Assembly (NCBI GenBank): GCA_023667045.1
Contig: JAMPAU010000003.1
Coordinates: forward strand, 141,192-205,191
Direction: 5' to 3'
DNA length: 64,000 nucleotides
Origin: Ruminococcus flavefaciens
GTDB lineage: Bacteria > Bacillota > Clostridia > Oscillospirales > Ruminococcaceae
The translations under genes were made by a program, and so were the position numbers. The notes under the pieces are model-generated. The model saw only the letters and a list, made by a program, of their open reading frames with translations, had not been told where the DNA came from and did not search any database. Of the stretch, positions 1 to 64,000 are shown piece by piece (the stretch's first letter is position 1; every line of letters begins with the position of its first letter).

Positions 1-1680
1 GTCTGCAACCGGAATGATTCTCACCTGTTCCGGAGCAACCCACAAAGGCATAGCACCTGCATATTTTTCAATCATATATGCAAGAGTTCTCTCGTAACAG
101 CCGAGTGATGTTCTGTGAATGATATACGGACGTTTTTTAGTGCCGTCAACGTCAACGTACTCCATACCGAATTTTTCAGCAAGCAACATATCAATCTGAA
201 TTGTAACAAGTGTGTCTTCCTTGCCGTAAACGTTCTTGTACTGAATATCGAGCTTAGGACCATAGAATGCAGCCTCGTCAATGCCTATTTCGTACTCAAC
301 GCCGAGATGGTCAAGGATTTTAGCCATAACAGCCTGTGCTTCCTCCCACTGTTCAGCCGTACCCTCGTACTTGTTTTTGGGGTTTGCAGGGTCCCACTGT
401 GAGAATCTAAAAGTACAGTCTTCAAGAAGTCCTACAGTGCCGAGCATTTCCTTTGCGAGTTCAAGACAGTCTTTAAATTCTTCTTCAAGCTGGTCGGGAC
501 GGAGTATAAGGTGTCCCTCTGAAATAGTAAACTGACGGACACGTATAAGACCGTGCATTTCGCCGGAGTCTTCTTTTCTGAAAAGCGTAGAAGTTTCGCC
601 CAGTCTCATAGGCAAATCACGGTAAGAACGCTGTCTGTTGAGGAATACTTGATACTGGAAAGGACAGGTCATCGGACGGAGTGCAAAGCATTCCTTTGTT
701 TCATCATAGGGGTCGCCTAGAATAAACATTCCGTCAAGATAGTGGTCCCAGTGTCCCGAGATTTTATAGAGTTCTCTCTTTGCAAGGTAAGGTGTTTTAG
801 TGAGTAAATAGCCGTGTTTCTGCTCAACATCCTCAACCCAACGCTGTAAAGTCTGAATAACTCTTGCACCCTTAGGAAGAATTATCGGAAGTCCCTGACC
901 TATGCAGTCAACAGTTGTGAAGTATTCGAGTTCACGACCGAGTTTATTATGGTCACGGAGTTTGGCTTCTTCACGCTGTTTGATGTCTGCTTCAAGGTCG
1001 GCGTTTTTCGGGTATGCAACAGCGTATACACGTGAGAGCATTTTATTCTTTTCTGAACCTCTCCAGTAAGCACCAGTACATGAAAGGAGTTTGAAAGCCT
1101 TTACAGGAGCGGTAGTCATAAGGTGCGGACCTGCACAGAGGTCAATAAATTCTCCCTGCTTATAGAAAGAAATCGGCTCGCCCTTGCCTACGTGTTCTTC
1201 ACAGAGTTCAACCTTGTAAGGCTCGTCCATTTCTTTTAGTTTAGCTATAGCGTCTTCCGGAGAGAGTTCAAACTGTTCAAGCGGAAGACCCTCTTTTACG
1301 ATTTTTTTCATTTCAGTCTCGATTTTTTCGAGTTCTTCCTGTGTGAAAGGCTTTTCAATGTCGAAATCATAGTAAAAACCGTTATCAATAGCCGGACCTA
1401 TAGCAAGTTTTGCCTCCGGATAAAGTCTCTTTACAGCCTGTGCGAGAATGTGGGAGGCTGTATGCCAAAAAGTCTTTTTGCCGTCTATGCTGTCAAAAGT
1501 GCATACTTCAAAATTGCAGTCGCTTTCTATAACTGTTCTGAGGTCTTTAACCTCGCCGTTGATTTTAACACAGCATGAAGCTTTATACAGACCCATGCCG
1601 ATACCCTTGATGATTTCATAAGCCGGAGCGGAATTTTCGATTTCACGTACACTTCCGTCTTTTAAAGTTAATTTAATCAT
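1..1680 (-). CDS. thrS: Threonyl-tRNA synthetase, C-terminus cut by window edge
   Basis: Charges tRNA-Thr with threonine in the cytoplasm. 560 codons are visible, from an ATG at 1680 preceded by AAAGGAG. An N-terminal TGS-like region (about residues 1-60) is followed by the editing domain with HTASH (H73/H77) and then the class II catalytic core; the last visible residues (AMPLWVAPEQVRIIPVAD) match the start of the anticodon-binding domain. The family is usually about 635-640 aa, so roughly 75 residues lie outside the window. It is the second gene of a T-box-controlled transcript. Product identity is firm. Confidence 0.96.
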   Translation of the reverse strand, partial: MIKLTLKDGSVREIENSAPAYEIIKGIGMGLYKASCCVKINGEVKDLRTVIESDCNFEVCTFDSIDGKKTFWHTASHILAQAVKRLYPEAKLAIGPAIDNGFYYDFDIEKPFTQEELEKIETEMKKIVKEGLPLEQFELSPEDAIAKLKEMDEPYKVELCEEHVGKGEPISFYKQGEFIDLCAGPHLMTTAPVKAFKLLSCTGAYWRGSEKNKMLSRVYAVAYPKNADLEADIKQREEAKLRDHNKLGRELEYFTTVDCIGQGLPIILPKGARVIQTLQRWVEDVEQKHGYLLTKTPYLAKRELYKISGHWDHYLDGMFILGDPYDETKECFALRPMTCPFQYQVFLNRQRSYRDLPMRLGETSTLFRKEDSGEMHGLIRVRQFTISEGHLILRPDQLEEEFKDCLELAKEMLGTVGLLEDCTFRFSQWDPANPKNKYEGTAEQWEEAQAVMAKILDHLGVEYEIGIDEAAFYGPKLDIQYKNVYGKEDTLVTIQIDMLLAEKFGMEYVDVDGTKKRPYIIHRTSLGCYERTLAYMIEKYAGAMPLWVAPEQVRIIPVAD

Positions 1681-1706
1681 GGTTTTTTATCTCCTTTGTA
1701 AAATTT

Positions 1707-2081
1707 TTATAACCAGCCGACAATTTCAATGCCGTTGTCGTAACCGAGTTCCAGAGAGAGAGGTTTTAAATAGCCGTCATTGCTGTCAACATAGAAACAT
1801 ACAACAACGCCGTCCTCGTCGATGTCGATATATGCACTTGTGATTTGAATATTATCGGCAAGAGTTTCAGAAAAGCCGTCATAATAGCCCTCATCAGAAA
1901 TTATTTCAGCTATTTTCTTTTTGTTGCGGTTCAGCTTGTCGAGTTTCTGAGCGATTTCGCTGAAATTGTCCATAATTTCCTGCTGTTCCTCGACATAGAA
2001 ACGTATGGTTACATCATTTTCCCACAGTTTGTAGGAAATTTCAAAAGCTTCTTCTTTTTCGTTGTACTTAATCTGATTCAT
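1707..2081 (-). CDS. Small acidic protein of unknown function in the thrS T-box operon
   Basis: 124 aa from ATG at 2081, chosen because AAAGGAG lies 7 bases upstream; a longer frame runs to 2144 but has no ribosome site and would start inside the T-box terminator. The protein is rich in Glu/Asp, has no signal or membrane segment, and ends in beta-rich stretches (ITSAYIDIDEDGVVVCFYVD). It vaguely resembles small DUF2262/DUF2004-type proteins, but I cannot assign a family. It sits between the T-box leader and thrS, 26 bases before the thrS start, so its synthesis should rise when threonyl-tRNA charging falls. No function is implied beyond that co-regulation. Confidence 0.75.
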   Translation of the reverse strand: MNQIKYNEKEEAFEISYKLWENDVTIRFYVEEQQEIMDNFSEIAQKLDKLNRNKKKIAEIISDEGYYDGFSETLADNIQITSAYIDIDEDGVVVCFYVDSNDGYLKPLSLELGYDNGIEIVGWL

Positions 2082-2104
2082 TTTTTCAACTCCTTTGCAG
2101 TAAA

Positions 2105-2365
2105 TTTTTAAATAAAAAAGTCCCTCACGCCTGTAAAAAGGCACAAGGGACGACTATAAAACCGTGATTCCACCCTGATTCACACAGAAAGATTCTTCCG
2201 TATCTCATTGGCTCTTTAACGGGAGCGACCGGCGTTTATTGGACGCACTCAGAGGGGGTATGCTTAAAGTTTAACCGCTGACTGTCTCACAGCTTATGAC
2301 AGTCTCTCTGAAAAACGGCACAGCAACAGAAAGCCTTCCTCATCACAGATTTGATATATTGTAAT
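2105..2365 (-). promoter_or_regulatory. T-box riboswitch leader (threonine type) of the thrS operon
   Basis: On the minus strand the leader carries the conserved T-box sequence CAGGGTGGAATCACGG (2162-2177) just before a strong intrinsic terminator (2114-2151). The upstream 150 bases are rich in paired segments, including GACTGTC/GACAGTC. T-box leaders bind uncharged tRNA and switch between terminator and antiterminator. The downstream gene thrS predicts a threonine specifier; an ACC triplet at 2257-2259 is a candidate, but I did not fold Stem I, so that assignment is weak. The T-box call itself is strong. Confidence 0.92.
2114..2151 (-). terminator. Intrinsic terminator of the T-box leader
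   Basis: GTCCCTTGTGCC pairs with GGCGTGAGGGAC across a 9-base loop and is followed by six T on the minus strand. It lies directly after the T-box sequence and is the regulated terminator of the leader. Confidence 0.9.
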
Positions 2366-2366
2366 A

Positions 2367-2395
2367 ATAATATCATAAAATTCCGGACTTGTCAA
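2367..2395 (-). promoter_or_regulatory. Promoter of the T-box thrS operon
   Basis: Minus-strand TTGACA (2390-2395), 17-base spacer, TATTAT (2367-2372). Its position just upstream of the leader fits the transcript start. Confidence 0.85.
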
Positions 2396-2506
2396 GAGTG
2401 ATTTTCAGAAAAATTGCACCTTGAAATCATTTCCAGAGTTAATAATGTATCTTATGCCGGATTTTCTTTTTTCGGAGAGCGACATAAGGTAAAAGAATAT
2501 ATATAA

Positions 2507-3889
2507 TTATTTCTGCATATATTCGTCCATAGCCTTAGCCGAAGCCTTACCTGCACCCATAGCAAGAATTACCGTTGCCGCACCTGTAACAGCATCGCCA
2601 CCGGCATATACGCCCTCTTTTGAGGTAAGACCGTTTTCGTCTGCAATAATACCGCCCCACTTCTGAGTGTCAAGACCCTTTGTTGTGGACTTGATAAGCG
2701 GATTCGGTGAAGTACCGATAGACATAATAACACTGTCGGTTTCTATTTCAATGAAAGCGTCCGGAATCGGCACTGGTCTTGCTCTGCCGGAATCGTCTGG
2801 CTCAGAAAGTTCCATCTGCTGACATACTATGCTTTTTACCCAGCCTTTTTCATCGGACTTTATCTCAACAGGGTTTGTAAGGAACTTGAAAATAATTCCT
2901 TCTTCCTTAGCGTGTTCTATTTCCTCAAGACGTGCTGGGAGTTCATTTTCTGTACGTCTGTAGACGATATATACTTCTGCACCCATTCTCTTTGCACAGC
3001 GTGCAGCGTCCATAGCAACATTACCGCCTCCGACTACAACAGCCTTTTTGCCAGCCTGTACCGGTGTGGAACTATCCGGCTTGTACGCTTTCATGAGGTT
3101 GATTCTTGTGAGGAACTCGTTAGCAGAGTAAACGCCGTTGAGGTTTTCGCCCTTTATCTTCATGAAACGTGGCAGTCCTGCACCCGAACCGATAAATATG
3201 CTCTCAAAACCTTCTTCTTCCATGAGTTCATCAACGGATATGGTTTTTCCGACAACTGTATTTGTTTCGATTTTAACGCCCAGAGCTTTAAGTCCGTCGA
3301 TTTCTTTCTGAACTATAGACTTAGGAAGTCTGAACTCCGGAATACCATAAGATAATACGCCTCCGGCAACATGGAGAGCCTCGAAAACAGTAACGTCATA
3401 GCCTTTTTTAGCAAGGTCTCCTGCACAGGCAAGTCCGGACGGACCAGAGCCTATTACGGCAACCTTATGACCGTTTGATACAGGCTTTTCAACAGGAGCT
3501 TCCGGCTGTGCATTGTGCCAGTCAGCGACGAATCTTTCAAGACGACCAATTGCTACCGGTTCGCCCTTTATGCCACGCACGCACTTTGCTTCGCACTGAG
3601 TTTCCTGCGGACATACTCTGCCACATACTGCCGGCAGTGAGCTTGACCTTGTGATTATTTTATATGCTTCCTCAAAATTTCCCTCTGCTACCTGCTGAAT
3701 GAATGCCGGAATATCAATCTGTACCGGACAGCCTTTTACGCATGGTTTATTTTTGCAGTTGAGACATCTTTTAGCTTCGTCTATAGCCTGTTCTTCTGTG
3801 TAGCCGAGAGCCACTTCTCCGAAATTCTTGTTTCTTACGTCCGGATTCTGTACGGGCATTTCGTTTTTCTTTAATGACATATTAGGCAT
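2507..3889 (-). CDS. nfnB: NfnB: large subunit of NADH-dependent ferredoxin:NADP+ oxidoreductase (GltA-like)
   Basis: 460 aa, similar to the small subunit of glutamate synthase. The N-terminal Cys-rich region (CLNCKNKPCVKGCP, then CGRVCPQETQCEAKC) binds iron-sulfur clusters; next comes an FAD site (VAVIGSGPSGLACAGDLAKKG, about residues 143-163) and an NADPH Rossmann fold (VVVGGGNVAMDAARCA). Alone it could be called gltD/gltA, but no glutamate synthase large subunit is nearby. The gene directly upstream encodes a ferredoxin-NADP reductase-like partner only one base away, the pairing seen in NfnAB, which couples NADH and reduced ferredoxin to NADPH formation by electron bifurcation. Cytoplasmic and soluble. 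Confidence 0.88.
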   Translation of the reverse strand: MPNMSLKKNEMPVQNPDVRNKNFGEVALGYTEEQAIDEAKRCLNCKNKPCVKGCPVQIDIPAFIQQVAEGNFEEAYKIITRSSSLPAVCGRVCPQETQCEAKCVRGIKGEPVAIGRLERFVADWHNAQPEAPVEKPVSNGHKVAVIGSGPSGLACAGDLAKKGYDVTVFEALHVAGGVLSYGIPEFRLPKSIVQKEIDGLKALGVKIETNTVVGKTISVDELMEEEGFESIFIGSGAGLPRFMKIKGENLNGVYSANEFLTRINLMKAYKPDSSTPVQAGKKAVVVGGGNVAMDAARCAKRMGAEVYIVYRRTENELPARLEEIEHAKEEGIIFKFLTNPVEIKSDEKGWVKSIVCQQMELSEPDDSGRARPVPIPDAFIEIETDSVIMSIGTSPNPLIKSTTKGLDTQKWGGIIADENGLTSKEGVYAGGDAVTGAATVILAMGAGKASAKAMDEYMQK

Positions 3890-3890
3890 T

Positions 3891-4733
3891 TTATTTTACC
3901 TCCTGTTTGAAAAGATTACAAGTATCTTCATGTGCCTTTCTTTCAAAGGGCTTGTACATTGCACCACGTGACATAGCTTCATCAAAGTCTATGAGGTGAC
4001 CGTCAAATTCAGGACCGTCAACACAGGCGAACTTTGTTTCACCGCCTACAGTAAGACGGCAACCACCGCACATTCCTGTACCGTCAATCATGATAGGATT
4101 CATTGAGGCAACAGTGGGTATTTCATACTGCTTTGTAAGCTGACAGACAAACTTCATCATGATAAGCGGACCTATTGTTATAACTCTGTCATATTTTTCA
4201 CCGCTGTCAATAAGCTTTTTGAGTGCGTCGGTAACAAGACCCTTTTCGCCTGCCGAGCCGTCGTCAGACATAAGCACGAACTTTGAACTTGACGCTCTGA
4301 ACTCGTCTTCCAAGATAACTAAATCCTTGTTTCTGAAACCTACTATTGAATGAACCTCAACGCCTAATTCGTGGAGTTTCTTTGCTACAGGGTAGGCGAT
4401 AGCACAGCCGACACCTCCTCCGACAACAGCAACCTTTTTAAGACCGTCTGTTTCGGTAGCACGTCCGAGAGGTCCTGCAAAGTCGTGCAGACAGTCGCCC
4501 TCATTCATGTGATTGAGTTTTTCAGTAGTAGCACCTACAATCTGGAAAATTATTGTAACTGTACCTGCTGTGCGGTCGAAATCTGCTATAGTAAGCGGAA
4601 TGCGTTCGCCGTCCTCATCGGTTCTGAGGATAATAAACTGTCCCGGTTCGCATTTCTTTGCAACTCTGGGGGCGTTGATTTTCATAAGGGTAACAGTCGG
4701 GTTAAGACTTTTCTTTTCTAAAATTTCAAACAT
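3891..4733 (-). CDS. nfnA: NfnA: FAD/NAD-binding small subunit of the Nfn complex
   Basis: 280 aa, the usual length for NfnA or the sulfide-dehydrogenase beta-type subunit. The start at 4733 (MFEILEKK) has AAAGGAAA upstream; an extension to 4946 lacks a site and the family N-terminus is matched by MFEILEKK. It contains an FAD domain with IPLTIAD, an NAD-binding fold (VAVVGGGVGCAIAYPVA) and a C-terminal MCGGCRLTVGG plus CVDGPEFDGH segment for the 2Fe-2S cluster. It precedes nfnB by one base, so the two are co-translated. A closely related reading is a dihydroorotate dehydrogenase electron-transfer subunit, but no pyrD is adjacent. Confidence 0.87.
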   Translation of the reverse strand: MFEILEKKSLNPTVTLMKINAPRVAKKCEPGQFIILRTDEDGERIPLTIADFDRTAGTVTIIFQIVGATTEKLNHMNEGDCLHDFAGPLGRATETDGLKKVAVVGGGVGCAIAYPVAKKLHELGVEVHSIVGFRNKDLVILEDEFRASSSKFVLMSDDGSAGEKGLVTDALKKLIDSGEKYDRVITIGPLIMMKFVCQLTKQYEIPTVASMNPIMIDGTGMCGGCRLTVGGETKFACVDGPEFDGHLIDFDEAMSRGAMYKPFERKAHEDTCNLFKQEVK

Positions 4734-4760
4734 AAGAAAAAATTTCCTTTCATAAAAATG

Positions 4761-4780
4761 TGCCGTCATCTCCGACGGCA
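4761..4780 (-). promoter_or_regulatory. Hairpin in the 5' leader of nfnAB
   Basis: TGCCGTC and GACGGCA form a perfect 7-bp stem with a 6-base loop about 28 bases upstream of the nfnA start, just before its ribosome site. A short T run follows (CATTTTTATG), so it may act as a weak attenuator or stabilising hairpin. Confidence 0.45.
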
Positions 4781-4984
4781 ATAGTGGGTCATTTAATATT
4801 ATATCATATAATATCAAGTCGGGGAAATATAAATATTTTAATGTTGCTATTCTTTTATTGGCATTTATGGCGTAAAACAGCGTTTGATTAGATATACAAT
4901 CTGCACAAATATTTAACTGTGAAAATCCGTTCAGACAGAATAGCATTGCGGTTATCGGAATAAAGATATTCCTTTTTGTATATA

Positions 4985-5935
4985 TCAGCGATATTCACAG
5001 AAAGCCGTTTCGTTGCGTACTTCATAGAATTTATTTACAAGTTTCCGCTCCATATCAGAGAGTTTGTGACCTGCCGAGTATATCAGCATATCCTTGAAAC
5101 TATTATCATTGAAAGTGCATTTTCGCTGGACAAGGTTATATTTCTGACATAGGCTTTCCGGCACTGGAGAATCAAGCATGAAAGACTGCGGGACAGTCAG
5201 CAGAAAATCCAAAGCACTTCCTCTGTCGTACATACACACCTTGCGTACTGGAATATCTGCCGGACGGTTTGCGGAGTAAAGTTTTTCAACAGCCCCCGAA
5301 ACATACGGTATAGCGTCATCTCCCTGAGTGAGTTCTATATAGTTGCATGAGAGGTCTGAGTAGCATATGTTTTCTTCTTCTGCTGAGGGGTGTTCAGCAG
5401 ACATAACAGCCAGCATTTCAAACTCCCACAACAGCTTGCTTTTAAGGTTTTTTTCTTCAAGGAAGTCCGTGAAATATTTTTCGTGTGCCGTATTAAATCT
5501 GATTATTCCGAAATCATAGCCGTTGTCACGGACGTTTTCGATAGTACGCAGGGAATTAGTTTCACAGAAATAAACTTCCATATCTTCCGAGCCGTGAGTA
5601 TCGGCGATATATTCTGAAAAAGCCTTTGATATATAGCCGGTGCGTGGGACGGATATGCGGAGTTTTGTATTTTTGGATTTTTCGGGTGAGTGTATGGCTT
5701 CCATGTTGTCAATCTGCATGAGAATCTGCTTTGCATAGCCTAAGAATTTCAGACCTTGGTCGGTAGGTATAACGCCCTTTGAGGTACGTCTGAATATCGT
5801 GATTCCCAGCGTATTTTCCAGTTCCTTTATTGCCTTGCTCAGATTAGGCTGAGCCATGTACAGATTTTCGGCAGCCTGAGTGATTGAACGTGTCTTTTCA
5901 ATTTCGACCGCATACCTAAAATGAAGTGTATTCAC
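4985..5935 (-). CDS. LysR-family transcriptional regulator
   Basis: 316 aa, a normal LysR length. The N-terminal winged helix-turn-helix is plain (FRYAVEIEKTRSITQAAENLYMAQPNLSKAIKELE is split across residues 6-40; then GITIFRRTSKGVIPTDQG), followed by a periplasmic-binding-type effector domain. The start is a GTG at 5935 with AAGGAGG 7 bases upstream. It lies in the same direction as nfnAB, ending about 250 bases upstream of it, and 20 bases downstream of an acetyltransferase. Regulation of the nfn operon or of its own upstream genes is possible but only inferred from position. Confidence 0.9.
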   Translation of the reverse strand: MNTLHFRYAVEIEKTRSITQAAENLYMAQPNLSKAIKELENTLGITIFRRTSKGVIPTDQGLKFLGYAKQILMQIDNMEAIHSPEKSKNTKLRISVPRTGYISKAFSEYIADTHGSEDMEVYFCETNSLRTIENVRDNGYDFGIIRFNTAHEKYFTDFLEEKNLKSKLLWEFEMLAVMSAEHPSAEEENICYSDLSCNYIELTQGDDAIPYVSGAVEKLYSANRPADIPVRKVCMYDRGSALDFLLTVPQSFMLDSPVPESLCQKYNLVQRKCTFNDNSFKDMLIYSAGHKLSDMERKLVNKFYEVRNETAFCEYR

Positions 5936-5954
5936 AGCTTAACCTCCTTGTGAC

Positions 5955-6617
5955 TTACTTTATTATTTCCTCAACAGAATAATGCCTTGTTTTTTTCTTG
6001 GGTGGTTCGGGAATGGGTTCTGGTTCGGAGGGAGTTTCCGGTTCGGGTGGAATATATGTACTTTCCGGAATATCTTTTACCGGCTTGCACGGATTTCCCA
6101 CAGCTACCACCCCCGACGGTATATCTTTGGTTACGACGCTTCCTCCGCCTATAACAACATTGTCGCCGATAGTCACGCCCGGCATAACACATACGTTTCC
6201 ACCAATCCATACGTTACTGCCTACTTTTATCGGCTTTGCGTATTCAAGACCGGCGTTGCGTGCTTTATAGTCGAGCGGATGACCTGCCGTGAAAAAACTG
6301 CAATTCGGACCTATGAAAACATTATCGCCGAATATTACCTCTGCACAGTCAAGAATAACTAAATTGTGGTTGGAATAGAAGTTATCGCCGAGTATTATAT
6401 TATAGCCGTAGTCGCAGAAAAAATTCGGTTCTATCCAGGTATTTTCGCCCTTGAATGCAATAATCCTGCTGAGTAGTCTTTCACGTTTCTGAAAGTCATT
6501 GTATGTTACGGCGTTGTATTCGGCACAGAGTTTTTTAACGCTTATACGGTCGGCAGTAAGTTCTTTGTCACCGCCGTTGTAGAGTTCGCCGGACTGTTGT
6601 TTTTCCTTTTCGGTCAT
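5955..6617 (-). CDS. Sugar O-acetyltransferase (maltose acetyltransferase type) with Pro-rich tail
   Basis: 220 aa. Residues 1-60 match the maltose acetyltransferase N-terminal domain (GELYNGGDKEL), followed by a left-handed beta-helix of hexapeptide repeats (IGPNCSFFTAGHPLD, with the catalytic-type His) and VIGGGSVVTKDIPSGVVAVGNP. These enzymes move acetyl groups from acetyl-CoA to sugars or galactosides. The usual protein ends near residue 185; this one has an added tail of Pro/Glu repeats (PPEPETPSEPEPIPEPP) and then KKKTRHYSVEEIIK. The tail is unusual and could be a linker or docking segment. Start ATG at 6617 has AGGAGG-like bases upstream. Confidence 0.88.
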   Translation of the reverse strand: MTEKEKQQSGELYNGGDKELTADRISVKKLCAEYNAVTYNDFQKRERLLSRIIAFKGENTWIEPNFFCDYGYNIILGDNFYSNHNLVILDCAEVIFGDNVFIGPNCSFFTAGHPLDYKARNAGLEYAKPIKVGSNVWIGGNVCVMPGVTIGDNVVIGGGSVVTKDIPSGVVAVGNPCKPVKDIPESTYIPPEPETPSEPEPIPEPPKKKTRHYSVEEIIK

Positions 6618-6647
6618 TTTTAATCCTCCTTTTAAATATTAAATTTA

Positions 6648-7352
6648 TTATCCAAGATTATCTATTGCATATTGTGCTTCTTCCGGAGTAAATTGCTCTC
6701 CATATTCTGATACAAGCTGGTCATATATACTGGCAGTTGACATTGCCATATCGTTCTGATAACTTTTAGCTTTTTCAAGAGCATTTCTGTTGTAATCTGT
6801 TACAAGATTGTCTATAGCATACTGTGCTTCTTCCGGAGTAAATTGCTCTCCATATTCTGATGTAAGCTGTTCATAAATTTTCATTTTAGACATATATAAA
6901 TTATCACTGTAAGATTCAGCTTTTTTAAGAGCGTTAGCATTATAATCAGCATTTAAATTTTCAAGGGCATAATTGGCAGCTTCTGGTGAAAATTTTTCCA
7001 CATACTCTGATGTAAGCTGGTCATACAATTTTGCTCTTGACATATATAAAGTATCACTATATGACTGAGCTCTTTTAAGAGCATTTTTATAATCAGCAGG
7101 CACGTCAGGTGTATCTTCCGACACGTCAGGTGTATCTTCCTGCAAATCATTTGTTACAGGTTGAGTAATATCATTTTCATTAGTTTCTGATTCAGTAATT
7201 TGTTCAGGTCTGTTTTTAGTGGATGTATCTGGTTCTGAGGTTTTATTACCACTGTTTCCGATGCCGATAATTGCCACTATTATTATACAAAGCACACTTA
7301 GACAGCCACAACCTGCTGTTTTCTTCTTTTTGGAAATTTCTTTATTTTTCAT
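6648..7352 (-). CDS. Membrane-anchored protein with three Ltp (PF07553-type) repeats
   Basis: 234 aa from ATG at 7352, which has AAAAGGAG upstream; a longer frame to 7433 has no site and overlaps ddl. Residues 12-33 (CGCLSVLCIIIVAIIGIG) form a membrane anchor, then a polar linker, then three near-identical repeats of about 45 residues (ALKKAESYSDNLYMSKMKIYEQL and EQFTPEEAQYAIDNL). This repeat is the helix-turn-helix-like domain of host-cell-surface lipoprotein Ltp, known from phage superinfection exclusion. No phage genes are nearby and it follows ddl by 13 bases. A role in blocking DNA injection is known only for phage relatives; here it is a guess. Confidence 0.8.
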   Translation of the reverse strand: MKNKEISKKKKTAGCGCLSVLCIIIVAIIGIGNSGNKTSEPDTSTKNRPEQITESETNENDITQPVTNDLQEDTPDVSEDTPDVPADYKNALKRAQSYSDTLYMSRAKLYDQLTSEYVEKFSPEAANYALENLNADYNANALKKAESYSDNLYMSKMKIYEQLTSEYGEQFTPEEAQYAIDNLVTDYNRNALEKAKSYQNDMAMSTASIYDQLVSEYGEQFTPEEAQYAIDNLG

Positions 7353-7365
7353 TTTTATTCTCCTT

Positions 7366-8562
7366 TTACATTTTACTTCCCTTACTACCCTTTGCCCCGA
7401 AACTTCCGCCGGAAGCAAGTATATTAGTATCAAAGGAATAGTTTATTTTTTCGCCCATTCTGTAGCGTTTGAGTGCAAGCTGTATCATTCTTTCGAGGAG
7501 TTCCGGATATTTAACTCCCTTAGGTTGCCACAGATAGAAAGCAAGCGAACCAGGTATAGTGTTTATTTCGTTTATGTAAACTTTATTGTCGTTCATGTCA
7601 ATCATGAAGTCTATACGTGTAACGCCGTTGCAACCGAGATAGCGGAATGCCTCAACAGCGGTCTTGCGAATAAATTCGTCCTGTTCTGGAGTGATGTCAG
7701 CAGGGATTTTTCTTTTAAGGGTAGCCATGCCCTTGCTACCTCCGGATTTACCACCGCCAACGTATTTCTGTTCATAGCTGAGAATATCATCAGTGCTTGC
7801 CTGTACTGGTTCTTCACATACAGAAGCCTCTGCACTTTCGCTGTCACCGACTACAGAGCAGTTTATCTCTTTCAGATTTACGACTGCCGGCTCAACAAGT
7901 ATTCTGTCAGAAAACTCAAATGCGTTTTCCATTGATTTAATGAGACCGTCTCTGTCCTTAGCCTTTGAGATACCAACGCTTGAACCTAGATTTATAGGCT
8001 TTACAATAACCGGATAGCCGAATTTCTTTTCCACCTTGTCGGCACATTCTTCTATGTGGTCAATCTCAAATGACGAAAATCTGCAACAGTCAAGCACAGG
8101 GAATCCAGCGTCTTTGAGGAGTATTTTCATAACGAATTTATCCATACCCACAGCAGAGGCGAGAACGTCACAGCCAACATATGGAATATCAAGGGTCTGT
8201 AAATAGCCCTGTAAAGCACCGTCTTCAACGTTAGTGCCGTGTACTATCGGGAATGCTATATCAACGTCTGAAATAACGTTAGAGCCGAATTTCTTCATTT
8301 TCTGTCTGATAAGCTGTACCTTTCCCTCGCTTCTAACGAAAACACAGGCGGTACACTCTTTGAGCATTTCTGGAATATTCTTGTATGAGTTTATATCAAA
8401 GAGCTTTTCGCCTGTCCAGAACTCATTCTGCTTAGTCATATAGACTGGAATTATGTTATATTTTTCCTTGTTAATGCTTGTCATAGCTTGAACGGCTGAA
8501 ATAACAGATACTTCATGTTCAACGCTTTTACCGCCGAAAAGTACAGCAAGATTGATTTTCAT
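7366..8562 (-). CDS. ddl: D-alanine--D-alanine ligase
   Basis: 398 aa, ATP-grasp enzyme making the D-Ala-D-Ala dipeptide for peptidoglycan. Seen: N-terminal LFGGKSVEHEVSVISA, the ATP-grasp core (PVIVKPINLGSSVGISKAKD), and C-terminal GCNGVTRIDFMID with YINEINTIPGSLAFYLW. It is about 40 residues longer than many Ddl proteins because of an insert near residues 253-285 containing GGGKSGGSKGM, the substrate-loop region. It follows murF by 27 bases, which fits: Ddl feeds its product to MurF. Start ATG at 8562 has AAAAGGAG upstream. Confidence 0.95.
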   Translation of the reverse strand: MKINLAVLFGGKSVEHEVSVISAVQAMTSINKEKYNIIPVYMTKQNEFWTGEKLFDINSYKNIPEMLKECTACVFVRSEGKVQLIRQKMKKFGSNVISDVDIAFPIVHGTNVEDGALQGYLQTLDIPYVGCDVLASAVGMDKFVMKILLKDAGFPVLDCCRFSSFEIDHIEECADKVEKKFGYPVIVKPINLGSSVGISKAKDRDGLIKSMENAFEFSDRILVEPAVVNLKEINCSVVGDSESAEASVCEEPVQASTDDILSYEQKYVGGGKSGGSKGMATLKRKIPADITPEQDEFIRKTAVEAFRYLGCNGVTRIDFMIDMNDNKVYINEINTIPGSLAFYLWQPKGVKYPELLERMIQLALKRYRMGEKINYSFDTNILASGGSFGAKGSKGSKM

Positions 8563-8589
8563 AATAAAAATTACTCCTTTTATATAAAA

Positions 8590-10194
8590 TTAATAATTGT
8601 CGGGCAAATCGTTTTCAAGAAGGACAATTTTTTTCTTGTCGGTCTTGTATTCATTGACTTTGGCTATAGCCTCGTTTAGACCGTCCGCAACATATACTTT
8701 GTTCATGTCATATCCGGCGGACTTTATGCCGTTGTAGATAGGCATGGTCTGATTTTTTCCGACGAGTATAATATAGTCGCAAGCCTTTGTAGCTTCCTGT
8801 CCGAACTCAAAGTTTAATTCTTCCTGTTTAGCGCCTAATTCAACCATGCCGGGAGTGACAAGTATTCTGCACGCATCAAATAGACTAAGCACATTAAGTG
8901 CCGCACGGCAACCGTTAGGGTTAGAGTTGTAAGCGTCGTCAATGTAAGTGAGGTTACCGCCCTTGTCGAGAAGTTGCAGTCTGTGCGGTACAGCCGAAAT
9001 GCGTTTAACTGGGAGCAGAAGTTTTTCCATTGGTATGCCTATACCGTGACAGTATGCTATAGCTCCGAGAACGTTCTGTACATTGTGTTCGCCGAGTAAC
9101 TTCATGGTAAAGCGACAGTTTTCGCCGTTTGGAGCTGTAACTGTAAATTCCGTTCCTCTGTCAGACACTGAGATGTCAGTAGCACGGTAATTGTTATGTT
9201 CTTTGAGACCGTAAGTTACAGCGTTTTTGTAATGGGGGGCTTTTTTCATGATTAGGTCGTTGTCGCCGTTGAGGTAGATTTTACCGCCGACTGCCTGCAC
9301 GCTGTCAGCAAGTTCAAACTTTGTATTCAGGATATTGTCTATAGAGCCGAAAGTCTCTAAATGCTGTTCGCCGACGGAAGTTATAATAGCGTCATGCGGA
9401 TTGGCTATTTCGCAGAGTTCCTTTATCTCGTGGACACGTCTCGCACCCATTTCACATATGAAATACTCGTGAGTAGGCTTTAAATGCTGACGTACTGTAA
9501 TTGTAACGCCCATAGGTGTATTGAAACTCTCCGGTGTTTTTAGAGTATTGTACTGTGAACTCAACAACTCACTTAAATAAAACTTCATGCTTGTTTTGCC
9601 GTAACTTCCTGTAATGCCTATCTTGTGGAGGTCTGGCATTTCGGACAGGATTCTTTTAGCGTCATTGATGTACCAGTGCTGTATATATGTTTCAATGGGT
9701 TTGTTGATAAGATTAGAAAGAGGTACAAGAATGGGCGTAAGCCATACTACAGTATTTATAATAAAATGTGGCATATATATACCGAAAGGGATAATTTTTT
9801 CCGCTCCGAATCTGCCGTTTTTTGCAGTTAGGAACGCCCATATAAAGCATACCGCAACTATTATAAAGAAAGTAGTCATCATGCGTTTGACACGTGCCGT
9901 ATATTTGAGGGGTTTTTTGAATTTCTTTGAGGGCTTATTTAAAACGGCAAGTATTATATAGGCTATACAAAATATCGGGATAAAATAAGTCCATGCGTCA
10001 AAGGCAAACGGCAGACCGCCGAAAATCAGCATTATTACAGGAAAAATATATCTCCTGAAATTCTTTTTAATCCACCAGCAATGCTCAGGGGTTTTGTAGC
10101 CGTTCAACTGTAGCATATGGAACTCTCTTAAACTGAAAAAGACAGTTCCGACAAGTGCCACAACGGCATATATACAGAAAAATATTGTATTCAT
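8590..10194 (-). CDS. murF: MurF-like Mur ligase with N-terminal membrane segments
   Basis: 534 aa. Residues 1-165 hold about five hydrophobic segments (for example VIMLIFGGLPFAFDAWTYF is near residue 55), not found in classic MurF. The rest is a Mur ligase: ATP site ITGSYGKTSMKFYL, central domain (GARRVHEIKELCEIANPHDAIITSVG), and the C-terminal domain with DDAYNSNPNGCRAAL and TPGMVELG. MurF adds D-Ala-D-Ala to UDP-MurNAc-tripeptide; the next gene is ddl. Membrane-fused MurF-like ligases occur in Clostridia. The ATG directly follows the stop of an upstream membrane ORF (TAAATG), so translation is coupled. Confidence 0.85.
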   Translation of the reverse strand: MNTIFFCIYAVVALVGTVFFSLREFHMLQLNGYKTPEHCWWIKKNFRRYIFPVIMLIFGGLPFAFDAWTYFIPIFCIAYIILAVLNKPSKKFKKPLKYTARVKRMMTTFFIIVAVCFIWAFLTAKNGRFGAEKIIPFGIYMPHFIINTVVWLTPILVPLSNLINKPIETYIQHWYINDAKRILSEMPDLHKIGITGSYGKTSMKFYLSELLSSQYNTLKTPESFNTPMGVTITVRQHLKPTHEYFICEMGARRVHEIKELCEIANPHDAIITSVGEQHLETFGSIDNILNTKFELADSVQAVGGKIYLNGDNDLIMKKAPHYKNAVTYGLKEHNNYRATDISVSDRGTEFTVTAPNGENCRFTMKLLGEHNVQNVLGAIAYCHGIGIPMEKLLLPVKRISAVPHRLQLLDKGGNLTYIDDAYNSNPNGCRAALNVLSLFDACRILVTPGMVELGAKQEELNFEFGQEATKACDYIILVGKNQTMPIYNGIKSAGYDMNKVYVADGLNEAIAKVNEYKTDKKKIVLLENDLPDNY

Positions 10195-10504
10195 TTAAAG
10201 TCTCCTTTTGTTGTTCTGAAAGGGTATTCCGGAAAGACAGATTATAACAGGCGTGAGATAAAGTGCGAAGTTTACCACCATAAACGGTATGATGTTGGCA
10301 AACCAATATTTTTGTGAGTGCATACCGCATTTACACCACATTTCGTCGCAACTCCAGAAAAAGCTGATTCTGAATATCACGGCAACAAGAATAAAAAATA
10401 TATAACTCTCTCTTTAAATATGAAATAATGCACAAAAACGTTATAAGGGAATATATACAGAAAATTGTTACACCTGTTATAAATTCTTGTTTTTCGGGTG
10501 TCAT
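10195..10504 (-). pseudogene. Frameshifted small membrane protein gene between the hydrolase and murF
   Basis: An ATG at 10504 with GAGGAG 8 bases upstream begins MTPEKQEFITGVTIFCIYSLITFL, a hydrophobic frame that stops early after about 58 codons. A second frame, entered near the GAGAGAG run (about 10413-10421), reads SYIFFILVAVIFRISFFW through two more hydrophobic segments and stops exactly one base before the murF ATG. Joining the frames gives one membrane protein of about 100 aa filling the whole gap. The layout suggests a single gene broken by a dinucleotide slip, or a sequence error there. No family recognised. Confidence 0.6.
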
Positions 10505-10509
10505 TTTGT

Positions 10510-11283
10510 TTACTCCTCAATCTTCATGAAAGAACACATTACACGGTTGAAAGTATACTGCTGTTCAAGGAAAGAATAATGTCCGGCATTTTCGAGCTTG
10601 ACAAGTCCGGAATCCTTTATTAATTTTTCCATTTTTTCGCCGTCCGAGAGGGGAGTAGCGGTATCGTTAACGCCCCATACAAGCAAAGTCGGGCATTTTA
10701 TATTAGGAATCAACGGCTCTAAGTCTTCGTTGACGACCTTGACAAGTACCTGTCGCATAAGAGGAGAGGCGGCGGCATAGTCGGCACTTCCATATTTCAC
10801 ACGGAGCTTTTCAAGTGCTTCGGGGGCTATTTTCTGCATTATGCCTGTTGAAAGTATCTTGCGGAAAAATTTATACTTGCGTGTCCGGAAACTCTTTTTA
10901 TTCGTTTTAGGGGGAAGTATTCCGGCACTGTCAACGAGTATCACCTTGTTTACTCTGAACGGCAGGTTTGTACGGCTGTTGAGTTTTATAATGACACGAC
11001 CGCCGAAAGAGTGACCTAAGAATGTTATTTCCTTGTTGTCATAGTCTTTAAGGAAGTCAATGACGAAATCAACATAATCGTCCACACACCATGCTGACGG
11101 CGGTTCTTGGCTCTCACCAAAGCCGGGCATATCCATAGCCACAACTGTATATTTCTTTGAGAGCAGGTCGATAAGGTTGGCAAAGAGCTTTATATTACTG
11201 CCCCAGCCGTGCAGAAGTACAACCAAATCGCCAGAGCCTTTCTGTTCGTAATTTATCTTGATGTTGTTTACTGTTTTGTACAT
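10510..11283 (-). CDS. Alpha/beta hydrolase
   Basis: 257 aa. The fold is clear: oxyanion region VVLLHGWGSN, nucleophile elbow GHSFGG (Ser near residue 93), a cap region with KKSFRTRKYKFFRKIL, the acid in LLVWGVNDTATP, and catalytic His in ENAGHYSFLEQ. No signal peptide, so cytoplasmic. It heads the run hydrolase, small membrane gene, murF, ddl, Ltp protein; spacing is tight and no terminator is seen between them. The substrate is not deducible. Confidence 0.9.
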   Translation of the reverse strand: MYKTVNNIKINYEQKGSGDLVVLLHGWGSNIKLFANLIDLLSKKYTVVAMDMPGFGESQEPPSAWCVDDYVDFVIDFLKDYDNKEITFLGHSFGGRVIIKLNSRTNLPFRVNKVILVDSAGILPPKTNKKSFRTRKYKFFRKILSTGIMQKIAPEALEKLRVKYGSADYAAASPLMRQVLVKVVNEDLEPLIPNIKCPTLLVWGVNDTATPLSDGEKMEKLIKDSGLVKLENAGHYSFLEQQYTFNRVMCSFMKIEE

Positions 11284-11485
11284 TTGCTATCTCCAAAAAA
11301 GTTTATTTCAGGGCATTCAATACTTTATACGCACGAAAACCCCATAATATGCTGACAGATTAATTATATCATGCGGTGGAATTAATGTCAATTATCAAAG
11401 ATGAAGAAAATATTCTGTTTTTTACGCTGAATATGTTGGAAATTTCAGTTTTGTATTTTTCGGGCAGTTTTAATGCTGTAATCTG

Positions 11486-11532
11486 TGTGCAGGTTTTCAA
11501 CAGTATTCAACATACTTTTCAACATCTGCACA
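11486..11532. repeat. Stem (TGTGCAG/CTGCACA) enclosing three TTCAACA repeats
   Basis: TTCAACA occurs at 11496, 11506 and 11518, inside a loop closed by a 7-bp inverted repeat (11486-11492 with 11526-11532). A fourth, inverted copy (TGTTGAA) follows near 11539 and another pair lies near 11909-11930 inside the next gene. It sits just after the stop of the membrane protein gene and may be a 3' structure. No T run supports a classic terminator. Confidence 0.4.
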
Positions 11533-11548
11533 TTAAAATGTTGAATAC

Positions 11549-13012
11549 TCAGTTAAGTTCTTCAAATATAATTTTCTGTGAATCCTCGTCATAGTACATA
11601 GCTGTGACGTTTTTTGAAAAGTCAATGCTGTCATAATTGTTTTCAAAAGTAACGTCTGCACTGATAAAGACTTCCGCATAATATCCGGTGAGTTCCATAT
11701 CGTTGTGAATGCCGGAGTAATCGGGAATATATATAACAGTTCCGTCTTCAATGCCGTCGAAATATCCGGACGACAAGGCAGTTTCAAAGGCTCTGTATTT
11801 TGCGAGATTTTTACTGAAATAAGCGTCCCATGCGGAGTTGCCGAGAGAACACACAAGAGCAGTCAGCGATACGCATATACTCAGAAATATATTAACAGTC
11901 TTTTCAACATTTTGACGTTTAAGTGTTGAAAAAACTATCACAGCAAGCATAATCATGAAAAAGTAACTGTAAAAAGACGGTACGTATGAATAGGCGTTCT
12001 GAGATGCCCAGTTGGTGTATTTTGCGGTGAGACTTATAAGGACGTTTGGTATAAGCATTCCCGAAATACAGAATACCACCGCCGGAGCTGTTTTTTCCGG
12101 CTTTTTTATTTTCGGGAAAACTCTGTAAAAAGCAGTTCCGGCAAGCATGGGAGTTAGTATATTCCACAGACTGATACAGCTTTTAAAATCCTGAAACGTT
12201 ATATATTTTTTTGCAAGCATGGCAAATGCCGGAAGCGTCGGGGTCATGCCGAGCGAAAACTTCAGCAGTGCAAGTACACTCATTGGCATGTTTTGGAAAT
12301 ACAGTGCCGTGCCGTCATAGTATGACGGATGAAAGTACCTCCACGATACATAGACAGCAAAGTAAACAGACAGCATTATTCCATGCAGAAGTATGTCACG
12401 GAATATGAGTTTGATTTTGTTTTTCCGGCGGTAGTAAAAGGATATTCCGGTGAACATCAGCAGAAAAACAGTCATAGCCTCGTACATGAAACAGGCAGTG
12501 AAAAATAATAAAGCACTTGTTATTTTATGTCGGAATCTGTCGTATTTCAGATATTTTATGTGTAGGTCGAGCGAAAAGAGCATTATGCCTATCGGCAACT
12601 GGTGTGCAAAGGTATATGATACAAAAAGATTATGCTGATTCGAGATACAGGCAAATGACATAAAAAGCATACAGCATAAATAAGCGTTGTGTTTTCCGGA
12701 GTTGTTTTTTACAAGGAGATACATACCGCTTACGTTGAAAAGCACTGACACAGCCGAAAAAATCCTTACTGCTATTACCGATTTAAATAAATACGGTATC
12801 CATAAAAGAACTGTCATCGGGATATGACTGATTCTGCCGTTTACAGCGTAACTTTTTACAGTGCCGATAATATCTCCGTGAAGGACTTCCGCATATGTGA
12901 GTATATCGTCGTGGACAGTCAGCACGCTTTCTGCCGTCGTGAAAAAATACCCCATGAATACGACAATAAACGACAATATTAAAAAGGTCTTTTCAGAAAC
13001 CAAATTCTTCAT
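11549..13012 (-). CDS. Large multi-pass membrane protein, possibly GT-C glycosyltransferase-like
   Basis: 487 aa with roughly ten hydrophobic segments and an extracytoplasmic C-terminal tail. The first segment (ILSFIVVFMGYFFTTAESV) is followed by a loop with HDDILTYAEVLHGD; an acidic pair after the first membrane span is typical of GT-C lipid-linked sugar transferases, but the signature is short. No family is certain. It starts inside the end of the upstream DUF3877-like gene (20-base overlap), so the two are co-translated. A role in cell-envelope sugar transfer is only a guess. Confidence 0.75.
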   Translation of the reverse strand: MKNLVSEKTFLILSFIVVFMGYFFTTAESVLTVHDDILTYAEVLHGDIIGTVKSYAVNGRISHIPMTVLLWIPYLFKSVIAVRIFSAVSVLFNVSGMYLLVKNNSGKHNAYLCCMLFMSFACISNQHNLFVSYTFAHQLPIGIMLFSLDLHIKYLKYDRFRHKITSALLFFTACFMYEAMTVFLLMFTGISFYYRRKNKIKLIFRDILLHGIMLSVYFAVYVSWRYFHPSYYDGTALYFQNMPMSVLALLKFSLGMTPTLPAFAMLAKKYITFQDFKSCISLWNILTPMLAGTAFYRVFPKIKKPEKTAPAVVFCISGMLIPNVLISLTAKYTNWASQNAYSYVPSFYSYFFMIMLAVIVFSTLKRQNVEKTVNIFLSICVSLTALVCSLGNSAWDAYFSKNLAKYRAFETALSSGYFDGIEDGTVIYIPDYSGIHNDMELTGYYAEVFISADVTFENNYDSIDFSKNVTAMYYDEDSQKIIFEELN

Positions 13013-13529
13013 AGTCTTCCCTTATAAATCTATGATATGTCACATGAATATGCCCGTCTATTTCTTCTTCAAGGGCAATGCAATATAAATACTCGTCGGG
13101 TTTTTCGTCGGCGAAATACACAAGGTAGTCAAACTCGTCATTGTGTTTTTCCACGATAACTACATTATCCGAGTATTTTCTGAATACTGATACAACGTCA
13201 TCAAATGAAATGCCGTGACATCTTACTGTATCTACCAACTCTGTGATAAATTCAAATCCGTCAAGACCGTTTACGTATGCAGTGCCTTTTTCCGATACTG
13301 TTATACAAAAGCCGTTTTTTATCGGTCGGAATGTAATTTCTCCGAGCCTTTCACGCACCTTAACCGTAAAATCTTCAAGTGCAGATTTTACATCAACGCT
13401 GGTACTGAGCAGGTTTTTCAGCGAACTTTCGGTATAGTTTAGGCTCATAGGTCTGCCGTCAAAACCCAGTTTGATTTGTGCTTCTTTTATGTTGTCCGTT
13501 ATGTTTTTTTCAAGTCTTTTGTAATCCAT
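12993..13529 (-). CDS. DUF3877-like cytoplasmic protein
   Basis: 178 aa from ATG at 13529 with AAAGGAGG upstream. No signal or membrane span. The opening YKRLEKNITDNIKEAQIKLG and the overall layout resemble the DUF3877 family of Firmicutes, whose function is unknown; I base this on memory of the family, not a search. It overlaps the start of the downstream membrane protein gene, suggesting a shared job or at least coupled translation. Confidence 0.7.
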   Translation of the reverse strand: MDYKRLEKNITDNIKEAQIKLGFDGRPMSLNYTESSLKNLLSTSVDVKSALEDFTVKVRERLGEITFRPIKNGFCITVSEKGTAYVNGLDGFEFITELVDTVRCHGISFDDVVSVFRKYSDNVVIVEKHNDEFDYLVYFADEKPDEYLYCIALEEEIDGHIHVTYHRFIREDYEEFGF

Positions 13530-13730
13530 AAAAATTTCCTCCTTTTTACATTATATTATATCATGGTTGAGGGCATTATTCAAGATTATCTGAATTAAGA
13601 TTTTATTTTTTTACATATTAACATAAAGTTAGTTTATCTGTCTTTACAGTGCGGAAAACATTATACATTATTGCTAAAATACAGATATTAATTTTGTAAG
13701 TCTGCATTTGGATAAACTGCACAAATTATA

Positions 13731-13759
13731 TTGACTTTTTTCTGCTATTGTGATAAAAT
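13731..13759 (+). promoter_or_regulatory. Promoter of the cellulase gene
   Basis: TTGACT (13731-13736), 17-base spacer, TAAAAT (13754-13759), 63 bases before the start codon. The 290 bases upstream of the gene hold nothing else that I can recognise. Confidence 0.75.
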
Positions 13760-13822
13760 TAAGGTGGCAGAATATTATGTCCGTCGAAATAAAAATATTA
13801 TTAATACGGGAGGGTATTAAAA

Positions 13823-16084
13823 ATGTTCAAGAAATCAAAGAACATCAAGCGTATTGTAAGCATTTCCGCTGCTGCTGTATGCATGATGTCCGCACTTAAT
13901 TTTGCACCGCTCAACGACAAGATGACAGTTGATGCAGCCGATGATATTATGACAGCCTTTGAAATCACTGAAAACATGAAAATAGGCTGGAACTACGGTA
14001 ACTCACTCGACGCTACAGGCAAATCGGGTCTTGATACCGAAATATCATGGGGCAACCCTAAAGCTACTAAAGAAACTTTCAAGGCTGTTAAGGCTAAGGG
14101 ATTCAACACTGTCCGTCTCCCTACTACATGGTATAATCACATGGACGCTGACGGCAATATTGACCCCGAATGGTTCGCACGTGTACGTGAGATTATCGAC
14201 TGGTGCTATGAGGAAGATATGTACGTTATCCTCAATATCCACCATGAAGAATGGATTAACAGAGCTGATTTTGATACGGCTTATGATGAAATGTCCGCTA
14301 AGTTAAAGAAGACATGGACTCAGATAGCTACAGAGTTTAAAGACTATGACCAGCACCTTATCTTTGAGGGCATGAATGAACCTCGTGCGGCAGGTACTGA
14401 CTATGAATGGTGGCTTGCACCGTCTGCACCTAAGGAAAAACTCTTTGAGGTTGTAAACAAGCTCAATCAGGACTTTGTTGATACAGTAAGAAGCGTTGAC
14501 TCGCCTTACAAGGATACAAGACTTCTCTCTTGTCCGCCTTACTGTGCGTCTGGTAGTGACATTAATATGATGTCCGGTCTTAAACTTCCCGACGACCCAT
14601 ATGTAGCTGCATCTGTTCACGCTTATTCGCCTTACGATTTCTGTATGGGCAGTGGCGACCACAGCACATTCTCCGAAACTTACGCCGCAGACCTTGAGGG
14701 CATTCTGAAGAATATCCGCAAGCAGTTTATTGATAAAGGCACACCTGTTATTCTCGGCGAGTTCAGTGCCTCAAACTACAACAACACAGAGGCACGTTGC
14801 GAATGGGCTACAGCATATATCTCACTCGCTAAGAGCTATGGTTTCCCGTGCGTACTCTGGGATAACGACGCAAGAGGCAACTCCGACCAGTCAGAAGCTC
14901 ACGACTACCTCGACAGAGACACTAACACATGGTATGAAGATTCCGGTCAGGTTGTTGATGCAATGATGGCTGTACTCGCTGATGATTCTATCGTATGGGG
15001 TGCTAAGGACTTCACAACCTCAAAACAGTACACTCACAAAGACCTTTCCACAGGTAAGGAAATTGCCAATACCGCCGGTGCTTATGACAGCGGTGTAGAG
15101 GGCAAGGAAGGCTCTCCGGCACAAATTATTAAGTTCTCTGAATTTAAGGACAAGGAAATAGCCGTACAGTATACTGGCGGTGACCCCGAACTCGCTTTCA
15201 TGGACGAATCATGGGGCGGTTGGACTACTGTTAAACCTTACTACATTGACGAAAAGAACGGCATAGCTTACTTCTCATCAGACGATATTAAAAAAGCTTG
15301 GGAGAGCAATAACGGCGACGTTTCATCTCTCAACAGCGTTATCATAAGAGCTAACGGTCAGACAACTGTTAAAAAGGCTGTTATCATAGATAAGGGCGTA
15401 CTCGTTGAAACTCAAAAGCCTAATCAGTCAACTACTACAACTACCACACAGACTACTACTTCCGGAAACGGCAGTACTACAACTACTACCACTACTACAG
15501 CAGTACCGGACGATTTCAAGTTTGAGACTATCAGCAAGACTGTTGCATTCAACGGCGAAAAGTCTGTTAAGTTCACAATCAGTGGTATAGCAGGTGCATC
15601 TGTCGGCGGTGGCGTAGGATACGGCAATGATGAAAAAGACTGGAAAAATATTGAATGGAAAGGAAATATAGGCAAGGACGGCAAACTTGAAGTAGAAATT
15701 GATACTTCTGAAATTCCGGCTGATTTCAAGGAACTTTCAGTACAGATTTGGTGGTCTAATGTATGGAATGCCGAAACTGAAACTTCAAAGGACGTTCCGG
15801 CTGAATTTTCCGTATCTGGAAATACTGATACTTCCGGCAGTGATGATATAGTTTACGGCGACACAAATGAAGACGGCAAGGTATCTCTTGCTGACGCTGT
15901 ACTTATCATGCAGGCACTTTCAAATCCGAATGAATATAAACTTTCTGAAAAGGCTCAGAAAGCAGGTGACGTTTTCAATAACGGCGACGGCATAACTCCA
16001 AGAGATGCTCTCGTTATTCAGATGATAGACCTTAAAATAATTGGAGAAGAAGAATTACCGGTTGCAGTACTTCCGGAAATCTAA
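13823..16084 (+). CDS. Secreted GH5 cellulase with accessory modules and C-terminal dockerin
   Basis: 753 aa. A signal peptide (residues 1-38, ending near VDAAD) leads into a GH5 catalytic domain: GWNYGNSLDA (55-64), NTVRLPTTW (95-103), H139/H140, acid/base E186 in FEGMNEP and nucleophile E313 in ILGEFSA. Residues about 395-530 form a beta-rich module of carbohydrate-binding type, then a Thr-rich linker (about 535-565), a second module with WWSNVWN, and a dockerin (about 680-735) with the calcium loop GDTNEDGKVSLADA and a less regular second loop (FNNGDGITPRDA). The enzyme would cut beta-1,4-glucans and attach to a cell-surface scaffoldin. GGGAGGG-type ribosome site upstream; single-gene transcript with its own promoter and terminator. 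Confidence 0.95.
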   Translation: MFKKSKNIKRIVSISAAAVCMMSALNFAPLNDKMTVDAADDIMTAFEITENMKIGWNYGNSLDATGKSGLDTEISWGNPKATKETFKAVKAKGFNTVRLPTTWYNHMDADGNIDPEWFARVREIIDWCYEEDMYVILNIHHEEWINRADFDTAYDEMSAKLKKTWTQIATEFKDYDQHLIFEGMNEPRAAGTDYEWWLAPSAPKEKLFEVVNKLNQDFVDTVRSVDSPYKDTRLLSCPPYCASGSDINMMSGLKLPDDPYVAASVHAYSPYDFCMGSGDHSTFSETYAADLEGILKNIRKQFIDKGTPVILGEFSASNYNNTEARCEWATAYISLAKSYGFPCVLWDNDARGNSDQSEAHDYLDRDTNTWYEDSGQVVDAMMAVLADDSIVWGAKDFTTSKQYTHKDLSTGKEIANTAGAYDSGVEGKEGSPAQIIKFSEFKDKEIAVQYTGGDPELAFMDESWGGWTTVKPYYIDEKNGIAYFSSDDIKKAWESNNGDVSSLNSVIIRANGQTTVKKAVIIDKGVLVETQKPNQSTTTTTTQTTTSGNGSTTTTTTTTAVPDDFKFETISKTVAFNGEKSVKFTISGIAGASVGGGVGYGNDEKDWKNIEWKGNIGKDGKLEVEIDTSEIPADFKELSVQIWWSNVWNAETETSKDVPAEFSVSGNTDTSGSDDIVYGDTNEDGKVSLADAVLIMQALSNPNEYKLSEKAQKAGDVFNNGDGITPRDALVIQMIDLKIIGEEELPVAVLPEI

Positions 16085-16098
16085 TCACATAAAAAACT

Positions 16099-16124
16099 CC
16101 CCGTCAGCAATGACGGGGTTATTT
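16099..16124. terminator. Terminator between the cellulase and corA (converging genes)
   Basis: CCCCGTCA-GCAA-TGACGGGG, a perfect 8-bp stem with tetraloop, flanked by A-rich and T-rich tracts on both sides, so it can serve both strands. Confidence 0.9.
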
Positions 16125-17051
16125 TTATTTTTTTTTCCATTTTATAAGGATTATCGCTGTTATTCCGGTAAGCACGGCAGTAAGTACGATTGAAAACCAC
16201 GTATAAGGCATTGGCAGGTCAACGGTATTTATCCCATAGAAAGCAAATATAATATTAGGTATTTCAAGAATAACAGTAAGGATAGTCAAACGCCACATTA
16301 CTATATTCTGATTATTGGAGATAACCGCTGAAAAGCCGTCCATCATGCTTGAAAGAATAGCTGTATATATGCTTGACATTTCAATAGCCTGTTTCATTTC
16401 AATGAGTAAATCTTCAAGCAAATCCTGGTCTTCGTCGTAAAGCTTTATCACTCTGCCCCTGAAAATCTTTTCAATGGTAGCCTCGTTGGCTTTCAGTGAC
16501 GTGGAAAAGTATACAAGCGACTTTTCGAGGGCAAGCAACTGCATGAGTAATTCATTTTTCATAGCATCGTGTAACTGCTGTTCAGCAGACGACGAAATCT
16601 TGTCTATCTGTTTCAGATAAATGAGAAACAATGCGGCTACTCTTAGCAGTAACTGCAATACAAATCTTGTCTTGAATGCCGGACGGAGATTTTTTATACT
16701 TCCTCCGACAGCTTCCTTTAAAACTTGAGTTTCCTGCATGGATATGGTAAAGACGTTTTTTTCAGTAATTATTATACCGAGAGGCTGAGTATAAAAAAGG
16801 CGTGTTTCCTCGCTGTCCACAGAAGATACCGGAGTATCGATGATAACAAGCGTCTGATTGTCCTCGCATTCTATACGAGAGGATTCTTCCTCATCAATTG
16901 AAGACTTCACAAATCCGCTGTCAAGACCGTAAACTCCGATAAGTTCTTCAACTTCCTGCGGAGTGGGGTTTATCACAGAAACCCAGCAACCGTCTGTACG
17001 TTCACCGCATGGGCTGAGTATGCCGTTTTCCGAAGTGTAGAAGTTTATCAT
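16125..17051 (-). CDS. corA: CorA-family divalent-cation transporter with a GIN motif
   Basis: 308 aa: a cytoplasmic N-terminal domain (CWVSVINPTPQEVEEL), a long helical stalk, and two C-terminal membrane spans (about 255-275 and 284-303). The CorA signature GMN between the spans reads GIN here (residues 273-275, in FYGINTVDLP), a conservative change seen in some homologues. It should carry Mg2+ or related ions. There is no good ribosome site at the ATG; instead a 150-base leader with a tiny ORF and alternative hairpins lies upstream, which points to post-transcriptional control. Confidence 0.88.
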   Translation of the reverse strand: MINFYTSENGILSPCGERTDGCWVSVINPTPQEVEELIGVYGLDSGFVKSSIDEEESSRIECEDNQTLVIIDTPVSSVDSEETRLFYTQPLGIIITEKNVFTISMQETQVLKEAVGGSIKNLRPAFKTRFVLQLLLRVAALFLIYLKQIDKISSSAEQQLHDAMKNELLMQLLALEKSLVYFSTSLKANEATIEKIFRGRVIKLYDEDQDLLEDLLIEMKQAIEMSSIYTAILSSMMDGFSAVISNNQNIVMWRLTILTVILEIPNIIFAFYGINTVDLPMPYTWFSIVLTAVLTGITAIILIKWKKK

Positions 17052-17059
17052 ATTAAATT

Positions 17060-17200
17060 TTTTGTCTGAAAAATTCAGGCAAATGCTCCTTTCGCCGAAT
17101 TTACATGGGCAGGAGCATGGAGAGCATGAACTTCTGCCCGTATATCAATTTAAATTCCCATAAGGGTCAGAGTTCATAACACACCTCCGTAATTTTTATA
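17060..17200 (-). promoter_or_regulatory. Structured 5' leader of corA with alternative pairings
   Basis: After the promoter the leader has a 10-codon ORF (17145-17177), a hairpin GGGCAG/CTGCCC (17107-17139) and a later hairpin TTGCCTGAA/TTCAGACAA (about 17062-17082) just before corA. ATGCTCC inside the first hairpin (17112-17118) can instead pair with GGAGCAT (17083-17089), making mutually exclusive structures. This is the architecture of a translation-sensing attenuator. It does not look like the long M-box Mg2+ riboswitch. Confidence 0.6.
17145..17177 (-). CDS. Putative leader peptide upstream of corA (MNSDPYGNLN)
   Basis: Ten codons from an ATG at 17177, with a perfect GGAGGTG ribosome site 7 bases upstream, far stronger than that of corA itself. 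The peptide contains an Asp-Pro pair. In enterobacterial MgtL, acidic/proline-rich leader peptides make ribosomes sensitive to low Mg2+; by analogy this ORF could report Mg2+ to corA. The analogy is inference; the ORF and its ribosome site are plain in the sequence. Confidence 0.6.
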   Translation of the reverse strand: MNSDPYGNLN

Positions 17201-17205
17201 CTATA

Positions 17206-17234
17206 ATTATAGCATATATTTTTTACTTTGACAA
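17206..17234 (-). promoter_or_regulatory. Promoter of the corA leader transcript
   Basis: Minus-strand TTGTCA (17229-17234), 17-base spacer, TATAAT (17206-17211), about 30 bases before the leader ORF. Confidence 0.7.
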
Positions 17235-17250
17235 GCATTTTTAAAGCATA

Positions 17251-17280
17251 AAAAAGAACCGTCCGGAGACAGTTCTTTTT
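17251..17280 (-). terminator. Terminator of the zinc-ribbon membrane protein gene
   Basis: On the minus strand GAACTGTC-TCCG-GACGGTTC (8 bp with one G-U) followed by six T, 6 bases after the gene end. Confidence 0.85.
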
Positions 17281-17285
17281 ATAGT

Positions 17286-17915
17286 TTATTCTTTTTTGGC
17301 TTGTATGAAATCAAGTGCAAACGCTATGATAAATACAATAATCGCTATCCATAGTGCCACCCCGAAATCTATTTGCAGATAGTCTTCAAGGTCTTTTAGT
17401 TTCTGGTCGCCGATAGTGAAATATGACTTTGCGGAAAGTCTGAAAATAATCAGCGAGACAGCACTTGCTATACCTGCCTTTGTCTTTACAAGAGCGACAA
17501 CTCCGCATACTCCGGCGATAAGTACAAATATATTGAACAGACTGCCGTCATCGTCATCATCGTCCGACATTTCCTTTACATCTTCGCTTGTGTCCTTGTC
17601 GCCGAAAATCATATCTGTACCGGTAATATTGCGTTTTTCGCCGGCACATGATACGCTCATGAACGGGAAGAAAAAGCATATTAATCCGATAAGCACGAGT
17701 ATTTTCGGAACAATCCTCATTATGCTCTTGTTATGTAGTATGTTCTGCACGGCGTTTCCTGTACCGGAATTATTCAGCTCAACAAAAGGCATAGGAGTAA
17801 CAGGAGGAGGAGGGGTAACAGGCGTTCTGTTATCTTCGGTGCTGACAGTAAACCCGCATTTTCCGCAGAATTTAGCGTTGTCATCGAGTTCGTTGCCACA
17901 GTTTTTACAAATCAT
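17286..17915 (-). CDS. Zinc-ribbon membrane protein
   Basis: 209 aa from ATG at 17915 (MICKNCGNELDDNAKFCGKCG). A GTG three codons earlier is possible, but AAGGGTGG is better placed for the ATG. The N-terminal zinc ribbon has two Cys pairs (CKNC, CGKC), then a Pro-rich linker, then three or four hydrophobic segments with an acidic loop of Asp repeats (DDDDDDGSLF). Such zinc-ribbon membrane proteins are common in Clostridia and have no defined job. It has its own terminator and looks like a single-gene unit. Confidence 0.8.
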   Translation of the reverse strand: MICKNCGNELDDNAKFCGKCGFTVSTEDNRTPVTPPPPVTPMPFVELNNSGTGNAVQNILHNKSIMRIVPKILVLIGLICFFFPFMSVSCAGEKRNITGTDMIFGDKDTSEDVKEMSDDDDDDGSLFNIFVLIAGVCGVVALVKTKAGIASAVSLIIFRLSAKSYFTIGDQKLKDLEDYLQIDFGVALWIAIIVFIIAFALDFIQAKKE

Positions 17916-18015
17916 AATATCCACCCTTATAAAAATAAATTCTTACATTATTATATATTAAAAAGCATATTATGTCAATAGTAATCCGAAAAAATAATTT
18001 AATATTTTCATTTAA

Positions 18016-18462
18016 TCAGTCTAAAGATTTTTCAAGATATATCATGTCGGTAAGCAGTACACCGCACTCAAAAATAGGGTGATTATAATTTTCAGTGAAG
18101 AAATTTTTTACAGTATAGGATTTCCGAAAACCGCACTTTTCATAGAAAGGCACGGTCAGCGGACTGTCGTCTGTTCCGACTTTGAGAGTATCATAGGAAT
18201 CTGAATATTTTTCTTCAATAAATTCTATCATTTTTCGTCCGTAGCCTTTTTTACGGCATTCCGGAACAACAGCTATATTCTTTATTTCAAGAACTGAATT
18301 TACCTCGTCCGTTACGACACAGACAGCTTTTATTCCGTTGTCGTCAAGTAAATACATTGTGCCGTTTTCAAGATAACGGTCAATCATGTTTTCCTGTTCG
18401 TCAGCCATAAGGAGAAGGTTTATATATTTTTTCTTGTTGCTGATTATTTCAAAGATTTTCAT
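18016..18462 (-). CDS. GNAT-family N-acetyltransferase
   Basis: 148 aa. The acetyl-CoA binding motif is visible as IKNIAVVPECRKKGYGRKMIEF split over residues 77-97 (R/Q-x-x-G-x-G/A type), followed by the beta-strand and PFYEKCGFRKS typical of GNAT C-termini. The substrate is unknown. Start ATG at 18462 with AGGAGAT upstream; it follows the next gene upstream by 23 bases, so the two may share a transcript. Confidence 0.88.
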   Translation of the reverse strand: MKIFEIISNKKKYINLLLMADEQENMIDRYLENGTMYLLDDNGIKAVCVVTDEVNSVLEIKNIAVVPECRKKGYGRKMIEFIEEKYSDSYDTLKVGTDDSPLTVPFYEKCGFRKSYTVKNFFTENYNHPIFECGVLLTDMIYLEKSLD

Positions 18463-18485
18463 ATTTATCTCCTAATATTTTATTA

Positions 18486-18911
18486 TTAAAAATTAAAACT
18501 TTCTTTGCAGTGTTTCCGGATAAACTTCTTCATAATTGTGTCAGTGGTTATTATCATTGAAACTGGCGTTTTACTGCCCAGTATGCCAAAAGCAAGCCCA
18601 TGATATGCGGTTTCATGATTTTTCAGACGGTATGAAATTTTAATCTGTGAACCGCAGTCATTGTGTACAAAAAGCTGACAGTTTGCACGCCGAATCAGAA
18701 AAATGACTTTGAAATAAAGAAGTTTTATACTTGCCGGACTTACATGAAAAATTTTCTTACAGCATGGCGGTTTATCGTTTTGAATGTAATATGAAAAAAA
18801 TATTTTTCCGTCGGGCATGACAGTATATTTCTTTATATGACAATAGCAGTTATTGCCGAAATTATACGTATAATATATGTATTCAAGTTTTTCAGTACAG
18901 TTAAAAATCAT
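18486..18911 (-). CDS. Hypothetical Cys-rich protein
   Basis: 141 aa from ATG at 18911, where AAGGAAG lies 7 bases upstream; a GTG two codons earlier is less well placed. The sequence is rich in Tyr, Ile, Lys and has several Cys (NNCYCHIKK, PPCCKKI). No signal peptide or clear membrane span. I recognise no family. It begins just after the secDF terminator and precedes a GNAT gene by 23 bases. Confidence 0.6.
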   Translation of the reverse strand: MIFNCTEKLEYIYYTYNFGNNCYCHIKKYTVMPDGKIFFSYYIQNDKPPCCKKIFHVSPASIKLLYFKVIFLIRRANCQLFVHNDCGSQIKISYRLKNHETAYHGLAFGILGSKTPVSMIITTDTIMKKFIRKHCKESFNF

Positions 18912-18923
18912 AGACACTTCCTT

Positions 18924-18950
18924 GAAAAAAAGGACTGCCGGAGCAGTCCC
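18924..18950 (-). terminator. Terminator of secDF
   Basis: GGACTGC-TCCG-GCAGTCC followed by seven T on the minus strand, 6 bases beyond the secDF stop. It overlaps the upstream region of the next gene. Confidence 0.9.
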
Positions 18951-18955
18951 TTTAA

Positions 18956-21298
18956 TTATTTTTTAGCTGTGCGGGATTTCCACCACGACCATGTTACAGG
19001 AGCAACAAAGAGTGATGAGTAAGTACCCGAAATAAGTCCGAACATAAGCGGTACTGAGAATGTCAGCAGTGAAGTATAACCGCTTACTGCTACTACAATA
19101 GTTACTATAAGCATGGTACTGATAGTTGTTATTGAAGTGCGTATTGAACGTGTCATAGACTGTGAACAGCCTGCATTGATAAGCTCGTTGAGTGAAGCCT
19201 TAGGCATGAGTTTCTGATTTTCACGGATTCTGTCGTAAATAACGATAGTGTTGTTTATCGAGTAACCTAAAATGGTAAGGATTACTGCAACGGTATTTGA
19301 ATTGAACTCAAAGCCGAAAAGTACAGATACTGCCAGTGCTACAAGCAGGTCATGGACAAGTGCAAGCACTGAACATACACCGGCAGACCAACCGCCTATC
19401 TTGCGGAAACGTACTGCAATATAGATGATTACAATGATTGCCGCAAAGATTACTGCAACAAGGCATTTCAGCAGGAACTCACGACCAGATGACGGGCTTA
19501 CGTCAGTGGAGTCAAAAAGTTCAATATTGCTGTCTGGGAATTTTTCCTGAAGTGCGTTAGTCATTTCCACCTGTCTGTCAACATTCAGACCTTCTTCAGA
19601 GGTGAAAGAAACTGTAATCTGTTTTCCGCCCGAATCAATGCTTTCGCCCTTGCGGACGCTTACAGGGACATTTACAATATCATGTATGATATTTTCTGCC
19701 TCGTTGGTGTCTATTTCGCCTGTGTAGTCGTAAGTAATCATAGTACCACCGCTGAACTCAAGAGCAAAGTTCGCACCGCCTCGTACAATGAGACCTCCTG
19801 CGAAAAGCACAACAACTCCGGCGAGTATACCAATAATTATCTTTTTCTTTGAGCAGAAATCAAAAGTCTTTGATTCTTTTGTCTTTTCCTTGTAGCCATA
19901 GAGTTTCTTGTTCTGGAAACACTTGAACTTTGAAAGTGATGTAACCATGATTCTTGCAAGGAAAACGCCCATGATGAAGTTAAGCACAACGCCGGCAAGG
20001 AGTGTTATACCGAATGAGTAAACAACGCCCTCAGCGGTTGCACCGAACATAAAGAAGATAGTCTTGTTGAGTATCTTTGAGAAGAAACTTGTAGGCACAC
20101 CGAATGCACCCATAAGTATGATAGCTATAATTACATTGGTAATATTGCCGTCGAGGATAGCAGAGAACGCTCTTTTATAAGCCACACGTATAGCGGAATC
20201 AAAAGATTTTCCAGACTGGATTTCTTCCTTGATACGTTCGCCTGTTATGATGTTAGCGTCAACGCCCATGCCGACGGAGAGAATTATACCAGCAATACCG
20301 GGAATTGTAAGTGTAGAGCCAGGCATGAATCCGAACCAGCCCGAAACAACAGCGATACTTCCGGCAATCTGTCCGCACAGTGCTATAACTGCAACCACGC
20401 CAGGCAGACGGTAAAGGCATATCATATATATTGCAATGAATATAAATGCAATAAGTGCCGCAAGAAGTATAGCGTCAAGTGAACCCTCGCCCATTGTGGG
20501 GTCGATAGTCTTAAAACTTGTCGTTTCCAGTTTGAACGGCAAAGCACCTGAGTTAATCTGATTTGCAAGCTTGTTAGCAGATTCTTCTGTGAAACTACCA
20601 GTAATAACCGCACTGCCGTCAGTGATAGCACTGTTTACAGACGGAGCAGAAATCATGGTATTATCCATCCATATGGAAATAGGTGTACCACTACCGGCAA
20701 GTTCTGCTGTAGCCTCTGCGAACTTTTCACGTCCCGATGATTCGAGGTTAAGTTCAATAAGATACTGATATTCACCGGAGCTGTCATTTGCACGGTAAAC
20801 AGCCTTTGCACTGGCTACATCTCCGCCCTCAAGGACTATTTCGCCGGTAGGGATAATATTTCCCTCCTCGTCAGTTTCGGAATCCGTACCCTTGCGGAAA
20901 GTAAGACTTGCCATTTCGCCGAGTTCCTTGACAGAAGCCGACGGGTCAAAATCGCTTTCGCCTGCTTGCCACGGGAAACGCACAATAATTCTGTCGCTTT
21001 TTTCGTCGCTGTAAACTTCGCTGTCCGTGATACCGAGAGCCGAAAGTCTGGTATCAATAATAGCCGTAGCGGCTTTGAGCTGGTCGGAAGTAGCGTCAGC
21101 ATCGTCAGCCGGAGAGAAAGTAACGTCAACACCGCCCTTGATGTCGATTCCAAGACGGATATCGTCAACGCCCTTGATAACGGTTTTTGTGTTGTCGCCG
21201 TAAAGATAGTTAAGACCAATTACAGACGACACACAAAACAGCGTGATTAAAGCAACGACAATGAAGAAAGTAGATTTTCCAATCTTTTTCACGGTCAT
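18956..21298 (-). CDS. secDF: SecDF fused protein-export membrane protein
   Basis: 780 aa. SecD half: signal-anchor, GIDIKGGVDVTF, large extracytoplasmic domain, then membrane spans with PGIAGIILSVGMGVDANIITGERI. SecF half starts near residue 480: ALEFSGGTMITYDY, then VLALVHDLLVALAV and SINNTIVIYDRIRENQ. SecDF uses the proton gradient to help pull proteins out of the SecYEG channel; the D and F parts are often fused in Firmicutes. The ATG at 21298 is one base after AGGAGG, so the GTG two codons in (21292) is likely the true start. It follows the atp operon but has its own promoter. Confidence 0.95.
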   Translation of the reverse strand: MTVKKIGKSTFFIVVALITLFCVSSVIGLNYLYGDNTKTVIKGVDDIRLGIDIKGGVDVTFSPADDADATSDQLKAATAIIDTRLSALGITDSEVYSDEKSDRIIVRFPWQAGESDFDPSASVKELGEMASLTFRKGTDSETDEEGNIIPTGEIVLEGGDVASAKAVYRANDSSGEYQYLIELNLESSGREKFAEATAELAGSGTPISIWMDNTMISAPSVNSAITDGSAVITGSFTEESANKLANQINSGALPFKLETTSFKTIDPTMGEGSLDAILLAALIAFIFIAIYMICLYRLPGVVAVIALCGQIAGSIAVVSGWFGFMPGSTLTIPGIAGIILSVGMGVDANIITGERIKEEIQSGKSFDSAIRVAYKRAFSAILDGNITNVIIAIILMGAFGVPTSFFSKILNKTIFFMFGATAEGVVYSFGITLLAGVVLNFIMGVFLARIMVTSLSKFKCFQNKKLYGYKEKTKESKTFDFCSKKKIIIGILAGVVVLFAGGLIVRGGANFALEFSGGTMITYDYTGEIDTNEAENIIHDIVNVPVSVRKGESIDSGGKQITVSFTSEEGLNVDRQVEMTNALQEKFPDSNIELFDSTDVSPSSGREFLLKCLVAVIFAAIIVIIYIAVRFRKIGGWSAGVCSVLALVHDLLVALAVSVLFGFEFNSNTVAVILTILGYSINNTIVIYDRIRENQKLMPKASLNELINAGCSQSMTRSIRTSITTISTMLIVTIVVAVSGYTSLLTFSVPLMFGLISGTYSSLFVAPVTWSWWKSRTAKK

Positions 21299-21343
21299 GC
21301 CTCCTGAAAATATATTTGTTCTGTCTGTATGACAATTAATATT

Positions 21344-21372
21344 ATTTTACTATATTATCAAAGAAAAGTCAA
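21344..21372 (-). promoter_or_regulatory. Promoter of secDF
   Basis: Minus-strand TTGACT (21367-21372), 17-base spacer, TAAAAT (21344-21349), about 46 bases before the start. Confidence 0.8.
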
Positions 21373-21398
21373 GTATATATGAAAAATTTCTGAATAAT

Positions 21399-21809
21399 TT
21401 ATTTAAAATGTTTCTGAGATATTTTCAGTCTGTTCATAGCCCTGTTGAGAGCCGTCTGAGTGTGGTAGTATTCCATTATGCTTTGTTTCTGTTTCATTTT
21501 TTCTTCTGCACGCTGACGGGCTTCTTCCGCACGCTTTATATCAATTTCTTCGGGAAGTTCGCACGAGTCAGCAAGAATAATGGAAGACTCCGGCATAACC
21601 TGTATAAATCCCTCAGATATAGCGGCATAGTGCCACTTGCCGTCAACCATGTATTTGAGTTCTCCGGTAGGCAGTGAAGTAACAAGCGGTTCATGACCAT
21701 ACATAATACCTATAAGACCATCGATAGCCGTGATAACAAGATGTTCGCATTCTCCCTCATAGAAAACTCTGTCTGTGGCGATTATTTCGAGGTGAAAGGA
21801 CTTAGCCAT
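21399..21809 (-). CDS. atpC: ATP synthase epsilon subunit
   Basis: 136 aa. N-terminal beta-sandwich (FHLEIIATDRVFYEGECEH, GIMYGHEPLVT) and a C-terminal helical hairpin rich in Arg/Glu (IDIKRAEEARQRAEEKMKQK), the inhibitory segment of F1. Last gene of the atp operon, 12 bases after atpD, with AGGAGGT before the ATG. Confidence 0.95.
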   Translation of the reverse strand: MAKSFHLEIIATDRVFYEGECEHLVITAIDGLIGIMYGHEPLVTSLPTGELKYMVDGKWHYAAISEGFIQVMPESSIILADSCELPEEIDIKRAEEARQRAEEKMKQKQSIMEYYHTQTALNRAMNRLKISQKHFK

Positions 21810-21821
21810 TTAACTACCTCC

Positions 21822-23213
<1,392 letters not shown>

Positions 23214-23223
23214 TTATATTTTT

Positions 23224-23793
23224 TCAGCTCCTTTTCAAGCTAAATATCTTGTCACGGTAGTATTCATACTGCTTTTGCCTTAATTCAGTTTCACGTTTTA
23301 GAAGTTCTGCCATTTCTATGAAAGTATCAAGCGTATCAACGATTTTCTGCTGAATCTCAATCGGTGGGAAAGGTATTTCAAACTGTGAATATAAGCTAAT
23401 CCAGTGTCTCATATGAGAACTGGGCTTGAATTTAATGCAGTCCATAGCATAGAATACATATCTTAAACATATATTTTCCTTTGGCTTCAGCATTTTCATA
23501 GCAGAAGACTTTACTTTAAAATCAAAATCAACCCAGTGAAAACTTGTCGTGAAATCGTCAAATATTATTACCGGATTTTCTTTATCAGCCTTATATATTC
23601 CGGCTGTTTCGTCGGTATAGCCAAGTATGAAAGACTGTCCGGCTGTCAGAACGGGTGTTTTATAAGAATCATTATAATCTGTGCTTTTTACTATATATTT
23701 TGTTGGCTGTTCATAATCAAGACAGTTTTCAAGTTTTCTGTATTCCACGCCGTCGGGGCATAGCCTTTCAATCATATCAAAGACATTTTCCAT
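23224..23793 (-). CDS. Orphan type I restriction specificity (HsdS) half-subunit inside the atp operon
   Basis: 189 aa: one target-recognition domain (VEYRKLENCLDYEQPTKYI is the typical opening, residues 16-34) and one conserved coiled region (PFPPIEIQQKIVDTLDTF, then YEYYRDKIFSL). A full HsdS has two of each and is near 400 aa. It starts 3 bases after the atpG stop, in the same frame, using GAGGAA at the end of atpG as its ribosome site, and its stop lies inside the atpD ribosome site. No hsdM or hsdR adjoins. It should be transcribed with the ATP synthase. Half-size S proteins can pair up, and an hsdM lies 14 kb away, but that partner is speculative. Confidence 0.88.
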   Translation of the reverse strand: MENVFDMIERLCPDGVEYRKLENCLDYEQPTKYIVKSTDYNDSYKTPVLTAGQSFILGYTDETAGIYKADKENPVIIFDDFTTSFHWVDFDFKVKSSAMKMLKPKENICLRYVFYAMDCIKFKPSSHMRHWISLYSQFEIPFPPIEIQQKIVDTLDTFIEMAELLKRETELRQKQYEYYRDKIFSLKRS

Positions 23794-23796
23794 AGG

Positions 23797-24705
23797 CTAT
23801 TCCTCAATGCTTGACGCACCGCCACAGACTTCGGTTATTTCTTGAGTGATAGCGGACTGTCTCGCACGGTTATAGAGCAGTGAAAGGTCTTTTATCATAT
23901 CCTTTGCACTATTGGTAGCGGAATCCATAGCGGTCATACGAGCCTGCTGTTCACAGCAGAAAGCCTCAACCATAGCACCGTATATGAGACCCTTTGCGTA
24001 GTTCGGGATAAGATAAGCCATAACTTCTTCCGGAGACGGCACAAAAGAGGCTTTAGGGAGTTTCTTCATAGTGCCGTCGGCGGACTTGCCGAAATGTCTT
24101 CTGCTGAAAGGCAAAAGCTGTACTGTTTTCGGTTCAAACTGATTTGAGTTAACCATATTGGTATAGATAAGATAAACCTCATCGAGTTCTTTCTTCTCGA
24201 ATTTTTCAAGCACAAGCTCGGCTATTTCCCTTGCACGATAGAGTGTGGGATTCTGTGTGGTATAAAGAAATTCCCCGTCAACGTAAGCTTTTTTGGATTT
24301 TTTCATTCTGTTCTGAAAGTACATTCTGCCTACGTGTCCCATAACAAAGAGATAGCAGTTGTCAATATCGGGAGCTTCAGATAGTTTCTGTTCGGTATAT
24401 CTTAAAATATTATGGTTGTAGCTTCCGCACAGACCCTTGTCTGCCGTAATGACTATATAGCCCTTTTTACGCTTGTCTTCTGGGACATTCTGTCTTTTGT
24501 CGAAATAAAACTGTCTTGTATGCGGAGTATGTTCGAGGATACTCTCAATAGTAGACTGTAGCTTTTCAAAGTAAGGAGCGGTTGCGTCAAGGGACTTTCT
24601 CGCCTTTTTCAGCTTTGACGAGGAAATAAGGTACATGGCATTGGTTATTTTAAGTATCTGTTCGATACTTGCTATACGTTCACGTATTTCTCTTATGTTA
24701 GCCAA
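23797..24705 (-). CDS. atpG: ATP synthase gamma subunit
   Basis: 302 aa, the central rotor stalk of F1. The N-terminal coiled helix (EIRERIASIEQILKITNAM), GYIVITADKGLCGSYN in the middle, and the C-terminal helix MTAMDSATNSAKDMI with RARQSAITQEITEVCGGA are diagnostic. It follows the delta-alpha fusion by 15 bases and is followed after 3 bases by the hsdS-like gene. Confidence 0.97.
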   Translation of the reverse strand: MANIREIRERIASIEQILKITNAMYLISSSKLKKARKSLDATAPYFEKLQSTIESILEHTPHTRQFYFDKRQNVPEDKRKKGYIVITADKGLCGSYNHNILRYTEQKLSEAPDIDNCYLFVMGHVGRMYFQNRMKKSKKAYVDGEFLYTTQNPTLYRAREIAELVLEKFEKKELDEVYLIYTNMVNSNQFEPKTVQLLPFSRRHFGKSADGTMKKLPKASFVPSPEEVMAYLIPNYAKGLIYGAMVEAFCCEQQARMTAMDSATNSAKDMIKDLSLLYNRARQSAITQEITEVCGGASSIEE

Positions 24706-24720
24706 ACGAATACCTCCCTT

Positions 24721-26739
24721 TTATTCCTCAAAAGCCGTTGCGATTCTCTCTATTCTTTCGGCGAGGTCGTCAGTGAGTACTTTCTTTTCGTCGATTTCCT
24801 CTATTATATCCTGTCCGTAACTGCGTATATAGTTCATGATTTCCGTGCGGTACTCTCTCAGTTCCTTAACCGGAATATCCTCAAAGAATCCGTGCTGTGC
24901 CAGATACAGAAGTATAACCTGTTCATAGTGTGGCAGAGGATTATATAAAGGCTGTTTGAGGAGTTCAGTAAGCATATGACCGTGATTAAGCAGGTCGGTT
25001 GTTGCCTTGTCGAGTTCAGAGGAGAACTGCGTAAAGATTTCCATTTCCTTGAATTGTGCTAAATCAATACGGAGATTTCCAGAAGCTTTTTTCATAGCCT
25101 TAGTCTGTGCCGCACCGCCTACACGTGATACTGAAAGTCCATAGTTTACGGCAGGGCGGAGACCGGAATTGAATAATTCGCTCTCAAGGAAAATCTGTCC
25201 GTCAGTGATAGAGATAACGTTTGTCGGAATGTATGCAGAAATATCACCGGCGAGTGTTTCAATGATAGGAAGTGCAGTAAGCGAACCTCCGCCGTGTTCG
25301 TCGTCAAGACGGCTGGAGCGTTCAAGCAGTCTTGAATGCAGATAGAAAACGTCACCGGGGTATGCCTCACGTCCGGGCGGTCTGTGGAGCAACAGCGACA
25401 TTGCACGGTATGCAACGGCGTGTTTTGACAGGTCGTCATATACTATTAAAACGTCCTTGCCCTTTGACATGAAGTACTCAGCCATAGCCGTACCGGAGTA
25501 GGGGGCTATATACTGAAATGGTGCAGGTTCGCTTGCCGACGCTGAAACAACTACAGAGTATTCCATAGCACCATATTTTTTCAAGTTATTTACAACCTGT
25601 GCAACCGTTGATGACTTCTGACCGATTGCAACATATATACAGATAACGTCCTTGCCTTTTTGGTTTATGATAGTGTCAATGGCGATAGAAGTTTTACCTG
25701 TTTGTCTGTCGCCTATGATAAGCTCACGCTGTCCACGACCGATAGGAAACATAGAGTCTATAGCAAGAATACCCGTCTGTAAAGGAACATTTACGGATTT
25801 TCTTTCAATAACGCTTGGTGCTTCACGCTCGATAGGGAAGTAGTCGTCTGCCTTGATAGCACCCAGTCCATCAATCGGAGAACCGAGAGCATCGACAACA
25901 CGTCCTAAAAGTTCGTCGCTTACGCCTACGCCGGCACGTTTTCCGGTGCGCACTACAGAAGACCCTTCAGTAAGTCCGTGTTCCTGTCCGAGAAGAACCG
26001 CACCTACTGTTTTTTCCTCAATGCTCTGTATAATGCCACGCACGCCGTTTTCAAATTCAACGAGTTCGCCGTACATTACACCGCCCATACCGTGAATACG
26101 TGCTATGCCGTCGCCGATACGTGTAATAAAACCAGTTTCATTAGTGCCTGTCTTTGCGGTAAAATCTTTTACTTCAGTTTTGAGTACTGATATAATATCG
26201 CCGGAATCGGTATTATCTGATTCGATAAATTCCGTTGCCTTAGTCTGAAAACTTTCTTTCATTTTCTTCAGGCTTGTGCGGTAACTCTTATCATACTCAA
26301 CGTCTCCGGCGTTAAGGATAAAACCGCCTATTATATCGGGGTCGTGGCGGTATTCAATGGCAACGTCCTCTTTAACGAAACGTTCCATAATAAATTTGCG
26401 TAAATCCGACTGCTGTGTTTCAGTAAGAGGTGTGACATATCTTACAACCGCACGGATACTTCCCTGTTTTTCAAGGAGAATATCGCTGTATTCCTCAAAG
26501 ATTTCTGAAAGGCTGTCTATTGCACCGCTTCTGACGACGTTTATCATGAATCTTTCAAGACTTTCGGGAAAGAGTTTTTTTATGATATTTCTTTTTTCGT
26601 CCGGAGTGACAAGAGGATTTGAAAGAGTATCTGCAACATCGGGACATGAATCAAAAATACTTTTTACTTTGTCAATATCTTCCTGTGAGGATTCAAGGCG
26701 GACAAGTTCTTTCAGAAAATATTTTGCATTTTCTTTCAT
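24721..26739 (-). CDS. atpHA: Fused ATP synthase delta-alpha subunit
   Basis: 672 aa in one open frame. Residues 1-165 are a delta subunit ([39 protein letters not shown] is residues 136-157), and residues about 180-672 are alpha ([15 protein letters not shown], Walker [27 protein letters not shown]). These are normally separate genes. The join replaces the free N-terminal helix of alpha, the part that normally docks delta. Met160 (KKMKESF) could serve as an internal start giving a 513-aa alpha, but its ribosome site is weak. The ATG overlaps the atpF stop by one base (TGATG). Confidence 0.93.
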
Positions 26740-27248
26740 CAGTCTTTATCCTCCTCTGCCGAAAGAAACTCGTCTACTAAACGGCGGTTTTTTTCGTCGT
26801 CAACGTTTTCGCCGATAATTTTAGAGGCAGCCTCAATAGCGAGGTCGGCAATCTGTGACTGTGCCTGCTGTATAACTCTTTTTCTTTCGTTTTCGATAGT
26901 TTTTCCGGCATCGCTGATAATTTCAGAAGCTTCTTCCTGTGATTTTTTTAGAATAGCAGATTTTTCAGCTTCAGCGTCGTCATGAGCTTTCATAATAATT
27001 TTCTGTGCTTCTTCCTTTGCATTGCTGAGACTTTCTGCATACTGCTGTTTAAGTTCTTCCGCCTCACGGCGAGATTTTTCTGCCTCGTCCATGTTGTCTT
27101 GGATAGTTCTTGTGCGTTCATTCATAATTTTGGTTATTGGCTTGAAAAGGAATATCCGGAGCAGGATAAACAGTATGATAATATTTACCGCTGACCATAT
27201 GAAATTCCATATATTAACGTCAAGCATTGTACCCTTTAAAGCGTCCAT
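26739..27248 (-). CDS. atpF: ATP synthase b subunit
   Basis: 169 aa: one N-terminal membrane span ([19 protein letters not shown]) and a long charged coiled coil rich in Ala/Glu/Lys, the peripheral stator stalk. Overlaps the next gene by one base. Confidence 0.96.
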
Positions 27249-27294
27249 GCTGTAACTTCCTTTCTTCTGATTTACCTGTCATTATCCGGACAGA

Positions 27295-27516
27295 TTACTT
27301 GAGTATGAAGATAATCAGAATCGCAATAACGAAACCGTAGATAGCGGTAGCCTCAGCCAATGCACAGCCGAGCAGGAGAGCCTTGTTTATGTCGCCTTTA
27401 GCTTCCGGCTGACGTGCTATAGCGTCTGCTGCCTTAGAAGTTGCTATACCTATACCGATACCTGCACCCATGCCTGTGAGAACTGCAAGACCTGCACCAA
27501 TTGCTATTAATCCCAT
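27295..27516 (-). CDS. atpE: ATP synthase c subunit (rotor ring)
   Basis: 73 aa: two membrane helices joined by the polar loop ARQPEAKGD. The ion-binding Glu is in LAEATAIYG. Compared with Na+-type rings (Gln in helix 1, Glu-Ser in helix 2), helix 1 has Ile (GIGIGIATSKA) and the residue after Glu is Ala, which favours proton rather than sodium coupling. That is a comparison from memory. AGGTAATT ribosome site; lies between atpB and atpF. Confidence 0.95.
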   Translation of the reverse strand: MGLIAIGAGLAVLTGMGAGIGIGIATSKAADAIARQPEAKGDINKALLLGCALAEATAIYGFVIAILIIFILK

Positions 27517-27557
27517 GATAAATTACCTCCGTAAATTTTTTTTATAAATAAATTTTT

Positions 27558-28244
27558 TTATTCGTTTTCCATAGCCTCAGACATGAAAAGCGAAGTTAAG
27601 AATACAAATACATAAGCCTGTATACAGCCGTCGAAAATATCAAAGTAGAAACTGAAAATCAACGGCAAGCCAACAGGAAGTATCATCTTGATAAGCTCCA
27701 TTACAACGAATGCACCGAGAACGTTACCGAAAAGTCGCATACAAAGTGAAAGCGGTTTAATGACAAGTTCGAGAATATTCATAGGTATCATCAAAGGCAT
27801 AGGCTCTTTGAAACTTTTCAGCCAGCCCTTGAATCCCTTTTCACGCATTCCGCTGAACTGTATAAGCAGTATGGCGAAAAGTGCCAGAGTAGCAGTAACG
27901 CCCAAATCCTTAGTAGGCGGTCGCAGACCAAAAAGACCTATTATATTTGACATACCTATATATATAAGGAACGTTTCCAGTATAGGCAGATATTTCTTTC
28001 CTTTTTCGCCGAGTATTTCAAGAAAGAAATTATTCATCCATTCTATTCCTGACTCTATAAGACACTGAGCACCTGTCGGTACAGTTTTCAGCTTACGCAC
28101 AAGCAGTATTGAGGCAAGCACCAGCACAGCCATGATAACCCATGTTATCACACATGATTCCGGAACAGGTATACCGCCAAATATTGGTATCGTAAAAGCC
28201 ACACGGCATTCAAGTTCTTCCATAAGTTTTTCTGCAATATCCAT
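27558..28244 (-). CDS. atpB: ATP synthase a subunit
   Basis: 228 aa, about five or six membrane spans. The essential Arg region is seen as SLCMRLFGNVLGAFVVMELI, and the last helix has FVFLTSLFMSEAMENE. First gene of the atp operon; no atpI or atpZ is seen before it. Confidence 0.95.
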   Translation of the reverse strand: MDIAEKLMEELECRVAFTIPIFGGIPVPESCVITWVIMAVLVLASILLVRKLKTVPTGAQCLIESGIEWMNNFFLEILGEKGKKYLPILETFLIYIGMSNIIGLFGLRPPTKDLGVTATLALFAILLIQFSGMREKGFKGWLKSFKEPMPLMIPMNILELVIKPLSLCMRLFGNVLGAFVVMELIKMILPVGLPLIFSFYFDIFDGCIQAYVFVFLTSLFMSEAMENE

Positions 28245-28378
28245 GTATCACACCTTCTTTCAGTTAAAAATAAAAACGGAGACAGCACATGGCATAAATC
28301 CCCGTTGATTTTGTCAGAATAAGTCTGCAAAGTATATCTGAAACAATACCCGACAGCCATATTTCTACTGCCTTTAAT

Positions 28379-28407
28379 ATCATATAACAAAAATTTCATA
28401 AAGTCAA
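28379..28407 (-). promoter_or_regulatory. Promoter of the atp operon
   Basis: Minus-strand TTGACT (28402-28407), 17-base spacer, TATGAT (28379-28384). It leaves a leader of about 130 bases before atpB in which I see no clear riboswitch. Confidence 0.8.
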
Positions 28408-28461
28408 GAGTTAATAAGAAAATTTCACATTTCAAACAAAAATTTTGATTTTGATAAAAAA

Positions 28462-28878
28462 TTATCCGGAATTTTTGTCTGCTGTGCTGTTTTCAGCGGT
28501 AGAAACTGCCGTATTGAGACGGTCAATGGCACTTGTATTGAGTTTTGATGCAAGCCTTACACGGTCAAGCTCTGCCTTAAGAGATTTCATTTCAGATGTA
28601 AGTGCTTTCATTGCGTTGGCGTGTTCAGTATTTATTTTGTTGATTGATTCAAGCTGTTTGTCTGCTAAATGCCGTAAAGTTTCAGTTAATTGTAAATTCT
28701 GGTCTTCAAGAAAACAAACTCTTTTAATCAGGTCGTTTACATTGCCTGCAAGCATTACATTTGCATTGTTTTGTTTTTCGCCGAAATCCGCAAGCCTTGC
28801 ACCTGCCTGAAAAGTTGATATTTTTTCATCGCCGTCAAAAGTTTTCATCTTTGCATTAGTAAGTTTCATATCTGACAT
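28462..28878 (-). CDS. Hypothetical coiled-coil protein at the end of the polysaccharide operon
   Basis: 138 aa, no signal or membrane span. The middle is heptad-like (LIKRVCFLEDQNLQLTETL, AMKALTSEMKSLKAELDRV), ending in a polar Ser/Thr tail. No family recognised. It lies 30 bases after rmd in the same direction with AAAGGATAAAAT upstream, so it may be the last gene of the operon. Confidence 0.65.
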   Translation of the reverse strand: MSDMKLTNAKMKTFDGDEKISTFQAGARLADFGEKQNNANVMLAGNVNDLIKRVCFLEDQNLQLTETLRHLADKQLESINKINTEHANAMKALTSEMKSLKAELDRVRLASKLNTSAIDRLNTAVSTAENSTADKNSG

Positions 28879-28908
28879 TTTAATATTTTATCCTTTCTTA
28901 TTTATTTT

Positions 28909-29883
28909 TCAGAGAGTTTTGAAATTGTCTGAAATTGTCTTGTCAATGGAGATTTCCTCATCTATTATTTTACGCCAGTAGTCAAGTGTATCTGAAATAG
29001 TCTTTTCAACGGATATTTCAGCCAACCAGCCTGTATCATTAAAAATCTCCGATACGTCCGGTTCGATAATGGGAATGTCTGAGGCTCTTAGGCGGTTCGG
29101 GTCAAGGCGGTGAGCTATATCTGTTTTCGAGAGACCCATAGCCGTATCAAGTATATATTCTATGCTGACAGCTTTTCCACGACCGACATTATACATCTTT
29201 CCGGAAATGCCCTTTTCCCCTAAAAGCCTGTACGCCCTTGCAATGTCCCTTACGTCCGTGAAGTCTCTCTGTGCGGAAAGATTTCCTGTGCATATTTCCG
29301 GCGGACGCAAGCCCCTTTCGATTTCGGCAATCTGTCTGCAAAAGTCCGAGATAACGAAAGTTGCCGACTGACCTGCTCCGGAGTGGTTAAAGGCACGTAC
29401 TATAATAATGTCCTTGTTGTATGCACGGTGGTATATTCTGCCAATCATTCCGGCACAGACTTTTGAGACGGCATATATATTAGCCGGATTGAGAGGTTCG
29501 TTTTCCTTTATCGGACAGGCATTTTCACGGATAAAGCCGTATTCCTCGCCCGAACCAATCAGAACAAGTCTCACGCTGTCGGGTAGTGCTTCCATGACGT
29601 TTATAGAACCTATTATATTTATTTCAGCAGTAAGCTGAGGTTTTTTCCACGATACAGCAACGGAACTCTGTGCCGCAAGGTGATATATTATATCCGGCTT
29701 TACTTCGCCGATAAGATTCTTAACGCCGGACGTGTCAAGAACGTCAAGCACGTGCTTGAAACAACTAATATTAATTGTTTCGTTTGGCAGATGTGTGGCA
29801 TGGACTTTCCAGCCGGAGTTATTAAGTTCATGTATGAGATACCCTCCGGCAAAACCGCCAGCACCTATAATCAAAGCTTTCAT
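28909..29883 (-). CDS. rmd: GDP-6-deoxy-4-keto-D-mannose reductase (Rmd-like)
   Basis: 324 aa short-chain dehydrogenase. Rossmann motif GAGGFAGGYL, DVLDTSGV, catalytic YAVSK (Tyr-x-x-x-Lys) and the Rmd-like segment RAFNHSGAGQSATFVISDF. It would reduce the GDP-4-keto product of Gmd to GDP-D-rhamnose. The operon also has manC and gmd, giving the complete route from mannose-1-phosphate. A GDP-fucose synthase is the main alternative, but the sequence features favour the reductase. Overlaps the upstream GT4 gene by four bases. Confidence 0.85.
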   Translation of the reverse strand: MKALIIGAGGFAGGYLIHELNNSGWKVHATHLPNETINISCFKHVLDVLDTSGVKNLIGEVKPDIIYHLAAQSSVAVSWKKPQLTAEINIIGSINVMEALPDSVRLVLIGSGEEYGFIRENACPIKENEPLNPANIYAVSKVCAGMIGRIYHRAYNKDIIIVRAFNHSGAGQSATFVISDFCRQIAEIERGLRPPEICTGNLSAQRDFTDVRDIARAYRLLGEKGISGKMYNVGRGKAVSIEYILDTAMGLSKTDIAHRLDPNRLRASDIPIIEPDVSEIFNDTGWLAEISVEKTISDTLDYWRKIIDEEISIDKTISDNFKTL

Positions 29884-31019
29884 ATATTCACCTCACCAGT
29901 AATTATTTCATATAAGTCTTGAATTATATTTTTTTCATTGAAACATTCAAGTACACGTTGCCGTGCGTTTTCGCCGAGACTTTCACGGAGATTCTTATTT
30001 TTCACCAGAATATCTATAGCCTTTGCAAGCTGATTTGAGTTATACGGCTGTACCGTGAATCCGGTTTTTCCGTGAATACTGACATACGGCACTCCCGACG
30101 GCAGACTTGTATTTATAACTGGTTTGCCGTAAATCATAGCCTCCAACTGCACTATCCCAAAAGCCTCGCTTCTTTCCACTGACGGCAAAACAAATATATC
30201 ACAGTCCGCATAAGCCTGTTTTAACTGTTCTTCCGGCAGAAATCCTAAAAAATGCACACGGTCATTCAAGCCGTATTTCCGGACTTTTTCTTTCAGTTCG
30301 TTTTCAAGAATGCCTGTTCCGGCAATGAATAACTCACAGTTGCTTTTTACTTTCCGGAATGCATTTACAAGAACGTCCACGCCCTTGTAATAAACAAGCC
30401 GTCCGGTAAAGAAAATCTTAACACTGTCGGGATTTGTCGCCTTTTCAGCAAGAAACGGTATTTTCTGTATATTAATGTAGTTTTCCGGAGTTATTCCGTA
30501 CGGAAGTATACGGCATTTACGGCGGTATTCCGGCAGAAATTCAGAGCCGTTTATATGTCCCTCAGTTGCCACAAGAATGCAGTCGGCACGGTTGAGGAGA
30601 TACTTCATTAAGGGCTTGTAAAGCATGAGAAGCTTTTTCTGCTTTACCACGTCGCTGTGCCACGAAACTATTACTTTGCCATTATATCCCGACAAAAGCA
30701 ATGCCAAATCAGCAAGCGGAAACGGCACGTGTATATGAACTATATCGGCATTATGCGACATTTTCCGGAAAAGTCTGATAAAAGACAAAGACAACGGACA
30801 TGAAAAATATGTCCCGAAACTTCCGGCACGTGTGAGATTAACGCCGTTCACGTTTTCGGAGCAGGTTTTTCCCCGACCGTCACGGCATACAAGCGTGTGT
30901 ATTCCGATATTTTTATATTGTCCGAGTTCTTCGGAATACTGCTTTATAAGCGTTTCTATACCGCCAGTGTGCGGATAGTAAGCCTTGTTTACTTCGAGGA
31001 TTTTAATTTTTCTATTCAT
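29880..31019 (-). CDS. GT4-family glycosyltransferase
   Basis: 379 aa, GT-B fold. N-terminal YYPHTGGIETLIKQYSEEL, C-terminal SVKIFFTGRLVYYKGVDVLV and the donor-binding E-x7-E motif in EAFGIVQLEAMIYGKPVI. Cytoplasmic, probably adding mannose or D-rhamnose from GDP-sugars given the operon. Overlaps both neighbours by a few bases, indicating translational coupling. Confidence 0.88.
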   Translation of the reverse strand: MNRKIKILEVNKAYYPHTGGIETLIKQYSEELGQYKNIGIHTLVCRDGRGKTCSENVNGVNLTRAGSFGTYFSCPLSLSFIRLFRKMSHNADIVHIHVPFPLADLALLLSGYNGKVIVSWHSDVVKQKKLLMLYKPLMKYLLNRADCILVATEGHINGSEFLPEYRRKCRILPYGITPENYINIQKIPFLAEKATNPDSVKIFFTGRLVYYKGVDVLVNAFRKVKSNCELFIAGTGILENELKEKVRKYGLNDRVHFLGFLPEEQLKQAYADCDIFVLPSVERSEAFGIVQLEAMIYGKPVINTSLPSGVPYVSIHGKTGFTVQPYNSNQLAKAIDILVKNKNLRESLGENARQRVLECFNEKNIIQDLYEIITGEVNI

Positions 31020-32160
31020 CTAAAAGCTCCCTGTAGATTTCGTGGAGTTTTTCAGCGGATTTTTCCCACGTGAAAAGCTCTGAGCGTTCAAGACCTTTAC
31101 GGCTTAAATTTTCCCGTAAAGCAGGATTTTTATATAGCCTGTAAAGACCTTTTGCTATGCTTTTCACTGAGTATGCGTCGCATATAACGGCACAGTCGGC
31201 GGTTACTTCCGGCAGAGAGGCTTCGCCCGACGTGAGAACAGGCACACCGCAAGCCATAGCTTCGAGTGGGGGCATTCCGAAACCCTCATACAGCGACGGA
31301 AACACAAAAGCTATAGCTCCGCACATAAGAGGGGTCATGTCTTCTGACGGCACGTACTTTGTGAAGATAACCTGTTTTTCTATGTCGAGTTTTTTGACGA
31401 GTTTATAAATATCGTCGCATAGCCAGCCTTTAGCACCGGCAAGAACGAGTTTAGGGGGATTCTGTACATGACGTGCGAAAATTTTATACGAACGTATCAG
31501 CCGGACTAAATTCTTGCGTGGTTCTATTGTGCCTACGTAAAGAAAATAATCGCCGTCTATTTCAAGGGATTTTTTGACCTTTTCGATAGTTTCCGGACTT
31601 CTGCATGGTCTGAAACGCTCTCTGTCCACACCGCACGGTACAACACGGATTTTTGACGAATATTCCGGAAAATATTTAATTATCTCCGTCTTTGAAAATT
31701 CCGAATCTGTAACTATTATATCGGCACGTTTCATTGATTTTTTCAGACCTGTTTCAAGCATGAATCTTGTCCGACCCCTTACGGTCTCCGGAAAAGCCTT
31801 ATACACCATATCGTGAACCGTCACTACTTTTTTTCCATGTACAAAAGGCGGTACTATATAGTTGAAAAAATGCGTAATATCGGACTTCTTTCCGAAAAAG
31901 AACGAGTACGGCACAGGCAGAAATGTAGAAATCCCTCTGTACAGATAACCTGAAAATCCGGAGTAATTCAGTTTTATGGATTTTCCGGCGAAACTACCGG
32001 CTTTTTCTATGCGTGAACTCTTTCCGCTTGTAAAGAAAGAGTATTCATAGTTATCTTCCGGAAAAAGTTTCGCTAAAGCTTGAGTTTGTCCGACCTCGCA
32101 CCAGCCTATACCGGTTATCTTGTCGGAGATTATCGGCACGGCATCAAAAGTTATATTCAA
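31012..32160 (-). CDS. GT4-family glycosyltransferase (mannosyltransferase-like)
   Basis: 382 aa from a TTG at 32160, chosen because GGAGG lies 10 bases upstream and because its first bases overlap the stop of the upstream gene (TTGA); a longer frame to 32205 has no ribosome site. Features: GIGWCEVGQ near the N-terminus, KVVTVHDMVYKAFPE, FLYVGTIEPRKNL and the E-x7-E motif in EGFGMPPLEAMACGVPV. This is the pattern of GDP-sugar-dependent mannosyl or rhamnosyl transferases. It is in the same operon as manC, gmd and rmd. Confidence 0.86.
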   Translation of the reverse strand: MNITFDAVPIISDKITGIGWCEVGQTQALAKLFPEDNYEYSFFTSGKSSRIEKAGSFAGKSIKLNYSGFSGYLYRGISTFLPVPYSFFFGKKSDITHFFNYIVPPFVHGKKVVTVHDMVYKAFPETVRGRTRFMLETGLKKSMKRADIIVTDSEFSKTEIIKYFPEYSSKIRVVPCGVDRERFRPCRSPETIEKVKKSLEIDGDYFLYVGTIEPRKNLVRLIRSYKIFARHVQNPPKLVLAGAKGWLCDDIYKLVKKLDIEKQVIFTKYVPSEDMTPLMCGAIAFVFPSLYEGFGMPPLEAMACGVPVLTSGEASLPEVTADCAVICDAYSVKSIAKGLYRLYKNPALRENLSRKGLERSELFTWEKSAEKLHEIYRELLDE

Positions 32161-32450
32161 AGTAAAATCGCCTCCATGAGTGTAAGCAACAGAAAAACAA
32201 TCCATGCACCTAATGTCAGAACAAGTAATATTTTCTGCCGTATATCTTCAAATTTCCTGTCAGATAAATCTTTTATCAGTGACTTTATACATTTTATAAA
32301 GATAATTGCCAGTACAAACAAAAAAGTCACTAAAAACGGTATTCTGCTTCCGTCAAATACTAAGTAATAAAAGAGGGTTGCAATGACAATGAATATAACA
32401 AGAAGTGGTTTCCATGTATCTTTCAGAAATTTTGTTTTATTCATTTTCAA
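32157..32450 (-). CDS. Small membrane protein, third of three tandem paralogues
   Basis: 97 aa with three hydrophobic segments. The N-terminus (FLKDTWKPLLVIFIV, then VFDGSRIPFLV) is shared with the two genes upstream, while the C-terminal half diverges. It lacks the Lys/Glu-rich cytoplasmic loop length of its siblings. Stop overlaps the TTG start of the next glycosyltransferase; start overlaps the stop of its sibling. Family unknown. Confidence 0.82.
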   Translation of the reverse strand: MKMNKTKFLKDTWKPLLVIFIVIATLFYYLVFDGSRIPFLVTFLFVLAIIFIKCIKSLIKDLSDRKFEDIRQKILLVLTLGAWIVFLLLTLMEAILL

Positions 32451-32803
32451 ATAAAATCACCCACTCCCGTGAGACTGATTATCAGGTAAACAAGCCACGC
32501 TCCCGACAATAAGGTAAAAAATATATTTGCGTGTGTTGTTTCAGCGCATTGTTTGTATATTTCTTGACTTCTTTCGTCGCCTGTGAAAAATCCGGTTTTT
32601 TTCAGATAACTGAATTTTTTTGCAAATAGTATAGTTGGTATAAGATTTTTCAGAAAAAGAATCACAAATGCAGACATAAAAGCCACTAAAAACGGTATTT
32701 CACTGCCGTCAAATATTAAGCCATACAGGAGAGTTGCAACGACAATGAATATAACAAGAAGTGGTTTCCATGTATCTTTGAAAAATTTTTTCAGTTTATT
32801 CAT
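32447..32803 (-). CDS. Small membrane protein, second of three tandem paralogues
   Basis: 118 aa. Opening FFKDTWKPLLVIFIVVATLL and IFDGSEIPFLV match its neighbours; a central polar loop (YLKKTGFFTGDERSQEIYK) separates the first two spans from the last. No known domain. It lies within the polysaccharide operon with no gap to the gene upstream, so it is made with the pathway enzymes. A scaffold or flippase-helper role would be a guess. Confidence 0.82.
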   Translation of the reverse strand: MNKLKKFFKDTWKPLLVIFIVVATLLYGLIFDGSEIPFLVAFMSAFVILFLKNLIPTILFAKKFSYLKKTGFFTGDERSQEIYKQCAETTHANIFFTLLSGAWLVYLIISLTGVGDFI

Positions 32804-33145
32804 TTAACCGCCTCCCATTATGATATATACAAATGAAACAAAAAAATACGTCGTTATCAGAAATACGCCCATGCGAATTTCAAGTTCTATACGCCAGAAT
32901 GTATTTTCTTTTTTGTCTTTGCCTGTAATTGTACCCTCTTTTTTTAGGATATAAAACATTTTTACTGTATCTGTCAGTGATTTCAATGAATTTAAGAAAA
33001 GAATAAACAGGCATGAAATAACTGATACTGCAAAAGGTATTATACTTCCGTCAAAAATCAGTACATGAAGAAGTGTCGCCGTGACTATAAATATAACAAG
33101 AAGCGTTTTCCATGTATCTTTCAGAAATTTTATTAATTTTTTCAT
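32804..33145 (-). CDS. Small membrane protein, first of three tandem paralogues
   Basis: 113 aa: FLKDTWKTLLVIFIVTATLL, IFDGSIIPFAV, a polar loop (ILKKEGTITGKDKKE) and a third hydrophobic segment near the C-terminus. Overlaps the gmd stop by four bases. The three copies keep nearly the same DNA over the first 45 codons, pointing to tandem duplication and divergence at their 3' ends. Confidence 0.82.
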   Translation of the reverse strand: MKKLIKFLKDTWKTLLVIFIVTATLLHVLIFDGSIIPFAVSVISCLFILFLNSLKSLTDTVKMFYILKKEGTITGKDKKENTFWRIELEIRMGVFLITTYFFVSFVYIIMGGG

Positions 33146-34158
33146 TTATTGGACTTTATTAAATCCATATCGTTCTTTACCATACGCTCGACGAGTTCGG
33201 GGAAAGATATTTCACGTTTCCAGCCGAGAACACTTTCAGCCTTAGCAGGATTTCCGAGAAGTACATCAACCTCAGCCGGACGGAAAAATTTCTTATTTAC
33301 CTTGACAACAGTTTTTCCGGTTGCCTTGTCAATGCCGGTTTCGTAAATGCCTGTGCCGTGCCACTCTATATCAATTCCGGCATAATGGAATGCCAGTTCA
33401 GCAAACTCACGTACTGTGCGAGTTTCGTTTGTGGCAATAACGAAATCGTCGGGCTTTTCCTGTTGGAGCATAAGCCACATAGCCTTTACATAGTCTTTGG
33501 AGTGTCCCCAGTCACGCTTTGAATCGAGGTTGCCGAGTTCAACGCAGTCTTTAAGTCCGAGACTTATCTCAACGGCGGACTTTGTTATTTTTCTTGTGAC
33601 AAACTCTATGCCACGTCTTTCGCTCTCATGATTGAAAAGTATTCCGGAGCAGGCATAAAGTCCGTAGCTTTCACGGTAGTTTTTAGTAATCCAGTGACCG
33701 TAAAGTTTAGCCACACCGTACGGACTTCTTGGATAAAAAGGCGTTTTTTCAGTCTGTGGCATTTCCTGTACCAGTCCGAACATCTCAGAGGTAGATGCCT
33801 GATAGAATCTTGCTTCCGGCTTTACAATGCGGATAGCTTCAAGCATATTCGTAACACCGAGTGCGTCTATTTCGGCGGTACTAAGCGGAGTGTCCCAGCT
33901 TGTCGCAACAAACGACTGTGCAGCAAGGTTGTAGACTTCATCAGCCTGTGAAATCTTCATAGCAGAAATCAGTGAAACAGGGTCTGTCATGTCTGCATAG
34001 ATGAGGTTTACCTTGTCTTTGAGATGACCTATGTTTCCGTAATCAACGGTTGCTTTACGTCTCCATATGCCATAGACGTTGTAACCCTTTTCGAGTAAGA
34101 GTTCAGCGAGATATGAACCGTCCTGACCTGTTATACCTGTAATGAGTGCGTTTTTCAT
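33142..34158 (-). CDS. gmd: GDP-mannose 4,6-dehydratase
   Basis: 338 aa. Rossmann motif GITGQDGSYLAELL, TSEMFG with the catalytic Thr/Glu, YGVAKLYGHWI (Tyr-x-x-x-Lys), and FNHESERRG. Converts GDP-mannose to GDP-4-keto-6-deoxymannose, feeding rmd. Located 21 bases after manC, with AAGGAGAT at the start. Confidence 0.96.
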   Translation of the reverse strand: MKNALITGITGQDGSYLAELLLEKGYNVYGIWRRKATVDYGNIGHLKDKVNLIYADMTDPVSLISAMKISQADEVYNLAAQSFVATSWDTPLSTAEIDALGVTNMLEAIRIVKPEARFYQASTSEMFGLVQEMPQTEKTPFYPRSPYGVAKLYGHWITKNYRESYGLYACSGILFNHESERRGIEFVTRKITKSAVEISLGLKDCVELGNLDSKRDWGHSKDYVKAMWLMLQQEKPDDFVIATNETRTVREFAELAFHYAGIDIEWHGTGIYETGIDKATGKTVVKVNKKFFRPAEVDVLLGNPAKAESVLGWKREISFPELVERMVKNDMDLIKSNK

Positions 34159-34179
34159 GATAAAAATCTCCTTTTCTTT

Positions 34180-35244
34180 TTATATAAGTTCTGTGCGGTT
34201 GTTTTCTTTGAGGTGTGCGATTATTTTCTTAACGTCCTGTGTGCTGTTTTTTGAACATACAAGTACAGCGTCGTCGGTATCTACTATTATTATATCCTCA
34301 ACGCCGACAGCAGTAACAAGACGTTTTCCGCCACATATTGTAGTACGTTTGCAGTTTTCAGCGATAACGTCGCCCTCAATGTAATTCTGATTGTCGTCAG
34401 TTTCGTTGATTCTCTCGACGGCAAGCCAGTTGCCCACGTCGTCCCACCCGAAACTGCCTGGAATAGTATATATATTGTCTGATTTTTCCATTATGCCGAA
34501 ATCAATTGATTCAGACGGAAATTTATTATATTCAGTATCAAGTACATTTTCAAAGTCCGGCGTGCCATAGGCGTTTCCGATTTTTTCAGCACCGGCGAGG
34601 ACTTCCGGCATAAATTCACTGAAACGTTTTTCAATAGCGTCTGTCTGCCAAACAAACATACCGCTATTCCATAGGTACTTGCCGGACGACAGGTATTTTT
34701 TAGCGGTTTTTAGGTCGGGTTTTTCGACAAACCTTTCAACTTTATAGGCGTTTCCTGATTCTTCGCCGAAATTTATATATCCGTAGCCTGTTTCGGCATA
34801 CGTGGGAGTTATACCTATTGTAACGAGGTTATCGCCCTCAGTAGCCTTTACAATGGCATTGCAGAGGGTGCGTGTGTATATGTTTTCATATTTTATAAGG
34901 TGGTCTGACGGCAGAACAAGCATTACTGCATTGCCGTATTTCTTTTTTATTACTTCCGTCGCAAAAGCTATGCACGGTGCTGTATTACGTCCGCACGGCT
35001 CGGCGAGTATGTTTTCTTCCGGAATATCTGGGAGCTGTTCCCTTACAAGTCTTTTATAGTCTGCATTTGTGACTATAAAAATATCCTCCGCCTGTACTAC
35101 CGGACTTATACGGCTGACGGTTTTCTGAATCATAGTCTCGCCGTCTTCCGTAAGAGACAGAAACTGTTTCGGGTGAGACTCTCTGCTTTTAGGCCAGAAA
35201 CGCTCGCCCTTACCGCCTGCCATAATGACTGCTGTGATTTTCAT
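34180..35244 (-). CDS. manC: Mannose-1-phosphate guanylyltransferase
   Basis: 354 aa. N-terminal nucleotide-binding signature VIMAGGKGERFWPKSR, PKQFL, then VLPSDHLI, FVEKPDLKTA and DFGIMEKSDN. Makes GDP-mannose from GTP and mannose-1-phosphate. It has only the pyrophosphorylase domain, without the C-terminal isomerase found in longer ManC proteins. Second gene of the operon, with AAAAGGAG upstream. Confidence 0.95.
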   Translation of the reverse strand: MKITAVIMAGGKGERFWPKSRESHPKQFLSLTEDGETMIQKTVSRISPVVQAEDIFIVTNADYKRLVREQLPDIPEENILAEPCGRNTAPCIAFATEVIKKKYGNAVMLVLPSDHLIKYENIYTRTLCNAIVKATEGDNLVTIGITPTYAETGYGYINFGEESGNAYKVERFVEKPDLKTAKKYLSSGKYLWNSGMFVWQTDAIEKRFSEFMPEVLAGAEKIGNAYGTPDFENVLDTEYNKFPSESIDFGIMEKSDNIYTIPGSFGWDDVGNWLAVERINETDDNQNYIEGDVIAENCKRTTICGGKRLVTAVGVEDIIIVDTDDAVLVCSKNSTQDVKKIIAHLKENNRTELI

Positions 35245-35280
35245 AATGATTTCTCCTTTTTGATGTTCTTTATATTTTAT

Positions 35281-36663
35281 TTATATATCGTTTTCTTTGT
35301 CGGGAATATTCTGCTCTTCCGGAATAATCTGCTGTGTATCGGCGTTGTTTTTCGGCGGAAAGAACATAGTCTTTATTGTCATCAATATTATCTGCAAATC
35401 CATGCGGAAAGAGTAGTTCTCAATGTACATTAGGTCCATTTTAAGCTTGTCATACGGCGACGTATCGTAAACTCCGATAACCTGTGCGTATCCTGTCAGA
35501 CCTGCTTTTACTTTCAGCCGGAACTCAAACTCCGGCATCTGCTTTTTGTATAGTTCAGTTAGTTCGGGACGTTCGGGTCGTGGACCTACTACCGACATAT
35601 CGCCTTTGAGTATATTGAAAAGCTGTGGGAACTCATCTATCCGGAATTTACGCAGTATTTTCCCGACAGGAGTTATTCTGTTGTCGTTTTCTGTGGCAAG
35701 CCTTATGCCGTTTTTTTCAGCGTTTTCTATCATGCTCCGGAACTTATATACATAAAATTCCTTTCCGTCTATAGTAAGGCGTTTCTGCTTGTATAATACC
35801 GAACCGCCGTCACACAGCTTTACTGCCAGTGCGGAAAAAGCCATGACCGGAGAAAGAAGTACAATTCCGAATACTGAAAAAATCACATCAAAAAGGCGTT
35901 TTATGAACTGCTGTTCAAAGGTAAGACCGTAATTTCTGCAAAGTAAAAGAGGCGTGTCAAAAAGCCGTATATCGTCACCGCCTCTTATTATAATATCGGA
36001 GATTTTAGGTGCTATATACGCACGGACGGACTTTTCAAAGCAGAATTTGAGGTACTTGTTGCGCTGTTCTGCCGGAATGTCGCATATAATAACGCCCTCG
36101 TATTTTAGAATAAGTTCACGTACTTTTTCGGGCGGTTCAGAAATGCTTATTGATTCGCAAATCATGTACTTGTCAATTCTCTGGCTCATTTTCAAGACAA
36201 GAGATACTGCTTGCTTGCTTCCGTAAAGTATTATGAGCTTTCGGGGAGGGTACAGCAGAAAATAAAGTTTACTGCTAAGTACAGTCCATATTGCAATAAC
36301 ACCGAAATCTGTGAAAGTAAGGTTAAGAATGGGTGTGAATGCCATAAAGTCACGCCCAATAAGGCTTATCATAAAGTATGATATGGCATTTACACATACC
36401 ATTGATATAAGCTGTGAATAAAGCATATCTGTCTTTTTGAGGTAGCCGAGTTTGAAACCGCCGTATGCCTTGAAAAAAAGCACTGTAATCACGCAGTATA
36501 TGCCTATTAGCGTCCAGTTGCCACGACGGTAGAAAGGAAGCACTATTGCTTCACTGTAATATTTATACCATACCAATGCAAACAGCCCAGTGAGAATGCC
36601 AAGCAGTAAAACCGCTGATATGAATGAAATGAATCTTTTGTATCGTTCTTTTTTATTTGCCAT
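35281..36663 (-). CDS. Initiating sugar transferase (polyprenyl-phosphate glycosylphosphotransferase)
   Basis: 460 aa. About four N-terminal membrane spans, a Rossmann-like middle, then the bacterial sugar-transferase domain: KRLFDVIFSVFGIVLLSP, LYKQKRLTIDGKEFYVYKFRSM, RKFRIDEFPQLFNILKGDMS and VGPRPERPEL. It moves a sugar-phosphate to the lipid carrier and so starts the repeat unit of the surface polysaccharide. First gene of the operon. No flippase or polymerase (Wzx/Wzy) or ABC exporter is in the window, so the operon may be incomplete or rely on distant genes. Confidence 0.93.
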   Translation of the reverse strand: MANKKERYKRFISFISAVLLLGILTGLFALVWYKYYSEAIVLPFYRRGNWTLIGIYCVITVLFFKAYGGFKLGYLKKTDMLYSQLISMVCVNAISYFMISLIGRDFMAFTPILNLTFTDFGVIAIWTVLSSKLYFLLYPPRKLIILYGSKQAVSLVLKMSQRIDKYMICESISISEPPEKVRELILKYEGVIICDIPAEQRNKYLKFCFEKSVRAYIAPKISDIIIRGGDDIRLFDTPLLLCRNYGLTFEQQFIKRLFDVIFSVFGIVLLSPVMAFSALAVKLCDGGSVLYKQKRLTIDGKEFYVYKFRSMIENAEKNGIRLATENDNRITPVGKILRKFRIDEFPQLFNILKGDMSVVGPRPERPELTELYKKQMPEFEFRLKVKAGLTGYAQVIGVYDTSPYDKLKMDLMYIENYSFRMDLQIILMTIKTMFFPPKNNADTQQIIPEEQNIPDKENDI

Positions 36664-36725
36664 AATTATGTACCGGTCTGCAATAGCCGGTATCTCCTTT
36701 ATTTTTTTATGGTGATACTATAGTT

Positions 36726-36754
36726 ATTATATCAGATAGTAAACACACTGTCAA
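36726..36754 (-). promoter_or_regulatory. Promoter of the polysaccharide operon
   Basis: Minus-strand TTGACA (36749-36754), 17-base spacer, TATAAT (36726-36731): a consensus match, 63 bases before the start. It diverges from the promoter at 36787. Confidence 0.9.
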
Positions 36755-36786
36755 TAGAATCTGCCGGAGATACTCCTGTTTTATTA

Positions 36787-36815
36787 TTGACATTTCTGGA
36801 CTTTTCAATTATAAT
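36787..36815 (+). promoter_or_regulatory. Promoter of the 105-aa gene
   Basis: TTGACA (36787-36792), 17-base spacer, TATAAT (36810-36815), 32 bases before the start codon. Confidence 0.9.
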
Positions 36816-36847
36816 TTATATAGATTTATTAAACGGAGGAGTAATTC

Positions 36848-37165
36848 ATGTGGGGAATATATCTTGATATTTCATTACCGGAACTTTTTCAGCACGAAGT
36901 TGAATTTAAAAAAGATTCAGAAAACGCCATCATTCTGAATCCTGTGCATTATATAAAAGTACCCATGAATAAAATTAAACTGACAGAAAACGCTCCGGAT
37001 TTTGTTTACGGCGAGACTGTATCACCTGTAAGCCGTGCGGATATTACCGGAAAAATAAATACAATTATATGGCACTTTAAAAGAAACGAATTTTATTATT
37101 ATATTGAGGTGAACGGAAAGAAAAAATCCGTAAGATATTTCAGCAGTGACTTGAAACGTGTTTAA
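36848..37165 (+). CDS. Hypothetical 105-aa protein
   Basis: No signal or membrane span; mixed beta-rich sequence ending in KKKSVRYFSSDLKRV. GGAGGAG precedes the ATG by 8 bases and a consensus promoter lies 32 bases upstream, so it is very likely expressed. I recognise no family. It is the last host gene before the mobile element: its stop is 61 bases before the split tRNA. Confidence 0.72.
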   Translation: MWGIYLDISLPELFQHEVEFKKDSENAIILNPVHYIKVPMNKIKLTENAPDFVYGETVSPVSRADITGKINTIIWHFKRNEFYYYIEVNGKKKSVRYFSSDLKRV

Positions 37166-37187
37166 TATTTTAATTATATTAAAATCC

Positions 37188-37216
37188 TTGACAAATCATG
37201 ATTTCTGTGATATAAT
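37188..37216 (+). promoter_or_regulatory. Host promoter of the split tRNA-Thr
   Basis: TTGACA (37188-37193), 17-base spacer, TATAAT (37211-37216), ten bases before the tRNA 5' end. No terminator stands between it and the element's own tRNA-Thr, so it can drive both. Confidence 0.9.
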
Positions 37217-37225
37217 ATTATATAT

Positions 37226-37280
37226 GCTTGTGTAGCACAGTTGGTAGTGCATTTCACTCGTAATGAAAAGGTCGTGGGTT
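37226..37280 (+). pseudogene. 5' part of a host tRNA-Thr(CGU) interrupted by the mobile element
   Basis: Acceptor strand GCTTGTG, D-arm (GCAC/GTGC), anticodon arm TTTCA-CTCGTAA-TGAAA with anticodon CGT, variable loop and the 5' T-stem GTGGG are intact, then the sequence leaves tRNA homology right after GGTT. The missing 21 bases are found at 50580-50600. Joined, they make a 76-nt tRNA including CCA, with the acceptor stem fully paired and the T-stem paired with two wobbles. As it stands the gene cannot yield a working tRNA. Confidence 0.88.
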
Positions 37281-37347
37281 GTCAATAAAGCGACGTTCAC
37301 CCTACCAAGCCGGACACAGCAGTCTTACATCAAAATTAAATATCAAT

Positions 37348-37423
37348 GCTACTGTGGCTCAGCCGGTAGAGCAGCTCACTCGTAATGAGCAGGTCGCCCG
37401 TTCGAATCGGGTCAGTAGCTCCA
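37348..37423 (+). tRNA. tRNA-Thr(CGU), carried by the element
   Basis: 76 nt including CCA. Acceptor GCTACTG/CAGTAGC, D-arm with GGCTCAGCCGGTAGAGC, anticodon stem GCTCA/TGAGC around CTCGTAA (anticodon CGT, reads ACG), T-arm CCCG-TTCGAAT-CGGG. All arms pair. It lies 67 bases inside the left end of the element and has its own terminator. It has the same anticodon as the host gene the element breaks, but a different acceptor stem, so it is not a simple duplicate. Confidence 0.95.
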
Positions 37424-37426
37424 TAT

Positions 37427-37463
37427 AAAAACCGCTTAAAATAGACGTTTTAAGCGGTTTTTG
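37427..37463 (+). terminator. Terminator after the element tRNA-Thr
   Basis: AACCGCTTAAAA pairs with TTTTAAGCGGTT around a 6-base loop, followed by T-rich sequence. The next 200 bases before hsdM hold only its promoter. Confidence 0.9.
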
Positions 37464-37596
37464 TTGTCCCAAGTGTTATTGCGACCCCTTGCGTTGTATA
37501 AGGTGACGTTTCATTTTTATTTAAAATGTAGTGTATTTGTAAAAAGAGAAATTGAGAGATCACAGTGGAAAGCAAAGAAAAAAGACTGTTGAATGA

Positions 37597-37625
37597 TTGA
37601 CTAATTGTGCAAAATGTGGTATAAT
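37597..37625 (+). promoter_or_regulatory. Promoter of the type I R-M operon
   Basis: TTGACT (37597-37602), 17-base spacer, TATAAT (37620-37625), 43 bases before hsdM. Confidence 0.8.
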
Positions 37626-37668
37626 AAAGCTATGAATACCTTGATGAATGCGAGGTGGGAGGTCTTAA

Positions 37669-39204
37669 ATGATAACAGGTATCATTAAAAATAAAATAGA
37701 TAAAATATGGACGGATATATGGGCAGGCGGCATTACAAATCCGCTGACTGTTATTGAGCAGCTTACGTATCTGATGTTCATTCGTTCTCTCGATGAAAAA
37801 GAGCTTGAATTAGAGGAGTTTGCCAACCTGACAGGTGAAACTGCCGACCTTATTTTTCCTCAATCAGAGATAGGACAGGCTATGCGTTGGAGCAAATTCA
37901 AGAACAGGGATTCCCGTAAGATATTTGATCTCATCTCTCAGCGTGTATTCCCTGCTGTCAAGAAAATGAAATACGGAAAGCTGCCCGACTTTGACGAAAA
38001 AGGCGAACTTATAGAAATTCCCAATCGTGAGGACGGCGAACAGGTTCAGACAGCTTTCACTCGCTATATGGACAGTGCGGTATTTGTTATCCCTAATCCA
38101 CAGGTATTGCAGAAAATCATAACAGGACTTGACGATCTTTATGAACACGACATAGCTGATTTCGATATGCAGGGTGATCTGTACGAGTATATGCTCGGCA
38201 AGCTTTCTATGGCAGGTCAGAACGGACAGTTCCGCACACCTAAACATATTCGTGAGATGATGGTGGAGCTTGTTGCACCGACTCCCGATGACCAAATATG
38301 CGATCCTGCCTGCGGTACAGCCGGATTCTTGGTTTCGGCAGCGGAGTACATAAGAAGTCATTATGAAGATACAATGACTGAGGAACAATGGCATGATTTC
38401 AGTACCAAGACCTTTACAGGCTACGATACCGATCAGACTATGCTCCGTATCTCTGCTATGAACCTGATGCTCCATTCGATCACGAACCCCGATATTGACT
38501 ACAAGGACAGTGTTTCCAAGCAGAACAATGTAAGCGGAAAATATACGGTATGTCTTGCAAATCCGCCGTTCAAGGGTTCTGTTGACGCAGAGAGTATCAA
38601 CGATAATCTGAAAGCTGTCACCAACACGAAAAAGACGGAATTGCTATTCCTTGCACTGTTTCTTCGTCTGCTGCAAAAGGGCGGTAGATGCGCTTGTATC
38701 GTGCCTGACGGAGTGCTGTTCGGCTCGTCTAAGGCTCACAAGTCCATACGCAAGGAGCTTATTGAAAATCATCAGCTTAAAGCCGTTATTTCTATGCCCA
38801 GCGGTGTTTTCAAGCCTTATGCAGGCGTTTCCACGGCTGTGCTGGTGTTTGTCAAGACCGATGCAGGCGGTACGGATAATGTATGGTTCTATGATATGAA
38901 AGCGGACGGTTTCTCTCTTGATGATAAACGTTCGGAAATTGCCGACAACGATATTCCCGATATTATTTCCCGTTTCCATAATCCTAACGGTGAAAAGGAC
39001 AGAGAACGCACTGAGCAGAGCTTCTTTGTGCCGAAGCAGGAAATCGTCGACAATGATTACGACCTGTCAATTAACAAGTACAAAAAGACAGAGTATGTGG
39101 CTGTGGAGTATCCTCCTACAAGTGAGATCATGGCAGACCTTGACGGCTTATATAAGGAGCTGGGCAATGTGATTTCGGAGTTAGGGGGATTGTTGAATGA
39201 GTAA
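37669..39204 (+). CDS. hsdM: Type I restriction-modification DNA methyltransferase (HsdM)
   Basis: 511 aa, N6-adenine methyltransferase. N-terminal helical domain (residues 1-165), then FRTPKHIREMM, SAM-binding motif I CDPACGTAGF (211-220) and catalytic NPPF in CLANPPFKGS. Intact by all visible motifs. GGGAGG sits 7 bases before the ATG. Overlaps hsdS by eight bases. Together with HsdS it should methylate a bipartite site even though the restriction subunit is broken. Confidence 0.96.
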   Translation: MITGIIKNKIDKIWTDIWAGGITNPLTVIEQLTYLMFIRSLDEKELELEEFANLTGETADLIFPQSEIGQAMRWSKFKNRDSRKIFDLISQRVFPAVKKMKYGKLPDFDEKGELIEIPNREDGEQVQTAFTRYMDSAVFVIPNPQVLQKIITGLDDLYEHDIADFDMQGDLYEYMLGKLSMAGQNGQFRTPKHIREMMVELVAPTPDDQICDPACGTAGFLVSAAEYIRSHYEDTMTEEQWHDFSTKTFTGYDTDQTMLRISAMNLMLHSITNPDIDYKDSVSKQNNVSGKYTVCLANPPFKGSVDAESINDNLKAVTNTKKTELLFLALFLRLLQKGGRCACIVPDGVLFGSSKAHKSIRKELIENHQLKAVISMPSGVFKPYAGVSTAVLVFVKTDAGGTDNVWFYDMKADGFSLDDKRSEIADNDIPDIISRFHNPNGEKDRERTEQSFFVPKQEIVDNDYDLSINKYKKTEYVAVEYPPTSEIMADLDGLYKELGNVISELGGLLNE

Positions 39205-40321
39205 TACGGCATTTTTGGAAGATATATGTGAAATCCTTGACAGTCAGCGTGTTCCAGTAACTTCAAAAGACCGTACAAAAGGGATTTACCCATACTATGG
39301 AGCAAACGGTGTACAAGACTATATTGATGATTATATTTTTGATGATGAATTAGTATTACTTGCTGAGGACGGTGGCTATTTTGGCTCAAAAGAAAAGCCT
39401 ATTGCATATCGTGTATCTGGAAAATTTTGGGTAAATAATCATGCCCATGTTTTGAAAGCTAAAGATTGCATTGATATTGATTATTTATGTTATTCTCTTA
39501 TGTTCTATGATGTTAGCTCATTAGTTAATGGCGCTACAAGACAAAAGTTAAATCAAGCAGTAATGCGTAAAATGACAATTCCACTTCCAGAATTGGAACA
39601 GCAATATGAAATCGTTTCAAAGCTCGACAAAGTAACTCACACTATCGTCCTCTGCAATCAGATAATCGAAAAGTTGGATTTGTTTGTTAAAGCGAGGTTT
39701 GTGGAGATGTTTGGGGATATTTACACAAACAAATATAACTTTCCGATATGCCAGTTATCAGACTACATTTTTTTTTTGACCTCTGGTTCTCGTGGCTGGG
39801 CTAAATATTGTGTTGATGATGGTTCAGAATGGTTCATAACAATAAAGAATGTCAAAGATTGCAAAATCACAACGGATAATATTCAACCCGTAAATGCTCC
39901 TGACAATATGGAAGCTAAGCGAACAAAAGTAGAAGAAGGCGATCTTCTTATCAGTATAACTGCTGATTTAGGACGAACAGGTGTAGTAACACGAGAAATA
40001 GCAGAACACGGGTCATATATAAATCAACACCTTACTTGCGTTAGATTAGAGCAATCTAAACTTATGCCACTGTTTGTGGCATGCTTTATGGAAAGTGATT
40101 CGGGTAAAGCTCAGTTTGAAGCTAAAAATCAAACAGGTGTAAAAGCAGGATTGAACTTTGATTCCATAAAATCGTTGAAATTATTGATACCATCTCTTGA
40201 CTTACAAGAGCAATTCGTTGCCTTTGTAGAGCTGATTGACAAATCAAAATCAGCAGTTAAACAGGTGCTTGAAAAGGCTGAAACGCTTAAAAAGGCACTT
40301 ATGCAGGAATATTTTGGATAA
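39197..40321 (+). CDS. hsdS: Type I restriction specificity subunit (HsdS)
   Basis: 374 aa with two target-recognition domains (about 1-140 and 185-330), each followed by a conserved coiled segment (ELEQQYEIVSKLDKVTHTI and DLQEQFVAFVELIDKSK). The gene is clearly more AT-rich than hsdM, as expected of recombining specificity genes. Its sequence is unrelated in detail to the half-size HsdS in the atp operon. Complete by length. Confidence 0.93.
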   Translation: MSNTAFLEDICEILDSQRVPVTSKDRTKGIYPYYGANGVQDYIDDYIFDDELVLLAEDGGYFGSKEKPIAYRVSGKFWVNNHAHVLKAKDCIDIDYLCYSLMFYDVSSLVNGATRQKLNQAVMRKMTIPLPELEQQYEIVSKLDKVTHTIVLCNQIIEKLDLFVKARFVEMFGDIYTNKYNFPICQLSDYIFFLTSGSRGWAKYCVDDGSEWFITIKNVKDCKITTDNIQPVNAPDNMEAKRTKVEEGDLLISITADLGRTGVVTREIAEHGSYINQHLTCVRLEQSKLMPLFVACFMESDSGKAQFEAKNQTGVKAGLNFDSIKSLKLLIPSLDLQEQFVAFVELIDKSKSAVKQVLEKAETLKKALMQEYFG

Positions 40322-40336
40322 TAAAGGAGAAAAGTC

Positions 40337-40543
40337 ATGAATGGTTATACAATAAAGCCTTCAATTGAGCCGAATGATAAATATGAAAAAGCAAAACAGG
40401 ATGTTATTCAAGCGACTAAATCTGTGCAAGAATTAACACTTCAACAATGTCAAAAATTAGTACTAGAGTTGTTTGGATATGAAGCGGTAATGCAAATATG
40501 TAAATGTATGCAACAATGTAATGAGGATGAAAAACATGATTAA
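40337..40543 (+). CDS. Small hypothetical protein in the R-M operon
   Basis: 68 aa, AAAGGAG 8 bases before ATG. Helical, with several Gln and Cys near the end (MQICKCMQQCNEDEKHD). No family recognised. Its stop overlaps the likely start of the AlbA-type gene by eight bases, so the two are coupled; they may act as a pair. Confidence 0.7.
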   Translation: MNGYTIKPSIEPNDKYEKAKQDVIQATKSVQELTLQQCQKLVLELFGYEAVMQICKCMQQCNEDEKHD

Positions 40544-41354
40544 GTTGGGAAAAGATAAATTCTATGATAACTTTTTAAAAGAACCTACTAAGGATAATTT
40601 AAGAAAATTTTTGAAAGATGCATGTGGAGAATTAGATGAAGTAGATTTTAAAGCCGAATGGATTGAAAAAGGTCATTTGGCAAAGACAATGCTCGCTATG
40701 GCAAATTCTCATGGTGAAATTATTATTGTAGGTGTGAAAGAAGAAGAGGATGGAACAATCACTCCTATAGGTATTTCAGATTTTAAGGACAAAGCTGTTG
40801 TTAATAATGAAATATCTAAATATATCCCACCAGAGCTTGACTATGAAATTTTTGATTACAGTTATGATACATCAGAATATGAAGCTGTACAAAACAAAAA
40901 ATTTCAGTTGTTGATTGTACATGATACACCTGATAGATTGCCATTTATTTCAAGGAGTGCAACTACTAATCTTGAAAAAGATACGATTTATATAAGACGA
41001 GGAACTAAATGTGAAAAAGCCTCTGCTTCTGAAATTGAAAGACTATTAGAATATAAGATTGGCACAATTTTTAAAGAAACATCCAATTTATCTTTAGAAC
41101 AACACTTGCAACAACTGAAAATTCTGTATGCTGAGTTACCTAAAAAAGTGGAAGTTTTAGTACGAAAAGGCAAGTCAAATATGGCTGCACTTGGTATAGC
41201 AGCTACTCTACGAAGTCTTAACATATTTGGAGAACCAGACCAATATGAAGAAATTGATAATCCAGATTATCCAGAAGAGAGTTATGAGGCTTTTATTGGG
41301 CGAATGATCAAATCTAAAAAACTAAAAATTGAAAAATGCCTTGATTTAAAATAA
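40536..41354 (+). CDS. AlbA_2/Schlafen-type putative nucleic-acid-binding protein
   Basis: 272 aa from ATG at 40536 (MIKLGKDK), where GAGG lies 8 bases upstream; ATGs at 40521 and 40527 are worse placed. Residues about 30-160 match the AlbA_2 domain: acidic DFKAEW, then AKTMLAMANSHGEIIIVGV, and later DTIYIRRGTKCEKAS. Such proteins often sit inside type I R-M loci between S and R genes, as here, and some are linked to phage defence; the mechanism is not known. AT-rich like hsdS. Confidence 0.82.
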   Translation: MIKLGKDKFYDNFLKEPTKDNLRKFLKDACGELDEVDFKAEWIEKGHLAKTMLAMANSHGEIIIVGVKEEEDGTITPIGISDFKDKAVVNNEISKYIPPELDYEIFDYSYDTSEYEAVQNKKFQLLIVHDTPDRLPFISRSATTNLEKDTIYIRRGTKCEKASASEIERLLEYKIGTIFKETSNLSLEQHLQQLKILYAELPKKVEVLVRKGKSNMAALGIAATLRSLNIFGEPDQYEEIDNPDYPEESYEAFIGRMIKSKKLKIEKCLDLK

Positions 41355-41374
41355 TATGAAAGGAGAAAGTCTAT

Positions 41375-44202
41375 ACGGATAAAATAAAAGAACAAAAAGA
41401 CTGTAAAATTGATAATTCTTCATCAATTGACCTCTCTGAATTTAAGACAAGAAAAATCTATATTGACACTAAACTGAAACGCACGGGCTGGAAGTTCGGC
41501 GGTACTGATTCAGATGTATGGGAAGAATACGAAGTGAACGACATGAACGGCATTCTCGGTCAAAAAGGCTATGCCGACTATGTTCTGTTCGGTCGAGACG
41601 GACTTCCTCTTGCCGTTATTGAAGCAAAGACCCGAATATCGGCAGAAAACAGGCGGTTCTCTACGCCGATTGCTTAGAGCGTAAATTTGGGCGCAGACCG
41701 ATGATGTTTACTACCAACGGATTTGAAACATACTTCTGAGACGATCTGACCTCTCCGCAGAGAAAAGTAAGCGGCTTTTTCACGAAATCAGACCTTGAAA
41801 AACTGATGAACCGCAGAGAAACAAGAAAAAAGCTGAATACCGTAAGAATAAGCGATAAAATTACCGACAGGTATTATCAGAAAGAGGCTATCCGTGCAGT
41901 ATGCGACCATATTGAGCAGGGATTCCGCAAGGTTCTGCTTGTTATGGCGACAGGTACGGGCAAGACCAGAACAGCTTCAAGTCTGACAGATGTGCTGAGC
42001 CGCGGCGGATATGTTACAAATATTCTTTTTCTTGCGGACAGAACGGCACTTGTAAAACAAGCAGACGATTTCAAGAACTATCTGCCTGATATGTCGCTGT
42101 GTAATTTGTGCAGCAACAAGGACGACAGAAATGCCCGTATTGTCTTTTCGACCTATCCCACGATACTGAACGCAATAGACAGCACGAAAACAAAGGACGG
42201 TGTGCCGCTGTTTTCACCTGCTCATTTTGACCTTATCATCACAGATGAAAGTCATAGAAGTATTTTCAAAAAATATCGTGCGATCTTTGAGTATTTCGAT
42301 GCGATCATGGTAGGCTTGACCGCTACTCCGAAAACAGATGTTGACCGTAATACATACGATTTTTTTGAGGTCGAGAACGGCGTACCGACTTATGCTTACG
42401 ATTACGAAACAGCGGTATATATCGATCATGTTCTTGTGCCGTATTATAATTATGAGGTCAAAACAAAGTTCATTGAGGAGGGTATCACCTACGATGACCT
42501 GTCCGATGAGGATAAAGAGCGATATGAGGACGATTTTGCAGAGGACGACTATATTCCCGACTTTATCCCCTCGGCTCAGCTCAACAAATTTGTGTTCAAC
42601 GAAACTACTGTCGATACCGTCCTGCAAGACCTTATGGAGCGCGGTATCAAAGTCCATGGCGGTGACAGGCTCGGCAAGACAATAATTTTCGCACAAAATA
42701 AGGAACACGCTGAATTTATCGTACAGCGTTTCAATAAGCTCTATCCGAAATATAATGGCACATTCGCCCAGCGTATCACCTGTGATGACAGCTATGCACA
42801 GACTGTTATTGACGATTTCAAGATACCCGACAAAATGCCTGTTATAGCCGTTTCAGTGGATATGATGGACACGGGCGTTGATGTTCCCGAATGTGTAAAC
42901 CTTGTATTTTTCAAGAAAGTACGCTCCAAAACGAAATTCTGGCAGATGATAGGCAGAGGTACAAGACTTTGTAAAGACCTCGCCTTTATCGACGGTATAG
43001 ACGGAGAGTATGAGGGCAAGTGTCGTTTCCTAATATTCGATTACTGCGGTAATTTTGAGTATTTCAGGGAAAACCAGAACGGCTATGAAACGCTGGAAAC
43101 AAAGTCGCTTACCGAAAACATATTTTGTAAACAAGTGCGATTGATAGCTGCTTTGCAGGATAGTGCTTTCTCCGATGATGAACATCAAGCTTACCGCAAG
43201 GAGCTTGTTGATGTTTGCTATAACGGTGTAAATGAATTATCCCATGACCTTGTATCGGTTCGCCTGAAAACAGAATATGTTGAAAAATTCAGAAAAGCGG
43301 ATAGCTGGCAGGCTTTGTCTGATATAGACAGATATGAGCTTGAAAAGCACATCGCTGCGCTTATCACAACAATAGATACTGACGAATATGCAAAGCGTTT
43401 CGATAATTTTATGTACAGTATGATGCTGGCAAATATAGATAAGCTGCCGACCATGAATTATCTGAAAAAACAGCTTTGCCTTACTGTCGAATTGCTTGAA
43501 CGCAAGTCTACTATTCCGCAGATCAAGCAAAAACTCACTCTGATAAAGGATATTCAGACAGATACATTCTGGAAAAATATCAGCATTCTCACAATGGAGA
43601 AAGTACGGCAAGAGCTTCGTGACCTTATACAGTTCCTTGTGGACGGAGATGGATCAAAGCCTAAGATTTTCACAAGACTCGACGATCTGGTGCTTGAAAG
43701 TAAAGAGGGCGATGCATTGGGTGTTGCATATGACTTTGAGGACTATCGCAAAAAAGTCAACCGCTATGTTGAGGAACATAAGAACGACACTGTAATCTAT
43801 AAGCTGAATCATAATATTCCGCTTTTAAAAGAGGACTATGCAGAGCTTGAACGGATATTTACTCATGAGCTTGGTGACAGAGAGGACTATAAGCGTGAGT
43901 ATGGTGATACACCTTTCGGTCTGCTGATCCGTAAGATAGCAAAGCTCGATTACGAAAGTGCTATGGCTGCATTTTCGGAATTTATCAATGACAGTTCACT
44001 TAACCAAAAACAAATTGAATTTATCCTGAAAATCATCAATCATATTGAAAACAACGGCTATATCGAGGATATTAAGATTTTGATGAAACCGCCGTTTGAT
44101 AAGCCGTACAGCTTTATCAAGATGTTCGATGCAAAGACAAGAAATACGATATTAAAAACTATCGAAAGTATCAAGAACAACGCTCTGCAAGTGGTAGCAT
44201 AG
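41375..44202 (+). pseudogene. hsdR: Type I restriction enzyme subunit R, inactivated (frameshift, stop, lost start)
   Basis: The expected reading begins at 41375 with ACG instead of ATG, correctly spaced from GGAG. The nuclease domain reads [20 protein letters not shown] up to about 41628, then the frame shifts; the next frame continues [20 protein letters not shown] and meets TGA at 41737-41739 where the family has Trp (FETYF-stop-DDL). From ATG 41806 the helicase part is open for 798 aa: Walker A ATGTGKTRTA, DESHRS and IGRGTRLCKD. The motor is intact, but the nuclease cannot be made in one piece. The frameshift falls at AAAGAC, which may mark a repeat-mediated deletion. Confidence 0.9.
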
Positions 44203-44236
44203 ACAAGAACGGCTCGAATTAAAGGTCAAAGATATT

Positions 44237-44758
44237 ATGGATTACACATATCATTACACATCGCCTCTTGGCGGTATAACGCTTGCAAGTGACGGCAAAT
44301 CCCTGACAGGATTATGGTTTGATGGTCAGAAACATTTTGCCGATACCCTTAGTGCCGAAAACAGTGAAGTTAAGTTGCCGATATTTGAGCAGACTATTAG
44401 CTGGCTTGATATTTATTTCAGCGGCAACGCTCCCAATTTCACACCACCGTTGAAAATGCGGACAACGCCGTTTAGAAAAGCTGTGTGGGAAATTATGCTG
44501 ACGATACCATACGGAGAGACTATGACCTACGGCAAGATTGCAGACAGAATAGCAAAGCAGAAAGGGATTGAACGAATGTCAGCACAAGCTGTTGGAGGAG
44601 CTGTTGGACGCAACTCGATCTCGCTTATTATTCCTTGCCACAGAGTAATAGGTACAAACGGCAGTCTGATAGGTTATGCAGGAGGTATTGATAAAAAGAT
44701 CAAGCTTTTGACTTTGGAAAAAGCGGATTTGTCAAGATTGTTTGTTCCGAAGAACTGA
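44237..44758 (+). CDS. ogt: Methylated-DNA--protein-cysteine methyltransferase
   Basis: 173 aa. The acceptor Cys134 is in IIPCHRVIG, preceded by YGETMTYGKIA and VGGAVGRNSISL. Removes O6-alkyl groups from guanine by suicide transfer. It begins 34 bases after hsdR and may be in the same transcript. Such repair genes are common cargo of mobile elements. Confidence 0.95.
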   Translation: MDYTYHYTSPLGGITLASDGKSLTGLWFDGQKHFADTLSAENSEVKLPIFEQTISWLDIYFSGNAPNFTPPLKMRTTPFRKAVWEIMLTIPYGETMTYGKIADRIAKQKGIERMSAQAVGGAVGRNSISLIIPCHRVIGTNGSLIGYAGGIDKKIKLLTLEKADLSRLFVPKN

Positions 44759-44920
44759 ATATTGCCGTGATTTATTCATATGGCAAGGTGACTACGGCAG
44801 TTAATATAACTACAAAGAATGCTTGATGTACTTATAGGTGAAAATAAGAATTTGAAAGTCATTCCGTCAGATAATGTTTAAATGTATGAAATTATTTTTA
44901 ATATTGGATTGATACCACCA

Positions 44921-44933
44921 TGTCACAGTGACA
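44921..44933. repeat. TGTCAC-A-GTGACA palindrome upstream of the RepA-like gene
   Basis: Perfect 6-bp inverted repeat whose arm (GTCAC/GTGAC) recurs at least six times at the 3' end of the ATPase gene. Probably a binding site of an element protein. Confidence 0.5.
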
Positions 44934-45008
44934 CGGCTAAACTATACAACAGCTCCCTATGTCAACTAAAAAATATATATGCAAAATAGAAAAATGTTTT
45001 CAAAAGCC

Positions 45009-45099
45009 TTGACAAACGTTTAAAAATGACATACCATAGAATTGGGAGCATGGCAGAAATTGCCCGCAAAGATTTAAGAGTCTTTGCGGGCTTTTTGTT
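45009..45099 (+). promoter_or_regulatory. Promoter plus attenuator-like hairpin before the RepA-like gene
   Basis: TTGACA (45009-45014), 17-base spacer, TACCAT (45032-45037), then 25 bases later a strong hairpin CCCGCAAAGA/TCTTTGCGGG with a T run (45063-45096). A terminator this close to the promoter and before the gene suggests premature termination control or a very short RNA. The rest of the 386-base gap 44759-45144 holds only the palindrome. Confidence 0.6.
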
Positions 45100-45144
45100 T
45101 TGCAGAGATTTTTAATCTAAAATCAAGAAAGGTGGATTGATATA

Positions 45145-46194
45145 ATGGAAAGGTTGGATACCAGATCCTGCGAAGAAATCATGACAACTGTGTACAAGCC
45201 AATTGAATTTGTTGTTGACGGTTTGATTGCAAAGGGATTGTATATCCTTGCAGGAGCGCCGAAGGTCGGTAAATCGTGGCTGTCGCTTGATATCTGTCTG
45301 AGTATAGCAAAAGGAGAAAAGGTACTTGATCATGAAACGAAATGCGGAACGGCTTTGTATCTGTGCCTAGAGGACAGCTTTGAGCGAATACAGAAACGGT
45401 TGTATGAGCTGACAGACGAGCCGACTGAAAATCTGTACTTTGCTATCATGGCTGATACGATAGGCAGCGGTCTTGAAAATCAGATTGAGAAATTCAAAGC
45501 AAAGCATCCTGGTTTGAAAATCGTTGTGATCGATACCCTGCAAATGATTCGTGAATCAACTGAAAATAGTTATGGCTCGGACTATAAAGAGTTGTCTGTT
45601 TTGAAAGTTCTTGCGGACAAGCTGGAAATCGCAATCGTACTTGTGCATCACACACGAAAGTGTTCCGACAGCGATCCGTTCAATATGATTTCAGGTTCGA
45701 CAGGGTTAAGCGGTTGTGTTGATGGAAGTATGGTTCTTGTTGAAACCAAACGAGGCAGTCGAAAAGCAAAGCTGCACTGTGTCGGACGTGACATTGAAAA
45801 TGCTGAAATCAATTTGCTGTTCGACAGCGAGTTGAAAAAATGGAACGTCACTGACGAACCGACTGCTCCAAAAAACAAGGACAACATTTTTCTCTCTGCT
45901 GTTTATCTGTTCATCAAAGAGAAGATTCATTTCGAGGGTACGGCTACAGAACTTGTTGAGCAATTAAAATCAGTCACCGATGAAAAATTTTTTTCAAATA
46001 GAGTAACTCGTGATCTTGTTCAGAATGGTTATGAAATGAGAAAGTATGGAATTGATTTTAAACACAAGCGAACTCATTCGGGTAGAATAATATGTCTTGA
46101 TTATCGTGCGGAGCGTGACGGTAGTGACGGTAAAAACGGCAGCGTAGTTACTGTCACGAAACGGCTTGCCGAAGTGTCACAAACGTCTGTATAA
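45145..46194 (+). CDS. RepA-like AAA ATPase (RecA-fold helicase type)
   Basis: 349 aa. Walker A LAGAPKVGKSWLSL, Walker B IVVIDTLQMI, then VLVHHTRK and SGSTGLSGCVDGSMVL, the pattern of RSF1010 RepA-type replicative helicases found in clostridial plasmids and integrative elements. The last 100 residues form a winged-helix-like tail. AAAGGTGG before the ATG. It likely unwinds or initiates replication of the excised element. No primase or separate replication initiator is nearby. Confidence 0.85.
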   Translation: MERLDTRSCEEIMTTVYKPIEFVVDGLIAKGLYILAGAPKVGKSWLSLDICLSIAKGEKVLDHETKCGTALYLCLEDSFERIQKRLYELTDEPTENLYFAIMADTIGSGLENQIEKFKAKHPGLKIVVIDTLQMIRESTENSYGSDYKELSVLKVLADKLEIAIVLVHHTRKCSDSDPFNMISGSTGLSGCVDGSMVLVETKRGSRKAKLHCVGRDIENAEINLLFDSELKKWNVTDEPTAPKNKDNIFLSAVYLFIKEKIHFEGTATELVEQLKSVTDEKFFSNRVTRDLVQNGYEMRKYGIDFKHKRTHSGRIICLDYRAERDGSDGKNGSVVTVTKRLAEVSQTSV

Positions 46195-46267
46195 CGCTGA
46201 TTACAGTGCGTGTCAGTAGAAATAAGGAATTATTTTTTGCTGTCACGGTTTGTGGTTACTGTCACGC
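46115..46267. repeat. Cluster of GTCAC/GTGAC repeats, iteron-like
   Basis: GTGAC at 46115 and 46124; TGTCAC at 46152, 46175, 46241 and 46259, several within TACTGTCACG. The cluster begins in the 3' end of the ATPase gene and runs into the noncoding region, as expected of an origin next to a Rep gene. Spacing is irregular. Confidence 0.5.
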
Positions 46268-46486
46268 AAAAGCAAAGCGAATTCTGCCCGAATTTGCCCT
46301 CCAATTTTAAGTCGGGCAAGTTTTATCGGTAAAGCATCATGAAACGGCACACAAGCCAACGTGGAGCGTTTGTGGGCGAGAAATCAAAGTTTTGAAAAGG
46401 TGATAAAAAGTATCAATCTGACATATTGCACAAATTCATTTTTTGAGGGCATCTCAGGAACTCAGAGTAATGTATTGCAAGTTAAA

Positions 46487-46565
46487 GCATAGGGGTCGTA
46501 AGCCCCCTATGCGTTCACAGCGGACGGCAAAGCCGACCTCATATCGGAAAAAACTTTCTTTCCGA
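46487..46565. other. Hairpin-rich noncoding segment, candidate oriT or replication origin
   Basis: The 573-base gap 46195-46767 has no gene. It holds GCATAGGGG/CCCCTATGC (46487-46512), GGC-AAA-GCC near 46525, and TCGGAAA/TTTCCGA (46544-46565). Stacked hairpins in an element next to a RepA-like gene are typical of an origin or transfer site, but no relaxase gene is present to support oriT. Confidence 0.4.
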
Positions 46566-46767
46566 TTTAGGGGTTGTACGTTCACCTAACTGCGTAACTT
46601 CGGGGTTGCAAGTAGCTGTAAAGGCTAAAAACTGCCGAATTATCAGGAGTTGTTGGATGTATTTAACGAATTTTGCACAGTATCAACTGCAAAAATTTAT
46701 TGCCGTTGGTGAATAGACTTCCGCATAAAAGTGTGGTATCCTTGTAGGCTGGCAAGGAGGTGACCAC

Positions 46768-47049
46768 GTGAAAATATTTGAGAACTTTTACTATGGCAAT
46801 ATACGACCGTCCGAGCGATGTGTTCAAAAGGACAGCGAGTATGATCGGATGAGGAAGGAATGGCAAAAGCTTCATGAAGAGTTTACTGAGAATTTTTCTG
46901 AGGACAAGATGAAAAAATTCAATGAATTGATCGACCTTCAAGGTCATATGTCGGAGATCGTAGCTTCTGAGAATTATATGCAAGGCTTCCGTCATGGAGC
47001 AGAAATGATACTTGATGTGCTGTTCAGAGAAAGTAAAAACATCAAGTAA
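46768..47049 (+). CDS. DUF6809-like mobile-element protein
   Basis: 93 aa, GGAGGTG 10 bases before the ATG. Sequence opens MKIFENFYYGNIRPSER and continues with a charged helical body and YMQGFRHGAEMILDVLF. It resembles DUF6809 proteins that are frequent in clostridial mobile elements; function unknown. This is from memory of the family, not a search. Confidence 0.75.
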   Translation: MKIFENFYYGNIRPSERCVQKDSEYDRMRKEWQKLHEEFTENFSEDKMKKFNELIDLQGHMSEIVASENYMQGFRHGAEMILDVLFRESKNIK

Positions 47050-47127
47050 AACGACTATAGAAGATTACAGAGAGGGCGATTCGTCCTCTCTAAATCTCTT
47101 GAAATAAAATAACAGGAGGTATAGAAA

Positions 47128-47193
47128 ATGTATCAGATGAATAAAAACACAGGACGTAATGAGAGGAGCGTGATACCATTTTGGAGAATATAA
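47128..47193 (+). CDS. Very short ORF with strong ribosome site
   Basis: 21 codons (MYQMNKNTGRNERSVIPFWRI) with a perfect AGGAGG 7 bases upstream. It overlaps the start of the next gene, so it may act to couple translation to it rather than as a functional peptide. Confidence 0.4.
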   Translation: MYQMNKNTGRNERSVIPFWRI

Positions 47194-47507
47194 AAAACAT
47201 AAAAAAGAAAGACCCAAAGTCACTGGCGAAACCGTTGTGCATGGATAATTCTGAGATTCAGGCGGCGGAATACCACGACCATTATATTGACGGAGTGACC
47301 TACAGAGTGTGGTCTGCATTTGAAGGCAAGACAAAAGCAGAGAAAAGTCTCGGAGAGCTTATGATCCGCAGGCTCGAATCGGGCAAAGATGTGGAAGAAG
47401 TTGTTGACGAATATGAACTGGAGATACAGCGTATCAACGAGGAAACTTGTAAATTATTTGAAGATGATATTGATATGTCTAAAGAAATAATGCTGCTGGA
47501 TCTATAG
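47181..47507 (+). CDS. Hypothetical 108-aa mobile-element protein
   Basis: TTG start at 47181, overlapping the short ORF upstream; AGAGGAG is 12 bases away, so initiation probably depends on coupling. The protein is charged and helical (KAEKSLGELMIRRLESGKD is residues 54-72), without membrane spans. It lies 150 bases upstream of the recombinase. No family recognised. Confidence 0.65.
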   Translation: MENIKNIKKKDPKSLAKPLCMDNSEIQAAEYHDHYIDGVTYRVWSAFEGKTKAEKSLGELMIRRLESGKDVEEVVDEYELEIQRINEETCKLFEDDIDMSKEIMLLDL

Positions 47508-47656
47508 TCCGTATTTAACAAAAATCAAGAGTCCCATTTATTGATTCATACAAACTTTAGAACAGCAGCCGGATTATGCTGGAATTGCAGAGCCGAATGT
47601 GGTATAATTGGCTCGTAAGGCTAAGCGTGTCCGGCTGTTGAGAAAGGAGCAGAAAT

Positions 47657-49270
47657 ATGGATAAACAGCAGCATTACAGCGCAGCGCTCTATTGCAGACT
47701 TTCGGTTGACGACGGAAACTACGGCGGAAGCGTCAGCATCGAAACGCAAAAAATTATGCTTGAGCAGTACTGCAAGGATCACGCAATCAAAGATTACACT
47801 TATTATTGTGACGACGGTTTGTCTGGAACTAATTTCAACAGACCGTCATTTCAGCAGATGTATAACGACATCAACACTGGAAAAATCAACCTTGTTATCG
47901 TGAAGGACCTGTCCCGATTCGGAAGAAATTATATCGAAGTTGGAGCATATGTTGAGGAGTTCAAGGAAAGCGGAGTACGATTTATAGCCGCAGATGATAA
48001 CTATGATTCACTGGTAAACAGCGATGATCTGATGTTCCCAATGAAGAATGTTATCAACGAGCTGTATGCCCGTGACGTTTCTAAAAAGACCAAAGCCGCT
48101 AAGAAAGCAAAAGCCCGTGCAGGTCAGTATATCGGTTCAAAGCCGCCGTTCGGCTACAAGCTTGATCCGAATGACCGACATCACCTGATAGTTGACGAGC
48201 CTGCCGCAGAGGTTGTCCGCAGGATATTCAGGCTGGCGTCAGAAGGCGTAGGCTACAATAAAATGGCAAAAATATTCCGAGCAGAAAAAGTCCTTACCCC
48301 GATAGCATACTTCAATTTACACAATCCAGATTACTTCAAGTCAGACTACTGGCGAAAGGAATTCGACTGGCACGTTACATCTATCCGTGTGATTCTCAAC
48401 AACGAGGTCTACCTCGGAAAGCTTGTGTACGGTAAGCAGCGATGCAAATCTATGAAAAGCAAAAGCGTTGTGAAGAATCCGAGAGAGGACTGGATAATTG
48501 TTGACAACTGCCATGAGCCTGTTATCAGTCAAGAGCTGTGGGATACTGTGCAGAAGATACTTAATTCCAAGCACCGTCCTGCCAAAACAGGAGAGGTTCA
48601 AATGTTCGCAGGACTGCTCTACTGCGCGGACTGCGGTCATGCACTCACCTACTCACAGAAGAAACGCAGTGACGGAACGTATCACGGAGCATACTCATGT
48701 TGGATGTACAAAACTCACGGCAAGGAATACTGTGCCTCCCACTACATCACATACAATACGATATACACCCTTGTGCTGATAGACGTTCAGCGTATACTGT
48801 TTGAGTATCGCAGTAACGAAAAAGGCTTTAAGCGTTTCCTCGACCGCAAATATCAGTCGTCCACCGAACGTGAAGCCGCCGGACTTCAAAAGGAGTACGA
48901 GAAGAAACAAAAACGCTGCGGAGAACTCGACAAGATTATCAGCAAGCTCTACGAGGACAGCGTACTGGGCAAGATTAGCGAGAGCCGTTTTGAAAGCATG
49001 TCACTGGAATACGAAAAGGCACAGGAAGAAATCCGCAAGGCTCTGCCGGAGCTGAAAATAAGGATTGAACATCTGAAAGAGAAGTCCAATTCGGCGGACA
49101 AGTTCATAAATGTGATACGCAAGTACACGATAATTGATAAGCTGGACGCTGCGATCCTCAACGAGCTAATCGATAAGATAGTAGTTCACCACAAGGAGAA
49201 GTCCGAGGACGGCAGCACCTATCAGCAGATCGAAATATTTTATCGCTTTATCGGAAAGATTGATAATTGA
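47657..49270 (+). CDS. Large serine recombinase
   Basis: 537 aa. Resolvase domain with catalytic Ser16 (ALYCRLSVDD) and KDLSRFGRNYIEVG, recombinase domain (about 155-290), zinc-ribbon domain with CADCGH and CWMYKTHGKEYC, then a coiled-coil motif. This layout is that of Tn4451-type and phage integrases that cut at short cores; it is the obvious enzyme for insertion at the GGTT core of the tRNA. GAAAGGAG upstream of the ATG. It lies 1.3 kb from the right end of the element. Confidence 0.95.
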   Translation: MDKQQHYSAALYCRLSVDDGNYGGSVSIETQKIMLEQYCKDHAIKDYTYYCDDGLSGTNFNRPSFQQMYNDINTGKINLVIVKDLSRFGRNYIEVGAYVEEFKESGVRFIAADDNYDSLVNSDDLMFPMKNVINELYARDVSKKTKAAKKAKARAGQYIGSKPPFGYKLDPNDRHHLIVDEPAAEVVRRIFRLASEGVGYNKMAKIFRAEKVLTPIAYFNLHNPDYFKSDYWRKEFDWHVTSIRVILNNEVYLGKLVYGKQRCKSMKSKSVVKNPREDWIIVDNCHEPVISQELWDTVQKILNSKHRPAKTGEVQMFAGLLYCADCGHALTYSQKKRSDGTYHGAYSCWMYKTHGKEYCASHYITYNTIYTLVLIDVQRILFEYRSNEKGFKRFLDRKYQSSTEREAAGLQKEYEKKQKRCGELDKIISKLYEDSVLGKISESRFESMSLEYEKAQEEIRKALPELKIRIEHLKEKSNSADKFINVIRKYTIIDKLDAAILNELIDKIVVHHKEKSEDGSTYQQIEIFYRFIGKIDN

Positions 49271-49405
49271 ATCCGAATATGGTATAAGCGGCGAGCCGCC
49301 GCCTGCGAGTTCGCGCTGAAAATTTATTTATGGAAAATCATTTCTGCGCCTGTTGTAATTTCGCAGCTTTTATGTTATAATAATATCACGAAAGAAGGCG
49401 ATAAA

Positions 49406-50539
49406 ATGATCTATGAACTGAGACACTTCGATACAGCTCTCATGCAGTTTTCGGCTACCGAAGATACAAGCTCACCTGAGATAGAGATACTTTGGGTGAA
49501 TGAAGAAAAAAAGGCATTACTGCCTCTTGATATGAACGCTGACAGTGACAGTATATCACGCTGGCTGAGACACAGGACGATACCAAAAAACCGCGCCTAC
49601 GTTCACAGCTTTCTCAGCAAATGCGGACTCAATCTCAATCGCCCCATGAGCATTCTCAGCGTATCAAAGGGACTTTCCTTGAACGATTGCTACTGGGTGG
49701 TCGAGGAGGGGTTTGAGGGCAGCTTTGCGGAGTACAACTTGTACGACAACAGGTTCAGCAGAGTGCTTGGGCTTATCGCATTCACAGGCTATGGCAGCTC
49801 CGTGAGAACATCGCTTGCTTCATGTCCGGAGTTCACTACAAACGGTATGCTCCCGAAATGCTGGCGCAGAGAAAGCGGCAGTATAAAGCTATATAAAGGA
49901 GGTACGAGCGGAGCTTCCAACACGGGCAACGAGCCGTATTCGGAATTCTATGCCGCACAGATTGCGGAAATCCTCGGCATTAACGCTATCTGCTACGGAC
50001 TGTCGAAATGGCAGGGCGAGCTATGCTCCACCTGTGAGCTTTTCACAAGCAAGGACTATTCATTCATGCCCGTAGGCAGACTCGTCACAAAGGGTGGAAT
50101 GAAAGCCGTTCGGGAGTATTATGTATCGCTGGGCGAGGAATTCGTCAGCGCGCTTGATGATATGCTTGTGCTCGATGCGGTGATCTGCAACGTGGACAGA
50201 CACTTCGGCAACTTCGGATTCTTGGTGGATAACCGCACGAATAAAATAGCCGCTCCTGCGCCGCTTTTCGACCACGGAAACTCGCTGTTCAATCTTGCAG
50301 GCAGGGACGCTTTAAGCTCGGGAAATGCTCTCTATGAGTATGCGGAAACTCTTGTACTGTGTGTTTATGACGATTTTATCGGAATGGCAAAAAATGTCCT
50401 CTCCAACAGGCACAGAGAAGGTCTCTGCAGACTGCTCAACTTCCGATTCAAGCGTCATTCGAGATATAACCTTGATAAAAAGCGGATTGATCTGATCGAG
50501 AATCAAATACACAAACGAGCAAAGGAATTGCTCGGATAA
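49406..50539 (+). CDS. Orphan HipA-like kinase
   Basis: 377 aa. The C-terminal part has the HipA kinase motifs: Lys161 in SIKLYKGG, catalytic CNVDRHFGNFG (Asp264, Asn269) and metal-binding Asp289 in PLFDHGNSLF. The N-terminal 75 residues are short. HipA toxins phosphorylate targets such as aminoacyl-tRNA synthetases and are held in check by HipB; no HipB-like gene adjoins. It is the last gene before the right end, 37 bases from the tRNA remnant. It may help keep the element in place or act in defence; both are inference. Confidence 0.83.
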   Translation: MIYELRHFDTALMQFSATEDTSSPEIEILWVNEEKKALLPLDMNADSDSISRWLRHRTIPKNRAYVHSFLSKCGLNLNRPMSILSVSKGLSLNDCYWVVEEGFEGSFAEYNLYDNRFSRVLGLIAFTGYGSSVRTSLASCPEFTTNGMLPKCWRRESGSIKLYKGGTSGASNTGNEPYSEFYAAQIAEILGINAICYGLSKWQGELCSTCELFTSKDYSFMPVGRLVTKGGMKAVREYYVSLGEEFVSALDDMLVLDAVICNVDRHFGNFGFLVDNRTNKIAAPAPLFDHGNSLFNLAGRDALSSGNALYEYAETLVLCVYDDFIGMAKNVLSNRHREGLCRLLNFRFKRHSRYNLDKKRIDLIENQIHKRAKELLG

Positions 50540-50579
50540 CAATAAACGTCTCTTTAAATACAACTCATGGTCGCAGGTT

Positions 50580-50600
50580 CGAATCCCGTCACAAGCTCCA
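50580..50600 (+). pseudogene. 3' part of the interrupted host tRNA-Thr(CGU)
   Basis: T-loop and T-stem CGAATCCCGT, acceptor strand CACAAGC (exact complement of GCTTGTG at 37226) and TCCA. Preceded by the GGTT core at 50576-50579. Followed by a native tRNA terminator. No promoter or 5' part is adjacent, so it is a stranded fragment. Confidence 0.88.
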
Positions 50601-50605
50601 TAGAA

Positions 50606-50641
50606 AACCGTCTGAAATGCGTATTTCGGACGGTTTTTTTA
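50606..50641 (+). terminator. Native terminator of the interrupted tRNA-Thr
   Basis: CCGTCTGAAAT pairs with ATTTCGGACGG around a 4-base loop, followed by seven T. Confidence 0.9.
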
Positions 50642-50788
50642 TATATAATTGTCTGATTATAACAAATATCTCCGTACAGATTTGTGAAATGATACAAAAA
50701 ATATAAAAAGTTCGTCTTTTTTGTCTTCTGAAATCACTTATATACGAACATTTTAAAGTGTTTAAAAAAATTTTATGGAGGCAAAAAA

Positions 50789-52330
50789 ATGAAGAAAAAC
50801 ATTATAGTTGCGTGTATCTCGGCACTGACGCTTACGGCGGTATCGTGCAGTGAGGTGAAACAGACAGACATTCAGCAGGGAAGTTCTTCTGATATAAGTT
50901 CCAGCATATCAGAAAATACAGCTGACGGCTCTGCACCCGACAATGACGGCAAGGAAGACATATCAGAAAATACAGATGACAGCTCCGCACCTGTCAATGA
51001 AAACAAAGAAGACATAATCATCACAATGGCTGTGGGTTACAATAAGGAAAAAATAATTGAGGACGAAATATCAGCTTTTAATGAGGCAGATAACGGCTAT
51101 CAGATTGTCACAAAGAATTATTCTTCTGATTTTTATGATGAGACTATTGACAGCGTTGTTTTAACGGAAGAAGACGCTCTGACAATTGACTTCAATCTTG
51201 TACAGGATATTATGAATACAGATGATATTGATATTATTGATACAAGCGTATTCGGTAATGAATCTAAATATGAAATTCTGAAGAATATGGGAGCGTTTGC
51301 GGACTTATATCCCTTTATGGAAAACGACCCCGAAGTAAACACTACTACCTTAAATCAGCACATTCTCAGTCTTAATGAGACAGACGGTAAACTCTGTTCT
51401 CTGCCTATGTCATATATAGCGAATACCATGGTAGGCGAGACAAGATATGTCGGCAACAAGGAAAACTGGACTGTTGACGAGTTTATTTCAGCATGGGAAA
51501 ATATGCCGGAGGGTTCAACGGTAAACGGTTCTATAAACAGCGAGAATATCTATTATGATGTTCTTAGGTCAAACCTTGAATCATTCATAGACTATGAAAA
51601 TGCAGAAGTCAATTTTGACTGTGCGGAGTTCAGAAAAATCCTTGAATTTTGCAACCGTTTTGAGAGCAACAACAATCAGAAAAGTACATATGTATATGAC
51701 GCACCTAAAATGGTATCTTATCTTGACCTCAGCGGTATTAATGGAGCTAAATTATTCGGCGAAAACGGAAACGAAATATTACAGTTTACTAATCCGCCGT
51801 ACACAATGGTAGGCTATCCGTCAGCAGACGGACAGGGAGCTTTTTTCCAGTCCGGAGGAAGCTATTCAATCAGTGCAAAGTCTTCCCCCGAAAAACAGAA
51901 AGGTGCATGGGAGTTTATCCGGCAGTTTTACACAGAAGATTACCAGACAAATTGTGCAGTCGGTGAAAAAACAGTAAGTTACATTGACGACAAGGAATAT
52001 GTATATTATTCGTCTATGATGTCGGGATTCTGCATAAACAACAAAGCCTTTGATAATATCGCCCAGAGAACTATCGCCGGAGAGTTCGACAACGACACAT
52101 ATGTAATTGAGGGCGTTGAATACCCTAATCATTTTGTTACTCAAGAAGAAGTGGACAGGCTTGTGACATACCTTGACAGCATTGAAAGGTGGGAAACAAA
52201 CCTTGACTATGAACTCTGGAATATTGTTGAAGATGAAGTAATGGCATATTTTGCCGGTGAGCATTCCATTGATGATACTATTGATATGATTCAGAACCGT
52301 GCTTCTATATGGATTAGCGAACACTGCTGA
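50789..52330 (+). CDS. Extracellular solute-binding lipoprotein
   Basis: 513 aa. Signal peptide with lipobox LTAVSC (Cys20), a Ser/Asp/Glu-rich linker with a short internal repeat (ISENTADGSAP and ISENTDDSSAP), then a solute-binding fold of the family 1 type (IIITMAVGYNKEKIIEDEI; YTMVGYPSADGQGAFFQSGGSY near residue 335-355; KQKGAWEFIRQFYTEDY). Sugar ABC transporters use such proteins, but no permease or ATPase genes follow, so it may work with distant transporters or as a surface sensor. GGAGG 9 bases before the ATG. Confidence 0.85.
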   Translation: MKKNIIVACISALTLTAVSCSEVKQTDIQQGSSSDISSSISENTADGSAPDNDGKEDISENTDDSSAPVNENKEDIIITMAVGYNKEKIIEDEISAFNEADNGYQIVTKNYSSDFYDETIDSVVLTEEDALTIDFNLVQDIMNTDDIDIIDTSVFGNESKYEILKNMGAFADLYPFMENDPEVNTTTLNQHILSLNETDGKLCSLPMSYIANTMVGETRYVGNKENWTVDEFISAWENMPEGSTVNGSINSENIYYDVLRSNLESFIDYENAEVNFDCAEFRKILEFCNRFESNNNQKSTYVYDAPKMVSYLDLSGINGAKLFGENGNEILQFTNPPYTMVGYPSADGQGAFFQSGGSYSISAKSSPEKQKGAWEFIRQFYTEDYQTNCAVGEKTVSYIDDKEYVYYSSMMSGFCINNKAFDNIAQRTIAGEFDNDTYVIEGVEYPNHFVTQEEVDRLVTYLDSIERWETNLDYELWNIVEDEVMAYFAGEHSIDDTIDMIQNRASIWISEHC

Positions 52331-52358
52331 TTTTTTATGTGATTATGCATAAAAAAGG

Positions 52359-52387
52359 TTGAAACTGCAATAAAATTATGTTATAAT
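52359..52387 (+). promoter_or_regulatory. Promoter of the uridine-kinase-like gene
   Basis: TTGAAA (52359-52364), 17-base spacer, TATAAT (52382-52387), 37 bases before the start codon. Confidence 0.75.
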
Positions 52388-52424
52388 TATGACGTAACAT
52401 TTTACTGCAAAGGAGAAAATTTCC

Positions 52425-53342
52425 ATGAATATAGAAGTAACAAGAATAAATCATGAGATTTCAGAAAATCCGGAAAAGTATGTGCTGTCAGCCAATGAAG
52501 ACTACATATACAGACTGCAAAAAATAGTTTCTGATATAATTCTTCATCAGAAAGAACGCCCTGTTATAGTGCTTGCCGGACCGTCGGGTTCGGGGAAAAC
52601 CACCACAGCCCTTACAATCGGCAAACTTCTCACAGAATCCGGACACACAACACATACTATCTCAATGGATAACTATTTCTGTTCGCTTACTCCGGAAGAA
52701 AAACGCCTTTCGGCTCTCGGCAAGGTGGATTTGGAATCGCCACTGCGTGTAGACAAGGAACTGCTTAACTTCCACATTGAAAAAATAGGCAGAGGCGAGA
52801 CAGTCGAAATCCCCCAATATAATTTCGGGTCTTCTTCCCGTGAACCCGTCGGCGTGCCTTTCCGTCGTGAACACGGCGAACTGGTTATTTTTGAGGGCAT
52901 TCACGCACTCAATCCGGAAGTTATCACTGTGCCGGACAGTCAGATTTGCAAGATTTACGTAAGCGTAAGAACTCGTGTAACCTGTGGCGACATTATTCTG
53001 CACCCCTCTAAAATCCGTCTCATGCGTCGTATGATTAGAGACAGCAAATTCCGTCAGCGTTCTCTCCGTGAGACAATGAATATGTTTGAGAGTGTGGAGC
53101 AGGGCGAAAACAAGTATATTATGCCTTACAAACACCGCTCCGACTATGATGTTGACACTTTCGTACCCTATGAGTTGAGCCTTTATCGTGACAGTCTGCT
53201 TGAAAGTCTCCATGAAATGAATGACGTGCCGGAGCTTGCCGACATTACAGAAGTAATGGAAAATCTCCTGTCAGTAGAAAGCTCGGCAGTTCCTCCTAAC
53301 TCTATGGTGCGTGAATTTATAGGTGACGGAGAATTTAACTGA
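52425..53342 (+). CDS. Uridine kinase / phosphoribulokinase-family nucleoside kinase
   Basis: 305 aa. P-loop LAGPSGSGKTTTAL (residues 48-61), SMDNYFCS with the conserved Asp, ESPLRVDKELL and FEGIHALNP, then an Arg-rich lid (RLMRRMIRDSKFRQRS). This is the layout of uridine kinase-like proteins of Clostridia. The exact substrate cannot be told from sequence. Single gene with its own promoter. Confidence 0.88.
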   Translation: MNIEVTRINHEISENPEKYVLSANEDYIYRLQKIVSDIILHQKERPVIVLAGPSGSGKTTTALTIGKLLTESGHTTHTISMDNYFCSLTPEEKRLSALGKVDLESPLRVDKELLNFHIEKIGRGETVEIPQYNFGSSSREPVGVPFRREHGELVIFEGIHALNPEVITVPDSQICKIYVSVRTRVTCGDIILHPSKIRLMRRMIRDSKFRQRSLRETMNMFESVEQGENKYIMPYKHRSDYDVDTFVPYELSLYRDSLLESLHEMNDVPELADITEVMENLLSVESSAVPPNSMVREFIGDGEFN

Positions 53343-53409
53343 TTGTATGACAAAATTTATGCCAGTAAAGTATTGTAATAGCTTTACTGGCATAGTTTTG
53401 TTTATGTCT

Positions 53410-53718
53410 TCATATTATGTCAATATAATCTGGGTATTTTCCGGTTTTTTTATACTCATCCCAAGCATTTGAAGCAGATGCGTAAAGGTCATTCATATAT
53501 TTAATATCATTTGACGTATCTTTTCCGACATATCTGTTTCCAGGACAATAAGTTTCCCACCTTGCGACATAATTATTTCCCTTTACTGCTTGAACGTCTT
53601 CTTCACCACAACCATTTATAAGTTCAAAAGAACCGTCTAAATTAAGCACTAAAACGTTATGGTGCGAATCATCACCGTTTTTAATAATCTCAATCAGATT
53701 TTCCTTATTAGGTGTCAT
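53410..53718 (-). CDS. Hypothetical 102-aa protein
   Basis: Soluble, acidic, with SHHNVLVLNLDGSFELI and many Tyr/Asn/Asp residues toward the end. AAAGGAG lies 9 bases before the ATG at 53718. No family recognised. The 320 bases upstream hold two hairpins and no gene. Confidence 0.65.
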   Translation of the reverse strand: MTPNKENLIEIIKNGDDSHHNVLVLNLDGSFELINGCGEEDVQAVKGNNYVARWETYCPGNRYVGKDTSNDIKYMNDLYASASNAWDEYKKTGKYPDYIDII

Positions 53719-53786
53719 AATACATATCTCCTTTCATAAAAATCATTTTCTACAATAGATATATAAATTTAATATATCTATTCTGT

Positions 53787-53882
53787 GGCATTCCTCATGG
53801 AATGCCTTTCTGTTTCAGTGTGTCCGATTTTACCAAAGCTGTTTTTCTGTGCTGGTCTTCAAGTTTGATATTTCAGCTTTGG
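53787..53882. repeat. Two inverted repeats in the gap before gpr
   Basis: GGCATTCC-TCAT-GGAATGCC (53787-53806) is a perfect 8-bp hairpin followed by TTTCTGTTT on the plus strand. CCAAAGCTG (53833-53841) pairs with CAGCTTTGG (53874-53882). They may be terminators or a small RNA; nothing else is visible between 53719 and 54038. Confidence 0.45.
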
Positions 53883-54038
53883 TTTTCGGCTGACATCATT
53901 ATTATAACATAGTTTATCATGTTCATCAATTCTTTTTTTGACAGAATATTTGTATATTTTATCATTTTTTTGTGTATTTTGTCTGATTATTTAATAATCT
54001 ATAGGATAAATTTTTTGAAAATAAGCTGATAATTGATT

Positions 54039-54881
54039 TCAGAAAAGCCCTCTCACGTCGTCAAGGGTAAGAGACGGCTGTAATGCGAGATTTATTCCGA
54101 ATGCTATAAGCTGTGCGGAACGTTCAATTAGGCGGTCTATTTCACGTGATGTCACCATCATATTAGGGATATTATCCGGCTCACAGTCGGTCAGATTTCT
54201 TATTATGGTGTGGGTGTCTATGACGGTCGGTACTCCTATGGCTATCACCGGAATGCCCATTATTTTTTCGGAAAGTTCCTTGCGTGAGTTTGCCACGCCA
54301 CTGCCGGGAGATATTCCCGAATCGGAAATCTGTATGGTAGTTCCCAGACGGTTTACATCTGAACAAGCCAGAGCGTCAACCGCTATTATTCCTGCCGGTT
54401 TGATTTCTTTGCAGACGGCACTTATTATCTCGGCTGATTCAATGCCGGTCTGTCCGAGAACTCCCCCCGCAAACGTACTCACACGGCGGAGTGATTTCAG
54501 AAAATTATCAGTATTTCCGGCGAGTTCTTTTTCAAGGTGGCGTGTTGCAAGGACTTTTGCCGAGACCATAACACCCAGAGCGTCGGGGGTTATGTCTCTG
54601 TTTCCGAGACCGGCAACAAGTATATCGCCGTCCGGAATAAAATTTCTTATTTCTTCTGCCAGTTCGTGTACCATATCTTCATAGCTGTCCGAAAAGTTCA
54701 TGAGGTTTTGTCCTTCAAGAGTGACATACCGTCCCTGACCTTTTCCGAGACTTCCGGCATAGCTGTCGTCGTCAAGGGTTATTTCTGTTATGCTGAAAAT
54801 TCCGTCACGTCTGTGTATATGAACATTATCAGAAAAGCCCTCAGAAAAGCTTTCAACTGCAAGGTCTGTGCGTGTATTCAT
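54039..54881 (-). CDS. gpr: Spore germination endopeptidase GPR
   Basis: 280 aa. The family opening RTDLAVES (residues 4-11), then GDILVAGLGNRDITPDALG, FAGGVLGQTGIES, and IAVDALACSDVNRLG are characteristic. GPR degrades small acid-soluble spore proteins at germination; the short propeptide is present before TDLA. Its presence suggests the lineage keeps, or recently had, sporulation genes. AGGAGAG before the ATG. Confidence 0.95.
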   Translation of the reverse strand: MNTRTDLAVESFSEGFSDNVHIHRRDGIFSITEITLDDDSYAGSLGKGQGRYVTLEGQNLMNFSDSYEDMVHELAEEIRNFIPDGDILVAGLGNRDITPDALGVMVSAKVLATRHLEKELAGNTDNFLKSLRRVSTFAGGVLGQTGIESAEIISAVCKEIKPAGIIAVDALACSDVNRLGTTIQISDSGISPGSGVANSRKELSEKIMGIPVIAIGVPTVIDTHTIIRNLTDCEPDNIPNMMVTSREIDRLIERSAQLIAFGINLALQPSLTLDDVRGLF

Positions 54882-54956
54882 AAAAAAATCTCTCCTTATT
54901 GTGCAATATGCTTTATTTGTTGAAAAAAATATGTCATATTATTTCGGTTTTGCCTA

Positions 54957-54985
54957 TTGCAAAGTTCAAAAAAAAATGTTATAAT
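54957..54985 (+). promoter_or_regulatory. Promoter of rpsT
   Basis: TTGCAA (54957-54962), 17-base spacer, TATAAT (54980-54985). The leader then forms GGCAAGGTG/CACCTGCC (about 55001-55024), possibly for autoregulation. Confidence 0.7.
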
Positions 54986-55100
54986 TATTATTGTCTCAGT
55001 AGGCAAGGTGTGCGTTGCACCTGCCGAGTGCGTAATTTTTGCGTACTTATTATCTGTAATATGCGGACTTTTTATACAGTCCGTCGAGGAGGTGTAACAA

Positions 55101-55334
55101 ATGCCAAACATTAAATCTGCTAAGAAGAGAGTTAAGGTTAATGCAACCAAGGCTGCTGCTAATAAGGCTAGAAAGTCAAATCTTAAAACTGTTCTCAAGA
55201 AGGCTGAAGATGCTGAATCTATCAAGGTAGCTATCAAGAGAGTTGACCAGGCTTGTGCTAAGGGTCTTATGCATAAGAACAAGGCTGCAAGAAAGAAGTC
55301 TCAGCTCGCTAAGAAGCTTAACGCTGTAGGCTGA
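55101..55334 (+). CDS. rpsT: 30S ribosomal protein S20
   Basis: 77 aa, highly basic: MPNIKSAKKRVKVNATKAA at the start and GLMHKNKAARKKSQLAKKLN near the end. Binds 16S rRNA in the small subunit. GAGGAGGTG 8 bases before the ATG. Single-gene transcript with terminator. Confidence 0.97.
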   Translation: MPNIKSAKKRVKVNATKAAANKARKSNLKTVLKKAEDAESIKVAIKRVDQACAKGLMHKNKAARKKSQLAKKLNAVG

Positions 55335-55360
55335 TTCTTTTAATAAAACTAAAAAATATT

Positions 55361-55397
55361 CCCTGTCACAACTCACGGTCGGCAGGGGATTTTTTTA
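55361..55397 (+). terminator. Terminator of rpsT
   Basis: CCCTG(TC) pairs with (GG)CAGGG across a loop that itself can pair, followed by seven T. Confidence 0.8.
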
Positions 55398-55485
55398 TAT
55401 ATGAATATATCAAAAGAATAAGGCATACAGAGTTATGTAAAATAAAAAATATATACTGGTATGTTAAAAAAATATCACAGAACTA

Positions 55486-55514
55486 TTGACAGCTTGACAT
55501 AAATTGTATATAAT
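55486..55514 (+). promoter_or_regulatory. Promoter of pckG with hairpin leader
   Basis: TTGACA (55486-55491), 17-base spacer, TATAAT (55509-55514). The 100-base leader has TTTCAGTCG pairing with CGGCTGAAA (about 55538-55571), which may affect mRNA stability. Confidence 0.85.
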
Positions 55515-55618
55515 AGTATTAGAGGGACGATTGATTTTTTCAGTCGTTTCACACATATAGACGGCTGAAATAACTGTCTGCTATTAAAAAAATTAATTTT
55601 TTAGGAGGTACAATTGCG

Positions 55619-57421
55619 ATGTCACTGACAAATAATCAGAATGTTATCAAGTGGGTTGATGAGATGGTTGCTCTCTGTAAGCCCGAAAACGTTGTTTGGA
55701 TTGACGGCTCTAAGGAACAGCTCGAAGCTCTCAGAAAGGAAGCTGTAGAAACAGGCGAAATGATTGAACTCAATCAGGAAAAGCTCCCCGGTTGTCTCTA
55801 TCACAGAACAAACCCCAACGACGTTGCCCGTGTTGAAGACAGAACTTTTATCTGTACAAGAAACAAGGAAGACGCAGGTCCTACAAATAACTGGTGCGAC
55901 CCGCAGGAAATGTATGCTAAGCTCTCAAAGCTCTATGACGGAGTAATGAAGGGCAGAACAATGTACGTTATCCCTTATTCAATGGGTCCTATCGGCTCAC
56001 CTCTCGCTAAAGTGGGCGTTGAAGTTACTGACTCTATCTATGTTGTTCTCAATATGAACATCATGACAAGAATGGGTGCAGACGCTTTCAAGAATCTCGG
56101 CGACGTTTCCAATGACTTCGTAAGAGGTCTCCACTCTAAAGCTGATGTTAACCCCGACGAAAGATATATTGTACAGTTCCCTGAGGACAATACAATCTGG
56201 TCTATCAACTCTGCTTACGGCGGAAACGTTCTTCTCGGTAAGAAGTGCTTTGCTCTCCGTATCGCATCTTTCCAGGGTAAGAATGAAGGCTGGATGGCTG
56301 AACATATGCTTATTCTCGGCGTTAAGAAGCCCGACGGCGAAATCAAGTACATCACTGCTGCATTCCCGTCTGCTTGCGGTAAGACAAACCTTGCTATGCT
56401 CATTCCTCCGGAGGGATACAAGAAGGACGGCTATGAAGTATTCACAGTCGGCGACGATATCGCTTGGATGAAGCCCGGCGAGGACGGCAGACTTTATGCT
56501 ATCAACCCAGAAAATGGTTTCTTTGGCGTTGCTCCTGGTACTAACGAAAAGTCCAACCCCAACGCTCTCCACTGCACAATGAAAGATACTATCTTCACAA
56601 ACGTTGCTCTCAATAACGATGACAACACTGTATGGTGGGAAAAACTCGACAAGAATCCGCCTGTAAACGCTACAGAGTGGAAGGGTGCTAAGGTTAACGG
56701 CGTTGAGTACACAGCAGAGGGTAACACTCTTGCTCACCCCAACTCACGTTTCACTGCTCCGGCTGTAAACTGCCCATGCATTTCTTCTGAGTTCAATAAT
56801 CCGGCAGGCGTTCCGATTTCTGCTATCATCTTCGGCGGTAGACGTGCATCTACTACTCCGCTTGTTTATCAGTCATTTGACTGGACACACGGCACTTACA
56901 TGGGTTCAGCCGTTTCTTCTGAAACAACTGCTGCTGCTACAGGTGCTGTAGGCGTACTCCGTCACGACCCGATGGCTATGAAGCCTTTCATTGGCTACAA
57001 TGTTGGCGACTACTGGGCTCATTGGCTCGAAATGGGCGAAAAGCTCGGCGATAAAGCACCTAAGATTTTCAATGTTAACTGGTTCAAGCAGGACGAAAAC
57101 GGCAACTTTATCTGGCCGGGATTTGGCGACAATATGCGTGTTCTCGACTGGATTATCAAGAGATGTGAAGGCACTGTTGACGCTGAAGAAACTGCTATCG
57201 GTTATCTTCCTAAGAAAGAAGACATCAACGTTGAGGGTATCGAAGATGAGGTTACACCTGAAATCATGGATAAGCTCCTCGCTGTTGACAAGGAACTCTG
57301 GACTAAGGAAATCGCTGAAATGCGTAGATACTACAACGACGATATCGCTGCTAAGGGCGGTAAAGTTCCGGAAGCTCTCTATGCTGAACTCGATAAGATT
57401 GAAGCAAGACTTAACAAGTAA
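55619..57421 (+). CDS. pckG: Phosphoenolpyruvate carboxykinase (GTP)
   Basis: 600 aa, the GTP-dependent type. Seen: SMGPIGSPLAKVGVE, the P-loop FPSACGKTNLAML with the reactive Cys, GDDIAWMKPGEDG and the GTP-site region FGGRRASTTPLV. In anaerobic rumen and gut bacteria it usually runs toward oxaloacetate, fixing CO2 on the way to succinate and recovering GTP. AGGAGGT 11 bases before the ATG. Codon use is highly biased, typical of a strongly expressed gene. Confidence 0.97.
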   Translation: MSLTNNQNVIKWVDEMVALCKPENVVWIDGSKEQLEALRKEAVETGEMIELNQEKLPGCLYHRTNPNDVARVEDRTFICTRNKEDAGPTNNWCDPQEMYAKLSKLYDGVMKGRTMYVIPYSMGPIGSPLAKVGVEVTDSIYVVLNMNIMTRMGADAFKNLGDVSNDFVRGLHSKADVNPDERYIVQFPEDNTIWSINSAYGGNVLLGKKCFALRIASFQGKNEGWMAEHMLILGVKKPDGEIKYITAAFPSACGKTNLAMLIPPEGYKKDGYEVFTVGDDIAWMKPGEDGRLYAINPENGFFGVAPGTNEKSNPNALHCTMKDTIFTNVALNNDDNTVWWEKLDKNPPVNATEWKGAKVNGVEYTAEGNTLAHPNSRFTAPAVNCPCISSEFNNPAGVPISAIIFGGRRASTTPLVYQSFDWTHGTYMGSAVSSETTAAATGAVGVLRHDPMAMKPFIGYNVGDYWAHWLEMGEKLGDKAPKIFNVNWFKQDENGNFIWPGFGDNMRVLDWIIKRCEGTVDAEETAIGYLPKKEDINVEGIEDEVTPEIMDKLLAVDKELWTKEIAEMRRYYNDDIAAKGGKVPEALYAELDKIEARLNK

Positions 57422-57511
57422 TTTCTATATAACTTAAAATCAGAAGCCGTATGCAGTTGTAAAGCTGTGTACGGCTCATTGCTTATTAATAATAAGAAGA
57501 AGACCAGTATT

Positions 57512-57702
57512 ATGAATGGTATAAAAAAATTTCTTGTTAAAAAATTAAAGATACTAACAGGAAAACCAAAGATATTATAAGTAAATTTTCTGATGAAACA
57601 TTTATAGAATTAATCAATAAAGAAATCAACAGTAAAAAAAGCAATGCCGATTATCTTGCAATGCTTAAAGAAGAAGCCGGCAAAAGAGGTCTGTATTATT
57701 AA
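57512..57702 (+). pseudogene. Small gene broken by a one-base slip in an A6 run
   Basis: ATG at 57512 opens MNGIKKFLVKK, but the frame stops after 22 codons. A shifted frame continues KDTNRKTKDIISKFSDETF and NSKKSNADYLAMLKEEAGKRG to a stop at 57700-57702. Adding one A to the run at 57539-57544 would join them into a 62-aa protein. Either a recent frameshift or a sequencing error; no family recognised. The rest of the gap 57422-57778 shows nothing else. Confidence 0.5.
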
Positions 57703-57778
57703 ACAAAATCAGAATAAATACATATAAAAGGCTGTATTCTTTATAGAGGGTACAGTTTTTTTATAAAGGAGTTTTTCA

Positions 57779-58123
57779 ATGAATATTTACATAGGAAACA
57801 GTTTGGAAGAAATAACAAAACAAAATTACAATATTGAATTTTCCGACGAATTACTTCATTATTTATATATCAACCGTAACAAAATCAGCATTGACATGAG
57901 TGCGTTGTTTGAAATCAATCCATATTCAGACAGTATTTTGAAATATCAGAATATTATTAAAATCCAAAATATCTGTGAACGTCTCACAAATATAGAAACA
58001 GCGGAAATTTTTCAGTCATACGAATACGGCTATGACGAAGCTTTCGACAGTGTAGACGGTTTGCGGAATATGGCTAAAAAAGCCTTGTCGGAAAATAAAT
58101 GTCTCATTTTTATAGGAGACTGA
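57779..58123 (+). CDS. Hypothetical 114-aa protein
   Basis: Soluble, acidic, Ile/Tyr/Asn-rich (HYLYINRNKISIDMSALFE), without signal or membrane span. AAAGGAG 9 bases before the ATG. The composition recalls small immunity proteins of toxin systems, but no toxin is nearby, so no function is assigned. Confidence 0.6.
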   Translation: MNIYIGNSLEEITKQNYNIEFSDELLHYLYINRNKISIDMSALFEINPYSDSILKYQNIIKIQNICERLTNIETAEIFQSYEYGYDEAFDSVDGLRNMAKKALSENKCLIFIGD

Positions 58124-58276
58124 TTAGCATAAGATTTTTATTGTTAAAATAAACTGTACTCTTTCAGAGAATACAGTTTTTTGATTTTGTGTGTAATTTT
58201 TATACAGCACTTGCATTATTAAAAAGAATATGGTAGAATATAGTTTATAATAAATCAAAACAAGAAAGGATTAATA

Positions 58277-59530
58277 ATGGATAATTCAGATTTATGGAAA
58301 ATCGTGCTGGTAGTAATCATGATGATTTTTTCAGCACTCTTTTCAAGCACAGAGACAGCATATTCAAGTGTAAACAAGCTAAGGCTCAAGAACTATGAGG
58401 CTCAAGGCAACAAAAAAGCAACTACTGCCCTTAAACTCGCCAACAAGTTTGACGAAGTACTTACTGCCGTTCTGATAGGCAACAACATAGTAAATATTGC
58501 CACGTCGTCAGTCAGTACGCTTTTGTTTGTGAGCATATTCGGAAAAAGCGGTGCGGGCATATCGACTGCTGTTATTACAGTGCTTGTGCTTGTTTTCTGC
58601 GAGGTACTCCCGAAATCATACGCCAAAAGAAACGCCGAAAAATTAGCTCTGCTTTTTGCAAAACCTCTTTCAGCACTGGTTACTGTTCTTAAACCGGCTG
58701 TATTTGTTCTGAATAAAATATCGTCACTTCTGTCTTCGGGCGAGGAAGCACCAAGCGTTACGGAAGACGAACTGAAATATATGATTGACGAAATCGAGGA
58801 ACAGGGCGTTATCGAGGAGCAGGAAAGCGAACTGGTTAAAAGTGCTTTGGAATTTGACGAAATATCCGTTGATGAGATACTTATTCCACGAGTAAAAGTA
58901 GTAGGCGTTGAAATAGGTACTACCATAGACGAGATAAAGGAAATTTTTACAACCGAAATGTATTCAAGGCTTCCCGTTTATGAAAAGAGCCTTGACGACA
59001 TAATAGGCATTATCACCAACAAGGCTTTTTTCAAGATGCTCGTCGAGGGCGGTGACGATATAATGTCAATAATTCAGAAAGTTCCGCATATACCCGACTG
59101 CAAACTTATAAGCGAAGCTATGCGTGATATGCAACGTTCAAAGGTACATCTTGCGGTAGTCATAGACCAGTACGGCGGTACAAAGGGCATTGTCACCCTT
59201 GAGGACATAATAGAAGAACTCGTCGGCGAAATATACGACGAGGACGATGAAATTGTTACACGGATAGTTAAACTTGCACCTAATAAATTTGAAATCGCCG
59301 GCGACATGAGTGTAAATGATATGCTCGAACAGCTTGGGCTTGACGAGGAACTTGTACAGACTAAATATAATTCCGTCGGGGGCTGGGTTACTGAGGTAAT
59401 GGAACACATTCCCGAAAAGGACGAAACAGCTAAAACAGGTATTTTCCGGCTCACTGCCTCACAGGTTAACGAACAGACTATAGAAAAAGTAATACTTGAA
59501 ATACTGAATCCCGACGAACCGGAAGAATAA
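58277..59530 (+). CDS. CNNM/CorC-family membrane protein (DUF21, CBS pair, CorC_HlyC)
   Basis: 417 aa. Four N-terminal membrane segments in a DUF21 domain (ALFSSTETAYSSVNKLRL), a CBS pair (VDEILIPRVKVVGV; SKVHLAVVIDQYGGTKGIVT is split near residues 294-312) and a C-terminal CorC_HlyC domain (NKFEIAGDMSVNDMLEQL). Older annotations say haemolysin; characterised relatives affect Mg2+ or Co2+ efflux. AAAGGATTAATA before the ATG. Not adjacent to corA, but both relate to metal-ion balance. Confidence 0.92.
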   Translation: MDNSDLWKIVLVVIMMIFSALFSSTETAYSSVNKLRLKNYEAQGNKKATTALKLANKFDEVLTAVLIGNNIVNIATSSVSTLLFVSIFGKSGAGISTAVITVLVLVFCEVLPKSYAKRNAEKLALLFAKPLSALVTVLKPAVFVLNKISSLLSSGEEAPSVTEDELKYMIDEIEEQGVIEEQESELVKSALEFDEISVDEILIPRVKVVGVEIGTTIDEIKEIFTTEMYSRLPVYEKSLDDIIGIITNKAFFKMLVEGGDDIMSIIQKVPHIPDCKLISEAMRDMQRSKVHLAVVIDQYGGTKGIVTLEDIIEELVGEIYDEDDEIVTRIVKLAPNKFEIAGDMSVNDMLEQLGLDEELVQTKYNSVGGWVTEVMEHIPEKDETAKTGIFRLTASQVNEQTIEKVILEILNPDEPEE

Positions 59531-59731
59531 AATACTGTTTTGGTTTTCTGTTATGATGAAAAATTTCCTGAAGAGTTAGTTAATAGTCATTTTGCACAAG
59601 AGCGTTGTATTATACTTGTTTAAAACATAGAAATTCATAGCTTTCACAACATTTTCACCATTTTCTTCTTGAAATATGTTCATAATATGGTATAATATAA
59701 CTATAGTAAAAACACAGGAGGTAATTTTCCA

Positions 59732-60355
59732 ATGCAGAAAAAAATCATCACAATAGAACGTCAGTACGGAAGTGGCGGTAGTATTATTGGAAAACTTACC
59801 GCCGAAAAACTCGGAATAAACTGCTATAACAGGCAGATTCTTGATATGACAGCCGAAAGGTGCGGTATCGCTCCGGAACATCTCGAAACAGCAGAAGAAA
59901 ACGTCCCCACAAGCTTTCTGTATTCTCTGCTTATGTCCGCTAATCCTGCTCGCTCAATGGAAGATAACCTGCCTCTGTCTGATAAGGTATTCCTCATGGA
60001 GAGCAGAATAATAAATGAAATCGCCGACACAGAAAATAGTTTTGTGCTTGTCGGAAGATGTGGCAGTTATGTGCTTGAAGAACGAGGATGTTTTAACGTA
60101 TATATATACGCACCTGTGGAAGACCGCATAAAGCGTGCTGTGAAAGAATACGGAATCCAAGAAAATAAGGCTGAAAGCATTATGAAAAAAGCCGACAAAC
60201 GCCGTGAAACTTTCTATAATGTCAATACCGGAAGAATATGGCAGGATAAAGACCAGTATTCTTTATGTCTCAATAGTGCTGAACTCGGCGACGAACTCTG
60301 TGCCGAAATCATCGTTAAGGCTTACAGGGAATATAATAAAAGATTTGAAATATAG
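59732..60355 (+). CDS. Cytidylate kinase-like protein
   Basis: 207 aa. P-loop-like ERQYGSGGSIIGKLTAEKLG (residues 8-27), VLVGRCGSYVLEE and the Arg-rich lid, with KADKRRETFYNVNTGR near the C-terminus. The cytidylate kinase-like family of Firmicutes is not the essential Cmk and its substrate is unknown. AGGAGGTAA 10 bases before the ATG, with TTGAAA-16-TATAAT upstream. Confidence 0.88.
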   Translation: MQKKIITIERQYGSGGSIIGKLTAEKLGINCYNRQILDMTAERCGIAPEHLETAEENVPTSFLYSLLMSANPARSMEDNLPLSDKVFLMESRIINEIADTENSFVLVGRCGSYVLEERGCFNVYIYAPVEDRIKRAVKEYGIQENKAESIMKKADKRRETFYNVNTGRIWQDKDQYSLCLNSAELGDELCAEIIVKAYREYNKRFEI

Positions 60356-60394
60356 TCAACCGCAATTCCAATGGCTTTAGACGTTAGGTTAAGG

Positions 60395-60423
60395 TTGACA
60401 AAAATAAATATTTGTGATATGAT
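60395..60423 (+). promoter_or_regulatory. Promoter of the unidentified ncRNA
   Basis: TTGACA (60395-60400), 17-base spacer, TATGAT (60418-60423). Confidence 0.8.
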
Positions 60424-60429
60424 AAAGAA

Positions 60430-60716
60430 AAGGTTTTCAAAAGTTGTTCGTAAAACAGCAGTACCGCAGGGACTGTGGAAAGGGTTCGTCTCATAAAAAA
60501 CCATATCCTTGGAAACTGATGTCTGTAAAACAAAATCCTTTTTAGGTTAGACGGACTAAAGGAAACTCATTGACTTTAGACAATGGGTAATTCACAAATA
60601 ATCGGGTACGTGTGTACCTGAAAAGCTGTCCGCATTTGTGACAGTTTCTCAGATACTCACTGAAAATATCTCTCTTTTTTTCAGAAAAGCTCTGCAATTT
60701 TGTGCGGAGCTTTTTT
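60430..60716 (+). ncRNA. Unidentified structured noncoding RNA of about 287 nt
   Basis: A promoter at 60395 and an intrinsic terminator (GCTCTGC/GCGGAGC plus six T, ending at 60716) delimit a transcript with no convincing ORF. Pairings include CTCATTG/CAATGGG (60566-60587), CACAAAT/ATTTGTG (60593-60640) enclosing CGGGTAC-GTGT-GTACCTG, and CAGT/ACTG near 60462-60480. It lacks the marks I know for RNase P, tmRNA, SRP RNA or common riboswitches. It could be a clostridial 6S-type RNA or an undescribed class, or a leader of the DUF421 gene that ends before it. Confidence 0.65.
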
Positions 60717-60778
60717 GTATACTTCTTAAATTATTGCAGACAATAAAAAAAAGACAAAAAGGAGATGTTTTTTCTGCA

Positions 60779-61483
60779 ATGAGTATTGTTCTTATACGCT
60801 CGGTTATTCTCTACATTCTGGTTATATTTTCAGTACGGCTTATGGGAAAACGTCAGCTCGGCGAACTCCAGCCCTCTGAGCTTGTTATAACCATTCTTAT
60901 ATCAAATATAGCCACACTGCCCCTTGAAGATACTGACATACCGCTGTCACTGGGAGTTACTCCTATACTTGCTCTTGTATGCTTTGAAGTGATAGTTTCA
61001 TGGCTTAATCTTATTTTCCCGAAATTCCGCAAGATGATTTCCGGCAGTCCTAAAATTATTATCCGCAACGGCAAGACAGACCCCGCCGTACTCAGAGAAT
61101 TACGCTTTTCTGTTGACGACCTTATGATGTCCCTCAGGGAAAAGGAAGTCTTTGATATTGAGGATGTGCAGTTTGCCATAGTGGAAACTACCGGTAATAT
61201 TTCCGTGATGAAAAAACAAACGTCAGACACTCCCGACAGAAACGACCTGCAAATAAAAACCAAAAATTATGACCCTCCGCAAGTTGTAGTATCCGACGGC
61301 AAAGCTATTCCACAGGCTGTAAAGGTAATGGGACTTGACGGCAGTGTGGAAAAAATCTTAAGTTCAGTGAATCTTAAACTGAATGACGTTTTTATAATGA
61401 CAGCCGATACACAGGGACATTTCTTTATTGTTGACAAGGCAGGAAACGCTCCCGTTATTATTGAAAAAGGAGATAAAAAATAA
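60779..61483 (+). CDS. DUF421 (YetF-type) membrane protein
   Basis: 234 aa from ATG at 60779 (MSIVLIRSVILYILVIFSV); a frame open further upstream lies inside the ncRNA terminator. The AGGAG site is 14 bases away, rather far. Three N-terminal membrane spans, the family motif MGKRQLGELQPSELVITILIS, then a cytoplasmic DUF421 domain. YetF-like proteins are linked to spores or envelope in Bacillus; role unknown. Overlaps the next gene by one base. Confidence 0.87.
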   Translation: MSIVLIRSVILYILVIFSVRLMGKRQLGELQPSELVITILISNIATLPLEDTDIPLSLGVTPILALVCFEVIVSWLNLIFPKFRKMISGSPKIIIRNGKTDPAVLRELRFSVDDLMMSLREKEVFDIEDVQFAIVETTGNISVMKKQTSDTPDRNDLQIKTKNYDPPQVVVSDGKAIPQAVKVMGLDGSVEKILSSVNLKLNDVFIMTADTQGHFFIVDKAGNAPVIIEKGDKK

Positions 61484-61860
61484 TGGCACGTATAAAAATA
61501 AGTTCCGGTATATTGTGCGTACTCGTCGGACTGAGTATATTCTTTGCGGTATGGATAAACAACAGGTGCAGTTATATGCTTTCTGAAATAACAGAAATAT
61601 GCAGTCTGCTTGACAGCGGAGACACCGAAAGGGCAGTACAGCTTGCCGAATCGCTTGACGAGGAGTGGAATAATTTTCGGAAAAAAGCAACTGTCATGCT
61701 GAAAAACAATGAACTTACAGAAATCGACTGTATCAGTTCGGGAATACCTTATCTTATTGAAAATGATAACGATGAAAGTTATGCAAAGCTTATGGAATTT
61801 CAGTATATGCTTATAATGCTTAAAGACGGTGAAGTCCCCACGCTTACGAGAGTATTATAA
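61483..61860 (+). CDS. DUF4363-like small membrane-anchored protein
   Basis: 125 aa: one N-terminal membrane span (ISSGILCVLVGLSIFFAVW) and a helical outer domain (LLDSGDTERAVQLAESLDEEW). DUF4363 proteins commonly follow DUF421 genes in Clostridia, as here, with a one-base overlap (TAATG) that indicates coupled translation. Function unknown. Confidence 0.82.
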   Translation: MARIKISSGILCVLVGLSIFFAVWINNRCSYMLSEITEICSLLDSGDTERAVQLAESLDEEWNNFRKKATVMLKNNELTEIDCISSGIPYLIENDNDESYAKLMEFQYMLIMLKDGEVPTLTRVL

Positions 61861-61863
61861 AAA

Positions 61864-61890
61864 ACGGACAGTTATATAACTGCCCGTCTT
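61864..61890 (+). terminator. Terminator after the DUF421-DUF4363 pair
   Basis: ACGGACAGTTAT pairs with ATAACTGCCCGT apart from one mismatch; the T run is short. Confidence 0.6.
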
Positions 61891-61903
61891 ATAAACTAAT
61901 ATT

Positions 61904-62071
61904 TCAGATATTCAATTCTTCACGTTCATGCAGGATAGCTTTTCTTTTAGTATATTCTGAAAATTTATATCTATATCTTGCCAACTGTCCAATCCTTGCA
62001 ATCAAGATTGTCACAAAACCGCTGTGCGTAATATAATGTAATTCTTCATCGTCTCTATATCCGGTATTCAC
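61904..62071 (-). CDS. Small possible gene or remnant (55 aa)
   Basis: Minus-strand frame from GTG 62071: NTGYRDDEELHYITHSGF, then ILIARIGQLARYRYK and KRKAILHEREELN. The residue mix looks like real protein, but there is no ribosome site and no ATG, and the frame is closed upstream by a stop near 62102. Best read as a gene remnant. Confidence 0.35.
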   Translation of the reverse strand: MNTGYRDDEELHYITHSGFVTILIARIGQLARYRYKFSEYTKRKAILHEREELNI

Positions 62072-62173
62072 GATAAAGATTTTTTCTATAATATAGTTTT
62101 AAGCTTGATAACAGTAAAAATAAATTTTCTTAAAAGAAAGGGGATAGGTTTTTGAATTTGTCAGAAAAAAAGG

Positions 62174-62611
62174 TTATTCTTCTTTCTGAGAATCTGCATT
62201 TACGTCCTGTGCCTGTGCTTTGAGGAGGTCTCTGATTTCGGTCAGCAGAACTTCTTCTTTAGAGGGTTCTGGCACAACTTCTTCCTGCTTTTCTTCTTCT
62301 TTTTTCTTGCCGATGTGCATTATTGTGTTTATGCCTTTCATAAGCAGGAAAAGCACAAAAGCCATGATAAGAAAGTTTATCACTGCCGTAAGAAAAGCAC
62401 CATAATTGAGAGCCTGTCCAGTATCGCCGAGTTTTATTTTTCCGGCAACCTCAGCACCGCCTATGCAGTTTATCAGAGGATTTATAAAACTCTCAGTCAG
62501 CGAGGTTACAATATCCTGAAAAGCCGCACCAATAATAACACCTATAGCTAAATCCATAACATTGCCTTTAAGGGCAAAAGCTTTAAATTCCTGTAAAAAT
62601 TTCTTAATCAT
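62174..62611 (-). CDS. mscL: Large-conductance mechanosensitive channel
   Basis: 145 aa. N-terminal FKAFALKGNVMDLAIGVIIG and the first pore helix, a short outer loop, the second helix (FLTAVINFLIMAFVLFLLMKG) and a charged C-terminal bundle. Opens under membrane tension to release solutes. AAAGGTGAT 9 bases before the ATG. Confidence 0.96.
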   Translation of the reverse strand: MIKKFLQEFKAFALKGNVMDLAIGVIIGAAFQDIVTSLTESFINPLINCIGGAEVAGKIKLGDTGQALNYGAFLTAVINFLIMAFVLFLLMKGINTIMHIGKKKEEEKQEEVVPEPSKEEVLLTEIRDLLKAQAQDVNADSQKEE

Positions 62612-62680
62612 AAAAAATCACCTTTTTTATATTTTTTTCGACATTTTTAGATTCAAAGTATACAGACAGGTAATATGTTA

Positions 62681-64000
62681 TTACAAGTCCGGTATACTGG
62701 GAATATCATTGTTTTCTTTTTTGACAGATTTTCTTGCCTGCATATATTCCGGAAGTTCAATCTGGTCAAGTTCGTCAACGTATTTTTTCTTTTTGGGCAG
62801 AGCCTCAACAGCATGGTCTGCTTCTGCCATAGTAACTTTTTTACGTTCAGAGACATAAGTTTCAAGCTTGTCGGGGTCTGCCGAGCCAGCGTCTCCCATT
62901 CTTATACGGCTTTTGTATGACATTTTCGGGTTAAGCATTCGTGAATCAACGCTTTTGGTGCTGTTCATTTTAACGCTTCTGCCGTAAGTTTTTTTATCTC
63001 CCAAATCGTTTGAGTTTGAGCTTTCGGCATTACGCATATACATTCTGTTGAATTTACTGGAATTATTAGGTATGAGCTTTTCTGAGTCATCAATCTGCAC
63101 GTCGGTCATGTAAACTTTCTTTTTCTTTTCACGTTTTTTCAGACTGCTTATATCAAGATTTCCTAATGATACGTCGCCCATATCGGAAGACTTTTCAAAA
63201 AAATCTTCTTCTTTTTTTGCTGTATTGTTGTTTTTTTCGTCGTCCAGAAAATCAATAAACTTTTCTGAAGTATCGTCAGACTGTTTAGGAGTACTTGCCG
63301 GCTGAATACTCGGTTGTTGTGTTTGTGGATAAGCTGACGGTTGTGAATAAATCGGCATACCATTCTGGTCATAACCCATAAACTGTGGTTGCTGATAGAC
63401 CGGCTGTTGTGAGTAAACCGGCATACCGTTTTGGTCGTAACCCATAAACTGCGGTTGCTGATAGACCGGTTGTTGCGAGTAAACCGGCATACCGTTTTGG
63501 TCGTAACCCATAAACTGCGGTTGCTGATAGACCGGTTGTTGCGAGTAAACCGGCATACCATTCTGGTCATACCCCATAAACTGCGGAGGTACGCCGTACA
63601 TATCGTTATATGGTGGAGCAGGCAACGGTACAGAATTATTTGTATAATCTGAATATGGTTGTGATGTTAAAAGTTCTTCATTGTTTTCGTTTCGACCACC
63701 GAAGTCATATTCCTCAACTGGAGTATTATTATCGTTGCGACCGCCGAAGTCATATTCCCCAACTGGAGTATTATTATCGTTGCGACCGCCAAAGTCATAT
63801 TCCCCAACTGGAGTATTATTGTCGTTGCGACCGCCAAAGTCAAATTCCTCAACCGGAGTGTTATTATCGTTGCGACCGCCGAAGTCAAATTCCCCAACCG
63901 GAGTGTTATTATCGTTGCGACCGCCGAAGTCATATTCCTCAACCGGAGTGTTATTATCGTTGCGACCGCCGAAGTCAAATTCCTCAACCGGAGTGTTATT
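62681..64000 (-). CDS. Low-complexity protein with two tandem-repeat arrays, N-terminus outside the window
   Basis: 439 residues visible, open at the window edge. Residues 1-112 of the visible part are about seven copies of a 15-residue unit (VEEYDFGGRNDNNTP, with V/G and Y/F variants); then four copies of a 22-residue unit containing QFMGYDQNGMPVYSQQPVY; then a charged, Ser/Asp/Lys-rich region ending ARKSVKKENNDIPSIPDL. No signal, membrane span or known domain is visible here. The array is perfectly in frame and so is coding. Function unknown; surface, spore-coat or scaffold roles are all possible. Confidence 0.8.
   Translation of the reverse strand, partial: NNTPVEEFDFGGRNDNNTPVEEYDFGGRNDNNTPVGEFDFGGRNDNNTPVEEFDFGGRNDNNTPVGEYDFGGRNDNNTPVGEYDFGGRNDNNTPVEEYDFGGRNENNEELLTSQPYSDYTNNSVPLPAPPYNDMYGVPPQFMGYDQNGMPVYSQQPVYQQPQFMGYDQNGMPVYSQQPVYQQPQFMGYDQNGMPVYSQQPVYQQPQFMGYDQNGMPIYSQPSAYPQTQQPSIQPASTPKQSDDTSEKFIDFLDDEKNNNTAKKEEDFFEKSSDMGDVSLGNLDISSLKKREKKKKVYMTDVQIDDSEKLIPNNSSKFNRMYMRNAESSNSNDLGDKKTYGRSVKMNSTKSVDSRMLNPKMSYKSRIRMGDAGSADPDKLETYVSERKKVTMAEADHAVEALPKKKKYVDELDQIELPEYMQARKSVKKENNDIPSIPDL
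63318..63590. repeat. Four tandem 66-bp repeats
   Basis: Four near-identical 66-bp units encoding the QQPQFMGYDQNG-type repeat of the protein above; the middle copies differ by only a few bases, so recent expansion or contraction is likely. Confidence 0.9.
63690..64000. repeat. About seven tandem 45-bp repeats, running out of the window
   Basis: 45-bp units encoding VEE(Y/F)DFGGRNDNNTP. Copies differ mainly at two codons (Glu/Gly and Tyr/Phe). Confidence 0.9.

Follow-up and report, generated by a model that had tools for sequence, protein, structure and literature searches.

A serine-integrase island in Ruminococcus that splits a tRNA-Thr(CGU) gene and carries a putative replacement tRNA as a likely target for further islands

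Integration that destroys a host tRNA gene is known from mycobacteriophages. In tRNA-dependent lysogeny, as set out by Guerrero-Bustamante and Hatfull 2024 (PMC10865867), temperate phages with tyrosine integrases recombine across a short core, the host tRNA gene is destroyed, and the disrupted tRNA is replaced by the element's own. The tRNA of phage Fionnbharth has its own demonstrated promoter, and the authors speculate on tandem integration, with the tRNA of one plasmid as the site for a second. Prophage-related sequences also substitute a host tRNA gene in Sinorhizobium meliloti, where the integrases are reported (PMC11476347) to be of the tyrosine type, one of them with mixed similarity. 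The serine-integrase ICEs and IMEs of streptococci share very short cores and disrupt their target gene, but the targets named in the accessible text (PMC4701971, PMC5357655) are protein genes, e.g. rumA, mutT, traG, hsdM, maff2 and snf2, and that text makes no mention of tRNA replacement. Replacement of a disrupted tRNA by the element's own is established; no tRNA replacement by a serine integrase was found in the literature searched, which left subscription papers largely outside.

The Ruminococcus island described here resembles tRNA-dependent lysogeny in that its attB lies in a host tRNA gene, the core is short, the tRNA is rebuilt at neither junction, and a tRNA of the disrupted isotype is encoded by the island (such a tRNA is present at 32 of 36 terminal junctions in the genus). 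It differs in having the domains of a large serine recombinase instead of a tyrosine integrase, and in that islands of this kind place their tRNA beside attP and behind the host promoter and occur with rows of tRNA halves. Because the integrase is of the serine type and a phage nature is not established, we class the islands outside tRNA-dependent lysogeny, as a variant of tRNA-replacing integration. What seems to be new is that the integrase is of the serine type, that no phage genes are recognised in the islands, and that the cargo tRNA probably serves as the next target; use of the host promoter by the island is an apparent further novelty.

The window, i.e. the whole 64,000-base stretch analysed (G000:C46:141192-205191, where G000 is the island's own genome), holds a single intact tRNA according to ARAGORN, a tRNA-Thr(CGU) at 37348-37423 within the island's left end. 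Two halves of another tRNA-Thr(CGU) gene (37226-37273 and 50569-50600) flank 13,299 bases, counted core to core. The features of the locus are as follows.

36848..37165, + strand: left flanking host gene, 105 aa; orthologues adjoin an intact tRNA-Thr(CGU) in seven of nine other genomes with the gene
37188..37216, + strand: host tRNA promoter TTGACA-17-TATAAT, consensus match 12/12
37226..37273, + strand: host tRNA-Thr(CGU) 5' half including the core GGTC (ARAGORN join, empty sites)
37270..37297, + strand: core GGTC of attL, then the element arm, which ends in ATAAAGCGACGT (attP symmetry 18/24; signature present in 34 of the 125 genomes of the genus)
37348..37423, + strand: cargo tRNA-Thr(CGU), intact (ARAGORN)
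37424..37465, + strand: hairpin and T run 3' of the cargo tRNA (fold -20.4 kcal/mol; absent from the consensus-scan listing)
37669..39204, + strand: HsdM
39197..40321, + strand: HsdS
40521..41354, + strand: Schlafen/AlbA_2 protein
41806..44202, + strand: type I restriction enzyme subunit (HsdR-like)
44237..44758, + strand: O6-methylguanine methyltransferase
45145..46194, + strand: AAA_25 ATPase, presumably RepA-like
46768..47049, + strand: DUF6809 protein
47657..49270, + strand: large serine integrase, 537 aa (Resolvase, Recombinase, zinc ribbon and DUF4368 domains)
49406..50539, + strand: weakly HipA-like protein (HipA_C E 0.0011, below cut-off; PDC-M03A)
50545..50572, + strand: left attP arm and core GGTC at attR (attP symmetry, flank join)
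50569..50600, + strand: host tRNA-Thr(CGU) 3' half including the core (ARAGORN join, empty sites)
50600..50645, + strand: native hairpin and T run (fold -20.6 kcal/mol)
50789..52330, + strand: right flanking host gene, 513 aa; its G122 orthologue lies on the right side of the intact tRNA there

The island body thus encodes a type I restriction-modification system (HsdM, HsdS, HsdR-like). No phage structural family was recognised among the ORFs scanned, and no relaxase or conjugation module among the ORFs scanned in three elements.

When the flanks are joined at GGTC, ARAGORN calls a 76-nt tRNA-Thr(CGU); it calls no tRNA when the left half is read on into the sequence that actually follows it. 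An earlier note on this DNA had placed the break in the T-loop, at a shared core GGTT, and had read the T-stem strand GTGGG as host sequence. Flanks joined at GGTT are also called as a 76-nt tRNA-Thr(CGU), so that the folding test alone cannot place the crossover; its position at GGTC rests on the empty sites of relatives and on attP symmetry. Since intact native genes in relatives read AGGTCGCAGGTTCGA, the GTGGGTT that follows the left GGTC is element DNA, and a crossover at GGTT with host-derived GTGGG is ruled out by the seven intact neighbours, which read GCAGG there. The shared core is GGTC (37270-37273 on the left, 50569-50572 on the right) and lies, with the breakpoint, in the variable loop. 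The proposal that the flanks rebuild a 76-nt tRNA holds by the ARAGORN call, with its boundaries moved to the GGTC join, and the replacement tRNA put at 67 bases inside the element is indeed an intact tRNA of the same anticodon, 74 bases after the core. Departure of the element would restore the host gene, as had been proposed, on paper only, by the ARAGORN call on the joined flanks.

The left neighbour gene is present in 10 of the 125 genus genomes, the island's own included. In seven of the other nine, a single intact tRNA-Thr(CGU) lies downstream of it in the stretch fetched, and G013 and G005, whose matches to the left neighbour are of lower identity, have none in the stretch fetched. The uninterrupted locus that the earlier note had suggested seeking in related Ruminococcus was found with both flanks in G122, where the intact tRNA-Thr(CGU) has four orthologous genes upstream (64.7-93.2% identity) and one downstream (513 aa, 65.5% identity). 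Besides G122, six genomes carry an intact tRNA gene after the left neighbour; four genomes other than G122 were compared on both flanks, and in these the upstream side matched and the downstream side gave no match. Comparison with the empty site shows, at the level of sequence, that integration breaks the host tRNA gene. The halves at the island's ends and the intact genes of relatives bear out a tRNA gene split by a mobile element, and the intact cargo tRNA downstream of the host promoter agrees with the further proposal that the element destroys this gene and supplies a tRNA of the same anticodon.

That promoter (TTGACA-17-TATAAT with an extended -10) lies 9 bases upstream of the 5' half and, as had been claimed, is kept at the left of the island, upstream of the cargo tRNA, with all 12 consensus positions matched. 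A consensus scan found no promoter between the 5' half and the cargo tRNA, which is probably transcribed from the host promoter. Terminators had been proposed for the cargo tRNA and, at the right end, for the host gene; folding places a strong hairpin followed by a T run at each, but a consensus scan of 37100-37520 lists no terminator. The tRNAs that stand terminal, after the last attL of a locus, keep their stems paired. In a comparison of 17 distinct ones, pairing holds in 98.6% of 357 cells, and two-sided changes occur at 12 of 21 stem pairs; neither value is reached in any of 500 shuffles, and the signal disappears when the partners are slid. The count of further pair types is not above shuffles (210 of 500 as high). 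As some of the 17 are host-type tRNAs (GCTTGTG/CACAAGC) behind scars, the result covers terminal tRNAs generally, not cargo copies only.

These changes bear on the question of whether the main reason for keeping the cargo tRNA is to have a renewable attachment site, the loss of the host tRNA being tolerated. The island's own genome has a tRNA-Thr(UGU), which may read ACG by wobble, and ACG accounts for 98 of 785 threonine codons in the 32 window ORFs of at least 250 codons. A site centred on the variable loop, however, needs no pairing in the acceptor stem or the outer T stem, and the two-sided compensated changes extend to both, which counts against a role mainly as a site; we regard that reading as doubtful. 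Replacement of the lost host tRNA by the cargo tRNA is the reading that we prefer. A count of the tRNA-Thr(CGU) genes of the genome, also suggested earlier, gave at least one other intact copy in the assembly, on the 20-kb contig C25, where it adjoins a tyrosine integrase; this copy counts against replacement as a necessity in this strain.

The putative integrase resembles large serine integrases in its Resolvase, Recombinase and zinc-ribbon domains and in a conserved serine, S16, which is invariant across 12 sequences and which we take to be the catalytic serine. It is 38.0% identical to an annotated TndX across 98% of the protein; compared with TndX-type large serine recombinases it falls in a different clade, and its target is a tRNA gene. 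All integrase matches in the phage and plasmid collections were below 60% identity (652 and 498 records). The attP rebuilt from the two element ends has inverted arms about GGTC, with symmetry at 18 of 24 positions (shuffle mean 6.9; none of 2000 shuffles as high). Inverted arms about a very short core, a further likeness to large serine integrases, recur in 9 of 13 reconstructed elements, with symmetry of 12-18 and at most 0.35% of shuffles as high, if the last attL is paired with the first attR in rows of halves, as we assumed; the four others (G018, G007, G073 and G061b, with AGTC at attR) have a symmetry of 6-9, not above shuffles. A scan of genome contigs for related integrases gave 41 loci, not all of them independent, with some from one strain; R. 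bicirculans 80/3 and several R. flavefaciens strains are included. A tRNA 3' half lies 29 to 1313 bases past the integrase in all 33 loci matched to the C-terminal end, the remaining eight being partial or distant. One of the 33, L180, ends at the 3' half of a tRNA-Met instead of a tRNA-Thr, with a T arm and acceptor strand identical to those of an intact tRNA-Met, presumably of the initiator type, in the same genome.

Recurrence of the left junction was scored with the signature AGGTC-N11-ATAAAGCGAC, the reversed pattern serving as control. The signature occurs at 56 places in 34 of the 125 genus genomes and the control at three places; an accident of one strain is ruled out by this spread. 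In a sample of 297 family genomes, five of them from the genus, the island's own genome was the only match, so that none of the 292 outside the genus has the signature. Several genomes are metagenome bins, and contigs break in repeats. The signature or a slightly looser form marks 42 loci, among them L291 and L292, which were picked up by searching for fragments of tRNA-Met. Six of the 42 run off the contig too soon, leaving 36, and in 32 of these a tRNA-Thr(CGU) lies at most 450 bases past the last attL. It follows the terminal attL in 25 of 25 loci with a recognised 5' half versus 7 of 11 without (Fisher p=0.0056), or in 28 of 28 versus 4 of 8 when three insert-bearing halves are added (p=0.0012). 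One of the 32 tRNAs, at L110, is a hybrid with an unpaired acceptor stem. Of the four terminal sites without an intact cargo tRNA, two fall within fragments of tRNA-Met in a single genome, where a cargo tRNA survives in decayed form; L292 is moreover close to the end of its contig.

As the islands carry defence genes, the cargo tRNA might serve some other purpose, such as resistance to a tRNA-cleaving defence, with its placement incidental. This is very improbable in our judgement, given that the cargo anticodon is always that of the target, that the cargo always lies 58-79 bases past the attL core in single-step junctions, and that it is always oriented with the host promoter.

Some loci hold 5' halves in rows. 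Four precede one intact tRNA in G018 and three in G066, and six attL signatures precede the contig end in G023. The units, 105-109 bases long and highly similar, could have arisen by tandem duplication (slippage or unequal crossing-over) of a single attL unit, without serial integration; we think this unlikely, since neighbouring units can differ in element arm and acceptor sequence, which is not what simple duplication yields, and since G063 and G066 each hold two islands in a row, with two related integrases and two attR sites. The 266-312 bases past the first attR of G063 are 92.6-94% identical to the flanks of G126 (L137) and G143/G160 (L224), and this G063 flank is 88% identical to that of G128 (L138), the compared flanks being the bases directly after attL-linked intact tRNAs. 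By this comparison one island of G063 has split a tRNA whose counterparts in those genomes are still whole behind their attL. Rows of halves with differing arms that end in one intact tRNA, read from genome sequence, indicate that islands evidently insert into the tRNA of a resident island. By our reading, the first attR and the innermost 5' half would form a paired acceptor stem in 9 of the 11 elements where a half was recognised (the window, G066, G063, G071, G073, G061b, FD-1, R. bicirculans and G158_C16) but not in G018 and G007; GCTTGTG/CACAAGC is common, so part of this agreement could be chance, and the telling pairs are GCTGATA/TATCAGC in R. bicirculans and GCTGGTG/CACCAGC in G158_C16.

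We consider it highly probable that the whole is best explained by a serine-integrase island with tRNA replacement and serial insertion into the cargo tRNA. The large serine integrase would recombine the island's attP with an attB that runs from the anticodon arm of tRNA-Thr(CGU) through the variable loop to the T arm, and GGTC would be the point of crossover. The cargo tRNA-Thr(CGU), 74 bases past the break in the same direction and behind the host promoter, would replace the lost host tRNA, and since it holds the same target a second island could insert there and bring another tRNA. Each event would leave attL, a 5' half joined to an attP arm, at the left end and attR, with a 3' half, at the right end. 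Island bodies would be lost when excision pairs an inner attL with an outer attR, leaving a row of attL scars that ends in one intact, sometimes hybrid, tRNA. Scars for which the stretch examined shows no related integrase (G008, G126, G031, G072 and G101) fit such a loss. We also lean towards regarding the attachment as self-renewing: the island would use the host tRNA promoter and rebuild its own target in each copy, so that the locus never fills up, and each arrival would add a scar, so that rows of 5' halves form an ordered record of past integrations. Host tRNA-Thr(CGU) genes would then be progressively overwritten by element-derived ones.

On this account, tRNA replacement at integration would not be confined to phages with tyrosine integrases but would also be a trait of serine-integrase islands in gut bacteria, with natural evidence for a second element inserting in the tRNA of a first, which was only speculated on in 2024. 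It would explain why tRNA halves are clustered in Ruminococcus genomes, the order in which islands integrated may be readable from the locus, and the clade of putatively tRNA-directed serine integrases named here is a possible site-specific tool.

Sequences after attR match those after terminal tRNAs in 23 of 34 comparisons, a figure confounded by short terminator similarity; the argument for nested insertion therefore draws on the long flank matches of G063. Dead 5' halves can also carry an insert of ~107 bases, for which Rfam gave tRNA matches only in the six loci scanned.

A second kind of row, in which successive tRNA 5' halves form units of 69-70 bases and the next tRNA begins ~22 bases past the core, was also observed. 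This unit length and spacing suggest that another element lineage uses the same tRNA.

Loci L120 and L131, and G034:C1:2330013-2330237 (genome G034): rows with 69-70-base units

One hybrid tRNA, located past an attL arm, joins a GCTTGTG 5' half to a TTTCCAGC 3' half, as expected for mispaired excision. Some terminal tRNAs have a very different body, yet keep the acceptor stem usual for their locality, a combination hinting at acquisition from another lineage.

L110:1388-1460: hybrid tRNA
L138:326-401, L218, L230:453-526: terminal tRNAs with divergent body

Dead tRNA-Thr 5' halves can carry a conserved insert of ~107 bases between T33 and C34, which was found across many Ruminococcus genomes, including R. 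bicirculans. Among the insert copies listed, none has an intact T arm 3' of the insert.

L078:3534-3700, L228:1348-1500, L240-L246, L248, L249: dead 5' halves with the ~107-base insert

The genome from which the window derives has another tRNA-Thr(CGU), which adjoins a tyrosine integrase. The contig that holds both is 20 kb long and also has polymerase and helicase-loader genes.

L074:13932-15329: tRNA-Thr(CGU) next to the tyrosine integrase

In a single genome, G155, islands of the same serine-integrase family as the window's are inserted in displaced tRNA-Met 3' fragments, and the cargo tRNAs of these islands are decayed.

L291, L292, L268:10020-10080: islands in tRNA-Met 3' fragments, G155
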